In this document: positions 1 to 53,182 of the stretch, in pieces
How positions within the stretch are numbered: the stretch's first letter is position 1
Layout: every line of letters begins with the position of its first letter
Assembly (NCBI GenBank): GCA_013002345.1
Contig: JABDKH010000059.1
Location: 1-53,182, forward strand
Direction: 5' to 3'
DNA length: 53,182 nt
Origin: Rhodothermales bacterium
GTDB lineage: Bacteria; Bacteroidota; Rhodothermia; Rhodothermales; JABDKH01
Program-made: the position numbers and the translations under genes
The notes under the pieces: generated by a model
Databases searched by the model: none
Told to the model about the DNA's origin: nothing
Seen by the model: only the letters and a program-made list of their open reading frames with translations

Positions 1-435
1 ATCGCTGCTGTGTACGATGTCATTTCGGGGCCCGCCGGTGAGGAACGGGATTGGAACCGATTCAGATCGCTCTTCCTGCCGACCGCTAATCTCGTACCCA
101 TCTTCAGCAATCCGGAAGGTAGAGTCGACGTGCTCGAGATGACCCCTGAGGACTACATCGAACGGTCGGGTGTCCGTCTGGTGGAGATGGGGTTCTTTGA
201 ATCCGAGATTGCGCGGGTCGAAGAACGGTTCGGCAATCTGGTACACGCCTTCAGTTCGTACGAAGGTTTTCGCGGAGACGATCTTGAGACGCCGTTAGTT
301 CGTGGCGTCAATAGCATCCAGGTGCTGTTCAAGGATGGCCGGTGGTGGATCGCCAATCTTGCGTGGCAGCCGGAACAGGCCGGAGCAGGGATCTTGCTCC
401 CGCAGAAATACCTGCCGCTCGAATCGAAGGACTAG
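1..435 (+). CDS. NTF2-like (DUF4440/SnoaL-type) protein, 5' truncated
   Basis: The reading frame is open from the first base, so the gene almost certainly begins outside the window; a GTG at 10 is the only in-window alternative start. The visible 144 codons start with the YDVISGPAGEERDW stretch and end with a KDGRWWIANLAW strand followed by LPQKYLP. The length, the alpha-beta pattern and the late Trp-rich strand resemble small NTF2-like proteins, a cone-shaped fold used for ligand binding or catalysis. No catalytic residue set can be assigned, and a lost upstream signal peptide is possible. It ends 53 bases from the end of the convergent kinase gene. The family assignment is by recall of sequence pattern; function unknown. 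Confidence 0.6.
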   Translation: MAAVYDVISGPAGEERDWNRFRSLFLPTANLVPIFSNPEGRVDVLEMTPEDYIERSGVRLVEMGFFESEIARVEERFGNLVHAFSSYEGFRGDDLETPLVRGVNSIQVLFKDGRWWIANLAWQPEQAGAGILLPQKYLPLESKD

Positions 436-488
436 TTCGCTGCGTCCGCGGATGAGTAGATGGCCCCGGTCAAACGCCAGCTATTCGG

Positions 489-3400
489 CTAGCCTGTTGC
501 GGCCGGCTCTCGTGCTTTCTCGACCAGAAGCGCTTCGATACGCTTCTTCGCCGCCTGCACGCGCGGTTGTAGCTCGGGATCCGCACTCTCCCACCGCTTG
601 ACAAATCTTGCGAGCGTCTCAATCGCCTGGTCAGTCTCTCCCCGCTGCTCGTACAGCTGGGCCCGCCATTCCAATACCGGTCCAACCATCGCCGGATTAC
701 TGATAAGGCCACCCCACATTTCAGGAGCACTCGTGAAACGCTCAAAAGCGGCTGCCGCCTTCTCGTTCTGTCCTGCCGCCATGTAGACCGTGCCCATGAG
801 ATCCTGAAAACAGCGTCGACACCCGGCGTCCCTGTACGCCGATTCCATCTTTGGAATGGCGGTCTCCAGATCGCCCTCTCGCGCCATGACAAATGCATCG
901 ATGATGTTCGCAGCCTGATCATTGCGCTGCAGGGCAGCCGGAATCTCGGTCCTGTACCTAGTAATCCAATCGCGCGCCACGTCGACATCTCCAATCCAGG
1001 CGCTGATGCCCGCCACGAACGGATAGGGCCTGACTTGCGCCGGCCACGACTCCCACGGATACGCTGCCACAATGCGATCCAGCTCGGCGCGGATCTCCGT
1101 GTCAGACGCCGTAAGCTCGAGTACGGCAGAAAGCTGTCTCAGCTCTTCAAACATCGCACCGACTGTGTCTCCTGCTGCAAGTCTTCGCTCGCGTACCGAT
1201 GCACTCAGTCGCTGGTAGTCTGTCATCCTACCCTGCCCCGCCGAAAGCGCGGCCTTCGCACCCACGGACCGCCGCTGCCAGAAGTCGGCGCCTGAACGCG
1301 CGGCGACCGAGTCTGCCCAGGCGGTGGCAGCCTCAAAGTCATCATTCAGATAGGCAATCCCGACACGGGACGCCGGGACGTACGCATTGCCTGGCAACGC
1401 CACGTCGAAAGCGACCAACTCCTCCTCCACCTCGGCCCACCTCTCCTCAGCCACGAGATTCTCGATGAGGTTGGATCTGAACGTGAATCCCTCTGCGGCA
1501 CGAAGGGCACGCCGAAGAAGTCCGACGGCGTCAGCGTGTCGGCCACGCTGATTGTACACAATGGCGAGATTGTTTAATGCCGTAACGTCGTTCGGGTAAC
1601 GATCCAGAAGCGTCTCATAAACGACTCGTTCCTGTTCGTCGTCGCCCAGTACCGTGCTGTAGTAGTAGGCCTCCGTCAGCAGGCGCTCACGTACCGGAAG
1701 ATTCTGCCTAAGAGTGAAGGCCTTTTCGGAAGCACTCAACTGGAGGCTAAGCGGATCGCCGGCATTACCGTGGAGTACTGCCAGCTTCCGATACGCCATG
1801 GCGAACGTCGTGTCCAGCTCGATAGCCCGCTGCATGTGCTGGATCGCCGCGCGGATCCGCGCGGCGCTGGCGTCACTTTCTCCTTGCGAATACTCGCGAA
1901 GCGCTTCAAGCGAAGCCGTCGTCACATCCTCCAGCGGCTCGTTCGCACGGATCGAGACCAGAGACTCGCCGATGTCTTCGCGAAGGCGACCGGACAGCTT
2001 GTCAATCGCCGAGAGAATGGATGCGTCGTCTGCCGCATTCTCGCGCAGTGCCACAAGCTCGTTCCCGTCGGCAGAACTCACGCGGGCGGTCAATACGAAT
2101 CCCGCGCCCGCCGGCTGAATGTCGCCCGATACGACTGCGGCGGCCCCGCGACGGATCGCGATTTCCGACGCGATCGACTCAGACAACGCCGTGTCCGACG
2201 CCAACTGCATCTGCTCCAATGTGGCCTGCACTGCAGACCGATCCAACAGGTTCACAACCTCGGAGCGAGAAAGGTCAATCCGGAACGCCTCCGTCACCGT
2301 ATCACCCAACCCTTCGACGGCCGTCCGATTATTGAAGTCGGCAACTATAAACATGTCCTCGCGGTCCAGTGCGCCCGACGTAATCAACGTTGCGAACGGT
2401 CCTATTCCTGCGGCCCGCAGACCCATCGCGGCAAGCACGGCCACCACCAATGTCGCGGACGCCACAAACCCGCCCTGAAACGCCTTTCTCGTATCAAGCC
2501 ACGAGGCCAAACCGGTGAGCGAGCGTCGCTCGCCCGACAGCATTTCGGACCGCGCTTTCTCAAGCCGGAAGCCGTACAGAACGACCGGAAATCCGGCCAG
2601 TACCGCAACCACGGCAAGCGGGAAGACCCAGCCGGGCAGCCCCAGCATGATCATGGCGGCGTATGAAACACCAAGTATGAGCGCAGCGAGGATCGCGAAC
2701 TTTCCGACGGTCGACGTCATATCCGGACCTACAGGCGTCGTTCCCGCCGGTCGAACGCCCGAAACAGCGGACGTAGTAGCTGATACCTCGTGGGAAACCA
2801 GGTCGCGCAGGGCCACGACAATCTTGGAGGCATCAGATATTCGGTCATCGGGCTCCTTGGCCAGGCACCGATCAACGATATCGATGAACTCCGCCGGGAC
2901 ATTGGCGCGGCCGGTCGACACCGGCTGAACGTCCTCGTTCAGGATGGAGTACATGATCGCGGCTTCGTAGCCGCCCGAAAACGGCGGCGACCCCGTAAGC
3001 ATCTCATAGTAGAGCACGCCCAACGACCACAGATCGGTGCGGCGGTCGACATCACCTCCGCGAGCTTGCTCGGGGCTCATGTACGACGCCGTGCCCAGCG
3101 TCGACCCCGCTTTCGTTATGTCGGATGCCTCCCCAAGCTTGGCCAGTCCGAAATCGAGAATCTTTACCAGACCCGTCCGGGTCACCATGATATTCGCGGG
3201 CTTGATATCACGGTGGACTATGCCGTGGTCGTGCGCCGTCTTCAGCCCCTGCGCAACCTGGTGCGCAATGCTGTTGGCCTGATCGATCGGCAAGGGCCCC
3301 TGTTCCAGGAGATACTTAAGCGTCTGACCATCGTAGAATGTCATCACGATGTAGAGACGCCCGTCCTCGGCCTCGGCGATGTCGTGGATCGTGCAGATGT

Positions 3401-3602
3401 GCGGGTCGTCCAGCGCCGACGCCGCACGCGCCTCCTGTATGAAGCGCTGCTTCGACGTGGCGTCCGACTGCAAATGCTGGGGAAGAAACTTGAGGGCGAC
3501 GGAGCGATCGAGTTTCTCGTCGTGGGCGCGATAGACGATGCCCATACCCCCCTGGCCCAGTTGCTCCAGGATGCGGTACTGCCCGAAAGTGGATCCAATC
3601 AT
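489..3602 (-). CDS. Transmembrane serine/threonine protein kinase with TolB/FlgO-like and TPR C-terminus
   Basis: A 1037-residue Hanks-type kinase. The catalytic domain spans about residues 9-270, with glycine loop GQGGMGIVY, ATP lysine K38 in VALKF, catalytic HRDIKPAN (D132), DFG at 150-152 and SPEQARG in place of APE. HRD makes it an RD kinase, usually activated by loop phosphorylation. A hydrophobic region follows at about residues 300-400: two helices, a charged segment, then a third. After it comes a stretch starting FIVADFNNRT, like the TolB/FlgO-type domain found in acidobacterial and gemmatimonad kinases, then several tetratricopeptide-like helical repeats to the end. Likely role: a membrane-anchored one-protein sensor in which the C-terminal half binds a partner. 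Substrates cannot be told. ATG start at 3602; it is divergent from the transporter gene at 3770. Confidence 0.9.
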   Translation of the reverse strand: MIGSTFGQYRILEQLGQGGMGIVYRAHDEKLDRSVALKFLPQHLQSDATSKQRFIQEARAASALDDPHICTIHDIAEAEDGRLYIVMTFYDGQTLKYLLEQGPLPIDQANSIAHQVAQGLKTAHDHGIVHRDIKPANIMVTRTGLVKILDFGLAKLGEASDITKAGSTLGTASYMSPEQARGGDVDRRTDLWSLGVLYYEMLTGSPPFSGGYEAAIMYSILNEDVQPVSTGRANVPAEFIDIVDRCLAKEPDDRISDASKIVVALRDLVSHEVSATTSAVSGVRPAGTTPVGPDMTSTVGKFAILAALILGVSYAAMIMLGLPGWVFPLAVVAVLAGFPVVLYGFRLEKARSEMLSGERRSLTGLASWLDTRKAFQGGFVASATLVVAVLAAMGLRAAGIGPFATLITSGALDREDMFIVADFNNRTAVEGLGDTVTEAFRIDLSRSEVVNLLDRSAVQATLEQMQLASDTALSESIASEIAIRRGAAAVVSGDIQPAGAGFVLTARVSSADGNELVALRENAADDASILSAIDKLSGRLREDIGESLVSIRANEPLEDVTTASLEALREYSQGESDASAARIRAAIQHMQRAIELDTTFAMAYRKLAVLHGNAGDPLSLQLSASEKAFTLRQNLPVRERLLTEAYYYSTVLGDDEQERVVYETLLDRYPNDVTALNNLAIVYNQRGRHADAVGLLRRALRAAEGFTFRSNLIENLVAEERWAEVEEELVAFDVALPGNAYVPASRVGIAYLNDDFEAATAWADSVAARSGADFWQRRSVGAKAALSAGQGRMTDYQRLSASVRERRLAAGDTVGAMFEELRQLSAVLELTASDTEIRAELDRIVAAYPWESWPAQVRPYPFVAGISAWIGDVDVARDWITRYRTEIPAALQRNDQAANIIDAFVMAREGDLETAIPKMESAYRDAGCRRCFQDLMGTVYMAAGQNEKAAAAFERFTSAPEMWGGLISNPAMVGPVLEWRAQLYEQRGETDQAIETLARFVKRWESADPELQPRVQAAKKRIEALLVEKAREPAATG

Positions 3603-3769
3603 GAAGGGTAGCAGGGTGAGTCCGCCCCAAGAAACGTCACTGGCGTCTGGAATTCAATTGCGGAAATCGGTTGCGGCGTACCAAATATTGCGCATACGGC
3701 GCGTGGCTGGCGCGCCGATTCAACCAATTGCTTACCTTCGCCGACCACATCCGTCTCGACGTCCACCTG

Positions 3770-5065
3770 ATGAATTCATCCGTAACGACCGACCGCCGCA
3801 GTATCGCCTCCTGGGCGCTCTACGATTTTGCGAACTCGTCGTTTACCACGCTCGTCGTGACCTTCATCTACGCGACGTACTTCACGAAGGCCATCGCAGC
3901 AGACTCCGTATCCGGAACGGCGCAGTGGTCGCTGGCGGTGACGATCACATCGCTTGTGGTGGCCCTTGCATCGCCATACCTCGGGGCCATCGCCGACCGC
4001 GGCGGATACAGGAAACGATTTCTGCTGATCTCAACGATCGTAGTAATCGTGGGGAGCTTCGTCATGTTCTTCCCCGGACCCGGTCAGGTGTTGTACGCCC
4101 TGACGGTGTTTGTGATTGCCAACATCGCGTTTGAACTCGCCAACGTGTTTTACAACGCGTATCTCCCCGACCTTGCGCCACCTGACAAGATCGGTCGCAT
4201 ATCGGGTTACGGGTGGGCGCTCGGCTACGTCGGCGGATTGCTGTGCATGGTGATTGCGCTCTTCGCCCTGGTACAGGTAGACGTTCCTCCGTTTGGTCTA
4301 GACGCTTCGACGGGCGAACACGTCCGCGCCACCAATATTCTCGTGGCCGTGTGGTTCGCGATCTTCTGCATACCCATGTTCGTTTTCGTTCCGGAGCTGC
4401 AGCCCCGGCTCGTCGGGCGTGGCGACGGTGTGATGACAGAGGCCACGCGTCAGATCGTCCGCACGTTCCACGACATCCGGCGCTTCCGTCAGATCTTTCG
4501 TTTGCTGGTGGCGCGACTGATTTACAACGACGGGCTTGTGACCATATTCGCCTTTGGTGGCATCTACGCTGCCGGCACATTCGGCTTCACGATAGAAGAG
4601 GTGATGATCTTCGGGATTGCGCTGAACGTCTCGGCGGGGCTCGGGGCCTATCTGTTCGGATTTCTGGATGACAGGATCGGCGGAAAGAAGACGATCCTGA
4701 TCACGCTGGTCGGACTCACGTTTGCAAGCCTCCTCGCGGTACTCACGCACTCCGTGGCGCTCTTCTGGACGTCGGGAATCCTTGTGGGGTTGCTGGTCGG
4801 ACCAAACCAGTCGGCGAGCCGATCTCTGATGGGGCGATTCGTTCCGGACGACAAGGAAACGGAGTTCTATGGTTTCTTTGCATTCTCCGGCAAGGCGACT
4901 GCGTTTCTCGGCCCGCTTTTGCTGGGCCAGTTGACAGGGTTCTTCGGAAACCAGCGGTTCGGTGTCGCGATCGTCATGGTGTTTTTTATTATAGGAGCGT
5001 TACTGACCCTTCGCGTCGATGAAGCGGAGGGGATCGAACTCTCCGGTCGTCCGGCCCGTCGCTGA
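3770..5065 (+). CDS. UMF1-family MFS transporter (Atg22-like)
   Basis: A polytopic inner-membrane permease of about 431 residues. The N-terminus has the UMF1/Atg22 signature WALYDFANSSF followed by TTLVVTFIYATYF, and about twelve hydrophobic helices follow with a central charged loop (around FVFVPELQPRLVGRGDG). Fungal Atg22 exports amino acids from the vacuole; bacterial members have no settled substrate. The reading frame extends upstream to 3671, but I choose the ATG at 3770 (MNSSVTTDRRS) because the family signature starts a few residues later and the extension is basic and not membrane-like. A TACCTTCG motif at 3733-3740 lies 30 bases before it. The Nif3-like gene starts 12 bases downstream, so the two are probably co-transcribed. 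Confidence 0.88.
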   Translation: MNSSVTTDRRSIASWALYDFANSSFTTLVVTFIYATYFTKAIAADSVSGTAQWSLAVTITSLVVALASPYLGAIADRGGYRKRFLLISTIVVIVGSFVMFFPGPGQVLYALTVFVIANIAFELANVFYNAYLPDLAPPDKIGRISGYGWALGYVGGLLCMVIALFALVQVDVPPFGLDASTGEHVRATNILVAVWFAIFCIPMFVFVPELQPRLVGRGDGVMTEATRQIVRTFHDIRRFRQIFRLLVARLIYNDGLVTIFAFGGIYAAGTFGFTIEEVMIFGIALNVSAGLGAYLFGFLDDRIGGKKTILITLVGLTFASLLAVLTHSVALFWTSGILVGLLVGPNQSASRSLMGRFVPDDKETEFYGFFAFSGKATAFLGPLLLGQLTGFFGNQRFGVAIVMVFFIIGALLTLRVDEAEGIELSGRPARR

Positions 5066-5076
5066 CCGTCGTTCTT

Positions 5077-6201
5077 ATGGCATCAGTTTCAGATATAGCG
5101 AAGATCATTGAGGAGTGGGCGCCTCCGTCGACGGCGCAGTCCTACGACAACGTAGGCCTGCAGGTGGGGCGAGCGGAGCGATCCGTCAGCAGGGTGATCG
5201 TGGCGCTCGATCTCACGCCCGGAGTAGTCGACGAGGCCATCCGGAAGGATGCGGATCTGATTATCACGCACCACCCACTTCTCTTCCGACCGCTGAAGTC
5301 GCTCACCGGCGGCGACTTCGTAAGCGGACTGGCGCTGCGTCTGGCGGAGGCCGGCATCGCACTGTATGCGGCTCACACGAATCTTGATGCCGCGCGTGAC
5401 GGAGTTTCGTTTGCCCTGGCCTCCGCGTTGGATCTGCGTGGTGTGGAGTTTCTGACAACGCTTGAAGACTCGCTGTGCAAGCTGGTGACGTTCGTGCCGG
5501 AGAGCCACGAGTTGTTGGTTCGAGAAGCTATTGCGGCGGCCGGAGGCGGACGGATCGGCAACTACGATTCATGCGCCTTTGGGACGAAGGGCATCGGCTA
5601 TTTCCGGGCGGGCGAGGGTGCACAGCCTGCCGTCGGTGCGGCCGACGGTACGGTGCAATCCGTAGAGGAGGTTCGTGTCGAGGCGGAGGTGCCGACCTGG
5701 CGGGTAGCCCAGACAATCGCAGCGCTCCGATCGGCCCATCCGTACGAAGAAGTTGCCTACGACATCTACCCGCAGAACCGGCGCTACTCGGGTGCGGGGC
5801 TGGGGGCGGTTGGAGACCTGCCCGGGCCGATGGCGGTGCCAGACTTCCTGACTCACGTCGCGGCAGCGCTCAAGGCGGATGTGCTGCGCTTCTCAGGGCC
5901 CGATGAGGCAAGGATTTCGCGCGTCGCCGTCTGCGGAGGCGCTGGAGCTGACCTCATGGATTCAGCCAGACGTGCGGGTGCGCAAGCCTACGTCACATCA
6001 GATGTCTCGTACCACCGGTTTTTTGAGGTGTCGGACGAGCACGGGACCGCCGACCTGCTGCTCGTCGATGCGGGTCACTACGAGACCGAAGCCGGAACGG
6101 AGCAGTTGCTAGTCGACCGACTGAGACAGTCGCTGCCTGAGATCGAGTTTCATCCGACGACCGTTCGGACGAGCCCCGTCAGAACCTTCACCAGGTCCTA
6201 G
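5077..6201 (+). CDS. Nif3-like dinuclear metal centre protein (YqfO/YbgI family)
   Basis: A 374-residue member of the Nif3/DUF34 family, matching the long YqfO form. The N-terminal half has the metal-binding ITHHPLLF and AAHTNLDAA motifs and the C-terminal half has DAGHYETE. The middle third (about residues 130-235, including HPYEEVAYDIYP) is the PII-like insertion domain of long members. These proteins form toroidal hexamers with two metal ions per subunit; some are called GTP cyclohydrolase 1 type 2, but the physiological role is not agreed. It begins 12 bases after the UMF1 transporter gene and is followed by the zinc-ribbon-family gene and the RNase P RNA gene, an order I recall from other bacteria. 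Confidence 0.92.
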   Translation: MASVSDIAKIIEEWAPPSTAQSYDNVGLQVGRAERSVSRVIVALDLTPGVVDEAIRKDADLIITHHPLLFRPLKSLTGGDFVSGLALRLAEAGIALYAAHTNLDAARDGVSFALASALDLRGVEFLTTLEDSLCKLVTFVPESHELLVREAIAAAGGGRIGNYDSCAFGTKGIGYFRAGEGAQPAVGAADGTVQSVEEVRVEAEVPTWRVAQTIAALRSAHPYEEVAYDIYPQNRRYSGAGLGAVGDLPGPMAVPDFLTHVAAALKADVLRFSGPDEARISRVAVCGGAGADLMDSARRAGAQAYVTSDVSYHRFFEVSDEHGTADLLLVDAGHYETEAGTEQLLVDRLRQSLPEIEFHPTTVRTSPVRTFTRS

Positions 6202-6290
6202 CGCATCTTTGCTCCAAATGCTTCGAACATAACCTATCTCCTGCCGTATCATCTTGTTCGCCAACCCCCGACACGACACGTAAATCACGA

Positions 6291-7049
6291 ATGGTCACAG
6301 CGGTAGAATCAAGTATCAGTGAGCAGCTTCGGACCTTAATTCGATTGCAGCTCGTCGATTCGAAGATCGATCAGATCAAGAAACTCAGGGGAGATCTTCC
6401 GGACGAAATTCGGGATCTCGAGGATGAACGAACAGGCCTGGAGACTCGGATCGAGAAATACGACACGGAGGCAAAGGAGCACGAAGTCGGCAAGAAGCAG
6501 GCCGGGTTAGATATCAAGGACGCGGAAGACCTGATCAAGAAGTATGAGGAGCAGCAACTTCAGGTTCGCAACAACCGCGAGTACGACGCTCTGACGAAAG
6601 AGATCGAGGCCCAGCGCAACCGCATCGTCGAGGCTCAGAATCGGATTGAACTCATTGACGGCTCGAAGGACGAGCGCGAGGAGGCTGTAGCTGCGGCAAA
6701 GCTCCGACTCGACGAAATGGAGTCCATTCTCTCGGGTAAAAAGGCCGAGCTCGAAGAGGTTCTCAACGACACGAAATCTGAGCAGTCGAATCTTGAGAAG
6801 AAGCGGAAGGCGGCTGCCAGCGAAGTAGACCCGCGCTATCTACGAGCCTACGACAGGTTGCGAAATCGACTACGTGATGGACGCGCGGTGGTACCGCTCG
6901 ATCGTGGAGCCGCCGGTGGTTTTGCCGTTCCTCCGCAGCGTCAGGTTGAGATCCGGCAGGGCAACAGGATCGTCGCGTGCGAGCACACGGGTCGAATCAT
7001 TGTCGATCTGGAACTGTTTCAGAAGACGACGAAGGAGATGCCGCTCTGA
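6291..7049 (+). CDS. CT398/C4 zinc-ribbon-family coiled-coil protein with degenerate zinc ribbon
   Basis: A 252-residue protein. Residues about 10-190 form a long charged coiled coil (KIDQIKKLRGDLPDEIRDLE and similar heptads). The C-terminus is the conserved zf-RING_7 region, recognisable from PPQRQVEIRQ and the terminal GRIIVD. In typical members the ribbon reads like GACGGCF then CEHCG; here it reads RGAAGGFAV and CEHTG, so three of the four usual cysteines are absent and only one remains. The fold is therefore expected to lack structural zinc. No frameshift is visible: the frame is intact and flanking motifs are normal. The family is thought to act as an adaptor linked to secretion or nucleic-acid functions, but this is not settled. 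It ends 15 bases before the RNase P RNA helix P1. Confidence 0.88.
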   Translation: MVTAVESSISEQLRTLIRLQLVDSKIDQIKKLRGDLPDEIRDLEDERTGLETRIEKYDTEAKEHEVGKKQAGLDIKDAEDLIKKYEEQQLQVRNNREYDALTKEIEAQRNRIVEAQNRIELIDGSKDEREEAVAAAKLRLDEMESILSGKKAELEEVLNDTKSEQSNLEKKRKAAASEVDPRYLRAYDRLRNRLRDGRAVVPLDRGAAGGFAVPPQRQVEIRQGNRIVACEHTGRIIVDLELFQKTTKEMPL

Positions 7050-7064
7050 GGCATCGTCGGATTT

Positions 7065-7478
7065 GGTTATCGGTCGGATCATCGCGCCGCTCATCGAGCG
7101 GTGAGGAAAGTCCGAACACCACAGGGCACCGTGCTTCCTAACGGGAAGGCAGTTGCGTTCAGCGACTGACGGCAAGTGCAACAGAAAGCAAACCAGCCGA
7201 CGTCCCGGTTATCCGGGATCCGGTGATGGGTGAAATGGTGGGGTAAGAGCCCACCGGCGCTTCGGGTGACCGTTGCGGCCAGGCAAACCCCACGGGGTGC
7301 AAGGCCAAGCAGTACTGCTCCACCGCAAGGTGGGAAAGACGGCCCGTCTTGAATGCAGTACGGGTAGGCTGCTCGAGGCCTGCGGTGACGCAGGTCCCAG
7401 ATAAATGATGATCTCCTCGCACGCGCCCCGGCGGAAGGCAGGCGGGAAGACAGAATTCGGCTTACAGACCGATAACAC
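7065..7478 (+). ncRNA. rnpB: RNase P RNA, bacterial class A
   Basis: The catalytic RNA of ribonuclease P, which trims the 5' leader of tRNA precursors. Helix P1 is visible as GTTATCGGTC (7066-7075) pairing with GACCGATAAC (7467-7476). The conserved region I GAGGAAAGTCCGAACACC is at 7103-7120, the GGTGAAATGGTGGGGTAAGA region at about 7228-7247, and the conserved region V ACAGAATTCGGCTTA at 7450-7464 forms the other half of P4. The length of about 410 nucleotides and the layout fit type A. The ends are set by P1 and are approximate by a few bases. Its promoter must lie within the upstream coding region, unless it is processed from a longer transcript. Confidence 0.96.
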
Positions 7479-7481
7479 CGT

Positions 7482-7525
7482 CCCCGCGGCGGCTCTGCGA
7501 AAGCGGGGTCGCCGCTTGTTGTTCT
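7482..7525 (+). terminator. Probable terminator of the RNase P RNA gene
   Basis: GCGGCG (7486-7491) can pair with CGCCGC (7510-7515), and CCCCGC (7482-7487) can instead pair with GCGGGG (7503-7508), so two competing stems exist. The first is followed by the T-rich run TTGTTGTTCT. This is a plausible but not classical intrinsic terminator. Confidence 0.4.
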
Positions 7526-7630
7526 GTGAGGATTTGCGTCAGAACAAAAGGTGCGCCTGGGTGATTGGGCGAGTCATTACATTCGGCATGTCACAACGAA
7601 GTGACGTCTACCTCGCACGCCCGGGTTCGC

Positions 7631-7996
7631 CTACTCGTCGGGAGTATCGGTAGCGGCACTGCCGGCGTCGTCAGCTGCAGGCAGCGATTGAGCGTCGACC
7701 GGAGGGAGAACAGGCGCGGCCTGTCCGGTGGCGTCGCCCTGCTGAATGACGCTCTGACTACCCTCCTCGCCGCCAATAAAGAACGTAGTGACAACGCAGA
7801 GGAAGATGAACAGGGCGCCGAGCACCCATGTCGCTTTCTCCAGGATATCGGGCGCCGTACGCGTGCCAAGTAGGCTCTGCGTCGCTCCGCCGGCAGCGAT
7901 CCCGGCCAGTCCGCCTCCCTTGCCGCTCTGCAAAAGAACCACAAGGATCATGATGATCGCAATGAGTCCGATGATAACTACGAGAAGCGTGAACAT
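7631..7996 (-). CDS. secG: Preprotein translocase subunit SecG
   Basis: A 121-residue membrane protein with two transmembrane helices (about residues 2-22 and 55-75). The loop between them carries the SecG hallmark LLQSGKGGGLAG followed by a Gly/Ala/Ser-rich stretch (GGATQSLLGTRTAPDILEKAT). SecG binds SecYE and stimulates SecA-driven export at the inner membrane. The tail from about residue 76 is acidic and low in complexity, longer than in E. coli SecG, as is common in this phylum. It is the last gene of a minus-strand run (BamA-like, rsmE, Nudix, secG), though the 148-base gap upstream leaves room for its own promoter. Confidence 0.94.
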   Translation of the reverse strand: MFTLLVVIIGLIAIIMILVVLLQSGKGGGLAGIAAGGATQSLLGTRTAPDILEKATWVLGALFIFLCVVTTFFIGGEEGSQSVIQQGDATGQAAPVLPPVDAQSLPAADDAGSAATDTPDE

Positions 7997-8144
7997 GTCG
8001 GGTGCGGGAGTTTGTTAAAGGTCTCGACCACTCTTCATCCTGAAGCGGCCTAATTGACGGATCTACAGGAAAAATGGACGAAGGTCTAAAATACAGACAA
8101 AGACGTCCACTCATGTACTGGTTGAACGCCCTCGATCGCTTTTC

Positions 8145-8660
8145 TCATTCAATTCTTCCCAATTCAAGGCGCGCAGCCGCCATCATCAGCGCAACAGCGC
8201 TCTTCATGTCGATGATCTTGCCAGCCTTCGCCTCCGAAACCGCCTCTGTGAACGGCATCCGGACGTTCTCCATGAATTCCCCTTCCGAAAGAGCACGCGT
8301 GCCGGGCTGAAGGTCATGGGCCACATAGAAATGGATGATTTCGTTGCTGTAACCAATGCACGGATACAGGGACCCGAGTGACTCCAGTCGACCGGCTCGC
8401 CATCCCGTCTCCTCCTCCAACTCACGCCGCGCCACGTCCTCCGGAGATTCCCCCGCAATGTCGATCTTGCCCGCGGGCACCTCGAGGAATTCGCGTTTCG
8501 GAGGATATCGAAACTGCCTGACGAGCAGGGTCGAACCGTCGTCGAACAACGGTACGACTGCCGAGGCTCCCGGATGATCGATCCACTCACGAACAGACTC
8601 GTTTCCATCCGGAAGGCGAACGACGTCACGCCTCGCCTTGATCAACACACCGTCCACCAA
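8145..8660 (-). CDS. Nudix hydrolase, ADP-ribose pyrophosphatase-like
   Basis: A 171-residue Nudix hydrolase of the ADP-ribose/nucleoside-diphosphate-sugar type, cleaving a pyrophosphate to give AMP and ribose-5-phosphate or similar. The Nudix motif is GKIDIAGESPED followed by VARRELEEETGW. Between the first glycine and the first glutamate there are six residues instead of the canonical five (Gx5E), so the loop is one residue longer; the REx2EE core is normal. The upstream EVPAG and downstream PCIGYSNE (substrate-dimer loop) fit ADP-ribose pyrophosphatases. The start is a TTG at 8660; no ATG or GTG exists upstream before the in-frame stop. It lies 75 bases after rsmE in the same direction. 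Confidence 0.88.
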   Translation of the reverse strand: MVDGVLIKARRDVVRLPDGNESVREWIDHPGASAVVPLFDDGSTLLVRQFRYPPKREFLEVPAGKIDIAGESPEDVARRELEEETGWRAGRLESLGSLYPCIGYSNEIIHFYVAHDLQPGTRALSEGEFMENVRMPFTEAVSEAKAGKIIDMKSAVALMMAAARLELGRIE

Positions 8661-8735
8661 TTCGACGGACGAGACTGTTGTCTCTATTAAAGTATTGGAT
8701 TTCTTGATAACTATAACCCGCTGTGCTTCAGTGTA

Positions 8736-9470
8736 TTATACAATACCTGTCAATAGAATGGCGCTACAGGCAACGAGACACGCAGTTTCGGTGCGCAGGC
8801 GCCTTGGCCCAAGATGGACGGATTGAAATCCTTGCGCGATCGCCTGATCAATCTCGTCGTCCGCGAATCCTCCCTCCGGGCCAACCGCGATTGTCACGTC
8901 GCGATCGGACGCATCCAGGGCATTCGGGATGGACACGTCCCCATCACCGTTGTGGCAGACCAATTTGCGTGACGCTTCGGCGGCGGACAGAAATTCAGAC
9001 AGGCCAACCGGACCTTCCAGCAATGGAATTCGACTGCGCTTGCACTGCTTCATTGCGGCACGCATCAGCCGTGTGGAACGATCGACATCCACCCTTGCTC
9101 GCTCTGCCCTCTGAGTATCGAGCACGGTGACACGGCTGACACCGAGCTCCGTCGCCTTCTCGAGGATCATGTCGAAGCGCGACCGGCTCTTCAAACCCGC
9201 AACCGCAAGGTGAACGTAGGTCGAAGACTCCCCTACCCCCAGGCGGCGCTCAATAATGCTTCCACGAACCACGCCGCCATCGAGCTTATCCAGCGTCACC
9301 CTGTACCAGCCTCCCATCCCGTCCACGATCTGAATCTCGTCGCCCGTGCGCAAGCGCAGCACGCGTGAAGCGTGATGAGCTTCGTCGTCGCGAAGCGACA
9401 CCACCGCGCCGTCGAAGTCGTCCGGTGCCGCAAAAAAGAACGTCGTACCAGGCGCACTCTTGCTTCTCAC
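8736..9470 (-). CDS. rsmE: 16S rRNA m3U1498 methyltransferase RsmE
   Basis: An RsmE-family SPOUT methyltransferase of 244 residues that N3-methylates U1498 in helix 44 of 16S rRNA using S-adenosylmethionine. Seen: N-terminal PUA-like part with DEAHHASRVLRLRTGD; LKSRSRFDMILEKATELGV; the knot motifs IAVGPEGGFADDE and LGPRRLRTETA. I place the start at the GTG at 9470 (VRSKSAPGTTFFF), preceded by GAGG at a good distance. The frame continues upstream to 9566, but that would overlap the preceding gene and add a non-conserved basic peptide. It starts 28 bases after the outer-membrane protein gene ends, suggesting co-transcription. Confidence 0.93.
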   Translation of the reverse strand: MRSKSAPGTTFFFAAPDDFDGAVVSLRDDEAHHASRVLRLRTGDEIQIVDGMGGWYRVTLDKLDGGVVRGSIIERRLGVGESSTYVHLAVAGLKSRSRFDMILEKATELGVSRVTVLDTQRAERARVDVDRSTRLMRAAMKQCKRSRIPLLEGPVGLSEFLSAAEASRKLVCHNGDGDVSIPNALDASDRDVTIAVGPEGGFADDEIDQAIAQGFQSVHLGPRRLRTETACLVACSAILLTGIV

Positions 9471-9498
9471 AGATGCCTCACTTTGTACCCCACGGAAA

Positions 9499-11244
9499 CT
9501 ACAGGCTGAACGACAACCCGACGTGAACCCGCCCGTCCACCGGACTGTCCGAGTCGTTGAACGCATACGTCGCGTTGATCAAGCCCACGACAGTGCGGAA
9601 CTGCATTCCAAAACCGAATCCCGGGAGGATTTGCCTGACCGCCTCCAGCTCCGGAGTCTCCGGCACCTCCAGGATTCCCATGTCCGTAAAAACGAACGCA
9701 TACGCATAGCGATCCAACTGATAACGATATTCGATTACGGCGCGGCCTGCCATCCGCCCGAGAAACTGCTCTTCGTTGTATCCGCGCAGCGAGTTTGCTC
9801 CGCCGAATCGAATCAGGTCGCTTTCGTCATACTCATCGCTGAAAACAAGTCGTGCGTCGACACCGAGGGCCACGACCTGCCGTTGGAAGATCGGTACATA
9901 GTATCGTGCTTCCACCCGGAGCCTTTCCTGACCCGACCTCGTGCGCTCGGTCAAGGTGTCTCCTGAAACATCGGCGCGCCGTCCCGTGCGGTTCTTGTTT
10001 CCTCTCTCGAACATCGTCTCCACAGCCAGACCGCGTCGCGGATTCACCGGCCAGTCAACGGACTCGAATCGAATGCCAAGGCCGACAAACGACGCGGTGG
10101 ATCTCGGAATTCGCTGGGTCCCGGCTCGAAGACGCAAGCCAGCCTGCCCCGGCTTCGTGACCTCTCGACTTGCCCCCGCCACCACTCTGAGATTTCTGCT
10201 CAGGCTGTAGCTGAGATTGAGCGCGTATCGCTGCTGGTCGTATGTCGAATCCTGCTGCACTCCATTGAATCGACCCTCGAGTCCAAGCGGAATCCGCAGA
10301 ATACCTGGATCGGCGAAGCCAACATCCACAGTGCTGACACGACCCGGGAGCCGATTCAGTCTGAGATCGAAGGATCGGCCGCCACCGAACAGATTCCTCA
10401 GATCCAGACGTCCGGTCCCAACGAGTCCGCCGCTCTGCACGGCCGAGGTTCGCGGCGTGTAACCCATTACAAGATCAAAGCTGCCGGGGGCACCTTCTTC
10501 AATCGGTATGACCACAATCACGCTTCCCTCGCGGCCGCGTGCCAGCGTCGGACGACCCACTTCATCAAAGAAATCTGTTGCGAGCAGCGATCTGCGAATC
10601 TCCTCTGGATCGAAATCCGTCAGCGTTCGCCCCGGCCGCATTCCGGTAATCCTGCCAACGTATCCGGGCTTCGTTCGAACGGCTCCGGGTAGTTGTATCT
10701 GATCAAGCAGCATCGAGTCACCCGGATTCAGTTCCAGGGTCAGTCGTACCCGCTGGTTGTCGCCGGGCACCAACTCGACTCCGGCGATCCGTGCCTCTGC
10801 GAACGGGTATCCGGCGCGGTTGTACGCATCCAGCAGGAAGACAAGATCCTGCTCAACAACGGAAGGGACGAATGGATCTCCCAAGCGGACGCGAAGGAAC
10901 TCCTCCGGATCGTCTATGCCGCCCTGGCTCGATGCCTCGATTCGGATCTCACCGATGCGCACCAGAGAGCCCCTGCTTAAGTAGATCGCCGGTGAAGATC
11001 CGTAAACAACGGAATCGAGCCGCGCATACAGAAAGCCACGTGTTCTGATTCTGTCGACTTCGCGACGGCCCTCAACTTCCAGCGAATCGAGTGGAAACGA
11101 AGCGGGCAGCGACCGGTTTACCTGACGACCATCGACAAAGATTCTGACCGCCCCGACCTGTACTCTGCCCGTCGGCTGAGCCGCCGCCACCGAACATGAT
11201 GCGATTATTCCTGCCAATACCACGCCGAGGCTCCATCGCTGCAT
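9499..11244 (-). CDS. BamA/TamA-family outer-membrane protein (POTRA plus beta-barrel)
   Basis: A 581-residue Omp85-superfamily protein. The start at 11244 gives a clear signal peptide (MQRWSLGVVLAGIIASCSVA then AAQ). About residues 75-235 hold POTRA-like units (LDAYNRAGYPFAEARIAGVE, SLLATDFFDEVGRPTLARG). The remainder alternates short amphipathic strands typical of a surface-antigen barrel, with the conserved GGANSLRGYNEEQFLG motif (the RGF/RGY barrel-lock region) and a terminal strand ending LSFSL. Such proteins insert or export proteins at the outer membrane. The short POTRA region argues for a TamA- or patatin-like accessory member rather than the essential BamA, which normally has five POTRA domains. 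The frame extends to 11331, but the signal peptide decides the start. First gene of the run leading to rsmE. Confidence 0.85.
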   Translation of the reverse strand: MQRWSLGVVLAGIIASCSVAAAQPTGRVQVGAVRIFVDGRQVNRSLPASFPLDSLEVEGRREVDRIRTRGFLYARLDSVVYGSSPAIYLSRGSLVRIGEIRIEASSQGGIDDPEEFLRVRLGDPFVPSVVEQDLVFLLDAYNRAGYPFAEARIAGVELVPGDNQRVRLTLELNPGDSMLLDQIQLPGAVRTKPGYVGRITGMRPGRTLTDFDPEEIRRSLLATDFFDEVGRPTLARGREGSVIVVIPIEEGAPGSFDLVMGYTPRTSAVQSGGLVGTGRLDLRNLFGGGRSFDLRLNRLPGRVSTVDVGFADPGILRIPLGLEGRFNGVQQDSTYDQQRYALNLSYSLSRNLRVVAGASREVTKPGQAGLRLRAGTQRIPRSTASFVGLGIRFESVDWPVNPRRGLAVETMFERGNKNRTGRRADVSGDTLTERTRSGQERLRVEARYYVPIFQRQVVALGVDARLVFSDEYDESDLIRFGGANSLRGYNEEQFLGRMAGRAVIEYRYQLDRYAYAFVFTDMGILEVPETPELEAVRQILPGFGFGMQFRTVVGLINATYAFNDSDSPVDGRVHVGLSFSL

Positions 11245-11303
11245 CAAGTGGCGGGCACGGGCTCCTCCGATTGTGGCTTGGCGTTTTCGCACGATTCGGT
11301 TGG

Positions 11304-11660
11304 ATGGGAATACTGACAGGCGTGATTGCACTTTCGGCGTGGGCTGGAAACGCGCCAGTCGATGAGGCGGTCCGCGCGCCGGGCGAAAAAGACGTCTTTC
11401 ATGTAACGAGTATCGACTCGCTTTCCTACGCCGTGAAGGCCGGCGCGCTGCTCATCACCCATCTGCCGGACTCCGTCGGTGGCCAACCGGTTGACGTCTA
11501 CGAAAGCTTACTCATCCCGGCTCGCAGCTGGCGCAGCGGCCCGGCTTTCTTCTGGCAGACAAAGATTGGGGATGACGGCACGCACACCCTGCTCTTCCGT
11601 GCGATCAGTCGAGGCCTGACCGTCGACACGCTGACGGTCACCGTAGATGTAATCCCCTGA
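11304..11660 (+). CDS. Small exported protein with predicted Ig-like/beta-sandwich fold
   Basis: A 118-residue hypothetical protein. The ATG at 11304 gives a hydrophobic N-terminus (MGILTGVIALSAWAGNAP) that looks like a signal peptide; the frame extends further upstream to 11196, overlapping the divergent gene's signal sequence, so the shorter form is preferred. The rest is rich in beta-strand pattern (SYAVKAGALLITHLP, FFWQTKIGDDGTHTLLFRA, LTVDTLTVTVDV), typical of Ig-like or cadherin-like domains in cell-surface proteins. No catalytic motif is seen. It lies between the divergent outer-membrane protein gene and mutY, one base apart from the latter. Function unknown. Confidence 0.6.
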   Translation: MGILTGVIALSAWAGNAPVDEAVRAPGEKDVFHVTSIDSLSYAVKAGALLITHLPDSVGGQPVDVYESLLIPARSWRSGPAFFWQTKIGDDGTHTLLFRAISRGLTVDTLTVTVDVIP

Positions 11661-11661
11661 G

Positions 11662-12780
11662 TTGGTGGACGTCGCAGAACAAATCCAGACGGTCCGCGAG
11701 CGACTTGTGCCGTGGTTTAACAACGTTGCACGTGACCTGCCATGGCGGCGGACTAAGGACCCGTATCGCATCTGGCTGTCGGAAATCATGTTGCAGCAAA
11801 CGAGGGTCGATCAGGCCGAGTCATATTACAATCGATTCGCGTCGAATTACCCTACCATTGATTCACTGGCGGCTGCACAACTCGATGGTGTGCTCCGGGA
11901 CTGGGAAGGACTGGGATACTATGCGAGAGCGCGCAACATGCACAGGGCGGCGCAGCTGATCGTCCGTGAGATGGACTCGGTATTCCCTGCTGACCACAAA
12001 AGCGTTATTGGTCTGCCCGGAGTGGGGCCGTACACGGCCGCTGCGATCATGTCGATTGCATACGGTGAACCCTACGCTGTCGTAGACGGGAATGTGACGC
12101 GAGTGATCAGTCGCTTGTTTGAGATCGGTGACGATCCCTCGTCCTCAAAGGGAAAGAATCTTATCCAGCAACTCGCCGATGACCTGCTCGACGAGCGAGA
12201 CCCCGGGCGTTTCAACGAGGCGATAATGGAGCTCGGTGCTACGGTATGTGCGCCGCGCAATCCACAGTGTGACGAGTGCCCGGTCAATAGTGCGTGCGCG
12301 GCGTTTGCGAGCGGGCGGACCGCTGAATTTCCCATTCGCCGAAAAAGAAGGCCGGTGCCTCACCACCAAATCGCCGTCGCCGTTCTCGTGGACGACGACA
12401 GAGTCTTCATTCAGAAACGTGCCGAAGATGGACTGCTCGGGGGCCTGTGGGAATTTCCTGGAGGGAAGATTGAGGGCGGCGAATCCCCCGAAGAGGGATG
12501 CCGGCGAGAAGTACGTGAGGAGCTGGGGGTGGAAGTTGAGACGGGCGCCGCACTGAGCACCATCGAACATGCGTACAGTCACTTCAAGGTGACCCTGCAT
12601 CCGTTTGTGTGCCGGCTTGTGGCCGGTGATCCTGTGAGCACGCTGGACTCCCGCTGGGCCCGTTTTGACGAACTGGACAGCTACGCCTTCCCCAGGGCGA
12701 ATCGGCGACTGATTGAACTCCTCATTGCACACCGGTCCGGTACTTCTGGACTGCCAGGCGGCGGCGCGGTACTTTCCTGA
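11662..12780 (+). CDS. mutY: A/G-specific adenine DNA glycosylase MutY with complete C-terminal Nudix box
   Basis: A base-excision repair enzyme that removes adenine opposite 8-oxoguanine; 372 residues. Glycosylase domain about 1-225: catalytic E41 in WLSEIMLQQTRV, helix-hairpin-helix LPGVGPYTAAAI, catalytic D142 in VVDGNVTRV. The 4Fe-4S ligands are C196, C203, C206 and C212 (C-x6-C-x2-C-x5-C). The C-terminal domain (about 232-360) recognises 8-oxoG and here matches the whole Nudix consensus Gx5Ex7REUxEExGU (G268, E274, R282, E283, E286, E287, G289), so a MutT-like hydrolase activity is conceivable. TTG at 11662 or GTG at 11665 as start, right after the previous stop. Confidence 0.95.
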   Translation: MVDVAEQIQTVRERLVPWFNNVARDLPWRRTKDPYRIWLSEIMLQQTRVDQAESYYNRFASNYPTIDSLAAAQLDGVLRDWEGLGYYARARNMHRAAQLIVREMDSVFPADHKSVIGLPGVGPYTAAAIMSIAYGEPYAVVDGNVTRVISRLFEIGDDPSSSKGKNLIQQLADDLLDERDPGRFNEAIMELGATVCAPRNPQCDECPVNSACAAFASGRTAEFPIRRKRRPVPHHQIAVAVLVDDDRVFIQKRAEDGLLGGLWEFPGGKIEGGESPEEGCRREVREELGVEVETGAALSTIEHAYSHFKVTLHPFVCRLVAGDPVSTLDSRWARFDELDSYAFPRANRRLIELLIAHRSGTSGLPGGGAVLS

Positions 12781-12802
12781 AGCACGAACTACAGCGTAAG
12801 CG

Positions 12803-13342
12803 ATGGACTTTTTTGATCTGTTGATACTGGCGGCACTGGCTCTTCCCGCCCTGTTCCGCTGGTTCGGGAACCAGACCAAGGGTAAGCAGACACCCACGTC
12901 GGCACCACCCGTGGACGACAGGCCCGAGTACGAAGAGGCTGAGGAGTCTGAATTCGCACGTGCTATTCGAGAAATCAGCGAGGCGCTTGGTGGGCAGGAG
13001 CCGGAGTCGCGCCCTGCGGAGCGGACGGAGTATTTCCCCGACGAATTCGGACCGAAGCACGAAGCGGCGACCGGTAGCGGGTTCACGCGTGAAGAATCGT
13101 TCGAAAGAGCACCGTCCAGTTCCCACACGCCCGCGGCCGCCGTTCCGTTCAAGTCTCTGAAGCTTGCGCGTATCGAGACACCCGAACTTGAGGAAGTCAT
13201 TCCGGAACAGCGAGCGACAGCAGCCGACGGAGTCGTCGCGCTGTTACGCTCTCGGCGCTCGGCACGTGACGCAGTGATGTTATCAGAGGTGCTGAGACCT
13301 CCACTCGCCCTTCGGCGTCAGTCGCCCGACGAACGAATCTAG
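12803..13342 (+). CDS. Small membrane-anchored protein of unknown function
   Basis: A 179-residue protein I do not recognise. The N-terminus MDFFDLLILAALALPALFRW is a single hydrophobic segment, followed by a basic patch and a long acidic, low-complexity middle (EYEEAEESEFARAIREISEA). The C-terminus has a compact conserved-looking motif, SRRSARDAVMLSEVLRPPLA, of the type that often ends small FCB-group envelope proteins. It is probably a bitopic inner-membrane protein with a cytoplasmic tail. It follows mutY by 22 bases, so it may be transcribed with it, and ends 23 bases from the end of the next convergent gene. Confidence 0.6.
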   Translation: MDFFDLLILAALALPALFRWFGNQTKGKQTPTSAPPVDDRPEYEEAEESEFARAIREISEALGGQEPESRPAERTEYFPDEFGPKHEAATGSGFTREESFERAPSSSHTPAAAVPFKSLKLARIETPELEEVIPEQRATAADGVVALLRSRRSARDAVMLSEVLRPPLALRRQSPDERI

Positions 13343-13365
13343 CCCGCCGGACGGCCATCGAGAGA

Positions 13366-13854
13366 TTATCCCTGGGGATAGGTCGGGTCGTCGCCGCCCT
13401 TCTTGAACACAGACGCTCCGATCGCTCCGCCAATGGCTCCAAAGCCCGCAGATAGTGCGACTCCGAACAGGGCCTGCAGCGCGAACTTGCCTGCTGTAAC
13501 GGTCTCCTCCATCTGTTCGACGAGCTGGTCATATGATTCCGGCGGCATCTGGTCTCCGAACCGGTCGAGAATGAACTGCATTATCGTGTGGTCCACGCGA
13601 ATGCCCGCCTGCATCAATGCGTAATCCAGCACGGCGCTGATCGCGGCGCCGATCAGCGCAACCGTCAGCCCGAGCACGGCTCCCTGGCCGCCCGTCAGGG
13701 TGATGCTGTTCGTAGAACTGTAGTGCCACACGGCGACGAGCGCTCCAATCACAACGCCAGCACAGCAGAGGCAGTTGATAAGCCCGAGGTAGGAAGTCGA
13801 CAGGACAGCGACGAGCGCCGATCCCAGAATGATCGATTGTTTCTTTTCAGGCAT
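13366..13854 (-). CDS. Small polytopic membrane protein, unknown function
   Basis: A 162-residue protein with four or so hydrophobic segments: one after MPEKKQSIILGSALVAVLS, one containing the NCLCCAGVVIGALVAVW cysteine cluster, one around VLGLTVALIGAAISAVLDYA, and a Gly/Ala-rich last one (ALSAGFGAIGGAIGASVF). A soluble loop of about 45 residues with DRFGDQMPPESYDQLVEQME separates the third and fourth. The start at 13854 is chosen because the upstream extension to 13941 is not membrane-like. Glycine-rich helices suggest oligomer packing. No family can be named with confidence. It is 87 bases downstream of the DUF2085 gene in the same direction. Confidence 0.6.
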   Translation of the reverse strand: MPEKKQSIILGSALVAVLSTSYLGLINCLCCAGVVIGALVAVWHYSSTNSITLTGGQGAVLGLTVALIGAAISAVLDYALMQAGIRVDHTIMQFILDRFGDQMPPESYDQLVEQMEETVTAGKFALQALFGVALSAGFGAIGGAIGASVFKKGGDDPTYPQG

Positions 13855-13941
13855 GGGTCCGGGAGGGATAGTCTGAAGAATTCGCGACGCGAGTGACAAA
13901 GCGTGTCGATCCAAGAAACGGCCGGACTCCGAGAAAAACAA

Positions 13942-14550
13942 TCAATTCGGAGCTCTCGACCCACCATCTTTGATGGAAGTGTTCGTGTCCGAAGGTTCCT
14001 TTGTTTCACGGCCTCCGGCGCCGACGCTCTTGATCACAACGCGGGCCAGAAAGTACCCGGCGACCAGGCCGAAAATGGCTCCGGTAATGAGCCTGCTGGC
14101 GGGTGTGTTGTGCCAGATTCCGGCGAAGTCCCCCGCCCAGTCGATTCCGAGCGGCGCGAGCGAGAGCAGAATCGCGAGTCCCGCCCGGTTGGACAGACAC
14201 CGATCCCACCGGCGAAGCCCGGCGAAAAGCAGGATGGCGACCGGTAGCGCCCCCCAGATGCCGACACACCGATGGCAGAGCGCGATCTGTTCGCCTGCAA
14301 AGTGAAACGACCGACCCGGCAGCTGATGACAGACCGGTCTATAGCCGGACATGATGAGCCCGCGCCAGCTATCACTCACGAGAGGTGGCAGAAAAGAGCC
14401 CGCAACCAGGACCCCGACGGCGAGACCGGTGATCGTAAGCCAGAGGATTTGCTTTGAATTGAGGCGCGGTGGCGAGCCGTATTTCGACCGCGGGATCGGA
14501 GCAGGAATGGGCACTAGACCGGTTTTCTTCGTAATTCGTTCACGGAACAT
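13942..14550 (-). CDS. DUF2085 membrane protein
   Basis: A 202-residue inner-membrane protein. The core motif VCHQLPGRSFHFAGEQIALC followed by HRCVGIWGAL matches the cysteine/histidine motif of DUF2085 (CHQ...R...C.RC.G), flanked by four hydrophobic segments. The conserved Cys/His set suggests metal or heme binding, but no function has been established for the family that I know of. The N-terminus is basic and proline-rich (PIPAPIPRSKYGSPPR) and the C-terminal 25 residues are polar. It is divergent from groES, sharing an intergenic region of 149 bases that holds the CIRCE operator. Confidence 0.8.
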   Translation of the reverse strand: MFRERITKKTGLVPIPAPIPRSKYGSPPRLNSKQILWLTITGLAVGVLVAGSFLPPLVSDSWRGLIMSGYRPVCHQLPGRSFHFAGEQIALCHRCVGIWGALPVAILLFAGLRRWDRCLSNRAGLAILLSLAPLGIDWAGDFAGIWHNTPASRLITGAIFGLVAGYFLARVVIKSVGAGGRETKEPSDTNTSIKDGGSRAPN

Positions 14551-14591
14551 GGTAACGGCGAGATAGGTTCTACCCTACTACCAAGTTTGCT

Positions 14592-14615
14592 GCCCGGCAA
14601 AAATTTTTACCGGGC
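14592..14615. repeat. 24-bp near-perfect palindrome upstream of groES
   Basis: GCCCGG (14592-14597) and CCGGGC (14610-14615) flank an AT core of AAAAATTTTT, giving a palindrome with one mismatched pair. It abuts the CIRCE operator by two bases. As RNA it could fold, but the AT core also fits a protein-binding site or a promoter spacer. Confidence 0.6.
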
Positions 14616-14617
14616 GG

Positions 14618-14644
14618 TTAGCACTCTACACGCACGAGTGCTAA
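14618..14644 (+). promoter_or_regulatory. CIRCE operator (HrcA binding site) of groESL
   Basis: TTAGCACTC (14618-14626), nine bases, then GAGTGCTAA (14636-14644): an exact match to the consensus CIRCE inverted repeat. HrcA represses groESL from this site and is released on heat shock or GroEL titration. The hrcA gene is not in the window. It sits 55 bases upstream of the groES start. Confidence 0.97.
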
Positions 14645-14699
14645 CAAGTTGAACATCAGATGTACTCTCATAAATCAATGTAATTGGAGGAGTTGAGCA

Positions 14700-14990
14700 A
14701 TGGCCAGCATCCAACCACTCGGTGACCGAGTTGTCGTCAGGGCCCAGGCGGCTGAAGAGAAGACGGCCAGCGGCCTCTTCATTCCCGACACCGCCAAGGA
14801 AAAGCCACAGAAAGGCACCATCATCGCTGCCGGTCCCGGGCGCGTCGAGAACGGAACCAAGATCGACATGACGGTCAAGAAAGGTGATACCGTTCTGTAC
14901 GGCAAGTATTCCGGTACCGAAATCAGCCTCGAAGATGAGGAATATCTGATCATGCGGGAGACCGACATTCTCGGAATCCTCAAGAAGTAG
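14700..14990 (+). CDS. groES: Co-chaperonin GroES
   Basis: The 10-kDa lid of the GroEL folding chamber; 96 residues, the usual length. Seen: [20 protein letters not shown], the mobile loop ([19 protein letters not shown]), the GPGR segment, and a C-terminus [20 protein letters not shown] with a final ILKK. A good ribosome binding site GGAGG lies at about 14686-14690. It is the first gene of the groES-groEL operon, under the CIRCE operator. Confidence 0.97.
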
Positions 14991-14994
14991 CTGA

Positions 14995-16683
<1,689 letters not shown>

Positions 16684-16705
16684 TCCGTCGCCCAGCGACT
16701 TCAGG

Positions 16706-16739
16706 AAAGGCGGTGCCCGAATGGGTGCCGCCTTTTTTG
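16706..16739 (+). terminator. Intrinsic terminator of groESL
   Basis: A 13-pair stem, AAAGGCGGTGCCC pairing with GGGTGCCGCCTTT (two G-U pairs), with loop GAAT, runs directly into a T6 tract. It starts 23 bases after the groEL stop codon. Confidence 0.93.
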
Positions 16740-17077
16740 TTTACGGTCAATGAGTCGACACGCTGCGGATCGACAGACACATGGCGTCCACCCTGGCAGG
16801 CCACGCACTCGGTCGGATGGCCATGAATCCGCGAGTCGCCCGGTCGACGTAGCCGTTTAGTCGTTTGTCGGTCCTTACGTTGTTCAGGGTATTCCCGCCG
16901 TTGCGCCGCGTACTTCCACGCACAGCAGTCGTGGGTCTCATTTCGTATCTGAAACACCATTACAATCCTATTGAGGACCCTCGCCGCGCCTCCTCGAAGC
17001 AGGATACCCGTTCGTCAGTATTGAGCACGTCCAAGCGCGGCATGCAGGTCCCAGCCAGCTCCGCAAGAGGTATTGGT
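16740..17077. other. Non-coding stretch between groEL and a lipoprotein gene
   Basis: About 340 bases with no convincing gene on either strand. The frame of the following lipoprotein stays open back to 16865, but that translation (MSVLTLFRVFPPLRRVLPRT and onward) has no protein-like features and precedes a clear lipoprotein signal. It must contain the lipoprotein promoter, which I could not identify. Confidence 0.5.
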
Positions 17078-17638
17078 ATGAAAACCGTCTGCTTACTCTC
17101 CACAATGTTGCTCGTATTCGCACTGACAGGATGCAGCGAGACGATGCCAACTGAATCAGCCGTAGTCGCAGATGCCGAGGCATCTCAAGGTGGCGTCGCC
17201 GCCGGCGCTAGCGCGGCATACAAAGTCCAGCGAACCGTCGGACCGGTGGAAATCGTCTCGATAGAAGGTGTTGAAGAATATATCGAATGCCTGGACGAAA
17301 CTATGACCTGGCATGGGTTCGCTGACTACGTCATGGTCACGACTACCCTTCCTTCAGGGAATCAAATAGAGCATCTTAAACTCAACTACGATACCGCGTC
17401 TCCGCAATGGGGACAGGCACCAGAGTCGGGCATCTGGAGGCTTACAAATGGCGAGGACATCAGTCACACGGTCCGTAAACAAAACGGTCCGTCCGTGATC
17501 GACCACTTCCAACTCAATGAGAAGTATGCTAACCAGGATGGCGACAGGCTGCACCTCCGCGCCAGCTGGACGGGACATGAGGATTCGGAAGGAAACTTCA
17601 CACTCGCCCGATTTGTGTGGGATTGGAAATGCAATTGA
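17078..17638 (+). CDS. Secreted lipoprotein of unknown function
   Basis: A 186-residue protein starting MKTVCLLSTMLLVFALTGCS, a classic lipoprotein signal with the lipobox LTGC (cysteine about residue 19), so it is lipidated and held at a membrane. The mature part begins with an Ala/Gly-rich linker and then a beta-rich domain: TWHGFADYVMVTTTLPSG, LHLRASWTGHEDSEGN, and a final FVWDWKCN with a late cysteine that may pair with the Cys in YIECLDE. I do not recognise the family. It stands alone between groESL and the convergent sugar-phosphate mutase gene. Confidence 0.75.
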   Translation: MKTVCLLSTMLLVFALTGCSETMPTESAVVADAEASQGGVAAGASAAYKVQRTVGPVEIVSIEGVEEYIECLDETMTWHGFADYVMVTTTLPSGNQIEHLKLNYDTASPQWGQAPESGIWRLTNGEDISHTVRKQNGPSVIDHFQLNEKYANQDGDRLHLRASWTGHEDSEGNFTLARFVWDWKCN

Positions 17639-17957
17639 GCCGCCGCGATCAATCCTGAAGGCCGAGCCGACAGTGCCGAGCGCTGCAACCTCACGAACCG
17701 ACTTACATTGGTCGTCAGATAGCTTGTCCGGTCTTCTTCGTTTCGGGGTCGTTGTGCCGGGTCCGCAGCCCTCGCGGTAGCGGACCCGGTCGTTTCGAAG
17801 GGTGAACGAAGGAAGTGTCTCCCAGGACCCGTCCGGGCTCGCGCTCGGTCTTCCTGATGACCTGGATTGTCGGGGAGGAGGGCGTAGCCCCATCAGTTCA
17901 GCCCAACCCACCTTTCACGGCACCGCCAGCCACCACCGGCAACCACGGACCCACGTT
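17639..17957. other. Intergenic region between convergent genes, with one strong hairpin
   Basis: About 320 bases without a credible gene. It holds the GC-rich inverted repeat at 17757-17789 listed separately. The rest shows no repeat or RNA gene that I could recognise. Confidence 0.5.
17757..17789. terminator. GC-rich hairpin, possible terminator
   Basis: CCGGGTCCGC (17757-17766) and GCGGACCCGG (17780-17789) form a perfect 10-bp stem with a 13-base loop. Only a weak T run follows (TCGTTTCG), so termination is inferred from its place between convergent genes. Confidence 0.4.
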
Positions 17958-19352
17958 TCAGCTGTCGAGCGATGCCGCCAACCCGTTGACCTCCCCCACC
18001 AACCGCTCGCCGAGCTCCTCTGCCTCGTGCGCGCTCGGCGCCTCGGCATAAACCCGCACGATGGGCTCCGTGTTCGACCGCCGCACATGGACCCAGCTGC
18101 TTTCCATATCGATCTTCACGCCATCCGTCGTATCAACCCGTTCTGCTTCGTGCGCAGTCGCCAGTGACGCAAGCAGCACGTCAGGATCGACCGCACCGAT
18201 CGCCGTCTTCTTCTTGGCAATGTGATACACGGGCAACCCCTCCCGCACATCCGTGAGCGAGCAGCGTTCATTGGCAAGATGTTGAAGCAACATCGCAGTC
18301 CCGACGAGAGCATCTCGGCCGTAATGAAGGTCTGGAAGTATCACGCCACCATTCCCCTCACCGCCCAGCACGGCGCCCACCTCCTGCATCTTCCGGACCA
18401 CGTTGATCTCACCCACCGCCGACCGGTACACCTTCTGCCCGTGCCGGGCTGCGACATCCTCGATCGCCCGCGACGATGACAGGTTCGTCGCAAACGGGCC
18501 AGGCCTGAACCGCCACATGAAGTCTGCGGCCACAACCTGCGTCAACTCCTCCGACATGTACCGGCCCCCACCCTCAATCAAAGCAAGCCTGTCGGCATCA
18601 GGATCCACCACTATTCCAAGATCGGCCCCCGAATCTGCGACTGCCCGCATCGTCTCGGTAAGATTGGCCGGCAACGGCTCCGCAGGATGCGCGAATAGCC
18701 CCGTCGGATCGCAGTTGAGGCGAATAATCTGCTCCTCGGCCAGTCCCAGTCGAGCGAGCAGCGCAGGAATCGCAATGCCACCGACGGAATTGATACCGTC
18801 GACCACAACCCGAAATCCGCGCGCTGCGATCGCGCCACGATCTATAAACGGCAGCGCGAGTATCTGATCAATGTGATACTGTAGATAGTCAGACTCTTCG
18901 ATCTTGCCAATGGTCTCAAAACCAACGGTCGGATCGAGTCCGTCGGCAGCCAGTGCGAGCACTCTGGCTCCTTCATCGGGGGAAAGAAATTCTCCTGCTC
19001 CATTGAGCAGCTTCAGCGCATTCCATTCGCCCGGATTGTGCGAGGCTGAAAGTACGATGCCGCCAACAGCACCTTCCTTAATCACGGCCATCTCGACCGT
19101 GGGCGTTGAAGAAAGGCCGGCGTCAATGACATCAATCCCGGCCGCAGACAACGTGCCCGCAACGATCCGAGAACATATGTCACCCGTTGTGCGCGCGTCG
19201 CGTCCAATGACCACCAGAGACCTGCTCCCCTGCTGCTCCCTGCACCACAGTGCATAAGCGGCCGCGTATTCTACGAGTTCGCGCGGGCCCAGTCCTGCAC
19301 CGAACACTCCCCGTATTCCACTAATCGATGCGATCAGGATTCTCTTCGACAT
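17958..19352 (-). CDS. Phosphoglucosamine mutase / phosphomannomutase family protein
   Basis: A 464-residue alpha-D-phosphohexomutase, interconverting hexose 1- and 6-phosphates for cell-wall or glycan precursors. Seen: N-terminal SGIRGVFG, active phosphoserine S104 in LSASHNPGEWN, the Mg loop DPDADRLALIEG, the sugar-specificity loop GEGNGGVILP, and the phosphate-binding RRSNTEPIVRVYAEA. GEGNGG is the form common in archaeal-type GlmM and phosphomannomutases; E. coli GlmM has a different loop, so substrate is uncertain. The start is the ATG at 19352. A TATCTTGG promoter-like element lies 33 bases upstream, divergent from the lipase gene. Confidence 0.9.
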   Translation of the reverse strand: MSKRILIASISGIRGVFGAGLGPRELVEYAAAYALWCREQQGSRSLVVIGRDARTTGDICSRIVAGTLSAAGIDVIDAGLSSTPTVEMAVIKEGAVGGIVLSASHNPGEWNALKLLNGAGEFLSPDEGARVLALAADGLDPTVGFETIGKIEESDYLQYHIDQILALPFIDRGAIAARGFRVVVDGINSVGGIAIPALLARLGLAEEQIIRLNCDPTGLFAHPAEPLPANLTETMRAVADSGADLGIVVDPDADRLALIEGGGRYMSEELTQVVAADFMWRFRPGPFATNLSSSRAIEDVAARHGQKVYRSAVGEINVVRKMQEVGAVLGGEGNGGVILPDLHYGRDALVGTAMLLQHLANERCSLTDVREGLPVYHIAKKKTAIGAVDPDVLLASLATAHEAERVDTTDGVKIDMESSWVHVRRSNTEPIVRVYAEAPSAHEAEELGERLVGEVNGLAASLDS

Positions 19353-19384
19353 TTGTAACCACACTTAATCAATCCAATACCCGC

Positions 19385-19392
19385 CCAAGATA
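19385..19392 (-). promoter_or_regulatory. Candidate -7 element for the mutase gene
   Basis: On the minus strand this reads TATCTTGG, one mismatch from the Bacteroidetes TAnnTTTG element, 33 bases before the start codon. No clear upstream -33 element is visible. Confidence 0.3.
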
Positions 19393-19451
19393 CCGAGGCA
19401 GGTCTACTTTGACACTAGCCTGAATCGTGCGCCAATTCGTCAACACCGCCC

Positions 19452-19459
19452 TATCTTTG
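19452..19459 (+). promoter_or_regulatory. Candidate -7 element for the lipase gene
   Basis: TATCTTTG matches the Bacteroidetes -7 consensus TAnnTTTG exactly and lies about 54 bases before the GTG start of the hydrolase gene. No convincing -33 TTTG is seen. Confidence 0.35.
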
Positions 19460-19512
19460 GCCTGACCAGTGGATCCCGAGATCTTGCCAGTTAACCTCCT
19501 CGACTGCCGCGT

Positions 19513-20340
19513 GTGGAAGACTCATCGAACAGCTTTGTTAACCGGGACGGCATTCGCCTGCGCGAGCGATGCTGGGTGCCTGTCGCACGTCCCCGTGCAG
19601 TGGTAGCGCTACTGCACGGACTTGCCGAGCACACCGGTCGGTATGAGCAGCATGCAAAGCACTTTACTGATCTGAACATCGCGGTGGAGTCGTACGACCA
19701 ACTCGGGCACGGCATGTCGGGAGGGCGGCGCGCCTACATCTCGGCTTACGAGACGCTCGTCCGCGACGCCAGGGATTTCATTGATCGCGTGGTCGACAGA
19801 TATCCGGGCACGCCGGTGTTTCTTCTCGGCCATAGTCTCGGTGGAGCCGTTGCGGCTCTGGCATCCGTCGATTGCCCGCACGAAATACGCGGCTTGATCA
19901 TGAGCAGCCCGGCCATCGCCCTGATGGAACCGCCATGGCTTCAGAAGACAGCCCTGATGCTGTCGCATCTCATACCGCGATTGCCGGTCAAGCCGCTGGA
20001 CCAAACACTTCTAGCAACAGATGGCCGTGTCGCGCTGGCATTTAAGGACGATGCGTTGACTTTCTGCAAGGCGCTTTCTATCGGCACCGCTGCGGAAATC
20101 ATCCGAATCGGACAGGCCGCACTCCACTCCGCTCCGCGTATCTCGCATCCTCTGCTTCTTGTGCACGGCAGAGAGGACCGAATCACTTCTCCTCAGGCGA
20201 GTGGTGAGTTCTTCAGGTCGGCAGCATCTCAGGATAAATCCGTGTCGTTATTCAAGGATATGTATCACGAGACGTTCAACGAACCTGGCGGACAACGCGT
20301 ACTTGCTCTGATGTCAGACTTCGTTCTCGAACACGTCTAG
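19513..20340 (+). CDS. Monoacylglycerol lipase-like alpha/beta hydrolase
   Basis: A 275-residue serine hydrolase of the Hydrolase_4 family (monoacylglycerol lipase/lysophospholipase type). Seen: oxyanion-hole region LLHGLAEHTGRY, YDQLGHGMSGG, nucleophile S108 in GHSLGG, D222 in VHGREDRITSP, and H252 in MYHETFNEPG. Likely role: releases fatty acids from mono-acylated glycerides or lysophospholipids, in the cytoplasm since no signal peptide is present. Start GTG at 19513. It stops 29 bases before the convergent asnS stop codon. Confidence 0.88.
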   Translation: MEDSSNSFVNRDGIRLRERCWVPVARPRAVVALLHGLAEHTGRYEQHAKHFTDLNIAVESYDQLGHGMSGGRRAYISAYETLVRDARDFIDRVVDRYPGTPVFLLGHSLGGAVAALASVDCPHEIRGLIMSSPAIALMEPPWLQKTALMLSHLIPRLPVKPLDQTLLATDGRVALAFKDDALTFCKALSIGTAAEIIRIGQAALHSAPRISHPLLLVHGREDRITSPQASGEFFRSAASQDKSVSLFKDMYHETFNEPGGQRVLALMSDFVLEHV

Positions 20341-20368
20341 CGCAATGTCGTCGCGGCCTGACTTCCGG

Positions 20369-21871
20369 CTACGGGTGCAGCCTGCCGAGCAATCTTGGAA
20401 AAGGAATGGTCTCGCGCACGTGGGTCACGCCGCACAGCCACGATACAGTTCGTTCCAATCCGAGCCCGAACCCCGCGTGCGGTACGGAACCGTACTTGCG
20501 GAGATCGAAATACCAGTCGAAGGCCTCCTCGGGAAGGCCGTGAGCTTCCACCTGTCTGCGAAGGAATGCGAGGTCAGTCGCCCGCTCTCCTCCTCCAATT
20601 ATTTCTCCGAAACCCTCGGGTGCAAGCACGTCCATTCCGAGGGCCAGTTTGTCGTCCTCGGGATCGCGTTTCATATAGAACGCCTTCACCGCTGCCGGAT
20701 ATCGATGGACGATTATCGGCCGGTCGAAATGCCAGGTGATGACGGTTTCATCGCTTCCCCCGAAGTCCCCGCCCCACTCAAATCCCATCGCGGATTCCTT
20801 CCATGACGGAAGATTGCGAAGCGCTTCCTCCAGTTCCTCGACGCGCGCGTTTATCTCGATTTCGCGAGCATCCAGTCGCCGCTTGACCGCCTTCTTGGCC
20901 TGACCGTATGCCTTCTGATTGCTCTCGAGTTCAGCCTTCAGGTCGGCCAACTCCGACTTGTGGGAGGAAATACGGGCGTCTATCATGTCGGCCGATTTCG
21001 CACTCTTGAGAATGTCCACGGCCTCGGTGTAGGTGATTCGCGGAAACGGTGGTGTGCACCGGCGGAGCAAATCAACATCTCGCCCGATAATCTCCAGTTC
21101 GGCCGTGCAACTCTCCAGTACTTCTGCGACGATGTGCACCAGCAGTGCTTCGGCGAGGTCCATGTTCAGATCGAGATCGTAAAATGCCATCTCAGGCTCG
21201 ATCATCCAGAATTCCGTCAGATGCCGACGTGTCTTCGATTTTTCCGCTCGAAACGTCGGCCCAAACGTGTAGATCTTGCCCATGGCCAACGCCATCGCTT
21301 CTCCGTGAAGCTGTCCGCTTTGCGTCAGGTAGGCCTTGTCGCCGAAATAGTCAATCTCGAACAGCGTCGACGTCCCTTCAACGGCGTTTCCGGTGAGGAT
21401 CGGAGCGTCCATCTGCACGAAACCACGATCCTGAAAGAATCCGTGGATGGACATAATTATCCTGTTTCGAACGCGCATGATGGCCCACTGCCTGCGGCTT
21501 CGAAGCCAGAGGTGGCGGTGGTTCATCAGAAACTCCACGCCGTGCGCCTTGGGACTTATCGGGTAGTCGTCCGACCGGCCGATCAACTGCACGCCGGTGA
21601 CCTGGAGTTCATAGCCGCCGACCTGTCTTTCGTCCTCATGCACGGAACCTGTCAACTCAAGCGCCGATTCCTGGGTCGCTTCGGCAGCAACCTGCCACAT
21701 GTCTGCGCTCACCGACTCATTGGATACAACGCACTGCGCAAGCCCGCTACCGTCACGCAGTATCAGGAAGATCAGGCTCTTCGAATCCCGCTTGTTGTGC
21801 ACCCAGCCTTTGAGCGTCACCGTCGATCCAACGTGGGCATGGAGATCGTCGATGCTAACGTAGTCGGACAT
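20369..21871 (-). CDS. asnS: Asparaginyl-tRNA synthetase with coiled-coil insertion
   Basis: A 500-residue class IIb synthetase that charges tRNA-Asn. An OB-fold anticodon-binding domain (about 1-105, [18 protein letters not shown]) precedes the catalytic core: [20 protein letters not shown], motif 2 [20 protein letters not shown], and motif 3 [17 protein letters not shown]. coli AsnRS has 466 residues; here residues about 291-360 ([18 protein letters not shown] through LEEALRNLP) are an added charged coiled coil between the IDILK-like strand and FEWGGDFG. The reading frame is intact across it. Its presence implies direct Asn-tRNA formation rather than only the amidotransferase route. Confidence 0.95.
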
Positions 21872-21969
21872 GCGGTGAAACCAGATCTTTCGAATGACTG
21901 AGTGCGAGGAAGTTTAACATGGACGGGTGGACCGACGAAGCGGCGCCAGCTGCCCTGTCTGTTCCGGCT

Positions 21970-23430
21970 CTACCTTCTGCGTAGTTCGTCCTGCCAGTTG
22001 GGAAGCGTCGTTCCTCCCGATACGGTCGAGTGTATGATCTCAAACCGACCAAACCCCGACCGATCGGCGAAGACAAACATGGCCTGACCTTCGCCCGGGA
22101 TGTTGTTGTAGTCCCACACCTCGTACGGAACCGTATCGCGCTCATAGAGATGCGGGTCGATGCCACTCGGCAGACCGTGCTGAAGCAGCACGCGTCCCCT
22201 GTCTGTCTTCCAGCCCTCTTCGAAACTGTTCGTGTACCGGTCATCCGCATACTGGACGCGCTGGAAGAACTCCTCTCGGAACGCATTCCCCTGCATACTT
22301 GGATTGGGGTCTCGATTCGCCCAGAACTCCATTAGAAATCGGCGCCTTTCGTCAAGGTCGCGGATTCCCTTGACGCGGCGGCGTTCTCGCTCACTTGCAA
22401 TAGACTGAATGAGTTCTACCTCGCGCTCCACATCAGCCTCCGGGATGGACGCGAACGGACTTGACTCGAAAGCCCCCTCTACGCCAACCGGTTGTTCTCG
22501 AACGACATTCGGATTGAACACAAAGAACTTCCGAGCCTGCTCCACGACCGCCACATTGTCACGGTTAAGCGCCACCATTCGCAAAAAGTACGAGCCGCTT
22601 GGCACCTGGCTGACGTCGAATGAACCCACGATCACGTCCGGCGACCGGGCAGGTCGGGTGATGCGTCGACTGAGTCCGTCCAGAGGATTCGAGAGATTGG
22701 CCTCGGCGATATAACAAAACAGCGTGTAGTCGCTGTCGACACCCGGCAGCGCGTCAATGTTATACGTCTCGGCATAGTAGAACAGCCGTCCCAATCCTTC
22801 GCCGAACAGCTGATTCGCGTTGTGTCGGATCGACAGACCATTCTTGTAGAAGGGACTGGACTTATCGTCCGAGCGCTCGATCTGCGACGCCAGCGTGATA
22901 TCAGAGATCGAAGCGAGATTGTTGTACGAGTATGAGGGAACGACCACGTCGCGACGTACCCGAACCTCCGCCCGATCGAATGCCGCGTCGCCACGAATGA
23001 CGACGTCCATCTCATATTCGCCCGGCGGGATCGCCGTCCTCAACTGATGCAGGAAATGTTGGCCCTGAGCAAGGCCGACCGTATCCTGAACTACGAATGA
23101 GAGGTTCATGGAATCTGACCACACCGGGTCCACGGGTGTACCCTCCAGTCCTTCCTGGGTGCTTCTGAAGACGACAAGGTCGATAGGCAGAACAGCCAGA
23201 TACCCCTGGTCGGTCCTGACGAAGTCGAGTGACGGAGCCTCGAATGCGAGATAGACCTCAAGAAGGGAGCTTGCGTCGTCGTACGCAAAAGAGGCGACAT
23301 CCAGGTCCACCTGGACAGGCAAGTCCTGAGCTTTCGCCACGGACGAAATTGCCACGACCAGCAGCGCGGCATGGGCACAATGTGACAGGAATCGAGCGGA
23401 GAACACGGCCATAATATTGATGTAACTCAT
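21970..23430 (-). CDS. GWxTD domain-containing exported protein
   Basis: A protein of about 486 residues carrying the GWxTD motif in its C-terminal domain (FEEGWKTDRGRVLLQHGLPS, about 60-110 residues before the end). Starts at 23430 or 23412 are both possible and give a signal peptide (FLSHCAHAALLVVAISSVAKAQ). The central part alternates predicted beta-strands (DVASFAYDDASSLLEVYLAF, SGSYFLRMVALNRDNVAVVE), and YADDRYTNSFEEGWKTD resembles GWxTD proteins of Rhodothermota and other FCB bacteria. The family is restricted and has no known function; export to the periplasm or surface is expected. It lies 98 bases upstream of asnS in the same direction. Confidence 0.85.
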   Translation of the reverse strand: MSYINIMAVFSARFLSHCAHAALLVVAISSVAKAQDLPVQVDLDVASFAYDDASSLLEVYLAFEAPSLDFVRTDQGYLAVLPIDLVVFRSTQEGLEGTPVDPVWSDSMNLSFVVQDTVGLAQGQHFLHQLRTAIPPGEYEMDVVIRGDAAFDRAEVRVRRDVVVPSYSYNNLASISDITLASQIERSDDKSSPFYKNGLSIRHNANQLFGEGLGRLFYYAETYNIDALPGVDSDYTLFCYIAEANLSNPLDGLSRRITRPARSPDVIVGSFDVSQVPSGSYFLRMVALNRDNVAVVEQARKFFVFNPNVVREQPVGVEGAFESSPFASIPEADVEREVELIQSIASERERRRVKGIRDLDERRRFLMEFWANRDPNPSMQGNAFREEFFQRVQYADDRYTNSFEEGWKTDRGRVLLQHGLPSGIDPHLYERDTVPYEVWDYNNIPGEGQAMFVFADRSGFGRFEIIHSTVSGGTTLPNWQDELRRR

Positions 23431-23584
23431 ACCGGCACCAGCCAGGTCAAGCGGCACCCGAATGCGTTCTAGTGAGCAGAATTGTCAAACGACGACGTGA
23501 CGGGAGTTTACGCCGAAGGTCGATTGCGGGTTCACGGAATCCGATGCGACGGATATTGAAGCGAAATCACGTCACCATCGGTGT

Positions 23585-24409
23585 TCACGAATCAGGAGGT
23601 TCATTTGACGGATCACGTTCAAATCGAGTCTCGCAATCCTTGATGAAGCGGCCCGAGCGGCCGTCGAACCGCCTCTCCTCGATCAGGAAGTGGTCCGTCT
23701 CCACGGTAACCAGGTTGTAGAAATTGGATCGCCGATGCTCCTTCCTTCCTCTCGAACTCGTTGCCGTTCCCGCGCTTGCAACAACGAGTCGGTGGTCGCC
23801 GGGAATTATTTCGACCGGCTCGATGTGGGAGATGTGGAGATGGCCGCACAGAATCAAGTCGACCCCGGAATCAGCCGCGACGTCCAGCGTATGCTGAGAA
23901 TGTCGTGCAATGTCGTGCCAACCCAGAGCTTCAATCCTGCTGAGATGATGATGGACCACCAGAATATTGAAACTGCTGTCGCGTCGACCCGTGAAGAACT
24001 CTCGCATGCGATCGCGCTGACTACCATCGATACGGCCGCCCTTTATGGTAAGTCCCGTTGCTGAGTTGATACCCAGGACGGCTACACCGTTGGCGACATA
24101 CGACGGCGTTGGATCGTCGGAGATGTACTGGTGGTAACGCTGGAGAGGATCGAGCAATCGGCGAATGGGAAACCACCAGGCGAACACATCGTGGTTGCCT
24201 GGAACGACGAGCACGTCCGCTTCGAGCCGCGAGAGCATGGCTGCTGCGTCTGCGAATTGCTGCGGCCTCGCCCTCTGCGTCAGATCGCCCGATACGGATA
24301 CCAGATCTACGTCGGCACCGTTAATCTCGTGCACAAGTGCATCTACGATCGCTGGCTGGGCAATCTTGCCGAAGTGGATATCCGATATGTGAGCTATCCG
24401 GAGTGACAC
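23585..24409 (-). CDS. Calcineurin-like metallophosphoesterase (CpdA/Icc-like)
   Basis: A 274-residue metallophosphoesterase with every metal-site motif: HISDIHFG, VSGDLTQRARP, VPGNHD, VVHHHLS and CGHLHISH. This set uses two metal ions to hydrolyse phosphodiesters or phosphomonoesters; cAMP phosphodiesterase CpdA is the best-known relative, but cAMP specificity is not provable here. No signal peptide, so cytoplasmic. The start is a GTG at 24409. It is downstream of the pdhABC operon on the same strand, 91 bases after pdhC, but has no obvious link to it. Confidence 0.88.
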   Translation of the reverse strand: MSLRIAHISDIHFGKIAQPAIVDALVHEINGADVDLVSVSGDLTQRARPQQFADAAAMLSRLEADVLVVPGNHDVFAWWFPIRRLLDPLQRYHQYISDDPTPSYVANGVAVLGINSATGLTIKGGRIDGSQRDRMREFFTGRRDSSFNILVVHHHLSRIEALGWHDIARHSQHTLDVAADSGVDLILCGHLHISHIEPVEIIPGDHRLVVASAGTATSSRGRKEHRRSNFYNLVTVETDHFLIEERRFDGRSGRFIKDCETRFERDPSNEPPDS

Positions 24410-24500
24410 GGGTCAGGGGCGACAATTCGTGATCAACGGTCGCAATACTTGGACCACGCGTAGCCTTCTTTGTTGCGCAGTTCCGCCTCCGAAGACGCTT

Positions 24501-25841
24501 CTAAAGCAGCAGATTCAGCGGCTCTTCGAGGTACTTCCGAAGAGTTTCGAGAAAGCGAGAACCGGTCGCGCCATCCACGACGCGGTGATCGCAAGACATG
24601 GTGAGCTTCATGCGCTTGCCCGCCACTACCTGCCCGTCTCGAACGATCGCCTCATCCCGAATCGCACCGATAGCCAGTATGCACGCTTCGGGTGGATTAA
24701 TGATGGCCGTGAACTCCTCGATACCGAACATTCCGAGGTTGCTCGTGGTGAAGGTCGACCCCTCGAACTCTTCGGGCTGAAGCCGTCGATCGCGGGCCTT
24801 CTGGGCCAGCATGCGTGTCTCAGCTCCGATCTCACTGAGACCCTTCCGGTCCGCATGTCGGATGACCGGTGTTATCAGACCTTCGTCAATGGCGACCGCC
24901 ACCGCTACGTGAATTGATTTGTGGTAGCGGATCTCTCCCTGATCCTCCAGATAAGACGCGTTGACCGCCGGATGGCTACGCAATGCGACTGCGCATGCCT
25001 TCGTAATAATGTCATTGAACGAAATCCGCTCCGACCCCTCTTTCTCCGCGATGGCATTGACCCGTGCCCGTGCTGCGACCGCGCGGTCCATGTCAACATC
25101 TATTGTGAGATAGAAATGAGGGGCGGTGAACTTGCTCTGTGCCAATCGCCGTGCGATGGCCTTCCTCATTTGCGAAATTCGAACGGTCTCGCCCGGCTGA
25201 TCCGCATCGCTGAAGGCGGTCGGCTGGTACGGAGCCGGTGTTGGGACGCGAGTGGCAGCAGGCGCAGCGCTCTTCTCGCGCTCGGGCTCACGCACCAGCG
25301 GCGCAGGCGCCTGTGTCTGTGCCGGTACCTGCACTCCCCCCATCGCCAGTTCGATGTCGCGCTTCACAATACGACCCTCGGGACCGCTACCCCTCATGCG
25401 CGTCAAATCAAGTCCGTGCTCCTGAGCCAGCTTCTTTGCCAGCGGCGACGCCTTTACTCTTGAGCCGTCTCCGGCTACCGGAGCGAGGGCCGGCAGGGAG
25501 TCCTGGCCATTGCCCGAGGCGACTCCAACATTCTCGGCAGCCGAGGTGTCTCGCGACGCCGCACCTGCGGAATAACGTTCGAGAAGATCCGATACGTCCT
25601 CTCCTTTGTCTCCGAGAACTGCGATCAACGCGCCGATCGGCACCGCGTCACCCTCGCCGATTACTTTCTTCAACAGCACGCCGTCGTCATAGACCTCCAG
25701 GTCCATCGTCGCCTTGTCGGTTTCGACCTGGGCTATGATATCTCCGGCCGCTACGGCGGCTCCTTCGTCAACGAGCCATGCTACGAGCACACCCTCCTCC
25801 ATGGTGTCGCTCATCTTGGGCATCTCAACAGGAATGGCCAT
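24501..25841 (-). CDS. pdhC: Pyruvate dehydrogenase E2, dihydrolipoamide acetyltransferase
   Basis: The core subunit of pyruvate dehydrogenase, transferring acetyl groups from lipoate to CoA; 446 residues with one lipoyl domain (K43 in ETDKATMD), an Ala/Pro/Ser linker, a peripheral-subunit-binding domain (about 129-167, ASPLAKKLAQEHGLDLT), another Pro/Ala linker, and the acetyltransferase domain ending SCDHRVVDGATG with catalytic H419 and D423. The MPKMSDTMEEG start matches Gram-positive/mitochondrial-type E2 rather than the three-lipoyl E. coli form. Third gene of pdhA-pdhB-pdhC; E3 (lpd) is not in the window. Confidence 0.95.
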   Translation of the reverse strand: MAIPVEMPKMSDTMEEGVLVAWLVDEGAAVAAGDIIAQVETDKATMDLEVYDDGVLLKKVIGEGDAVPIGALIAVLGDKGEDVSDLLERYSAGAASRDTSAAENVGVASGNGQDSLPALAPVAGDGSRVKASPLAKKLAQEHGLDLTRMRGSGPEGRIVKRDIELAMGGVQVPAQTQAPAPLVREPEREKSAAPAATRVPTPAPYQPTAFSDADQPGETVRISQMRKAIARRLAQSKFTAPHFYLTIDVDMDRAVAARARVNAIAEKEGSERISFNDIITKACAVALRSHPAVNASYLEDQGEIRYHKSIHVAVAVAIDEGLITPVIRHADRKGLSEIGAETRMLAQKARDRRLQPEEFEGSTFTTSNLGMFGIEEFTAIINPPEACILAIGAIRDEAIVRDGQVVAGKRMKLTMSCDHRVVDGATGSRFLETLRKYLEEPLNLLL

Positions 25842-25882
25842 TACTTTCGGGGTTGGCTTGAGGTAAGTAGCACAACGGGTGC

Positions 25883-26866
25883 CTAGTCAACGTACATCAC
25901 TTTGCGGCATGCGTCATACGCATCCTGCGCACTCGGCATATAGTACTCCATGAGATTCTTCGCATAAGGCGCGGGAGTATCCTTCGCAGTGATCCGCATG
26001 ATGGGCGCGTCCAGATAGTCGAACGCACGCTCTTGAATCTGATACGTCATCTCCGATGAGATACTCGCAAACGGATTGCTCTCGTCGATGATGACGCATC
26101 GATTTGTCTTTCTAATCGACTCAAGGATCGTGTCGATATCGAGCGGTCGAATGGTTCGAGGGTCAATCACTTCCGCCTCGATACCATCCTCGGCAAGCAT
26201 CTCTGCGGTCTTCATCGCTACCCAGTAGCTCTTACTGTGGCCGACGATCGTCACCGCGTCTCCCTGTCTCGCAATTCGAGCCTTGCCGATCGGAATCAGG
26301 TAGTTCTTTTCCTCGGAGACATCTCCCTTCCATCCGAACATGACTTCGGATTCAAGGAAGATCACCGGATCATCGTCCCGGATTGCTGACTTGAGAAGGC
26401 CTTTCGCATCGTCCGGGTTTGATGGTGCCACGACCTTCAAACCTGGAAACGTTGCGTAGATGGATTCGGTAGATGTGTTGTGCGTAGCGGCCAGCTGGCC
26501 GGCCGCACCGTTGGGCCCACGGAATACAATCGGGACCTTGAATTGACCGCCGGACATGTACCGAATCTTTGCCGCATTGTTGATCAACTGGTCAATGGCG
26601 ACGAACGAGAAGTTCCACGTCATGAACTCGACGATCGGTCGCAGACCATTAAGAGCGGCTCCGATACCCAGACCGGCGAATCCGTTCTCGCTGATGGGGG
26701 TGTCGATGACACGCTTGGCACCGAACTGAGCCAGCATGCCTTCGCTAACCTTGTACGCACCATCGTATTCCGCCACTTCTTCTCCCATCAGGAAGATGGT
26801 GTCGTCACGCTCCATCTCCTCCACCATCGCGGCGCGGAGCGCCTCTCTGAATTGCATTTCAGCCAT
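25883..26866 (-). CDS. pdhB: Pyruvate dehydrogenase E1 beta subunit
   Basis: The beta half of the thiamine-diphosphate-dependent decarboxylase E1; 327 residues. Seen: MQFREALRAAMVEEMERDD, the ThDP-activating glutamate region FLMGEEVAEYDGAYKV, the active-site phenylalanine/histidine region NWSFVAIDQ-like stretch (MTWNFSFVAIDQLINNAAK), and HNTSTESIYATFPGLKVV. A DESNPFASISSEM stretch near residue 260 fits the C-terminal domain. It starts 53 bases after pdhA stops and is 42 bases before the pdhC start, in a tight operon. Confidence 0.95.
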   Translation of the reverse strand: MAEMQFREALRAAMVEEMERDDTIFLMGEEVAEYDGAYKVSEGMLAQFGAKRVIDTPISENGFAGLGIGAALNGLRPIVEFMTWNFSFVAIDQLINNAAKIRYMSGGQFKVPIVFRGPNGAAGQLAATHNTSTESIYATFPGLKVVAPSNPDDAKGLLKSAIRDDDPVIFLESEVMFGWKGDVSEEKNYLIPIGKARIARQGDAVTIVGHSKSYWVAMKTAEMLAEDGIEAEVIDPRTIRPLDIDTILESIRKTNRCVIIDESNPFASISSEMTYQIQERAFDYLDAPIMRITAKDTPAPYAKNLMEYYMPSAQDAYDACRKVMYVD

Positions 26867-26918
26867 ATCGTAAACTCGTGCTCGTCAAATTGAATTCTAC
26901 TCTGGAAGGAGCGGAGTG

Positions 26919-28025
26919 CTACTTCAGAAACGGGTAGTCCTTCTGGGCATAGACATCTTCGTAGATCGACTCCAGCGGAGGCTGCGGGCTCTTCTCGGCG
27001 AACTCGACAGACGCCTTCACTTCGCGCTTGACGTCTTCGTCGATGACGTCTAGTGACTCGTTCGTTGCCAGGTTATGGCCGACGAGATACGCCTTCAGAC
27101 GAATGATCGGATCTGCGTTCTTCTTGTTTTCCATCTCCTCTTTCGTCCGGTACTTGCCGGGATCGCTCATGGAGTGACCGCGGTAGCGGTACGTCCTGAC
27201 CTCGAGCAGCGACGGCTGATTGTCGCGCGCCATCGCGATGTGATCCGAGAACGCACGATAGCAGTCGAAGACATCCATTCCATCGGCTAGAGCGCCGGGC
27301 ATGTTGTAACCGGTAGCCTGCTTGAACAGGTCCGTCTCGGCCGACGCGCGATGTACGGCTGTGCCCATTGCGTACTCGTTATTCTCGACCACCAGAACAA
27401 CCGGCAACTTGTAGAGCGACGCGAGATTGGCGGCCTCGTGGAATGAACCCTGGTTGATCGCACCATCACCAAAGAAGCAGATGCAAACGCCTCCGTCCTC
27501 CTTGTACTTGTGTGCGAACGCAATGCCGACTCCCACCGGAATATGACCTCCGACGATACCGTGCCCGCCGAACAATCTCTTTTCTGCACTGAAGAAGTGC
27601 ATCGACCCGCCCTTGCCCTTTGAGCAGCCGTCGACTTTCCCGAAAAGCTCGGCCATACACTCGTTGGAGGTCATGCCCATTGCGAGAGCGATACCGTGAT
27701 CGCGATACGCCGTGATCACCGAGTCCTCGCCGATCTTCATCGCATTAGCCACGCCCGTAGACACCGCCTCTTGACCGATGTAGAGGTGCAGGAAGCCGGA
27801 GATCTTCTGCTTCCCGTACATCTGAGCCGCACGCTCCTCAAAACGGCGCTGAAGCAACATATTCCGGTACATGTCCAGCAGCTGGTCATCTGCGAGGCCG
27901 AGGTCCGTGTGGCTGACTTCGTCAGATTGAAACGACTTGTATTCGACCTCCGTGCGGATAACATTCGCCGGGTCCTGCTCGCCATTGGCAGGAGGAGTGC
28001 TGGCTCTTGCTGTCTTCCTCGTCAT
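26919..28025 (-). CDS. pdhA: Pyruvate dehydrogenase E1 alpha subunit
   Basis: The alpha half of E1, binding thiamine diphosphate; 368 residues. Seen: FEERAAQMYGKQKISGFLHL (substrate/ThDP contact), the GDGAINQGSFHEAANLA ThDP-diphosphate motif (GDG-Nx), and the phosphorylation-loop-like YRYRGHSMSDPGKYRTKEE found in mitochondrial-type enzymes. The N-terminal 40 residues are polar and not conserved. First gene of the operon. The 261-base region upstream is shared with a divergent ECF sigma-factor gene and contains an inverted repeat at 28142-28165 plus a minus-strand TACCTTTA element at 28171-28178. Confidence 0.95.
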   Translation of the reverse strand: MTRKTARASTPPANGEQDPANVIRTEVEYKSFQSDEVSHTDLGLADDQLLDMYRNMLLQRRFEERAAQMYGKQKISGFLHLYIGQEAVSTGVANAMKIGEDSVITAYRDHGIALAMGMTSNECMAELFGKVDGCSKGKGGSMHFFSAEKRLFGGHGIVGGHIPVGVGIAFAHKYKEDGGVCICFFGDGAINQGSFHEAANLASLYKLPVVLVVENNEYAMGTAVHRASAETDLFKQATGYNMPGALADGMDVFDCYRAFSDHIAMARDNQPSLLEVRTYRYRGHSMSDPGKYRTKEEMENKKNADPIIRLKAYLVGHNLATNESLDVIDEDVKREVKASVEFAEKSPQPPLESIYEDVYAQKDYPFLK

Positions 28026-28141
28026 AGTCCGCTCTTCTTACGGTTGTGGTGATTGCTGCTTGTTTTGCGACCGCTGCGAAGCATTCGCGTTTCCGCCGGG
28101 CAGCAGAAACGACTCGAAAACGTCAAAACAAGCCGAAATGT

Positions 28142-28165
28142 TTGCCGACAGCAAAATATCGGCAA
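28142..28165. promoter_or_regulatory. Inverted repeat between pdhA and the sigma-factor gene, possible operator
   Basis: TTGCCGA (28142-28148) and TCGGCAA (28159-28165), perfect 7-bp arms with a 10-base spacer, located 117 bases upstream of pdhA and 122 upstream of the sigma gene. The spacer length (17 bp centre to centre) suits a dimeric repressor; no regulator is identified. Confidence 0.45.
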
Positions 28166-28286
28166 GTTGCTAAAGGTACGAAACAAGGTGTAAACTATGT
28201 GCGGTGGATCCGTTCTTATTCCCGTTTCGGCAGCGTGATAATAGCCCTGGCACCCGTTGTCTGGTGCCGTAACGATCGCCAACTGA

Positions 28287-28907
28287 ATGAAACCAAGTCC
28301 CGTGAAAGCTGATCAGACCCCGGAGAAGGCGGTGGGCGCGTCCTACGAGCTCGACGCCCTGCTCCGTGGCGACAAGAGAGCATTCGAGGCGCTGGTCCGC
28401 GAGGAGTCGGCAAGACTATTCAGGGTGATCGTGAGGATTCTGCGTGACGACGATGAAGCTGCTTCGGTTATGCAGGAAACGTTCCTGCAGGCATATCAGC
28501 GAATTCACACGTTCCGGGGCGAGTCGAGAGTTACGACATGGCTCTACGCGATCGGCATCAACCTGAGCCGTGCGGCGCTTCGGAAATCGAAGCGAACGAC
28601 CGCTCTCGACGAGGCGGATCTGGACAGGCTGCAGCCGCAGTTTGCGAAGGGAATGTATCGGGACGCCGGAGCGGACTGGGATCCGCACAAGCTCACTGAG
28701 CGAAATGAAACTCAGCGGATCGTCAGGGAGGCCATCGACCGGCTGCCAGAAAGTTACCGGATGGTTGTGACACTCCGTGACATTCGCGCACTGCCCACGG
28801 CGGAGGTTGCACAGATGCTCGACATCACCGAGGGAGCAGTTCGCGTCCGACTGCATCGTGCCCGACAGGCCCTCAAGAGTCTCCTCGACCCACAGATGAG
28901 GTACTGA
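28287..28907 (+). CDS. ECF-type RNA polymerase sigma factor
   Basis: A 206-residue group IV sigma factor. Region 2 spans about residues 30-100 (LVREESARLFRVIVRILRDD, ETFLQAYQRIHTFRG, TTWLYAIGINLSRAALRK) and region 4 about 145-200 (AIDRLPESYRMVVTLRDIRA, TEGAVRVRLHRARQALKSL). No region 1 or 3 is present, as usual for ECF factors. The next gene, 8 bases downstream, encodes a zinc anti-sigma factor, so this is a sigma/anti-sigma pair. Its promoter recognition and targets are unknown. It is divergent from pdhA. Confidence 0.93.
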   Translation: MKPSPVKADQTPEKAVGASYELDALLRGDKRAFEALVREESARLFRVIVRILRDDDEAASVMQETFLQAYQRIHTFRGESRVTTWLYAIGINLSRAALRKSKRTTALDEADLDRLQPQFAKGMYRDAGADWDPHKLTERNETQRIVREAIDRLPESYRMVVTLRDIRALPTAEVAQMLDITEGAVRVRLHRARQALKSLLDPQMRY

Positions 28908-28915
28908 CCGAACTC

Positions 28916-29203
28916 ATGATCCTGCACAAAATAAAAATCATGCTCGGACTGGAGCCGTCGTGCGAGGAAGTCAACGGCTTCATCGTAAAGTACCTGGACG
29001 GCGAACTCGATGAGAAGACCAGGAAGAAGTTCTGGGCGCATATTGGCGACTGTCCAACCTGCGGCCGCTTCTTTGAGCAATACACGGCGACAATCGATGT
29101 GACGCGAGAGGCGGGCCACATCACACCGCCTCAGGAGCTCGTCGAGAAGACGCTCGCGTTTCTCCGGACGAGGTGGGCTGATGGCGCTTCGGCCTCGGAC
29201 TGA
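28916..29203 (+). CDS. Zinc-binding anti-sigma factor (ZAS/zf-HC2)
   Basis: A 95-residue protein with no transmembrane segment. It holds the ZAS motif Hx3Cx2C (HIGDCPTCGRF, about residues 41-51) plus an upstream cysteine in PSCEEVNGFIV, the third/fourth ligand region of zf-HC2 domains. In RsrA/ChrR-type proteins this site senses redox stress or singlet oxygen and releases the bound sigma factor. It starts 8 bases after the sigma gene, so the two are co-transcribed. The absence of a membrane anchor suggests an intracellular signal. Followed by a bidirectional hairpin at 29241. Confidence 0.9.
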   Translation: MILHKIKIMLGLEPSCEEVNGFIVKYLDGELDEKTRKKFWAHIGDCPTCGRFFEQYTATIDVTREAGHITPPQELVEKTLAFLRTRWADGASASD

Positions 29204-29240
29204 AGCGAGTCCAGAAGTCGGCCAAGCCAGCCAGACAAGA

Positions 29241-29279
29241 AATGGCCCGCCGCAACACCTGCGACGGGCCATTCCTTTA
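29241..29279. terminator. Bidirectional terminator-like hairpin between convergent genes
   Basis: AATGGCCCG and CGGGCCATT form a 9-bp stem extended by CGCA/TGCG past one mismatch (29241-29254 with 29260-29273). T-rich sequence follows on the plus strand (CCTTTAT) and also on the minus strand. Confidence 0.65.
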
Positions 29280-29322
29280 TCAACGCAGGATTCGGAGACC
29301 GAACCCCGCCGTCGTGTTTCGA

Positions 29323-31002
29323 CTACTTGAGTAGAACCATGGTCTTTGCCATCTGCGTCTTGCCGTACTCGAGGGCGTAAACATATGTCCCGCTCGCAAC
29401 CTGCATTCCGCTCGCGTTCCGACCGTCCCACGAGACGCCATGACGACCGGCTTCCTTCATCTCACCATCTACCAGCGTCCGGACCAGCTGCCCCATCACG
29501 TTGTACACGCGAACGGTCACTGCCGTCGCTGAAGGCAACTCGAATTCGATGGAAGTTGTCGGATTGAACGGGTTCGGATAGTTCTGATCCAGAACAAACC
29601 CGTCCGGAACCTCGGCAAGATCGTCGATCGCCGTTGGCACGCCCGTGTACTCGAGGACGATGATCATCGGCTGTCCTGCTTCGGAAGCGAACAGGTTGGT
29701 CAAGACCACCTCGTTCTTCCCGTCGCCGTCAAGGTCGTTCGCGATACGCATCGGATAGTAACGCTCCGGCGTCCCACCCGAACTGTCCAGAAGAAGCGAC
29801 CATGAATAACTCGTCGAGTCCGCTCGATTGCCAACACCGTCGTACTCGATCAACGAGACCTTCTCGCTGGTACCGTGCGACGCCACGATGTCCGTCAGAC
29901 CATCGCCATCCAGATCGCCAACATCAGCCCCTCTTGACCGCGCTGTCGCGTCAAACGTCCCCACGGTCTGAATGTCCGCAACCGTCATCGTCGAGATGTC
30001 CGCAATGTCATCAACGTAGTACAACTTGCCGTCGGTCATCGGGAAGTATCCCTCCATCTTCCCGTCACCGTCGTAGTCCTCGAAGGCCATGTCGTGCGAG
30101 TTGAACGAACCCGGATCGGCCACCGGGATCACACCGTCCAACTCCACCTGCAACGCATACGTGTCCGGACCCGTCACCTCGAAGATGGCCATCGTCCAGT
30201 TGTCCCACGTGTTGTACCAGATCTCGTTGTTGCCGTCGCCGTCAAAGTCCACGACATCCACATCGTACGTGCCGCCACCGCCGAGCACCGCCTCACCGGC
30301 CTCAAACTCGATGTTGAAGGTCGCAAACGCGTCCAACTGAGGCGTCGCAAGCGACATCACAACCAGCTCCCTGTTGCCACCCGTTCGCGATTGGATGATC
30401 AACTCGGTCGCTCCATCTTTGTCCACATCAACCAGTTGAAATCCCGACGGACGAAAATCGACGGTCCCATCGGTTCGCACCTGGAGTGACACCGTCGGTG
30501 TAGCCGGAAACACACCTGCCTCAGCCTCAAAGATGAATACATCCTCAGGATCATCGTTGATCGTCGGAATACCGAAATAAATCTCCCAGTTGCCGTCGGA
30601 GTCGATGTCTCCATACGCCATGGCAGGTAACGAATTCGATCCGTCCGGATGTGTGTAGTGCCAGACGTATTCGAACGAGTCATTGCCGTTGTTCTCGTAC
30701 AGGAACACGTCCAGAAAACCCGGATCCGGTCCACTTGGAGCAAGCGTCTCGTCGGTCGAGAACAGAATCTCCTTGTTCCCGTCGTTGTCCAGATCCATGC
30801 CGGCCAGCACACTGCGCGCACCAAAAGCCGGCCCACGTGGAAACAACACCGCATCATCACGCGGATCCAGACTCCAGGCTAATTTGTAATCGTCACCAAC
30901 AGTGTACTGTGCCTGAGCAGTCTGTGGCAGGACGAGCTCTGTCGTCAGAAAGCCCGCCAAAATGAAAAGGGTGCTCGTGAGCAGCGATATCAGTTTGTTC
31001 AT
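29323..31002 (-). CDS. Secreted FG-GAP/VCBS-repeat protein with T9SS C-terminal sorting domain
   Basis: A 559-residue exported protein. Start ATG at 31002 gives a signal peptide (MNKLISLLTSTLFILAGFLT and ending TAQAQ); longer frames do not. Seven acidic calcium-loop repeats of FG-GAP/VCBS type are visible (DLDNDGNKEI, DIDSDGNWEI, DVDKDGATEL, DFDGDGNNEI, DYDGDGKMEG, DLDGDGLTDI, DLDGDGKNEV), as in beta-propellers. The last 90 residues form a Por/FlgD-like sorting domain: LDQNYPNPFNPTTSIEFELP, MGQLVRTLVDGEM, ASGTYVYALEYGK and a terminal LLK. It is therefore a probable cargo of the type IX secretion system, secreted or cell-surface anchored. Ligand unknown. Confidence 0.9.
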   Translation of the reverse strand: MNKLISLLTSTLFILAGFLTTELVLPQTAQAQYTVGDDYKLAWSLDPRDDAVLFPRGPAFGARSVLAGMDLDNDGNKEILFSTDETLAPSGPDPGFLDVFLYENNGNDSFEYVWHYTHPDGSNSLPAMAYGDIDSDGNWEIYFGIPTINDDPEDVFIFEAEAGVFPATPTVSLQVRTDGTVDFRPSGFQLVDVDKDGATELIIQSRTGGNRELVVMSLATPQLDAFATFNIEFEAGEAVLGGGGTYDVDVVDFDGDGNNEIWYNTWDNWTMAIFEVTGPDTYALQVELDGVIPVADPGSFNSHDMAFEDYDGDGKMEGYFPMTDGKLYYVDDIADISTMTVADIQTVGTFDATARSRGADVGDLDGDGLTDIVASHGTSEKVSLIEYDGVGNRADSTSYSWSLLLDSSGGTPERYYPMRIANDLDGDGKNEVVLTNLFASEAGQPMIIVLEYTGVPTAIDDLAEVPDGFVLDQNYPNPFNPTTSIEFELPSATAVTVRVYNVMGQLVRTLVDGEMKEAGRHGVSWDGRNASGMQVASGTYVYALEYGKTQMAKTMVLLK

Positions 31003-31276
31003 CAGTCGCCTCCGACTAAACTTGAGATAAGGATCAAGATCGAGATGGGCGTCCCGAAATCCCGTACGCATTGAGGTCTCGGGAATTACTGTAGTTAGAA
31101 ATTTTCGAGCGTGAACGCAAGTGAATGCCCCCTTTGACGTTGATTTGATGTACGGACGCTGCCAGATCCTGCGTAACCGGCCCGGACGCCGCGATCCACG
31201 CGCTGAACGAGAATCACCCATTCTCGACGGTCCGGCTTATCTTCCCGATATCTGAATTAAGATCCCATACGTCGAT

Positions 31277-32053
31277 TTGACGGATTTCACGCTATCAACG
31301 TCTACCGGCCCGGCGGCGCGCGACCCTCGCTGGCCGGTGCTTGTCGTCGTGCCTACCTACAACGAGGCAGCGAATATCGAAGCCGTCGTAGAACGCGTTT
31401 TCGAGGCGGGGGACGATATGGCCATTCTCGTGGTCGATGACTCGTCGCCCGACGGCACGGGCAAGACCGTAGAGGAACTCGCGACCAGGCACGAGGGACG
31501 GGTTCAGCTTCTCGTTCGAGATGGCAAGAAAGGACTCGGGACGGCGTACATCGCCGGGTTTAGATACGCTCTGGAACGCGGTTTTGAATACGTGTGCGAG
31601 ATGGACGCCGACCGCTCGCATGACCCGCACGATCTGCCCAGCCTCGTAGCCCCGGTTCGCGCGGGTGATGCCGACCTCGTGATCGGTTCGCGCTATATCG
31701 ATGGCGTTCGCGTCATGAACTGGCCCCTGCCACGGCTGGTGCTTTCGTACGGAGCCGGAATCTACACGAGGCTCGTAACTCGCATTCCGATTATGGATGT
31801 CACATCGGGCTACAAGTGCTTCCATCGGCGAGTGCTCGAGGCGATCGACCTGGACCGGGTTAATTCGAACGGCTATTCGTTCCAGATCGAAATGAATTAC
31901 AAGGCCTGGCGAATGGGCTTCCGGCTGAAGGAGGTTCCGATCGTCTTCACCGAACGAACGGAAGGCCTGTCGAAGATGAACCGACAGATCGTAAGAGAAG
32001 CGACACTCAAGGTGTGGGAATTGAGACTGCGGTCGATCTTCCGGCGGCTCTGA
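31277..32053 (+). CDS. Polyprenol-phosphate mannosyltransferase-like glycosyltransferase (GT2, Dpm1-like)
   Basis: A 258-residue family-2 glycosyltransferase of the dolichol/polyprenol-phosphate-mannose synthase type. Seen: nucleotide-binding VVVPTYNEAANIEAVVERVF, VDDSSPDGTGKTV, metal-binding CEMDADRSHDPHDLP, and DLVIGSRYIDGV. There is no C-terminal membrane domain, so this is the soluble Dpm1-like form acting on a membrane lipid. The start appears to be a TTG at 31277, 39 bases after a TATCTTCC element at 31238-31245; an internal GTG (PVLVVVPTYNE) is an alternative that loses only a few residues. Role: supplies lipid-linked mannose or a related sugar; the acceptor enzyme is not here. Confidence 0.85.
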   Translation: MTDFTLSTSTGPAARDPRWPVLVVVPTYNEAANIEAVVERVFEAGDDMAILVVDDSSPDGTGKTVEELATRHEGRVQLLVRDGKKGLGTAYIAGFRYALERGFEYVCEMDADRSHDPHDLPSLVAPVRAGDADLVIGSRYIDGVRVMNWPLPRLVLSYGAGIYTRLVTRIPIMDVTSGYKCFHRRVLEAIDLDRVNSNGYSFQIEMNYKAWRMGFRLKEVPIVFTERTEGLSKMNRQIVREATLKVWELRLRSIFRRL

Positions 32054-32180
32054 TAGCCCAAATCTTCGTGAAATGAGCTTGTGGCGGCCCTCCCCGCTTG
32101 AGCCATGACCGCGGACTGATCTACCTTCCCACGTCTCCCAACTCCACAACCCCAACTCCACGACCCTGAGATCTCTACAG

Positions 32181-33425
32181 ATGCCCGAATACACGCACCT
32201 CACGCCGCCGACCGAAGGACACCTGATCAAGAAAGACGGCTCCGGCCTTCACGTCCCCACTGACCCGATCATCCCGTTCATTGAAGGCGACGGGACCGGA
32301 CCTGATATCTGGAGAGCGTCACAGCGCGTTCTGGACGCCGCCGTCAAGGAGGCTTACGGTCAAGATCGAAAAATCGTCTGGTTCGAGGTTCTGGCGGGCG
32401 AGAAGGCCTTCAACGAAACGGGTGAGTGGCTTCCGAACGACACCCTCGAAGCGATTCGGCATCACCTGGTAGCGATCAAGGGGCCGCTCACCACGCCTGT
32501 TGGAGGCGGAATCCGATCGCTCAACGTAGCGCTTCGCCAGATACTCGATCTGTTTGCCTGCGTGCGGCCGATCCAGTACTTCACAGGTGTCCCGTCTCCG
32601 GTGAAAAATCCGGAGCTGGTGGACATGATTATTTTCCGGGAGAACTCGGAAGACATCTACGCGGGCATCGAGTATCGAAGCGGCACTGAGCAGAACGCGA
32701 AGCTGATGCGATTCCTGCAGGAGGAACTCGGCGTCACGTCGATCCGCTTCCCGGATTCGAGCGGACTCGGAATTAAGCCGATATCTCGAGAGGGAACTCG
32801 CCGCCTCGTGCGAGCCGCAATCAAGCACGCGCTCGAGTCGAAGGCCAAGTACATCACCCTCGTCCACAAGGGAAACATCATGAAATTCACCGAGGGTGCT
32901 TTTCGTGACTGGGGATATGAGCTCGCGAAAGAGGAGTTCGGCGCGGTCGAATATGAGGGTGGGCCATGGTGCAAGTTTCCGAGCGGCCTCATCATGAACG
33001 ACGTGATCGCAGACGCATTTCTGCAGCAGATACTGACGCGTGCAGGCCAGTACGATGTGATCGCGACCATGAACCTCAACGGGGACTACATATCAGACGC
33101 CCTCGCGGCACAAGTCGGCGGAATCGGAATCGCCCCGGGTGCCAATATCAACTATGAGACGGGACTGGCCATCTTCGAGGCGACGCACGGAACTGCTCCG
33201 AAGTATGCGGATCAGGACAAGGTGAATCCAGGCTCCGTCATTCTCTCTGGGGAGATGATGTTCCGGTACATGGGGTGGAACGAGGCCGCTGACGCCATCG
33301 TTGCCTCGCTGGAGAAAACGATTTCTCAGAAGAAGGTCACCTACGACTTCCACCGTCTGATGGATGGTGCAACCTTGTTGAAGACCAGCGAGTTCGCGAC
33401 GGCGATGATCGAGAATATGGGCTAG
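32181..33425 (+). CDS. icd: NADP-dependent isocitrate dehydrogenase
   Basis: The TCA-cycle enzyme converting isocitrate to 2-oxoglutarate; 414 residues of the E. coli-type. Seen: [12 protein letters not shown], substrate loop [17 protein letters not shown] (its serine equivalent to phosphorylated Ser113), and the cofactor loop [16 protein letters not shown] whose Lys-Tyr pair, with YDFHR later, indicates NADP+ rather than NAD+. AceK kinase/phosphatase is not in the window. A TACCTTCC element lies at 32122-32129, and the sequence just upstream contains a short CAACTCCAC direct repeat. It ends 21 bases before the end of the convergent glycosyltransferase gene. Confidence 0.96.
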
Positions 33426-33445
33426 GCGTCACGCGGCCCGTCGTG

Positions 33446-34606
33446 TCACCCGAGGCGAACTGACGCTCCGGCCACACGGTCCAGCATCGCGTCAAATTCG
33501 GACGCACGGGTCTTCCAGTCGAAACGCGCAACCAGGCTCCGCAGCCTGCTGCGGGATAGCATCTGCGTCTCGCCGCTCAGCAGCGACACGAGGGCCTGAT
33601 AAAGCTGCTCTTCCGTCTCGTAGAATATCCGGGCCTCGCCGGCGGGAGGCCGTTCCACGCTGCTCACGATCTCGGGATAGCTAAGGCGATTCGGCACGAG
33701 AGGATGGCACCCGCAGTGTATCGCCTCAACCATCGAGATCCCGAAAAACTCGTGGTCGGACGTCGACACAACAACGTCCGACCGATCCAGCCAGGTACAG
33801 TACTCGTCGAACGTGGGTGCAAATCCGAACTGCAGGATCCGGCTCCCGTACCGATCCCGCGCTTCGTCGAAAACCGTCGGTCGATTTTCGAATTTCTCCC
33901 CGATCAGGATAAGATCGAACTCCAGGCCGGCATCATCGAGTCTGTTCAGCACCCTGAAAAAGGACTCCGGGTTCTTGTCGTACTCCCACCGGTGGTTCCA
34001 GAGAATTGCGGGTGTCGGACCGGATGTCCGAGTGGCAGTCCTCGGAGTCAGCCGCGCGTCGATCGCGGCAGCGTCTATGCCGAGATGCAGCACAGATGAT
34101 TTCGATAGAATCCTGGAGGTCGTGTCACCGTGAGTGTGATCCGGAAAACGCTTGAGAAACTCCGGTAGTGCTCCGAGGAATTCGGACCGGTGAAATTCCG
34201 AATTGAACACCACTTCATCGGCGGTCAGACACGACAGATAATTAATGAACGCGTACGTGTAATCGGGAGGCCCACTGTCGGGCAGGACGTAGGTGAGCTG
34301 ATTCTCGTGCATGTAGAGCACAATGGGAAGTCGCGGAGCTGCGTCGCGTGTCAACGCCACATATGCCGGCACGTTGACCATACTGCTCGCGAACAACAGG
34401 TCCGGCCGATATCCGCTTGACACCGCATCGAGTGTCGCCTGCGCGAGCGAGACAGCGGCTCCTTGCATTCGCCACTTCCAGAACCGATCTGGCAGCGTGA
34501 TCAGGCGGAAGTCGTGCCGGCTGTGGGACGAAAGACCCAGCAGGGCACTCTTATGGGAGCCACCGAACCATGGTTCGAGCGCAAGGACGTTCAGGACGCG
34601 GGACAA
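33446..34606 (-). CDS. DUF3524 glycosyltransferase, homologue of tRNA-queuosine mannosyltransferase (QTMAN/GTDC1)
   Basis: A 386-residue GT4-type glycosyltransferase. The N-terminal DUF3524 domain starts with LALEPWFGGSHKSALLGL, then LFASSMVNVPAYVAL, LYMHENQLTYVLP and INYLSCLTADEVVFNSEFHR. The Rossmann donor domain has WNHRWEYDKNPESFFRVL, VVVSTSDHEFFGISMVEAIH and CGCHPLVPNRLSYPEIV. These blocks match animal GTDC1 (QTMAN) in order and spacing as I remember it. That enzyme adds mannose to queuosine at position 34 of tRNA-Asp. Bacterial members may do the same or use another substrate. It starts at a TTG (34606), three bases after the stop of the small gene before it. Confidence 0.85.
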   Translation of the reverse strand: MSRVLNVLALEPWFGGSHKSALLGLSSHSRHDFRLITLPDRFWKWRMQGAAVSLAQATLDAVSSGYRPDLLFASSMVNVPAYVALTRDAAPRLPIVLYMHENQLTYVLPDSGPPDYTYAFINYLSCLTADEVVFNSEFHRSEFLGALPEFLKRFPDHTHGDTTSRILSKSSVLHLGIDAAAIDARLTPRTATRTSGPTPAILWNHRWEYDKNPESFFRVLNRLDDAGLEFDLILIGEKFENRPTVFDEARDRYGSRILQFGFAPTFDEYCTWLDRSDVVVSTSDHEFFGISMVEAIHCGCHPLVPNRLSYPEIVSSVERPPAGEARIFYETEEQLYQALVSLLSGETQMLSRSRLRSLVARFDWKTRASEFDAMLDRVAGASVRLG

Positions 34607-34609
34607 CGA

Positions 34610-34849
34610 TCAGCCCCGGATCCCCTGCTTTTTCCGGAATTCCTGCTCTTCCTCTTCCGTCGCGGGTCGGACGATCGAGACAGACCTTACCTGCAGATGT
34701 TCTCGCAGTACGGGATCTCGTACCTCGTCGGCCGTCAGAAGCATCTCCTCGCCAGGGTCCACCACAATCTTGCGCGACTTCATTTTGATCTCGACGGAAC
34801 TCAAGTGGGTGTTCTTGATGATCATTCCCCGTCTTTTTCTCGTAACCAT
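34610..34849 (-). CDS. Small conserved-looking protein coupled to the DUF3524 glycosyltransferase
   Basis: About 79 residues with ATG at 34849; a shorter start at 34825 (MIIKNTHLSSVEIKMKSRK) is also possible and longer frames reach 34882. The core alternates strand-like segments (MIIKNTHLSSVEIKMKSRKI, VVDPGEEMLLTADEV) and ends in an acidic helix (EEEEQEFRKKQGIRG). I do not recognise the family. Its stop is three bases before the glycosyltransferase start, so the two are very probably one transcript. Function unknown; a link to the glycosyltransferase is inferred from spacing only. Confidence 0.55.
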   Translation of the reverse strand: MVTRKRRGMIIKNTHLSSVEIKMKSRKIVVDPGEEMLLTADEVRDPVLREHLQVRSVSIVRPATEEEEQEFRKKQGIRG

Positions 34850-34994
34850 CGGATCAGCTCTCGTTGCCGGAATTCGTCTCAATTACAGCATAATACGAAA
34901 GATTACGAGCGGTCCGCGCTGCATGGTCGGCAAGAAGTCTTGAAGATGGCCGTGCAATTGACCTGGCAGCTGCCGTTTCGGATCATGGCTGTCT

Positions 34995-35681
34995 ATGCGA
35001 AACACGCTGGTACGCGCCCGCCGGGGACTAATAAGTCTGCTGTATCCTTCAGTCTGCGAGCACTGCGGTGCACGATCCGAGGATGCGGCGCCCCTCTGCT
35101 GGAGGTGCCTCCGCACCCTGGAACGCGTTCAGGCGTGCGATACTGTAGGGCTGCTGGAGCCCTTTCCCCGCGATGCGGACGGCATTCAGGTACAGTGCCT
35201 GTGGTATTTCGACAAGGACGGCCCGCTCCGGGACGTTGCGCATGCTCTGAAGTACCAGAATCGGCCCTGGTACGGAAGATTTCTTGGCGACGCGCTGGCG
35301 GTCACGCTGGCGCTGGACAGCCCGGCCTCTGTGGTCACCCCCCTTCCTCTGCATCCAATCAAACGCCTCGATCGGGGCTACAACCAGGCCGCCTGGATCG
35401 CCGCGGCCGTATCACAACGGATTTCGATACCCGTACATGAAAACCTGGTACTGAGGACGAGGCCGACGCACACACAGACGACTTTAAATCGTGACGACCG
35501 ATGGCAGAACGTGCAAGATGCGTTCCGGGCTGCGTCAGCGCCCGGTCCGGGGCATTCCCACGCCGTGCTGGTAGACGACATCGTCACGACCGGGGCCACG
35601 GCCCTTTCGGCAGCCGTTGCTCTCCGTGCAGTAGGCTTCGAGCACGTCACGATTGCGGCGGTGGGCCTAGCGCGCGATTAA
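34995..35681 (+). CDS. ComF family protein (phosphoribosyltransferase-like)
   Basis: A 228-residue ComF/GntX homologue. The N-terminal zinc-ribbon-like Cys pairs are present (CEHCG and LCWRC), and the phosphoribosyltransferase motif AVLVDDIVTTGATALSAAVA carries the two acidic residues that bind PRPP and metal. Also VVTPLPLHPIKRLDRGYNQA, a ComF signature. In naturally competent bacteria ComF supports DNA uptake; its reaction is unproven. No other competence genes are in the window. Its 3' end overlaps the convergent ABC-ATPase gene by 15 bases. Confidence 0.9.
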   Translation: MRNTLVRARRGLISLLYPSVCEHCGARSEDAAPLCWRCLRTLERVQACDTVGLLEPFPRDADGIQVQCLWYFDKDGPLRDVAHALKYQNRPWYGRFLGDALAVTLALDSPASVVTPLPLHPIKRLDRGYNQAAWIAAAVSQRISIPVHENLVLRTRPTHTQTTLNRDDRWQNVQDAFRAASAPGPGHSHAVLVDDIVTTGATALSAAVALRAVGFEHVTIAAVGLARD

Positions 35682-36317
35682 CGCAACAAACTCAGCTACG
35701 TTCACCTGCCGGTCACAGACAGCAGCCTCGTCATCGATATTCGTAGCCACAAGTACGATCCGCCCCCTCTCCCTGTGGGCTTCTATCAGTTCCGTGACGA
35801 CCCTCCGGCCAGCTGCGTCCAGGTTGGAACTGGGCTCGTCGAACATCAGCACCGCAGGATCGTGGATGACTGCCATTGCGAGCTTGAGCCGCTGCTTCAT
35901 GCCACTCGAGTACGTGCCGACCTCCTGGTTGGCCGCTGCTTCCAGTCCGACCTCCCTGAGCGCGCGTTCTATCGTAGCGTCGCCACCGCCGAGCCGTCGA
36001 AGTCGTACGAGAAACGCCAGATTCTCAGCGGCGGTGAACGAGTCGTACACGTTGATGTAGGGCGCCACAAAGCCAACGTGCCTCGTGAGATCGTCCACGC
36101 TTTCGGACCCGTTCCAACTCGCATCGATATGCCCTTCCGTCGGCGTCAGAAGTCCAGCGAGAATCCTGAGCAAAGTCGATTTCCCGGATCCGTTCGGACC
36201 GGTAATCGCGACGACTTCTCCGGCCGCGAATTCGACGTGCACATGTCGGAAGATGAAACGGCGACCAAATCGTTTGCCGATGTCGACTGCTGTCAAGCGA
36301 TTCAGAAGCAAGGCCAA
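35667..36317 (-). CDS. ABC transporter ATP-binding protein, CcmA-like
   Basis: A 216-residue ATPase of the heme-exporter CcmA type. Seen: Walker A GPNGSGKSTLLRIL, Q-loop region VGFVAPYINVYDSFT, signature YSSGMKQRL, Walker B VLMFDEPSSNLD, and switch region VLVATNIDDE with asparagine where histidine is usual (a known CcmA variation, though the change could lower activity). Start: TTG at 36317, with GGAGGG five bases upstream; a longer frame to 36404 adds a segment with CAGCAGYY that has no ribosome binding site. No permease partner is present, so it must pair with a distant CcmB-like subunit. Confidence 0.82.
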   Translation of the reverse strand: MALLLNRLTAVDIGKRFGRRFIFRHVHVEFAAGEVVAITGPNGSGKSTLLRILAGLLTPTEGHIDASWNGSESVDDLTRHVGFVAPYINVYDSFTAAENLAFLVRLRRLGGGDATIERALREVGLEAAANQEVGTYSSGMKQRLKLAMAVIHDPAVLMFDEPSSNLDAAGRRVVTELIEAHRERGRIVLVATNIDDEAAVCDRQVNVAEFVALIAR

Positions 36318-36483
36318 CGGTCCCTCCGTTGATGAGTAGTAACCGGCGCATCCAGCACATTTGTCCGCCGCAATGTACTGCGTGTGGCCGTCGGCTCTGA
36401 TCATTACCTTGTGAAAAGGCGTTCATTTCCCCGCGCCTCTTCAATCCCGCACCACAAACGCATCCCGGCCCGGTTATCATTCT

Positions 36484-37047
36484 ATGAAATCAACCCTCCT
36501 CCTGTCGCTTCCGCTGATGATCGCCGGCGTGGCCTGCCAGAGCGGTGACAAAGAACAAGCACAACCCGCTCCGCAGACAGAGGTCGATGCGGTATATAGT
36601 GCCTCGCTGAGCCCCGCCAACCAGAGCGGGGTGTCCGGCACAGTTGAATTCTCATCCGTGGCAGACGGGACTGTTCTCGTCACAGCTGTTGTTTCGGGGC
36701 TGGAATCTGGCGGACGGTTTGGCTTTCACGTCCACGAGTTTGGAGACTGTAGTGCGCCCGATGCGAGTTCGGCAGGCGGTCACTACAATCCGATGGGCTC
36801 TCCACACGGAGCGCCCGGCAACCCTGCCACTGAGCGACATGCCGGGGATCTGGGCAACCTGGAAGAACTGGCCGAAGGCGTCGCCGAGTTCGAGTCAGTC
36901 GACTCCGTGATTCGGCTCACCGGGGAGCAGACAATCGAGGGCAAGGCGGTGATCGTACACTCTGGCGCCGATGACTTTGTAACACAGCCAACCGGCAATG
37001 CGGGCAAGCGACTCGCGTGCGGCGTAATTGTGCGGAAGGTTCAGTGA
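36484..37047 (+). CDS. sodC: Cu/Zn superoxide dismutase, periplasmic lipoprotein
   Basis: A 187-residue SodC. Lipoprotein signal MKSTLLLSLPLMIAGVACQS with cysteine 18. All metal ligands appear: Cu ligands H82, H84 (FHVHEFGDC), H100 (GGHYNP) and H159 (VHSGADDF); Zn ligands H100, H108, H119 and D122 (ATERHAGDLGN). C89 and C179 can form the conserved disulfide. It dismutates superoxide outside the cytoplasm, protecting envelope proteins; lipidation would tether it to a membrane. Promoter not identified; a GC hairpin follows at 37054. Confidence 0.95.
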   Translation: MKSTLLLSLPLMIAGVACQSGDKEQAQPAPQTEVDAVYSASLSPANQSGVSGTVEFSSVADGTVLVTAVVSGLESGGRFGFHVHEFGDCSAPDASSAGGHYNPMGSPHGAPGNPATERHAGDLGNLEELAEGVAEFESVDSVIRLTGEQTIEGKAVIVHSGADDFVTQPTGNAGKRLACGVIVRKVQ

Positions 37048-37053
37048 CGTGCT

Positions 37054-37082
37054 CGGGCGACCTGCGGAGCGTCGGACGCCCG
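37054..37082. terminator. Hairpin between sodC and the convergent GGDEF-EAL gene
   Basis: CGGGCG (37054-37059) and CGCCCG (37077-37082) form a 6-bp stem, without a T run. It occupies the 37-base gap between two convergent genes, so a termination role is plausible but weak. Confidence 0.3.
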
Positions 37083-37084
37083 GT

Positions 37085-39241
37085 CTACGCGACTGATCGG
37101 ATCGGCACCGGAGGCTGCTGAAAGATCTCTCCCAGCCACTCCGAACGGCGGGCGATGAGCGCGCCCGTCATGTCAGCATCCAGCGGCTTCGAGAAGAGGT
37201 AGCCCTGCCCGAACATGCAGTCCATCGACTGCAGGTGGTCCAGCTGACGCGTCGTTTCCACACCTTCGGCTACGGCGTGGATGTTCAGCGATTTGGCCAG
37301 ATCCAGTACGGTCTTGACCATCTTCAGTCCGTCGTCCTGTCGTTCCATTCTCTTGATAAACGAGCGATCGATCTTCAGAATGTCGATCGGCAGAGAATGC
37401 AGCATGCTCAGTGACGCGTATCCTGTACCAAAGTCGTCCAGACTGATCTTGACGCCGAGCGCCTTGATACGCTCGAGATCACGCACCGCCCGTTCTCCGT
37501 CGTCAATCAGAACGCTCTCGGTTATCTCCAGTGCAACTCGCGAGTCTCCGAGTCCCGTCAGATCCATGACCGACGCGATGTAGTCGACCAGTTCGGGATC
37601 GTGGAAGCTGCGATTCGAGCAGTTCACGGAGATGGACAGATCTAGATCACCGAAGCGGCGATCCCACGCGGCAACCTGCTCGGTCGCCTGCTGGAACATC
37701 CATCGATCCAGGTCGACGATCAATCCGGTCTCTTCCGCTACGGACATGAACTGGGCCGGCGTGATCAGTCCTCTATGCGGATGATACCAGCGCACAAGTG
37801 CTTCGAACCCGTACAGTGTCCCGGATGCAAGATGGATAATTGGCTGATAGAACACGCGAAGTTCGTCGCGTTCGATCGCGCGTCGGAGGTCGGACTCGAG
37901 CTGTAGCAACGCGGACGCCTGCATCTGCTGCGTTTCGTCGAACACGGCGAAGCATGCGCGGCCCTTGCGCTTGGCCTGATACATGGCGGCGTCTGCATCG
38001 CGAAGCAGATCTTCGGCCAGATCATAGTGGGGGTCGCCCATCACGATGCCAATGCTTGCCGACGAAAAGACCTCCATCCCCTCGATGATAAATGGCGACG
38101 CCAGGCTTTCCAGGATTCGCTCGGCCACGTACAGCGCCCCATCCTGGCCACCGACTCCACTCAACAGGACAGCGAATTCATCTCCGCCCAGCCGCGCGAT
38201 CACGTCTCCATCACGAACAGCCTGCTTGAGGCGGAACGCGAACATCTTCAGTAGCGCGTCTCCGGCATGATGGCCGAGGCTGTCGTTCACCATCTTGAAG
38301 CGGTCCAGATCGAGGAAAACGACCGCATAGTCCGGTTCGCCATCCCGAGATTCCGCGGTCGCGCTGTCGAGCGATCGCAGGAACATCATACGGTTGGGCA
38401 GGCCGGTCAGCGTGTCGTGATATGCGTGGTGGATCAATCGATCCTGCATCTCACGCCGCTCGGTGTCGTCTCGCATCACGGCGAGCAGACCGTTAAACTC
38501 GCCGGTAGGACCGTAGAGAACACTGGCCGATGCGTGGATGTGGCGCTCACCTTCGGTATGAGGTGTGGAGATAATGATCTCTCCCGACCACGTTCCGCGG
38601 TCTGCCAGAAGACCCCAGGCGGCGTGCTCTTCTTCGGGCTTCTCAAAGCGAAATTGTAGCAACTCTTCCGGACCTCTCCCCAGCGTGTCTTCTACGCTTA
38701 GACCAGTCAGTACCTCAGCACCCTTGTTCCAGTACTTGATGGCCATGTCTGAGCCCACCGTTACAACGGCGTCGCTCACCTGCGCAAGAACCTCAGCCTG
38801 GAACCGCAGTTTCTCGACGGCTGCACGGTTGTCGCCGACATCACGAAGCATCCACAGATGTGCCATAACGTCGCCGTCGCGCATTCTCGGGACGTAGGTG
38901 ATCTCGAGTCGTCGTCCAGGGCCGAAATCAATCTCGGTAGTGCGAGACGTGGTGGCATCACCGTGAGGCTGACCCACCAGTTGGTTGCGGAATGCCGTGA
39001 GCTCAGGCAGCGGACGAGACGCTGATCCCAGTACTTCGCTGAGAGATCTCGTCACATACGATTGCGGGGGATCAGGTAATCCGAGTAGCCGACAGAACGA
39101 AACGTTGAGATGTCGAATGAGGCCGTCGGGTCCCTCTTCCAGAAAGCCCGTCTCGACCTGGCGCACGTCGAGGGCTCCAGGGTTGGGTGAACCGACTACT
39201 CCCAGTCCGGTCGGCGAAAGTGGGGACGGCTCTAACTTCAT
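37085..39241 (-). CDS. PAS-PAS-GGDEF-EAL bifunctional cyclic-di-GMP protein
   Basis: A 718-residue cytoplasmic signalling protein. PAS-like regions lie at about 30-140 and 145-265 (QVSDAVVTVGSDMAIKYWNK). The GGDEF domain (about 270-435) keeps the exact GGDEF site at 352-356 and an RxxD inhibition site RDGD at 343-346, five residues before it. The EAL domain (about 455-700) keeps EALVRW (480-485), NCSNRSF, EITESVL, DDFGTGYASLSM and KIDRSFI, the residues needed for phosphodiesterase activity. Both making and breaking c-di-GMP are therefore possible, with PAS ligand sensing likely to set the balance. No signal peptide or membrane segment. No PilZ or other partner nearby. Confidence 0.93.
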   Translation of the reverse strand: MKLEPSPLSPTGLGVVGSPNPGALDVRQVETGFLEEGPDGLIRHLNVSFCRLLGLPDPPQSYVTRSLSEVLGSASRPLPELTAFRNQLVGQPHGDATTSRTTEIDFGPGRRLEITYVPRMRDGDVMAHLWMLRDVGDNRAAVEKLRFQAEVLAQVSDAVVTVGSDMAIKYWNKGAEVLTGLSVEDTLGRGPEELLQFRFEKPEEEHAAWGLLADRGTWSGEIIISTPHTEGERHIHASASVLYGPTGEFNGLLAVMRDDTERREMQDRLIHHAYHDTLTGLPNRMMFLRSLDSATAESRDGEPDYAVVFLDLDRFKMVNDSLGHHAGDALLKMFAFRLKQAVRDGDVIARLGGDEFAVLLSGVGGQDGALYVAERILESLASPFIIEGMEVFSSASIGIVMGDPHYDLAEDLLRDADAAMYQAKRKGRACFAVFDETQQMQASALLQLESDLRRAIERDELRVFYQPIIHLASGTLYGFEALVRWYHPHRGLITPAQFMSVAEETGLIVDLDRWMFQQATEQVAAWDRRFGDLDLSISVNCSNRSFHDPELVDYIASVMDLTGLGDSRVALEITESVLIDDGERAVRDLERIKALGVKISLDDFGTGYASLSMLHSLPIDILKIDRSFIKRMERQDDGLKMVKTVLDLAKSLNIHAVAEGVETTRQLDHLQSMDCMFGQGYLFSKPLDADMTGALIARRSEWLGEIFQQPPVPIRSVA

Positions 39242-39411
39242 GCGGAGTATACAAGTACGAAAATGGCCCGCTGGCTACATCGCGTTGTATCGGCATGCCA
39301 TACCCCAAACTTTAGATGAAATCGGGCTGCAAAAAAGTCGTCTGGAGACTTAAGAGCCTCGTTTGGCGGCCCCCGAGTGACAGTCACAGGTTGCCGTGCA
39401 CGGCCGCTCCT

Positions 39412-39942
39412 CTACCGCCTGATCTCCGCAAGCATATCGCTGTAGGATCGATCGACCAGTTGATCATCCTCAACGCCGAGCAGAGACATCGTTCGCCGGC
39501 ACTGCTGCTCGAGCACTGCCTCTACGTCCGGCCCGGGGTCCCCTATCGCCTCGATCTCGAGGAAGTGTCCCAGGCCCTCGACGCTGTCCACATGCACCTT
39601 AACATTTGAGAGGAAGTAGATGTGACGCGCCTTCTTGACCACCACTTCGACGCGGAGTGCCTCCACAAGCAGGGCGCGAAGACCTTCGGGATCCGGAGGG
39701 TGATAGAGCCGAACGAACGACGGCCGGGGTCCCGCCTCATCCCCGCGCCTGTAGTAGATCAGCGTGTTCTCGATGTTGCCCTCGCGCAGTTTCAGCCTGC
39801 CTTCGCGAACCCTGAAATACGTGTCGGTTTGATGATCAAGCCCGACGTACCGGGCACCCGCCGACTTCAGCCGATCGCAGACGCCCTCCGGATCATCGCA
39901 GTGAGCCTTTATCTCGACGTTGACTTTGGATTCGGCACTCAT
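39412..39942 (-). CDS. CYTH-domain protein, class IV adenylate cyclase-like (CyaB)
   Basis: A 176-residue CYTH protein. The N-terminal strand is VNVEIKAHC: the ExExK motif is present as N-V-E-I-K, with Asn at the first position as in some CyaB proteins. The hallmark HQTDTYFRVREGRLKLREG follows, then VRLYHPPDPEG and FLEIEAIGDP (the second acidic pair for metal). The fold is a triphosphate tunnel; activities in the family include adenylate cyclase, thiamine-triphosphatase and triphosphatases, so the reaction is not decided. Its ATG overlaps the stop of the sulfotransferase-GNAT gene by four bases (ATGA), meaning translational coupling. Confidence 0.87.
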   Translation of the reverse strand: MSAESKVNVEIKAHCDDPEGVCDRLKSAGARYVGLDHQTDTYFRVREGRLKLREGNIENTLIYYRRGDEAGPRPSFVRLYHPPDPEGLRALLVEALRVEVVVKKARHIYFLSNVKVHVDSVEGLGHFLEIEAIGDPGPDVEAVLEQQCRRTMSLLGVEDDQLVDRSYSDMLAEIRR

Positions 39943-41144
39943 CGATCCGCGAGTCCATGCGACCCGGAAAGCAACAGCCTCATGGCGGTGGCGGTGCTCG
40001 GGCAGAGTGTGGTGAATTCTCTCGACTCGATCACCGGACCGGAGATCGACTCCCTGCTCACGGCCTCGAAACCGAAGCGCTTGAAATAGTCCGACGCATC
40101 TGTTGTCAAGAGGACCACTTCCGAGATCCCTAAAGATGCCGCGCTCTCGACGGCATCCCGAACGAGTCGCGCCCCTACTCCGTCCGACTGCTCGGATGAC
40201 GCGACAACGACAGACCGCAGCAGGGCCTGCGACCCGTGGATTTCAATAGCCGCCGCACCAACAAGCACGTTGCCGCGCTTCGCGACAAGCAAAGTGTCAA
40301 AGACATCTTCGATGCCGTCGACCGGTAGCGAGGCCGCAGACAGCAGTTCATTCACACGCGCGACGTCGGAGCGCTGCGCCTTTTCAATTGTAACCGGACG
40401 GACGCTCGTGTGCGCGGACGGCGTCGCACGGATCGCCAGCTCGGACAGGCGTGCATAGTACGGCTCACACTCAACCAGCAGCGGACCGAGCTTGGGCGGC
40501 AGCGGAGTCGTTTTCGGCCGATACGGCGCGAATCCCGTCGTGGTGTGAACATCATGGTACCAGATGTCCGACCACACGCCGTCCTCCGGTCGCGGACCAC
40601 TCGGCCAGTGCAACATCGCTTTCACGAACGGAATGCTTATTCGCTCGCAGACCTGCCGGAGAACGGACTCCGGATCCGCCAGCAGCTCGCGCGCGTCAAT
40701 GACGACCACATTCTGTCCGATGGAGGCGAGATGTTCGACTAACCGGACCTGAACGGGAAAGCCTGTGTCATCAATTCTCGGATCCGGCAGTTTGCGTGCA
40801 AGGGACGGAAGTACCTGAGCGGGCGCTCTTGTAAGAATGACGTTGGCCGTTCGCTCCAGAAAGTCCCAACTGACGTCTACGAGGTGGTGCGCCATGTTCT
40901 TGACGAAGATGGTTCCGTCGGCCGTGTCACCCAGAATGACGTCAGCGATCACACGTTCGCCGTCGTTGTCCTGGCTCGCGATGATCCGCTCCCGTCCCGG
41001 GTGGTCCACGCCAGAGACCCGCAAGTAGTGAGCGTAAAGCGGCTCGTCGATGACACGTGTACCCGGGCGTTGCGCGAACGAATACATCAATGCCGTCGAA
41101 ACATTGCGCGGCCCCGACCACAGACAAATGCGTTTCGTATCCAT
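39939..41144 (-). CDS. Sulfotransferase-like / GNAT acetyltransferase (ArsN2-like) fusion
   Basis: A 401-residue two-domain protein. Residues about 1-250 are a sulfotransferase-family domain starting MDTKRICLWSGPRNVSTALM, where the SGPRNVST loop is the PAPS 5'-phosphosulfate-binding loop, with VILTRAPAQVLPSLARKL further on. Residues about 255-401 (from VTIEKAQRSDVARVNELL) form a GNAT domain of the ArsN2 type, with LLRSVVVASSEQSDGVGARL (acetyl-CoA loop QSDGVGARL) and LLTTDASDYFKRFGFEAV. The frame is intact throughout. The ATG at 41144 is preferred over an upstream frame to 41261, which is unrelated. The GNAT end overlaps the CYTH gene start. Substrates unknown. Confidence 0.85.
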   Translation of the reverse strand: MDTKRICLWSGPRNVSTALMYSFAQRPGTRVIDEPLYAHYLRVSGVDHPGRERIIASQDNDGERVIADVILGDTADGTIFVKNMAHHLVDVSWDFLERTANVILTRAPAQVLPSLARKLPDPRIDDTGFPVQVRLVEHLASIGQNVVVIDARELLADPESVLRQVCERISIPFVKAMLHWPSGPRPEDGVWSDIWYHDVHTTTGFAPYRPKTTPLPPKLGPLLVECEPYYARLSELAIRATPSAHTSVRPVTIEKAQRSDVARVNELLSAASLPVDGIEDVFDTLLVAKRGNVLVGAAAIEIHGSQALLRSVVVASSEQSDGVGARLVRDAVESAASLGISEVVLLTTDASDYFKRFGFEAVSRESISGPVIESREFTTLCPSTATAMRLLLSGSHGLADR

Positions 41145-41732
41145 TGATTCTTGAGCCTGACGATAACGTCTTTCATCACGGGCCGTCGATCCACAGGTCT
41201 GGCGAGCGCATTCGACCTGCCGGATTCGACCGCAGCGCGACGTCTGCGCTGCACGTCGCAAATGTACACCGGGTGATGGACACTGTCATCTGCGGCCGGC
41301 GTTGCTTGCTGTCATTCGTCGGTGAAGCGTCTGAGTTCAGCATGTCCGTGACCGCAAACGAATGAGATGTCAGAAGACGGCGACGGCATGGCTGGGGCGG
41401 TGTCTTGCGAGGTCACTTTCTTGATTCCGGGAGACGTGTACCCTGACGCCAGATCAGTCGACGTTCCTCGTGCGAGAAGCCACACGATGCCGCTTCGGCG
41501 CAAGGCACATACCACGCATCAGCCCGATCACCCTTCGACATGCACTGTAAGGCCGCGTCTACCCATGATTCGTTCGCGTTGGGGCTCATGTAATTACCCC
41601 TGCATCAGGCCGAGTGGAGGCCCGCTGGTCTAAAACTCAGTTCACAACCGCCGATGTCCAACATAAGGGGGTCCGATTTTCGGAAGCCGATTACGGGCGG
41701 CGTCCTCCGGGTTCAATAATGAGGTGACGGCC
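41145..41732. other. Non-coding stretch of about 590 bases
   Basis: No convincing gene. A frame at 41367-41633 (MSEDGDGMAGAVSCEVTF and onward) lacks coding features and is ignored. The region must carry the promoters of the sulfotransferase-GNAT gene and of the protease gene; I could not place them. A GGGGCTCATGTAATTACCCC semi-palindrome at about 41581-41600 is the only symmetric element noticed. Confidence 0.45.
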
Positions 41733-42518
41733 ATGATTCCCTCAACGCTGCCCATCGCGGCTCTGGTCTGTCTGACACTAGCCGTACCACAATTCCATGC
41801 AACGGCTCAGACGTCCTACTACTCGCCGTCATTCCTTCCCGACACGCCCATCGCGGCCGTGATCGAACCGAGGATTGACGCGGGCACGTTGTACCGCATC
41901 ATCCAGCCCATCACGACGGCGACCGAGTACGCGAATGGAATCGTCGAGTACAACAACGGAAACGGATTCATCGTTGGGAATCGTTTCTACACCGTCAACC
42001 ACAATCTTGCGTCCTCCAACCATGTGCCGAAGCTTCGAAAGACGTCGTACGTAAACGGTGTGGTCGTTCGGGCAATGCGTGTGAGTGCAGACCACGACCT
42101 TGCCGTGTTTCCGCTTCCTGACGAACTCTGTAAGAGTCATTGCAACGACCTGTCTCTCAATGAGCACGTCACGGTACAGCAAGGACAAGAAGTTTTCTGG
42201 CTCCGCAAGTTTGATGGGCAGGTCGTCATCAAGAGAGGCCGCGTTCTTGACTATGCCTGGATCGGCGAGTCTCCTCCGTCTCGTGACAGAGTCGGTCGGT
42301 GTGACGGCCGAATGGTGGTGCAGATCGATACACCCTTTCTGCCGGGCACATCAGGGTCTCCAGTCATCGACTCCGAGACCGGACAGATCATTGGAATCGC
42401 GCAGGGCAGTCTCTTCTCCGAACGCCAGCAGTCCGGATTTTTCAAGCCTCTGAACTGCCTCAAGAAATTGCGCGGTAATGACTCCGGCATAACCCTGACC
42501 GGAAATTTCGTGGACTGA
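41733..42518 (+). CDS. Secreted trypsin-like serine peptidase
   Basis: A 261-residue chymotrypsin-fold peptidase with a signal peptide (MIPSTLPIAALVCLTLAVPQ ending ATAQ). The triad is visible: H90 in YTVNHNL, D122 in SADHDLAVF, and S207 in LPGTSGSPVID, which is the glutamyl-endopeptidase/V8 form GxSGSP. Three Cys pairs may form disulfides (CKSHC is one close pair). The ATG at 41733 is preceded by GAGGTGA (41721-41727) at ideal distance, which decides it over the GTG at 41724. Exported to the periplasm or outside; no propeptide is obvious. Target proteins unknown. Confidence 0.88.
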   Translation: MIPSTLPIAALVCLTLAVPQFHATAQTSYYSPSFLPDTPIAAVIEPRIDAGTLYRIIQPITTATEYANGIVEYNNGNGFIVGNRFYTVNHNLASSNHVPKLRKTSYVNGVVVRAMRVSADHDLAVFPLPDELCKSHCNDLSLNEHVTVQQGQEVFWLRKFDGQVVIKRGRVLDYAWIGESPPSRDRVGRCDGRMVVQIDTPFLPGTSGSPVIDSETGQIIGIAQGSLFSERQQSGFFKPLNCLKKLRGNDSGITLTGNFVD

Positions 42519-42848
42519 CGCGACATATCTGCGCCGGTGCGACGGAACCGGAGGCTACCGGATCATGCGAAGATGAGCCGGACAATCGCTACACCGACTG
42601 CCCGATTCGTTGCTCTACGCGCCTCCAGGGACGCAGCGGATTCAACCGGAATTGGGTGCAGAACGGAGTGATGACGTCGCATCACGCGACACAGGCGATG
42701 GGAACAACTGGCAGCTCAGGGACTACCAGTTTGCGCAATTCCAGGACCCATCTCGTTGTTTATGTTTGATTTCCCTCGACTCTCCCTTGCGGCAGGACCT
42801 CGTCAGCGTGACGTGGAGGGCAAAGCCGGGAACGCATGCCGAAATGGC
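42519..42848. other. Non-coding stretch upstream of the FKBP lipoprotein gene
   Basis: About 330 bases with no credible gene. The FKBP frame is open from 42756, but translation from there has no export signal until the GTG at 42849. No repeat or RNA seen. Confidence 0.45.
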
Positions 42849-43340
42849 GTGATCGCCACAAGAATCTTGCGACTTTCCGTGTTCCTCCTGCTCGTCTTAA
42901 TGCTCCCCGCGTGTGACTCGGCTGAGCCACAAACCGTGAACAGCGACCCTCTCCTTCCAGAGGACGTCAGGCCCGAGGACTACACGACTACGGCGAGTGG
43001 TCTTCGGTACTTCGACCTGAAGGTCGGCGAGGGAATCAGCGTGCGACCGCAGTCCATCGTTCAGTTCCACTACGTGATGTGGCTTGAGGATGACCGTGTC
43101 ATCGATACGAGTCTCAACCGTGGATCTCCAGCGACCGTCGTCCTGGGAGAAGGCACGTTGATACCGGGAATGGAGGAAGGGATGATTGGAATCAGAGTCG
43201 GGGGATCGAGACAACTCATTGTGCCGCCCGATCTCGCATACGGTGCTGAGGGCGTACCGAATGCCGGCATCCCACCGAATGCGACGTTCATAGTCGGCAT
43301 TGCGTTGCTCGACGCAGTGGGCCAGACGACCACCGAATGA
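42849..43340 (+). CDS. FKBP-type peptidyl-prolyl isomerase, lipoprotein
   Basis: A 163-residue protein. From the GTG at 42849 the N-terminus is a lipoprotein signal (VIATRILRLSVFLLLVLMLP then ACDS, lipobox LPAC). The FKBP domain follows: FDLKVGEGISVRPQSIVQFH, the active-site VIDTSLNRGSPATVVLG, GTLIPGMEEGMIGIRVGGSR, and LIVPPDLAYGAEGV with a final NATFIVGIALLDA. It speeds proline isomerisation of exported proteins at a membrane. The signal peptide is what decides this start over the upstream ATG at 42756. Confidence 0.9.
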   Translation: MIATRILRLSVFLLLVLMLPACDSAEPQTVNSDPLLPEDVRPEDYTTTASGLRYFDLKVGEGISVRPQSIVQFHYVMWLEDDRVIDTSLNRGSPATVVLGEGTLIPGMEEGMIGIRVGGSRQLIVPPDLAYGAEGVPNAGIPPNATFIVGIALLDAVGQTTTE

Positions 43341-43375
43341 GTCTCAGCCAACTCCTGTAGCCGGGAGCACACAAC

Positions 43376-43765
43376 ATGATTCTTGAATCGCTCGCGAGTG
43401 GTCTTGTCCTGGTATTCGCAATCGCAATCGGCTCCGCGTGTATCATCTCGCTGTACTCGCCAGACAGATTGATGCGGTTCGTCCAGACGGAGTGGGACAA
43501 ACCTTGGGCGATGTACGTAGCCGTCGTTGTGAGGTTGATCCTTGGCGCAGCGCTGATCTACGCAGCTCCGGCCTCCCGATTTCCAGGCGTCTTCACGGCG
43601 TTAGGCGGGATCGCCATCGTTGCCGCAATCGCCATCCCGGTTGTCGGGCGGGAACGGTTCGGGGCGGTCCTGGATTGGTTTGCAGAACGTCCACCGCTGT
43701 TTGTCCGACTGTGGCTGCTGTTCGGTCTCCACTTCTGCGTCTTTCTTGTTTACGGCCTACTGTAG
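43376..43765 (+). CDS. Small four-helix membrane protein, unknown function
   Basis: A 129-residue protein with about four hydrophobic helices: LASGLVLVFAIAIGSACIIS, YVAVVVRLILGAALIYAA, FTALGGIAIVAAIAIPVV, and LWLLFGLHFCVFLVYGLL. Between helices are DRLMRFVQTEWDKPW and GRERFGAVLDWFAERPPL, a pattern I have seen in small proteins of many proteobacteria and FCB bacteria without a known role. It follows the FKBP lipoprotein gene by 35 bases and may be co-transcribed. It ends 17 bases before the convergent M28 peptidase gene's stop. Confidence 0.65.
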   Translation: MILESLASGLVLVFAIAIGSACIISLYSPDRLMRFVQTEWDKPWAMYVAVVVRLILGAALIYAAPASRFPGVFTALGGIAIVAAIAIPVVGRERFGAVLDWFAERPPLFVRLWLLFGLHFCVFLVYGLL

Positions 43766-43782
43766 CATGATCGGGGGGCGAG

Positions 43783-45192
43783 TCAGTTGGTGGCCGCTCT
43801 CTCCCCTCCCAGCCTCTCAGGCAGATCCGCCACCACGTACGCCATGACGGCCAGAGTCGCGACACACAGGTTCAACTCGTGCGGATCCAGCTTGTCCATG
43901 GTGTCCGCATTCGTGTGGTGATACCAGAAATATTTGGAGCGCTCGACGCGCAGGCCCATTCCCGGTACGCCTTCTCGCATCAGCGGGCCGATATCTGCAC
44001 CTCCACCACCGCGCGTCACTTCACCCGCACCGATCTGCTCCAAAAGTCCGCCAATCTTCTTTATTGTCTCGAACGCCTCGTCCGAACCACTGAAACCGAA
44101 CCCCCGAGGCTTGAACACACCCGAGTCGGACTCGATCGCCAGCACCATGTTTGCGATCTCATCGAGATGCGCATCGCGATAACCCGTTCCACCTCGAAGT
44201 CCGTTTTCCTCGTTCGTCCAGAGCACGACGCGTACCGTTCGGCGGGGTCGCAACCCGAGCCTCTTCATCAGCAACAACGCCTGCCACGCGGCAACACAGC
44301 CGCCGCCATCATCCATCGCCCCCTGGCCCACATCCCAGGAGTCGATGTGCCCGCCCATTATTACCACCTCCTCCGGTCGCTCCCATCCGACGATCTCCGC
44401 GACGACGTTTCGGGATAGAACATCCGGTTCCGTCCTGGCATCCATTTGCAGCCGGACTCGAACTCGCTGCCCGCGGTCCTGCATGCGCTGCATCATCTCC
44501 GCGTCTTCGAGCGTGACAGCCGCATGCGGTATTCGTTCAACTCCGTCCTGATAGCTACGCATCGCTCCGGTGTGCGGTGTATAGAGCGAAGCCGGTCCCA
44601 CCGACCGTACGAGGCTTGCCACCGCGCCTGCTTCGGCCGCTCGCGTTGCGCCGAGACCCCGGTATTGAACGGTTGCACCGTACGTTGTGAACGGCACGTT
44701 GTATAGGATGATCTTGCCTTCGGCCTCGTCGCGGCGCAACAACAATTCGTCGAACGAACCGACAACCAGGACATCCGCCTCGATTCCATCCGGACCCGTT
44801 CCGACACTCCCTCCCAACCCGAGAATCTGCATCTCCTGTCGCCTCGGGCTCGTCAACACCAGCGATTCGCTTCCCCGAATCCATTTCGGAACCATCACGG
44901 GTTCTCCGTGCACATTCTCGAGACCGTCCGCTTCCATGCTGGCCAGTATCCAGTCAATGGCGTCTTCCAGATTCCGCGTACCGCTGAAGCGCGGCCCAAA
45001 CGTATCCGCCATGTACGCCAGTCGTACGAAGGCCGAACTGTCTTCGAGTGCAGCAGCTATCAACCGCGTCGCGACCGTGTCAAAAGCAGCCACATGGTCG
45101 TCGTCACCGCCGGGCACTCCGTCCGCAATACTTCCGTCAACACCCGGCGTCAACATCATGACGAGTGTCAGGGCAAAACCAACATATTTCAT
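43783..45192 (-). CDS. M28-family metallopeptidase (carboxypeptidase Q-like), exported
   Basis: A 469-residue zinc exopeptidase with a signal peptide (MKYVGFALTLVMMLTPGVDG). A PA insertion domain sits at about 120-240 (IILYNVPFTTYGATVQYRG). The di-zinc site is complete: GGHIDSWDVGQGAMDDGGG (H and D), WTNEENG (two Glu), IESDSG (Asp) and YHHTNADTMD (His). This resembles plasma glutamate carboxypeptidase/carboxypeptidase Q, which trims peptides. Its ATG directly follows the stop codon of egtD (TGA ATG with no gap), so it is translationally coupled to the ergothioneine genes. Substrate unknown. Confidence 0.9.
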   Translation of the reverse strand: MKYVGFALTLVMMLTPGVDGSIADGVPGGDDDHVAAFDTVATRLIAAALEDSSAFVRLAYMADTFGPRFSGTRNLEDAIDWILASMEADGLENVHGEPVMVPKWIRGSESLVLTSPRRQEMQILGLGGSVGTGPDGIEADVLVVGSFDELLLRRDEAEGKIILYNVPFTTYGATVQYRGLGATRAAEAGAVASLVRSVGPASLYTPHTGAMRSYQDGVERIPHAAVTLEDAEMMQRMQDRGQRVRVRLQMDARTEPDVLSRNVVAEIVGWERPEEVVIMGGHIDSWDVGQGAMDDGGGCVAAWQALLLMKRLGLRPRRTVRVVLWTNEENGLRGGTGYRDAHLDEIANMVLAIESDSGVFKPRGFGFSGSDEAFETIKKIGGLLEQIGAGEVTRGGGGADIGPLMREGVPGMGLRVERSKYFWYHHTNADTMDKLDPHELNLCVATLAVMAYVVADLPERLGGERAATN

Positions 45193-46125
45193 TCAAACCT
45201 CAGCTTGTTTCGCGTGCAATAAGAATAGGGCAAACCAGCTACGCTTATCCGTCCAGACCTGCTCGACCCAGAAGTCAGCACCGCGCGCCAGCTCGCTGAA
45301 TTGATCGATACCGTACTTGTAGGAGTTCTCCGTGTGAACGTATTCGCCACGCTCAAAACGAAAAGCCCGGTCCGCAACTCGGACGGTCTGCGCTTTCCGG
45401 CTGACCAGATGCATCTCAATCCGTCCCTCGTCCTCATCGTAGATGGCCCGGTGTGCGAACCCGTCAAGATCGAAGTCCGCTGCAAGCTCGCGATTGATTC
45501 GCGCCAGTAGATTAAGATTGAACTCCGCAGTGACTCCCGACGCGTCGTCGTACGCATTGAGAAGTACCTCGGGATCCTTTTTCAAATCCACTCCGATAAT
45601 CGCTCCCCCATCATCGCCGACAATGGTGTGCATTCGCTTCAGGAATCGTGTGGCGTTCGCCGGGCGAAAGTTACCGATTGTTGAGCCCGGGAAATAGACG
45701 ACCCTCCGGCCATCGAATTCGGGAAGGTCGACCGGGGTGGTGTAGTCCGCGTGAACCGGGATCACATGAAGATCCGGATAGTCGGCCGTCAACCCATCCG
45801 CCACCTGGTTGAGATGAACGCCCGAGATATCGATGGGCACGTACGTCGAACCTGGCGGGATGTGCTCCAGAATCATGCGAGTCTTCGTGCTCGACCCGCT
45901 TCCATACTCGATGATCGCGAGCTCCTCACCGAGCGATGCCCCGATCGCATCGATGTTCTCGCGCATGATCTGCAGCTCTGTCCGCGTCGGGTAGTACTCT
46001 TCGAGTTCAGTGATCTTATCGAAGAGTGCGGATCCGGTCGCGTCGTAGAAATACTTGGACGGCAAGCTCTTGGGCGAGCCGGACAAACCGGTCAGCACGT
46101 CGTTCAGAAAACTGGCTTCCATCAC
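45193..46125 (-). CDS. egtD: L-histidine N-alpha-methyltransferase EgtD
   Basis: A 310-residue SAM-dependent methyltransferase that makes hercynine (trimethylhistidine) from histidine, the first step of ergothioneine synthesis. Seen: SKYFYDATGSALFDKITELEE, IIEYGSGSSTKTRMILEHI (SAM loop), YVPIDISGVHLNQVAD, YFPGSTIGNFRPA, and the C-terminal FRFERGEYVHTENSYKY (histidine-binding Glu/Ser region). Start GTG 46125 or ATG 46122. Second gene in egtB-egtD-M28; a 75-base gap separates it from egtB. Confidence 0.95.
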   Translation of the reverse strand: MMEASFLNDVLTGLSGSPKSLPSKYFYDATGSALFDKITELEEYYPTRTELQIMRENIDAIGASLGEELAIIEYGSGSSTKTRMILEHIPPGSTYVPIDISGVHLNQVADGLTADYPDLHVIPVHADYTTPVDLPEFDGRRVVYFPGSTIGNFRPANATRFLKRMHTIVGDDGGAIIGVDLKKDPEVLLNAYDDASGVTAEFNLNLLARINRELAADFDLDGFAHRAIYDEDEGRIEMHLVSRKAQTVRVADRAFRFERGEYVHTENSYKYGIDQFSELARGADFWVEQVWTDKRSWFALFLLHAKQAEV

Positions 46126-46200
46126 AATCTTGTCCGGGTTTGGACCACGGGTGCGAGCACAAGTCGAAGCACACGATAGACAGGGACGATGTCGCGCTGA

Positions 46201-47493
46201 TCAGTTGCGTGCGAGCCGTATTCCAGTGAACTGCCAACGCGCAGATGGATGGAAGAAGTTGCGATAGGTCCGGCGTATGTGCGTCTCTGACGTGGCCACC
46301 GAGCCACCGCGCAACACGAACTGGTTGCACATGAACTTGCCGTTGTACTCGCCCAGCGCACCGGGCTCCGGCTTGTAGCGAGGATAGGGCGAATACTGGC
46401 TGCGCGTCCACTCCCATACGTCACCAAACATCTGTTCCACCGCGCCGCTTCTGCCCTGCGCCCGGATCGGATGAAAGTTCTTCCGCTCCACGAAATTCCC
46501 CTCGATGACTACGTCTCGACTCGCCACTTCCCACTCGAACTCCGTCATCAAGCGAGCATCCGCCCAGCGCGCGTACGCATCCGCCTCGAAGTAGCTCACA
46601 TGACAAACGGGTTCGTCGAGGTTGACGGGTCTGAATCCTCGCAGGGTGAAATTCCACCACTGCCCGTCGCTGCTTTCCCAATAGCCGGGCGCCTTCCAGC
46701 CGCTCGTTTCGACCGCAGTCCACCCCTCCGACAACCACAGTTCGGTGCGATCATACCCACCCGCCTCCATGAACTCGATGTACTCCCGGTTCGTGACCGG
46801 TCGCGATGCAAACGCAAACGGTTCGACGAAAACCTGATGGACCGGACCCTCGTTGTCGTAGAAGAAGCCGTCGCCCTGATAACCTATCTCAACAAGCCCT
46901 CCCTCGTTTTCGATCCACTCCGCAGGCGGCGGAAGTGCCGTGTGGCCAATCTGCGCTCCCTCCGCGTAGACCGGTCGTAGCGGGTTTTCGGACAAGACAT
47001 GCTTGATGTCCGTCAGGATGAGCTCCTGATGCTGCTGCTCATGATTCAAACCAATCTCAATCCGGCGGCGGGCCTCCGTCGATTCGGCGTCGCTCGTGGT
47101 TTCAAAGAGCTGCGCCATCTGCTGATCTACGAACTTCCGATATTGATACACTTCTTCGACCGTCGGACGGGATAACAATCCGCGCTTCGGGCGGCAATGC
47201 CGGTCACCCGCCTGGACGTAGTAGGAATTGAACAGATAGGCAAAATCTGGATTGAACGGCCGGTATCCCTCTGCAAACGGAGTCAGGACAAACGTCTCGA
47301 AAAACCACGTCGTGTGAGCGAGATGCCACTTTGTGGGGCTGACGTCCTGCATCGACTGTATGACGTAATCCTCCGTCACGAGCGGTGCGCACAGCGCGCG
47401 TGTCATGGCACGAATTTGCCGATAGCGTTCTGCGAGAGAGGCAATGGAGCGGTCAGCCGCTGCAGCGCCGTTCTTGACTGTTTGAACCTGCAT
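46201..47493 (-). CDS. egtB: Ergothioneine sulfoxide synthase EgtB
   Basis: A 430-residue iron enzyme. DinB-like N-terminal domain with WHLAHTTWFFET and NHEQQHQELILTDIKH (histidine ligands of the iron site), joined to an FGE-sulfatase domain (EIGYQGDGFFYDNEGP, SRPVTNREYIEFMEAGGYDR, RLMTEFEWEVASR, and final RGGSVATSETHIRRTYRNFF). It couples hercynine to a thiol using O2. There is no egtA or egtC here, so the sulfur donor is more likely cysteine than gamma-glutamylcysteine; no egtE was seen either. ATG at 47493; the frame extends to 47646 but only with unrelated sequence. First gene of the operon. Confidence 0.94.
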   Translation of the reverse strand: MQVQTVKNGAAAADRSIASLAERYRQIRAMTRALCAPLVTEDYVIQSMQDVSPTKWHLAHTTWFFETFVLTPFAEGYRPFNPDFAYLFNSYYVQAGDRHCRPKRGLLSRPTVEEVYQYRKFVDQQMAQLFETTSDAESTEARRRIEIGLNHEQQHQELILTDIKHVLSENPLRPVYAEGAQIGHTALPPPAEWIENEGGLVEIGYQGDGFFYDNEGPVHQVFVEPFAFASRPVTNREYIEFMEAGGYDRTELWLSEGWTAVETSGWKAPGYWESSDGQWWNFTLRGFRPVNLDEPVCHVSYFEADAYARWADARLMTEFEWEVASRDVVIEGNFVERKNFHPIRAQGRSGAVEQMFGDVWEWTRSQYSPYPRYKPEPGALGEYNGKFMCNQFVLRGGSVATSETHIRRTYRNFFHPSARWQFTGIRLARN

Positions 47494-47659
47494 TGGGACT
47501 CGTTTGGTACGTCTATTCGGGGTTACTACGGTGGGTTGCTCTCGGCGTGAATACGTTTCATAAATAAGATGCCCCCCTGCCGGAATCAAGCGTGGCCCGC
47601 ATCGCGAACCGAAGCAGAGGCTCGGCGTACGCATCCGCCCACACAAAGGTGCCCCCTAC

Positions 47660-48460
47660 ATGATTCAGAATCGAACGCACGGAAATTGCGCCCTGACGGT
47701 TACCCTTCTGCTGGTGTGCCTGCTGATCAACGCGCCGGCCCTGGGACAGCGATCCTTCGAGGAGGTCGGCGATTCGCTATATGCCCACTTCGAAAATGTC
47801 GGTGCCCTTGAGGCGTACTCGAAGGCGCGCACCGCCACCCCCACTCTGTCCGTGTTGTTCAAGACAGCCGTCGCAGCCAACGAAATAGCACAGGATCTGG
47901 AGGCAGAGGGCAGGCGGGACGAGGCAGAAGAGATGTATCGCGTGGCGATTGATCATGCAGAAAAGCTCCGTGACGCGTATCCGGAGCAGGCGGCGTCGTG
48001 GTTCATTCTGGCCGCGACAAACGGCAAGATGGCGCAATTCAGTGGCGGCAGAGACAAGGTCAAAATTGGACGAGCCGTCGAGGAGTACTACACGCGCGCA
48101 ATCACCCTCGACTCGACCTATGCGCTGGCCTACATGGTTGCAGGCATTTTCAACCGCGAGGTCGCGCAGTTGTCGTGGATCCAGAAGCTTGCGGCCAGGG
48201 CGTTGTTTGGAGGAGTTCCGGACGGAAGCCTCGAGCAGTCGCAAGCATATCTTGAAAAGGCCCTCAAACTGGACAACACCCTTCTTATCGCGCATTTCGA
48301 GCTGGCACAAACGTACATCGCTCTCGGCAAACCGGACAAGGCCGACTCACACCTTCGCTTCCTGCGCGTGCTCTCGCCCCGTAGCTCCGAGGAGGTGCGA
48401 GTAAAGGCCCGGGCGGCAGCACTGCTGTCCCCTGCGAATTCGAGCGACCAGCCGCAGTAG
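47660..48460 (+). CDS. Exported tetratricopeptide-repeat protein
   Basis: A 266-residue protein with a signal peptide (NCALTVTLLLVCLLINAPAL then GQRS). TPR-like helical repeats fill about residues 35-255, such as AEEMYRVAIDHAEKLRDAYP, ALAYMVAGIFNREVAQLSWI and ALKLDNTLLIAHFELAQTYI. The arrangement recalls the RMD/TatT group of TPR proteins, with a non-repeat insertion (GGRDKVKIGRAVEEYYTRAI). It probably acts as a periplasmic interaction scaffold. It is divergent from egtB across a 166-base gap. Partner unknown. Confidence 0.7.
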   Translation: MIQNRTHGNCALTVTLLLVCLLINAPALGQRSFEEVGDSLYAHFENVGALEAYSKARTATPTLSVLFKTAVAANEIAQDLEAEGRRDEAEEMYRVAIDHAEKLRDAYPEQAASWFILAATNGKMAQFSGGRDKVKIGRAVEEYYTRAITLDSTYALAYMVAGIFNREVAQLSWIQKLAARALFGGVPDGSLEQSQAYLEKALKLDNTLLIAHFELAQTYIALGKPDKADSHLRFLRVLSPRSSEEVRVKARAAALLSPANSSDQPQ

Positions 48461-48665
48461 TCGCGCGCGCGAACAATATCGGAGACAGTAGGACGCACCC
48501 TGCGACTGTGCGTGCTCTGTGTGAAGTGAACCGATCTCCTGTTCAGGCGCATCCGATGTCGTATTTTGGACGAAACGGCGGATCGGTCCACCGCTGACCC
48601 GTCGGATTCCAGAAAGCCAATCGGCCTCCACCCACGGGAGTGCACCAGCGCACGTCCCCTCGACA

Positions 48666-49196
48666 ATGATGCTCGAACCGGTCATGCCCCAGACAACTTC
48701 AACGCCGCGAGGCGATCTGTCGACCGCGCTAAAGCCGCTGCATCCGTCAGCGCGGACTGTCTGGATGATCAAGATGATGCTGTTTGGGTCCATTCTCATC
48801 CTTCTAGCCCTGGTGTACGATGTTACATCGATCTTCCGTGACGAGCGTCTGCTTCCACTGGGACTCGCTACAGGAGTCGCGATTGTGATCACTGTCTTGT
48901 TCGGGGTCGTATTTCCTAGACTGTGGTATCGTTTCTGGAGATACGCTCTGCGCGACGAAGTGCTGTTCCTTGAGCGAGGCGTCTTCAATCGGGTGCGTAC
49001 GGTCGTTCCGCTGCGGCGAATCCAGCACCTGGATGTTTCGCAGGACATCATCGAGAGAGAGTTCGACCTCGGGAAGCTCATCGTCCACACGGCGGGCACG
49101 AGAAGCAGTGACGTCGTCCTGCCGGGTCTCGACTTCGAGGAGGCCGAACGGCTGCGAGACGAATTGAAGAACTTCATCCTGGAAGACACGATCTAG
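48666..49196 (+). CDS. Bacterial PH-domain membrane protein, YdbS-like
   Basis: A 176-residue protein. Two hydrophobic helices (MIKMMLFGSILILLALVYDV and LGLATGVAIVITVLFGVVF) precede a bPH2 domain (RYALRDEVLFLERGVFNRVR, TVVPLRRIQHLDVSQDIIER, KLIVHTAGTRSSDVVLPGLD). This is the YdbS type, usually paired with the larger YdbT. In Bacillus the pair gives resistance to envelope stress or antimicrobial proteins; that role is not shown here. The YdbT-like gene starts 13 bases later. Confidence 0.85.
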   Translation: MMLEPVMPQTTSTPRGDLSTALKPLHPSARTVWMIKMMLFGSILILLALVYDVTSIFRDERLLPLGLATGVAIVITVLFGVVFPRLWYRFWRYALRDEVLFLERGVFNRVRTVVPLRRIQHLDVSQDIIEREFDLGKLIVHTAGTRSSDVVLPGLDFEEAERLRDELKNFILEDTI

Positions 49197-49209
49197 CGCC
49201 CTGAAGCCG

Positions 49210-50820
49210 ATGGAAACAGACGTACCCGGCGTGGACGTGAAGCGTCTTCATCCGATGACGCTGATCCAGCGAGTCATCCTCAGTCTCCCCGGTTTCGTCA
49301 TTCTGCTGCTTCCGGTTGTGCGTTCGCCGTCGACGACAAGCTGGTTCAACCTGGGGTTCGCGGTTCTGTACGGACTGATCACGCTCCCCCTCATCTTCCT
49401 GCAGTATCAGCGGTTCCGGTACTGGATCACGCCAAAGGAGCTGGTGATTCACAGCGGTGTACTGACGCGGCGACGCCGGAATATTCCCGTCGATCGAATC
49501 CAGAACATCGAAATCGAGCGGAAGCTCCTCCCCCGCCTGCTTGGCACGGCACGAGTAAAAGTCGTGACGGCGGGCAGCGATTCGGCCGAGGGCGTGCTCG
49601 AATACGTTTCGGTGCCCGAGGCAAATCGCATTCGGGAAGCCATCCGGATTCTCCAGCTACACGTGCAGGGCGACGACCCCGGCGAGACAACCGTCCTTGA
49701 CTCGTCGGTGGCACCAGCTGTCGCCACGCCGGACGTACAGCCGCTCATCCGCCTCACGCTTGAACGTGTTCTTCTGTCGGGAGTCTTTCGGTTTTCCCTG
49801 CTCTACATCGCCATCATCTTCTCGGCACTGCAGCTCTTTGAACCGGACCCGGAAGTACTCGCCGACTTCCTGACACGAGGTCGCTTCGGGGAATGGACGG
49901 CAATGGTCATTCGATCTCCGTGGATGGCAGCGTTTGGCGGCATCGTCGCTGCTGCGCTGTTGTCGTGGGCCAGCGGCATCCTTGTCAACCTGAACAAGTT
50001 CTACGACTTCCGCTTGAGCCTGGAAGGCAACCGGCTCCACAAGAAACATGGCCTGCTGACTATCGCCGAGGGAACGATCCCCCTCAAGAAGATCCAGACG
50101 CTGATCTATCGGACAAATCCGTTGATGAGCCGTTTTGGCTGGCGAGCTCTGGAACTGCAAACTATGGGACTTAATGTCCGCGAGCATGGGCACCAGGTAG
50201 CTGTCCCGTTCGCAAAAGCCGCTGAGATCCGACCGATTGAAAAGCTGATCTTCCCGGTGGTGTGGCCCGAGAGGCTGCTGCCGGTGTCCCGACTCACGAT
50301 CCGACGAATGTCGATACGATACGGCTTCGTGCTGGCGGCGATTGCGACGACCGTCTCGTTCTGGTGGCAGCCGGCGGTCTGGGCGTTCACGCTAATTCCG
50401 CTGATCATCGCGTGGGCCTATCTCCAGTACAGGCATCACGGCTATGCCGCGTCCGATCATGCCCTCGTGATTCGGCGCGGTTTCATCCGGCGAATGATGT
50501 GGTACATCCCGATCGAGAAATTCCACGTTTTCTACGTGACCCAATCCATCTTCCAGCGACGCCTTAATCTGAAGACGTTCTATGTGGATACCGCCGGCGC
50601 ATCGGCCATGCACTTCCCGATGATTGTAGATCTGCCAGCCGACCAGGCCGACCTGCTGCTCCGGCAGCTGTTCGAGGTCTACCAGAAGTCTGGTCATGCC
50701 GATGATTCCGCTATTCAGCCGCCGGTACCGACTGACGGACGCAACACAATCCCAGATACAGAACGACCGGGACCGTCTTCCTCATTGCCGGACCCTGGAG
50801 ATCGAGAGCAGTCCAACTGA
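49210..50820 (+). CDS. Bacterial PH-domain membrane protein, YdbT-like
   Basis: A 536-residue YdbT homologue with three bPH2 units: about 60-150 (RYWITPKELVIHSGVLTRRR, IPVDRIQNIEIERKLLPRLL), about 265-350 (FYDFRLSLEGNRLHKKHGLL, IPLKKIQTLIYRTNPLMSRF) and about 400-480 (YAASDHALVIRRGFIRRMMW, IPIEKFHVFYVTQSIFQRRL). Pairs of membrane helices sit before each. The last 50 residues are Pro/Asp-rich and probably disordered. It follows the YdbS-like gene by 13 bases. Its 3' end overlaps the opposite-strand YaaW-like gene by 110 bases. Confidence 0.87.
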   Translation: METDVPGVDVKRLHPMTLIQRVILSLPGFVILLLPVVRSPSTTSWFNLGFAVLYGLITLPLIFLQYQRFRYWITPKELVIHSGVLTRRRRNIPVDRIQNIEIERKLLPRLLGTARVKVVTAGSDSAEGVLEYVSVPEANRIREAIRILQLHVQGDDPGETTVLDSSVAPAVATPDVQPLIRLTLERVLLSGVFRFSLLYIAIIFSALQLFEPDPEVLADFLTRGRFGEWTAMVIRSPWMAAFGGIVAAALLSWASGILVNLNKFYDFRLSLEGNRLHKKHGLLTIAEGTIPLKKIQTLIYRTNPLMSRFGWRALELQTMGLNVREHGHQVAVPFAKAAEIRPIEKLIFPVVWPERLLPVSRLTIRRMSIRYGFVLAAIATTVSFWWQPAVWAFTLIPLIIAWAYLQYRHHGYAASDHALVIRRGFIRRMMWYIPIEKFHVFYVTQSIFQRRLNLKTFYVDTAGASAMHFPMIVDLPADQADLLLRQLFEVYQKSGHADDSAIQPPVPTDGRNTIPDTERPGPSSSLPDPGDREQSN

Positions 50821-51463
50821 CCGATGCGGTCCAGGCGGCCGGACCTACCCACTTCAGCCACCACGGGAATCGGCCCGCGACCCACAGGAAGATCTTCTGC
50901 GCCGCCTGCTCGCCCAGGAACTTCGCAATCGTCGCGAGCACGACGCGCTTGATCAGGCCTTCGACAATCACGGCGCTGAACGCCTCGATCATGACCGGCA
51001 GCGCGAACACACCGGCGGAGCGCATCAGAAACGCCGTGGCCTTCTCCTTCTCCACTCCTAGATCCTCGAGCATTCGTTGCTGCTCGTCGGCCGAAAGATC
51101 GGCAAACTGACTTGTCGCATACTGATGCACCAGGTCAATCGTGACCTCCCGATCCGTACCGAGCCGGTCGGGTCGCACCTTCAGCGTATGGGCGACGTCG
51201 CGAAGGATCTCCCGAAAACTCACGCCGGGTTCGCGACCTGTGACGTACCGCATCACGTAGGCGATATCGGAGCTCCCCAGATAACGGATTTCCCGTTCAA
51301 GCTTCTCCACCACCCGCGCCCGATCTTCCTCCGATCCCGACGCCTCAAACGCTCGGATGCGTCGGTCCACCTCGGCATCATCGGTGAAATTGACCCAGTT
51401 CTTCATGAGAGCCGCTACAAAGTCGTAGTCGGCCACTTCCAGCGAGTTGAGTATTTCTTTCAT
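50711..51463 (-). CDS. YaaW-like (UPF0174/DUF3944-related) protein
   Basis: A 250-residue protein. The pattern MKEILNSLEVADYDFVAAL, REIRYLGSSDIAYVMRYVTG, VSFREILRDVAHTLKVRPDR and a C-terminal hydrophobic part with VGPAAWTASVSWTALDLQGP followed by MRKTVPVVLYLGLCCVRQ matches the layout of E. coli YaaW as I recall it: a soluble helical N-half and a Gly/Ala hydrophobic C-half. Function is not established. The last 36 codons lie antisense to the disordered tail of the YdbT-like gene. It is divergent from malQ, with about 200 bases between them. Confidence 0.65.
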   Translation of the reverse strand: MKEILNSLEVADYDFVAALMKNWVNFTDDAEVDRRIRAFEASGSEEDRARVVEKLEREIRYLGSSDIAYVMRYVTGREPGVSFREILRDVAHTLKVRPDRLGTDREVTIDLVHQYATSQFADLSADEQQRMLEDLGVEKEKATAFLMRSAGVFALPVMIEAFSAVIVEGLIKRVVLATIAKFLGEQAAQKIFLWVAGRFPWWLKWVGPAAWTASVSWTALDLQGPAMRKTVPVVLYLGLCCVRQSVPAAE

Positions 51464-51594
51464 GGTTGCATCAGGTTACCGGGTCGGGTACGGACATACA
51501 ATCCCGGTTGTTACGATACCCGGGAAGCCCACAGTGTAACTCACCAAATGAGACATTATTGTCACATTCACCGTTCCTTAGGCGGACCCTCGAT

Positions 51595-51602
51595 TATATT
51601 TG
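51595..51602 (+). promoter_or_regulatory. Candidate -7 element for malQ
   Basis: TATATTTG matches TAnnTTTG exactly and lies about 60 bases upstream of the malQ ATG. The expected -33 TTTG is not evident at the right distance. Confidence 0.35.
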
Positions 51603-51661
51603 AACGCCCTCCCGGATGTATCGTCGGGATCTCACTCGAAACTCCGTGAACCGTTCACTTC

Positions 51662-53182
51662 ATGGCCGATTACCGAGCAAGCGGAATTCTCCTGCACATC
51701 ACTTCTCTTCCGTGCCGTTACGGAATTGGTGACTTTGGACCCGCGGCCTACGAGTTCGCTGATTTCCTTGTCCGCGCAGACCAGAAGCTCTGGCAATCGC
51801 TTCCGCTTGTACCCGTGGGCCACGGATATTCTCCGTACTCCAGCCCGTCGACCTTTGCCATCAATCCGCTTCTTATCAGTCCCGACCTGCTGCTGGAGAA
51901 CGGCCTGCTTGAGGATCGCGACCTTGACTCTCTTCCGTTGTTGCCCACATCACAGGTCGACTTTGCAGAGGTGATCTCGTACAAGTCGCGTTTACTCCGC
52001 GCCGCGCATGCTCGTTTCGAGGCAGCGGACCCGGCGGAAATGCGCGACGCCTTCAGTGCGTTTTGCGCGCGTGAGTCCGGCTGGCTTAACGACTACGCGC
52101 TGTTCATGACGATTCGAGCCCGGTTCGACGACGTTCCGTGGACGGAATGGCCGGAGGAGTTGCGCGACCGCGATGCGAACGCATTGAGGAACGCGTCGGC
52201 TGAGCTGGCGGACAAGGTCGAACAACATCGTTTCTGGCAGTTCATTGCCTCCGATCAGTGGGCCCGGCTTCGTGGCTACTGCAACGATCGTGATATCCGG
52301 GTGGTGGGTGACATCCCGATATATGTTGCTCATGACAGTGCGGACGTGTGGGCGCATCCGGACCTGTTCCAGCTTGATGCTGATGGTGAGCCGACCGTCG
52401 TAGCGGGCGTACCGCCTGACTACTTCAGCAAGACGGGCCAACGATGGGGTAACCCGATTTATCGCTGGGACATCATGGAGGAGCGTGGGTACGAATGGTG
52501 GACGCGCCGACTTCAATCTGTCCTTCAACAGGTTGACGTCGTGCGCCTGGACCACTTTCGAGGTTTCGAAGCATACTGGGAGGTGCCGGCCACCGAACCT
52601 ACGGCAATCAAAGGCAGGTGGGCCAAAGGTCCGGGGCCAGATCTGTTTGAGACGCTAAGACGCCGCCTCGGCTCCATGCCAATCATAGCAGAGGATCTGG
52701 GCCTGATCACCCAGGAAGTGGTGGAGCTCATGCAGCGATACGGTTTCCCGGGGATGGCCGTATTGCAGTTTGCATTCGACAACGACGCAGACGACAAATT
52801 CCTTCCGCACAACTTCCATCGGAATCTTGTGGCCTACTCGGGTACGCATGACAACGACACCGTTCACGGTTGGTACCGGAGCGACTTGAGCACTCAGGAC
52901 GAGCAGCAAGTCGCGCAGGCGCGTCGGTTTTGTCGCGATTACCTGAACATTTCGACAGGCAATGAACCCGATCTGCACTGGCGATTCATTCGCGCGCTGG
53001 CCATGTCCGTAGCCGACTCGGTGGTCTTCCCGCTGCAGGACGTACTCGGGCTCGGAACCGAAGCCAGAATGAATGTCCCCGGAGAAGCGACGGGCAACTG
53101 GTCGTGGCGATTCGAACCGGGCGCATTGACCGAAGTGGTGGCAGAAACCCTCAGGCGGATTACCGTGAACTGCGGCAGAGGT
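51662..53182 (+). CDS. malQ: 4-alpha-glucanotransferase (amylomaltase), 3' end cut by the window
   Basis: A GH77 amylomaltase, open to the last base of the window with 507 codons visible, so only the last few residues are missing. Seen: ASGILLHITSLPCRYGIGDF, PLVPVGHGYSPYSSPSTFA, catalytic nucleophile D297 in VVRLDHFRGFEAYW, acid/base E344 in IIAEDLGLIT, and transition-state D397 in SGTHDNDTVHGWY. It transfers alpha-1,4 glucan segments between maltodextrins, often in glycogen or maltose use. The ATG at 51662 gives MADYRASGILLH, the usual N-terminus. A TATATTTG promoter-like element is at 51595. Confidence 0.96.
   Translation, partial: MADYRASGILLHITSLPCRYGIGDFGPAAYEFADFLVRADQKLWQSLPLVPVGHGYSPYSSPSTFAINPLLISPDLLLENGLLEDRDLDSLPLLPTSQVDFAEVISYKSRLLRAAHARFEAADPAEMRDAFSAFCARESGWLNDYALFMTIRARFDDVPWTEWPEELRDRDANALRNASAELADKVEQHRFWQFIASDQWARLRGYCNDRDIRVVGDIPIYVAHDSADVWAHPDLFQLDADGEPTVVAGVPPDYFSKTGQRWGNPIYRWDIMEERGYEWWTRRLQSVLQQVDVVRLDHFRGFEAYWEVPATEPTAIKGRWAKGPGPDLFETLRRRLGSMPIIAEDLGLITQEVVELMQRYGFPGMAVLQFAFDNDADDKFLPHNFHRNLVAYSGTHDNDTVHGWYRSDLSTQDEQQVAQARRFCRDYLNISTGNEPDLHWRFIRALAMSVADSVVFPLQDVLGLGTEARMNVPGEATGNWSWRFEPGALTEVVAETLRRITVNCGRG

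Follow-up and report, generated by a model that had tools for sequence, protein, structure and literature searches.

The analysed window, a 53,182-nucleotide contig stretch from a bacterium of the order Rhodothermales (phylum Bacteroidota, class Rhodothermia), carries two adjacent genes on its minus strand. The downstream gene (33446-34606, minus strand) begins with a TTG codon at 34606 and encodes a 386-residue homologue of the animal enzyme QTMAN, a predicted tRNA-queuosine glycosyltransferase of GT4 type with a predicted GT-B fold. The upstream gene (34610-34849, minus strand) encodes a 79-residue protein of no known family. A convergent housekeeping gene for NADP-dependent isocitrate dehydrogenase (idh; 32181-33425, plus strand; NF005425, 690 bits) and a divergent gene for a ComF-like protein (34995-35681, plus strand; TIGR00201, 76 bits, below the cut-off) flank the pair. 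On the far side of idh lies a gene for a GT2 enzyme of the polyprenol-phosphate hexose or mannose synthase type (31277-32053, plus strand), which hints at nucleotide-sugar use; the window also holds a GlmM/PMM-family mutase, and the two are suggestive, but only suggestive, of a GDP-mannose donor. Elsewhere in the window there are adjacent EgtD- and EgtB-like genes of ergothioneine biosynthesis (45193-47646, minus strand), judged from their translations and not by profile, and a single open reading frame (39939-41261, minus strand) in which a Sulfotransfer_5 domain is fused to an ArsN2-like acetyltransferase.

The first-pass annotation had recognised five DUF3524 blocks (EPWFGGSHK, LYMHENQL, SCLTADEVVFNS, WNHRWEYDKNPESFF and EFFGISMVEAIHCGC) in the order found in animal GTDC1/QTMAN, and the translation of 33446-34606 contains all five with that order kept. 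The profile search that it proposed establishes the protein as a member of the QTMAN family. In particular, residues 6-177 (34076-34591, minus strand), the N-terminal acceptor-side domain, match positions 1-168 of the 168-position Pfam profile PF12038 (QTMAN_N) with 186.2 bits and E=5.3e-55, against a curated cut-off of 25 bits; a match to PF00534 (Glycos_transf_1, 35 bits) follows on its C-terminal side. In an alignment of homologues, S17, W45, R46, H100-E101-N102-Q103 and D156 are near-invariant in the N-terminal domain, and W203-N204, R206-W207, D210, K211 and the pair formed by E/D286 and E294 are fully or almost fully invariant. These last positions belong to the donor-domain signatures at residues 203-294 (33725-34000, minus strand), W203-N-x-R206-W-x-Y-D210-K211 and E/D286-FFG-(4 residues)-E294, where the column counts across 57 homologues are 57/57 for R206, 53/57 for K211, 57/57 for E or D at 286, and 53/57 for E294. 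The second signature is an EX7E-type motif, its putative role being assigned by analogy with GT4 enzymes, and R206, K211 and E294 would presumably handle the donor, as established GT4 knowledge leads us to assume.

The AlphaFold2 model of the protein, built with 57 family sequences as input, has a mean pLDDT of 92.6 and a pTM of 0.91, and predicts a two-domain GT-B fold whose top matches among solved structures are GT4-type enzymes (glycogen synthase, MshA and BshA); together with the PF00534 match and the column counts, it points to a C-terminal GT4 donor domain. Neither sequence nor fold searches found a QTMAN protein among the solved structures searched. PimA, which uses GDP-mannose, ranks 11th among the structural matches. 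PimA and other retaining GT4 glycosyltransferases share with the QTMAN homologue the GT-B fold, the EX7E-type motif and the donor-site Arg and Lys; they differ from it in the N-terminal acceptor domain and in the acceptor, with 11-17% identity in structural alignment.

The sugar and the acceptor hydroxyl are not readable from the sequence, and a Q34 glycosyltransferase that uses a sugar such as glucose or galactose, or the other hydroxyl, yielding a hexosyl-queuosine unlike animal manQ, is an unlikely outcome that nevertheless draws on several observations: the donor-domain match is only generic GT4, and among the best fold matches the donor may be an ADP-, a UDP- or a GDP-sugar. Against it, the donor-site blocks resemble those of the animal enzyme as judged with one human sequence, a resemblance that is a lead only. 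Both halves of that human sequence match a bacterial profile (135 and 178 bits; likewise a lead only). Overall, the animal enzyme (GTDC1), a tRNA-queuosine alpha-mannosyltransferase with PF12038, and the bacterial protein both have a whole QTMAN_N domain followed by a GT4 donor domain. In contrast to the animal enzyme, the bacterial protein, a predicted glycosyltransferase of about 386 residues, is without the long inter-domain insert of that human sequence (a lead only) and is paired with a small protein in Rhodothermales. A second animal enzyme, the queuosine galactosyltransferase QTGAL (B3GNTL1), likewise glycosylates Q34 in tRNA and belongs to a different glycosyltransferase family from that of QTMAN. 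It acts on the homoallylic hydroxyl and adds beta-galactose (PMC12518689).

A quite improbable alternative is that the protein is a GT4 enzyme for a lipid, a small molecule or a surface polysaccharide, with tRNA not involved. Such activities are common among bacterial GT4 enzymes, PimA, MshA and BshA are among the best matches of known structure, and no queuosine gene was recognised next to the QTMAN gene in any neighbourhood examined. However, the NCBIfam models of polysaccharide, lipid and thiol GT4 families all fall far below their cut-offs for this protein, and the gene lies outside polysaccharide clusters: the neighbours of QTMAN vary by clade, and the recognisable ones are housekeeping genes (mutL-, ispG- and mutY-like genes, idh). 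The grouping with lipid or capsule glycosyltransferases that would have refuted the first-pass proposal is thus not what the QTMAN_N match and the distant named families indicate. Moreover, the gene is single-copy, universal in the class and retained together with tgt, as described below.

The three-base gap (34607-34609) to the upstream gene, given there as 79 residues long, had been taken in the first-pass annotation as a sign of a functional unit. The coordinates agree with the gap, and the ATG start at 34849, which gives 79 residues, is backed by the N-termini of 21 homologues; the longest open reading frame, from a TTG at 34882, would give 90 residues. A profile search places a homologue of the small gene directly upstream of QTMAN and in the same direction at every Rhodothermales locus examined, which together span 10 of the 12 families sampled in the order, with a gap of -4 to 138 bases where it was measured. 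In many relatives the ComF-like gene, too, is found upstream of the two genes. At the QTMAN loci examined outside the order, no homologue of the small gene was found. The pairing therefore holds within the order and not as a general rule: the small protein is at most an order-specific partner of QTMAN. Going by gene arrangement, the two genes form a probable two-gene operon; their co-expression is likely, and one may reasonably guess that they share a function. The small protein starts with a basic stretch of RKRKG type, its homologues have R, Q and P residues that do not vary, and its tail is variable and in many cases acidic. It matched no family in Pfam or PHROG, and no viral relatives of it were found. 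Its predicted model (pLDDT 83) consists of four strands, helices and a fifth strand, for which the fold search returned no significant match.

In the source genome, the QTMAN homologue is chromosomal and present as a single copy. All 31 genomes sampled from the order (the source genome included) have it, as do all 43 others of the class, compared to 4 of the 222 remaining sampled genomes of the phylum; none was found in 14 named control genomes. A scan of the genome collection identified at least 586 relatives; represented among the 80 best are Bacteroidota, Chloroflexota, desulfuromonads, Marinimicrobia, KSB1, Planctomycetota, Verrucomicrobiota and others. Carriers in culture include Geomonas anaerohicana, Geomonas silvestris, Geothermobacter hydrogeniphilus and Flavilitoribacter nigricans, whereas laboratory E. 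coli is without QTMAN. The bacterial QTMAN family is large, and a Pfam model of it already exists. No match came from the plasmids searched, and those from phages and viral contigs were partial and confined to the donor domain. Within the class, the gene tree broadly follows taxonomy. The source genome's sequence sits on an unusually long branch (0.85) compared to others of the order, and the human sequence (a lead only) forms a very long one. Some Balneolaceae carry two divergent copies, one of the class type and a second grouping with Saprospiraceae-type sequences (second copies within L003-L022, set against L126, L128, L131 and L132). The two copies possibly serve two products or two tRNA targets, and different products would fit the reading with another sugar or the other hydroxyl. 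The second, Saprospiraceae-like copy often adjoins a gene resembling the endonuclease/exonuclease/phosphatase family.

A search for queuosine genes, also proposed in the first-pass annotation, found tgt, queA and queG in the source genome, queG being above its curated cut-off; the expected Q34 acceptor can therefore be made, a further likeness to the animal system, and the genome is not one that lacks queuosine biosynthesis and salvage, the finding that would have refuted the proposal. Within the phylum, co-occurrence of QTMAN with queA is uninformative because queA is near-universal there (295 of 296 genomes). Outside the phylum, and apart from the Chloroflexota sample, 45 of 50 QTMAN carriers have queA. 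The five that lack it are all MAGs; four of them have tgt, with a TGT of the ordinary preQ1 type, so their missing queA may reflect incomplete assembly. The fifth (G329) yielded neither queA nor tgt. With that single exception, and across few independent lineages, QTMAN occurs where queuosine in tRNA is possible, and nearly all genomes that have it also carry TGT, the queuosine-inserting enzyme.

The Chloroflexota gave the informative test, since queuosine genes vary there and a negative association with queA could have refuted the link. In this sample, 27 of 251 genomes carry QTMAN, nine of them with queA and 18 without, and the association between QTMAN and queA is negative. In contrast, tgt is present in 27 of the 27 carriers. 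Among genomes that lack queA, tgt is found in 18/18 with QTMAN versus 19/48 tested without it (Fisher p=3e-6, with no correction for ancestry, a value that overstates independence because the 18 carriers fall into about two to three lineages of the gene tree). As tgt accompanies QTMAN whether or not queA is present, QTMAN appears to be kept where queuosine can be in tRNA, made or salvaged. The first-pass annotation had left a glycosylated tRNA and a glycosylated lipid side by side as products, and this co-retention with TGT favours the tRNA.

Queuine-salvaging TGTs typically have GG[LS][AS]G at the base-binding pocket (PMC10723273). TGTs aligned from 14 of the 18 queA-lacking carriers have an IGG-SLG pocket, compared to the IGG[LS][AS]VGE of preQ1-type TGTs; they look queuine-inserting by sequence, with the proviso that GGSLG only approximates the consensus. 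These pockets bear on a further possibility, that the enzyme glycosylates another TGT-derived 7-deazaguanine in tRNA (for example, preQ1 or epoxyqueuosine) and not queuosine. QTMAN does track tgt across lineages and not queA, as that possibility would have it; however, preQ1 is without the diol needed for manQ-like acceptance of a sugar, the source genome has queA and queG, and the queA-lacking Chloroflexota carriers have pockets of queuine type, not preQ1 type, all of which makes it very improbable.

Genes for queuosine salvage (PF10343) and for a QPTR-type transporter (PF02592) were considered as a general explanation of the queA-lacking carriers and rejected, being present in only a minority of them. 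One such genome (G473) has, in a row, a PF10343 salvage protein, a queuine-type TGT and a putative S component of an ECF transporter, the last below the cut-off for the CD3073 family; judged from these genes, the segment (L184:632-3758) is an apparent queuosine-salvage operon. Further, in many queA-lacking QTMAN Chloroflexota there is a second TGT paralogue, divergent and with GGWPLD at the pocket, whose score as a TGT only narrowly exceeds the Tgt equivalog cut-off (L186:2137-3312 and L187:2104-3228, in G543 and G463); the same kind of second match occurs in G397, G431, G439, G511, G551, G575, G583, G481, G489 and G445.

Another bacterial enzyme, the glutamyl-queuosine tRNA-Asp synthetase GluQRS (YadB), would decorate the same Q34 cyclopentenediol; it is an aminoacyl-tRNA synthetase paralogue from an unrelated family, whereas QTMAN is a glycosyltransferase. 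The GluQRS model TIGR03838 (cut-off 276.7 bits) is exceeded in 8 of 296 genomes of the phylum, seven of them in the order and all seven with QTMAN. In the source genome, the best match to this model (E=1.3e-58) is below the cut-off. Mutual exclusion of the two enzymes had been expected and is rejected, as they coexist in 7 of the 31 genomes of the order. Since GluQRS acts on the same diol of tRNA-Asp, its coexistence with QTMAN leaves tRNA-Asp uncertain as the QTMAN target. Mosquito manQ is reported on tRNA-Tyr and not on tRNA-Asp (PMC11705514), so the choice of tRNA may differ within the QTMAN family. Among modifications of this kind in the literature searched, gluQ is the only one described from bacteria and is known only there; manQ and galQ have been described in animals (PMC12710937; PMC8654956). 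The accessible parts of the open QTMAN literature report no bacterial enzyme, an earlier mention in subscription literature being possible, and the open literature searched did not yield PF12038 or DUF3524 by name.

Overall, the full-length QTMAN_N domain, the class-wide conservation, the queuosine genes and the co-retention with TGT support a Q34 glycosyltransferase, which lends weight to the tRNA-glycosylation function suggested at the outset. We consider it likely that the gene product is a bacterial tRNA-queuosine glycosyltransferase, and most likely a mannosyltransferase. Q34 is the most likely target and mannose is probably the sugar; we infer these, together with the linkage, the tRNA and the activity itself, from sequence comparison and genome content. 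According to the proposed mechanism, the N-terminal domain would hold a Q34 tRNA (that for Asp, Asn, His or Tyr) by its anticodon loop, and the C-terminal domain would bind a nucleotide sugar, probably GDP-mannose. By a retaining mechanism, the enzyme would then attach the sugar to one hydroxyl of the queuosine cyclopentenediol. The product, manQ or a closely related nucleoside, would tune the decoding of NAU and NAC codons. The 79-residue protein, found only in the order and probably co-expressed, may serve QTMAN as an accessory or tRNA-binding subunit.

More tentatively, and with a chance that we put somewhat short of even, glycosylated queuosine could be widespread in bacterial tRNA and have escaped notice because the enzyme is absent from the usual model species. 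It would be universal in the class, scattered in Chloroflexota, desulfuromonads, Marinimicrobia, KSB1 and others, kept even where queuine is obtained by salvage alone, and, in Rhodothermales, made with the help of the new small protein; the animal enzyme would have branched off late within an old bacterial family. The protein family is already known, and glycosylation of Q34 would, if true, be a new function for bacteria. The question of a bacterial hexosyl-queuosine is directly testable by mass spectrometry of tRNA. If the homologues do act on Q34, then sugar-decorated wobble bases would be a broad bacterial trait, cultured bacteria would provide simple systems in which to ask how manQ affects decoding, and one could study where the animal enzyme came from.
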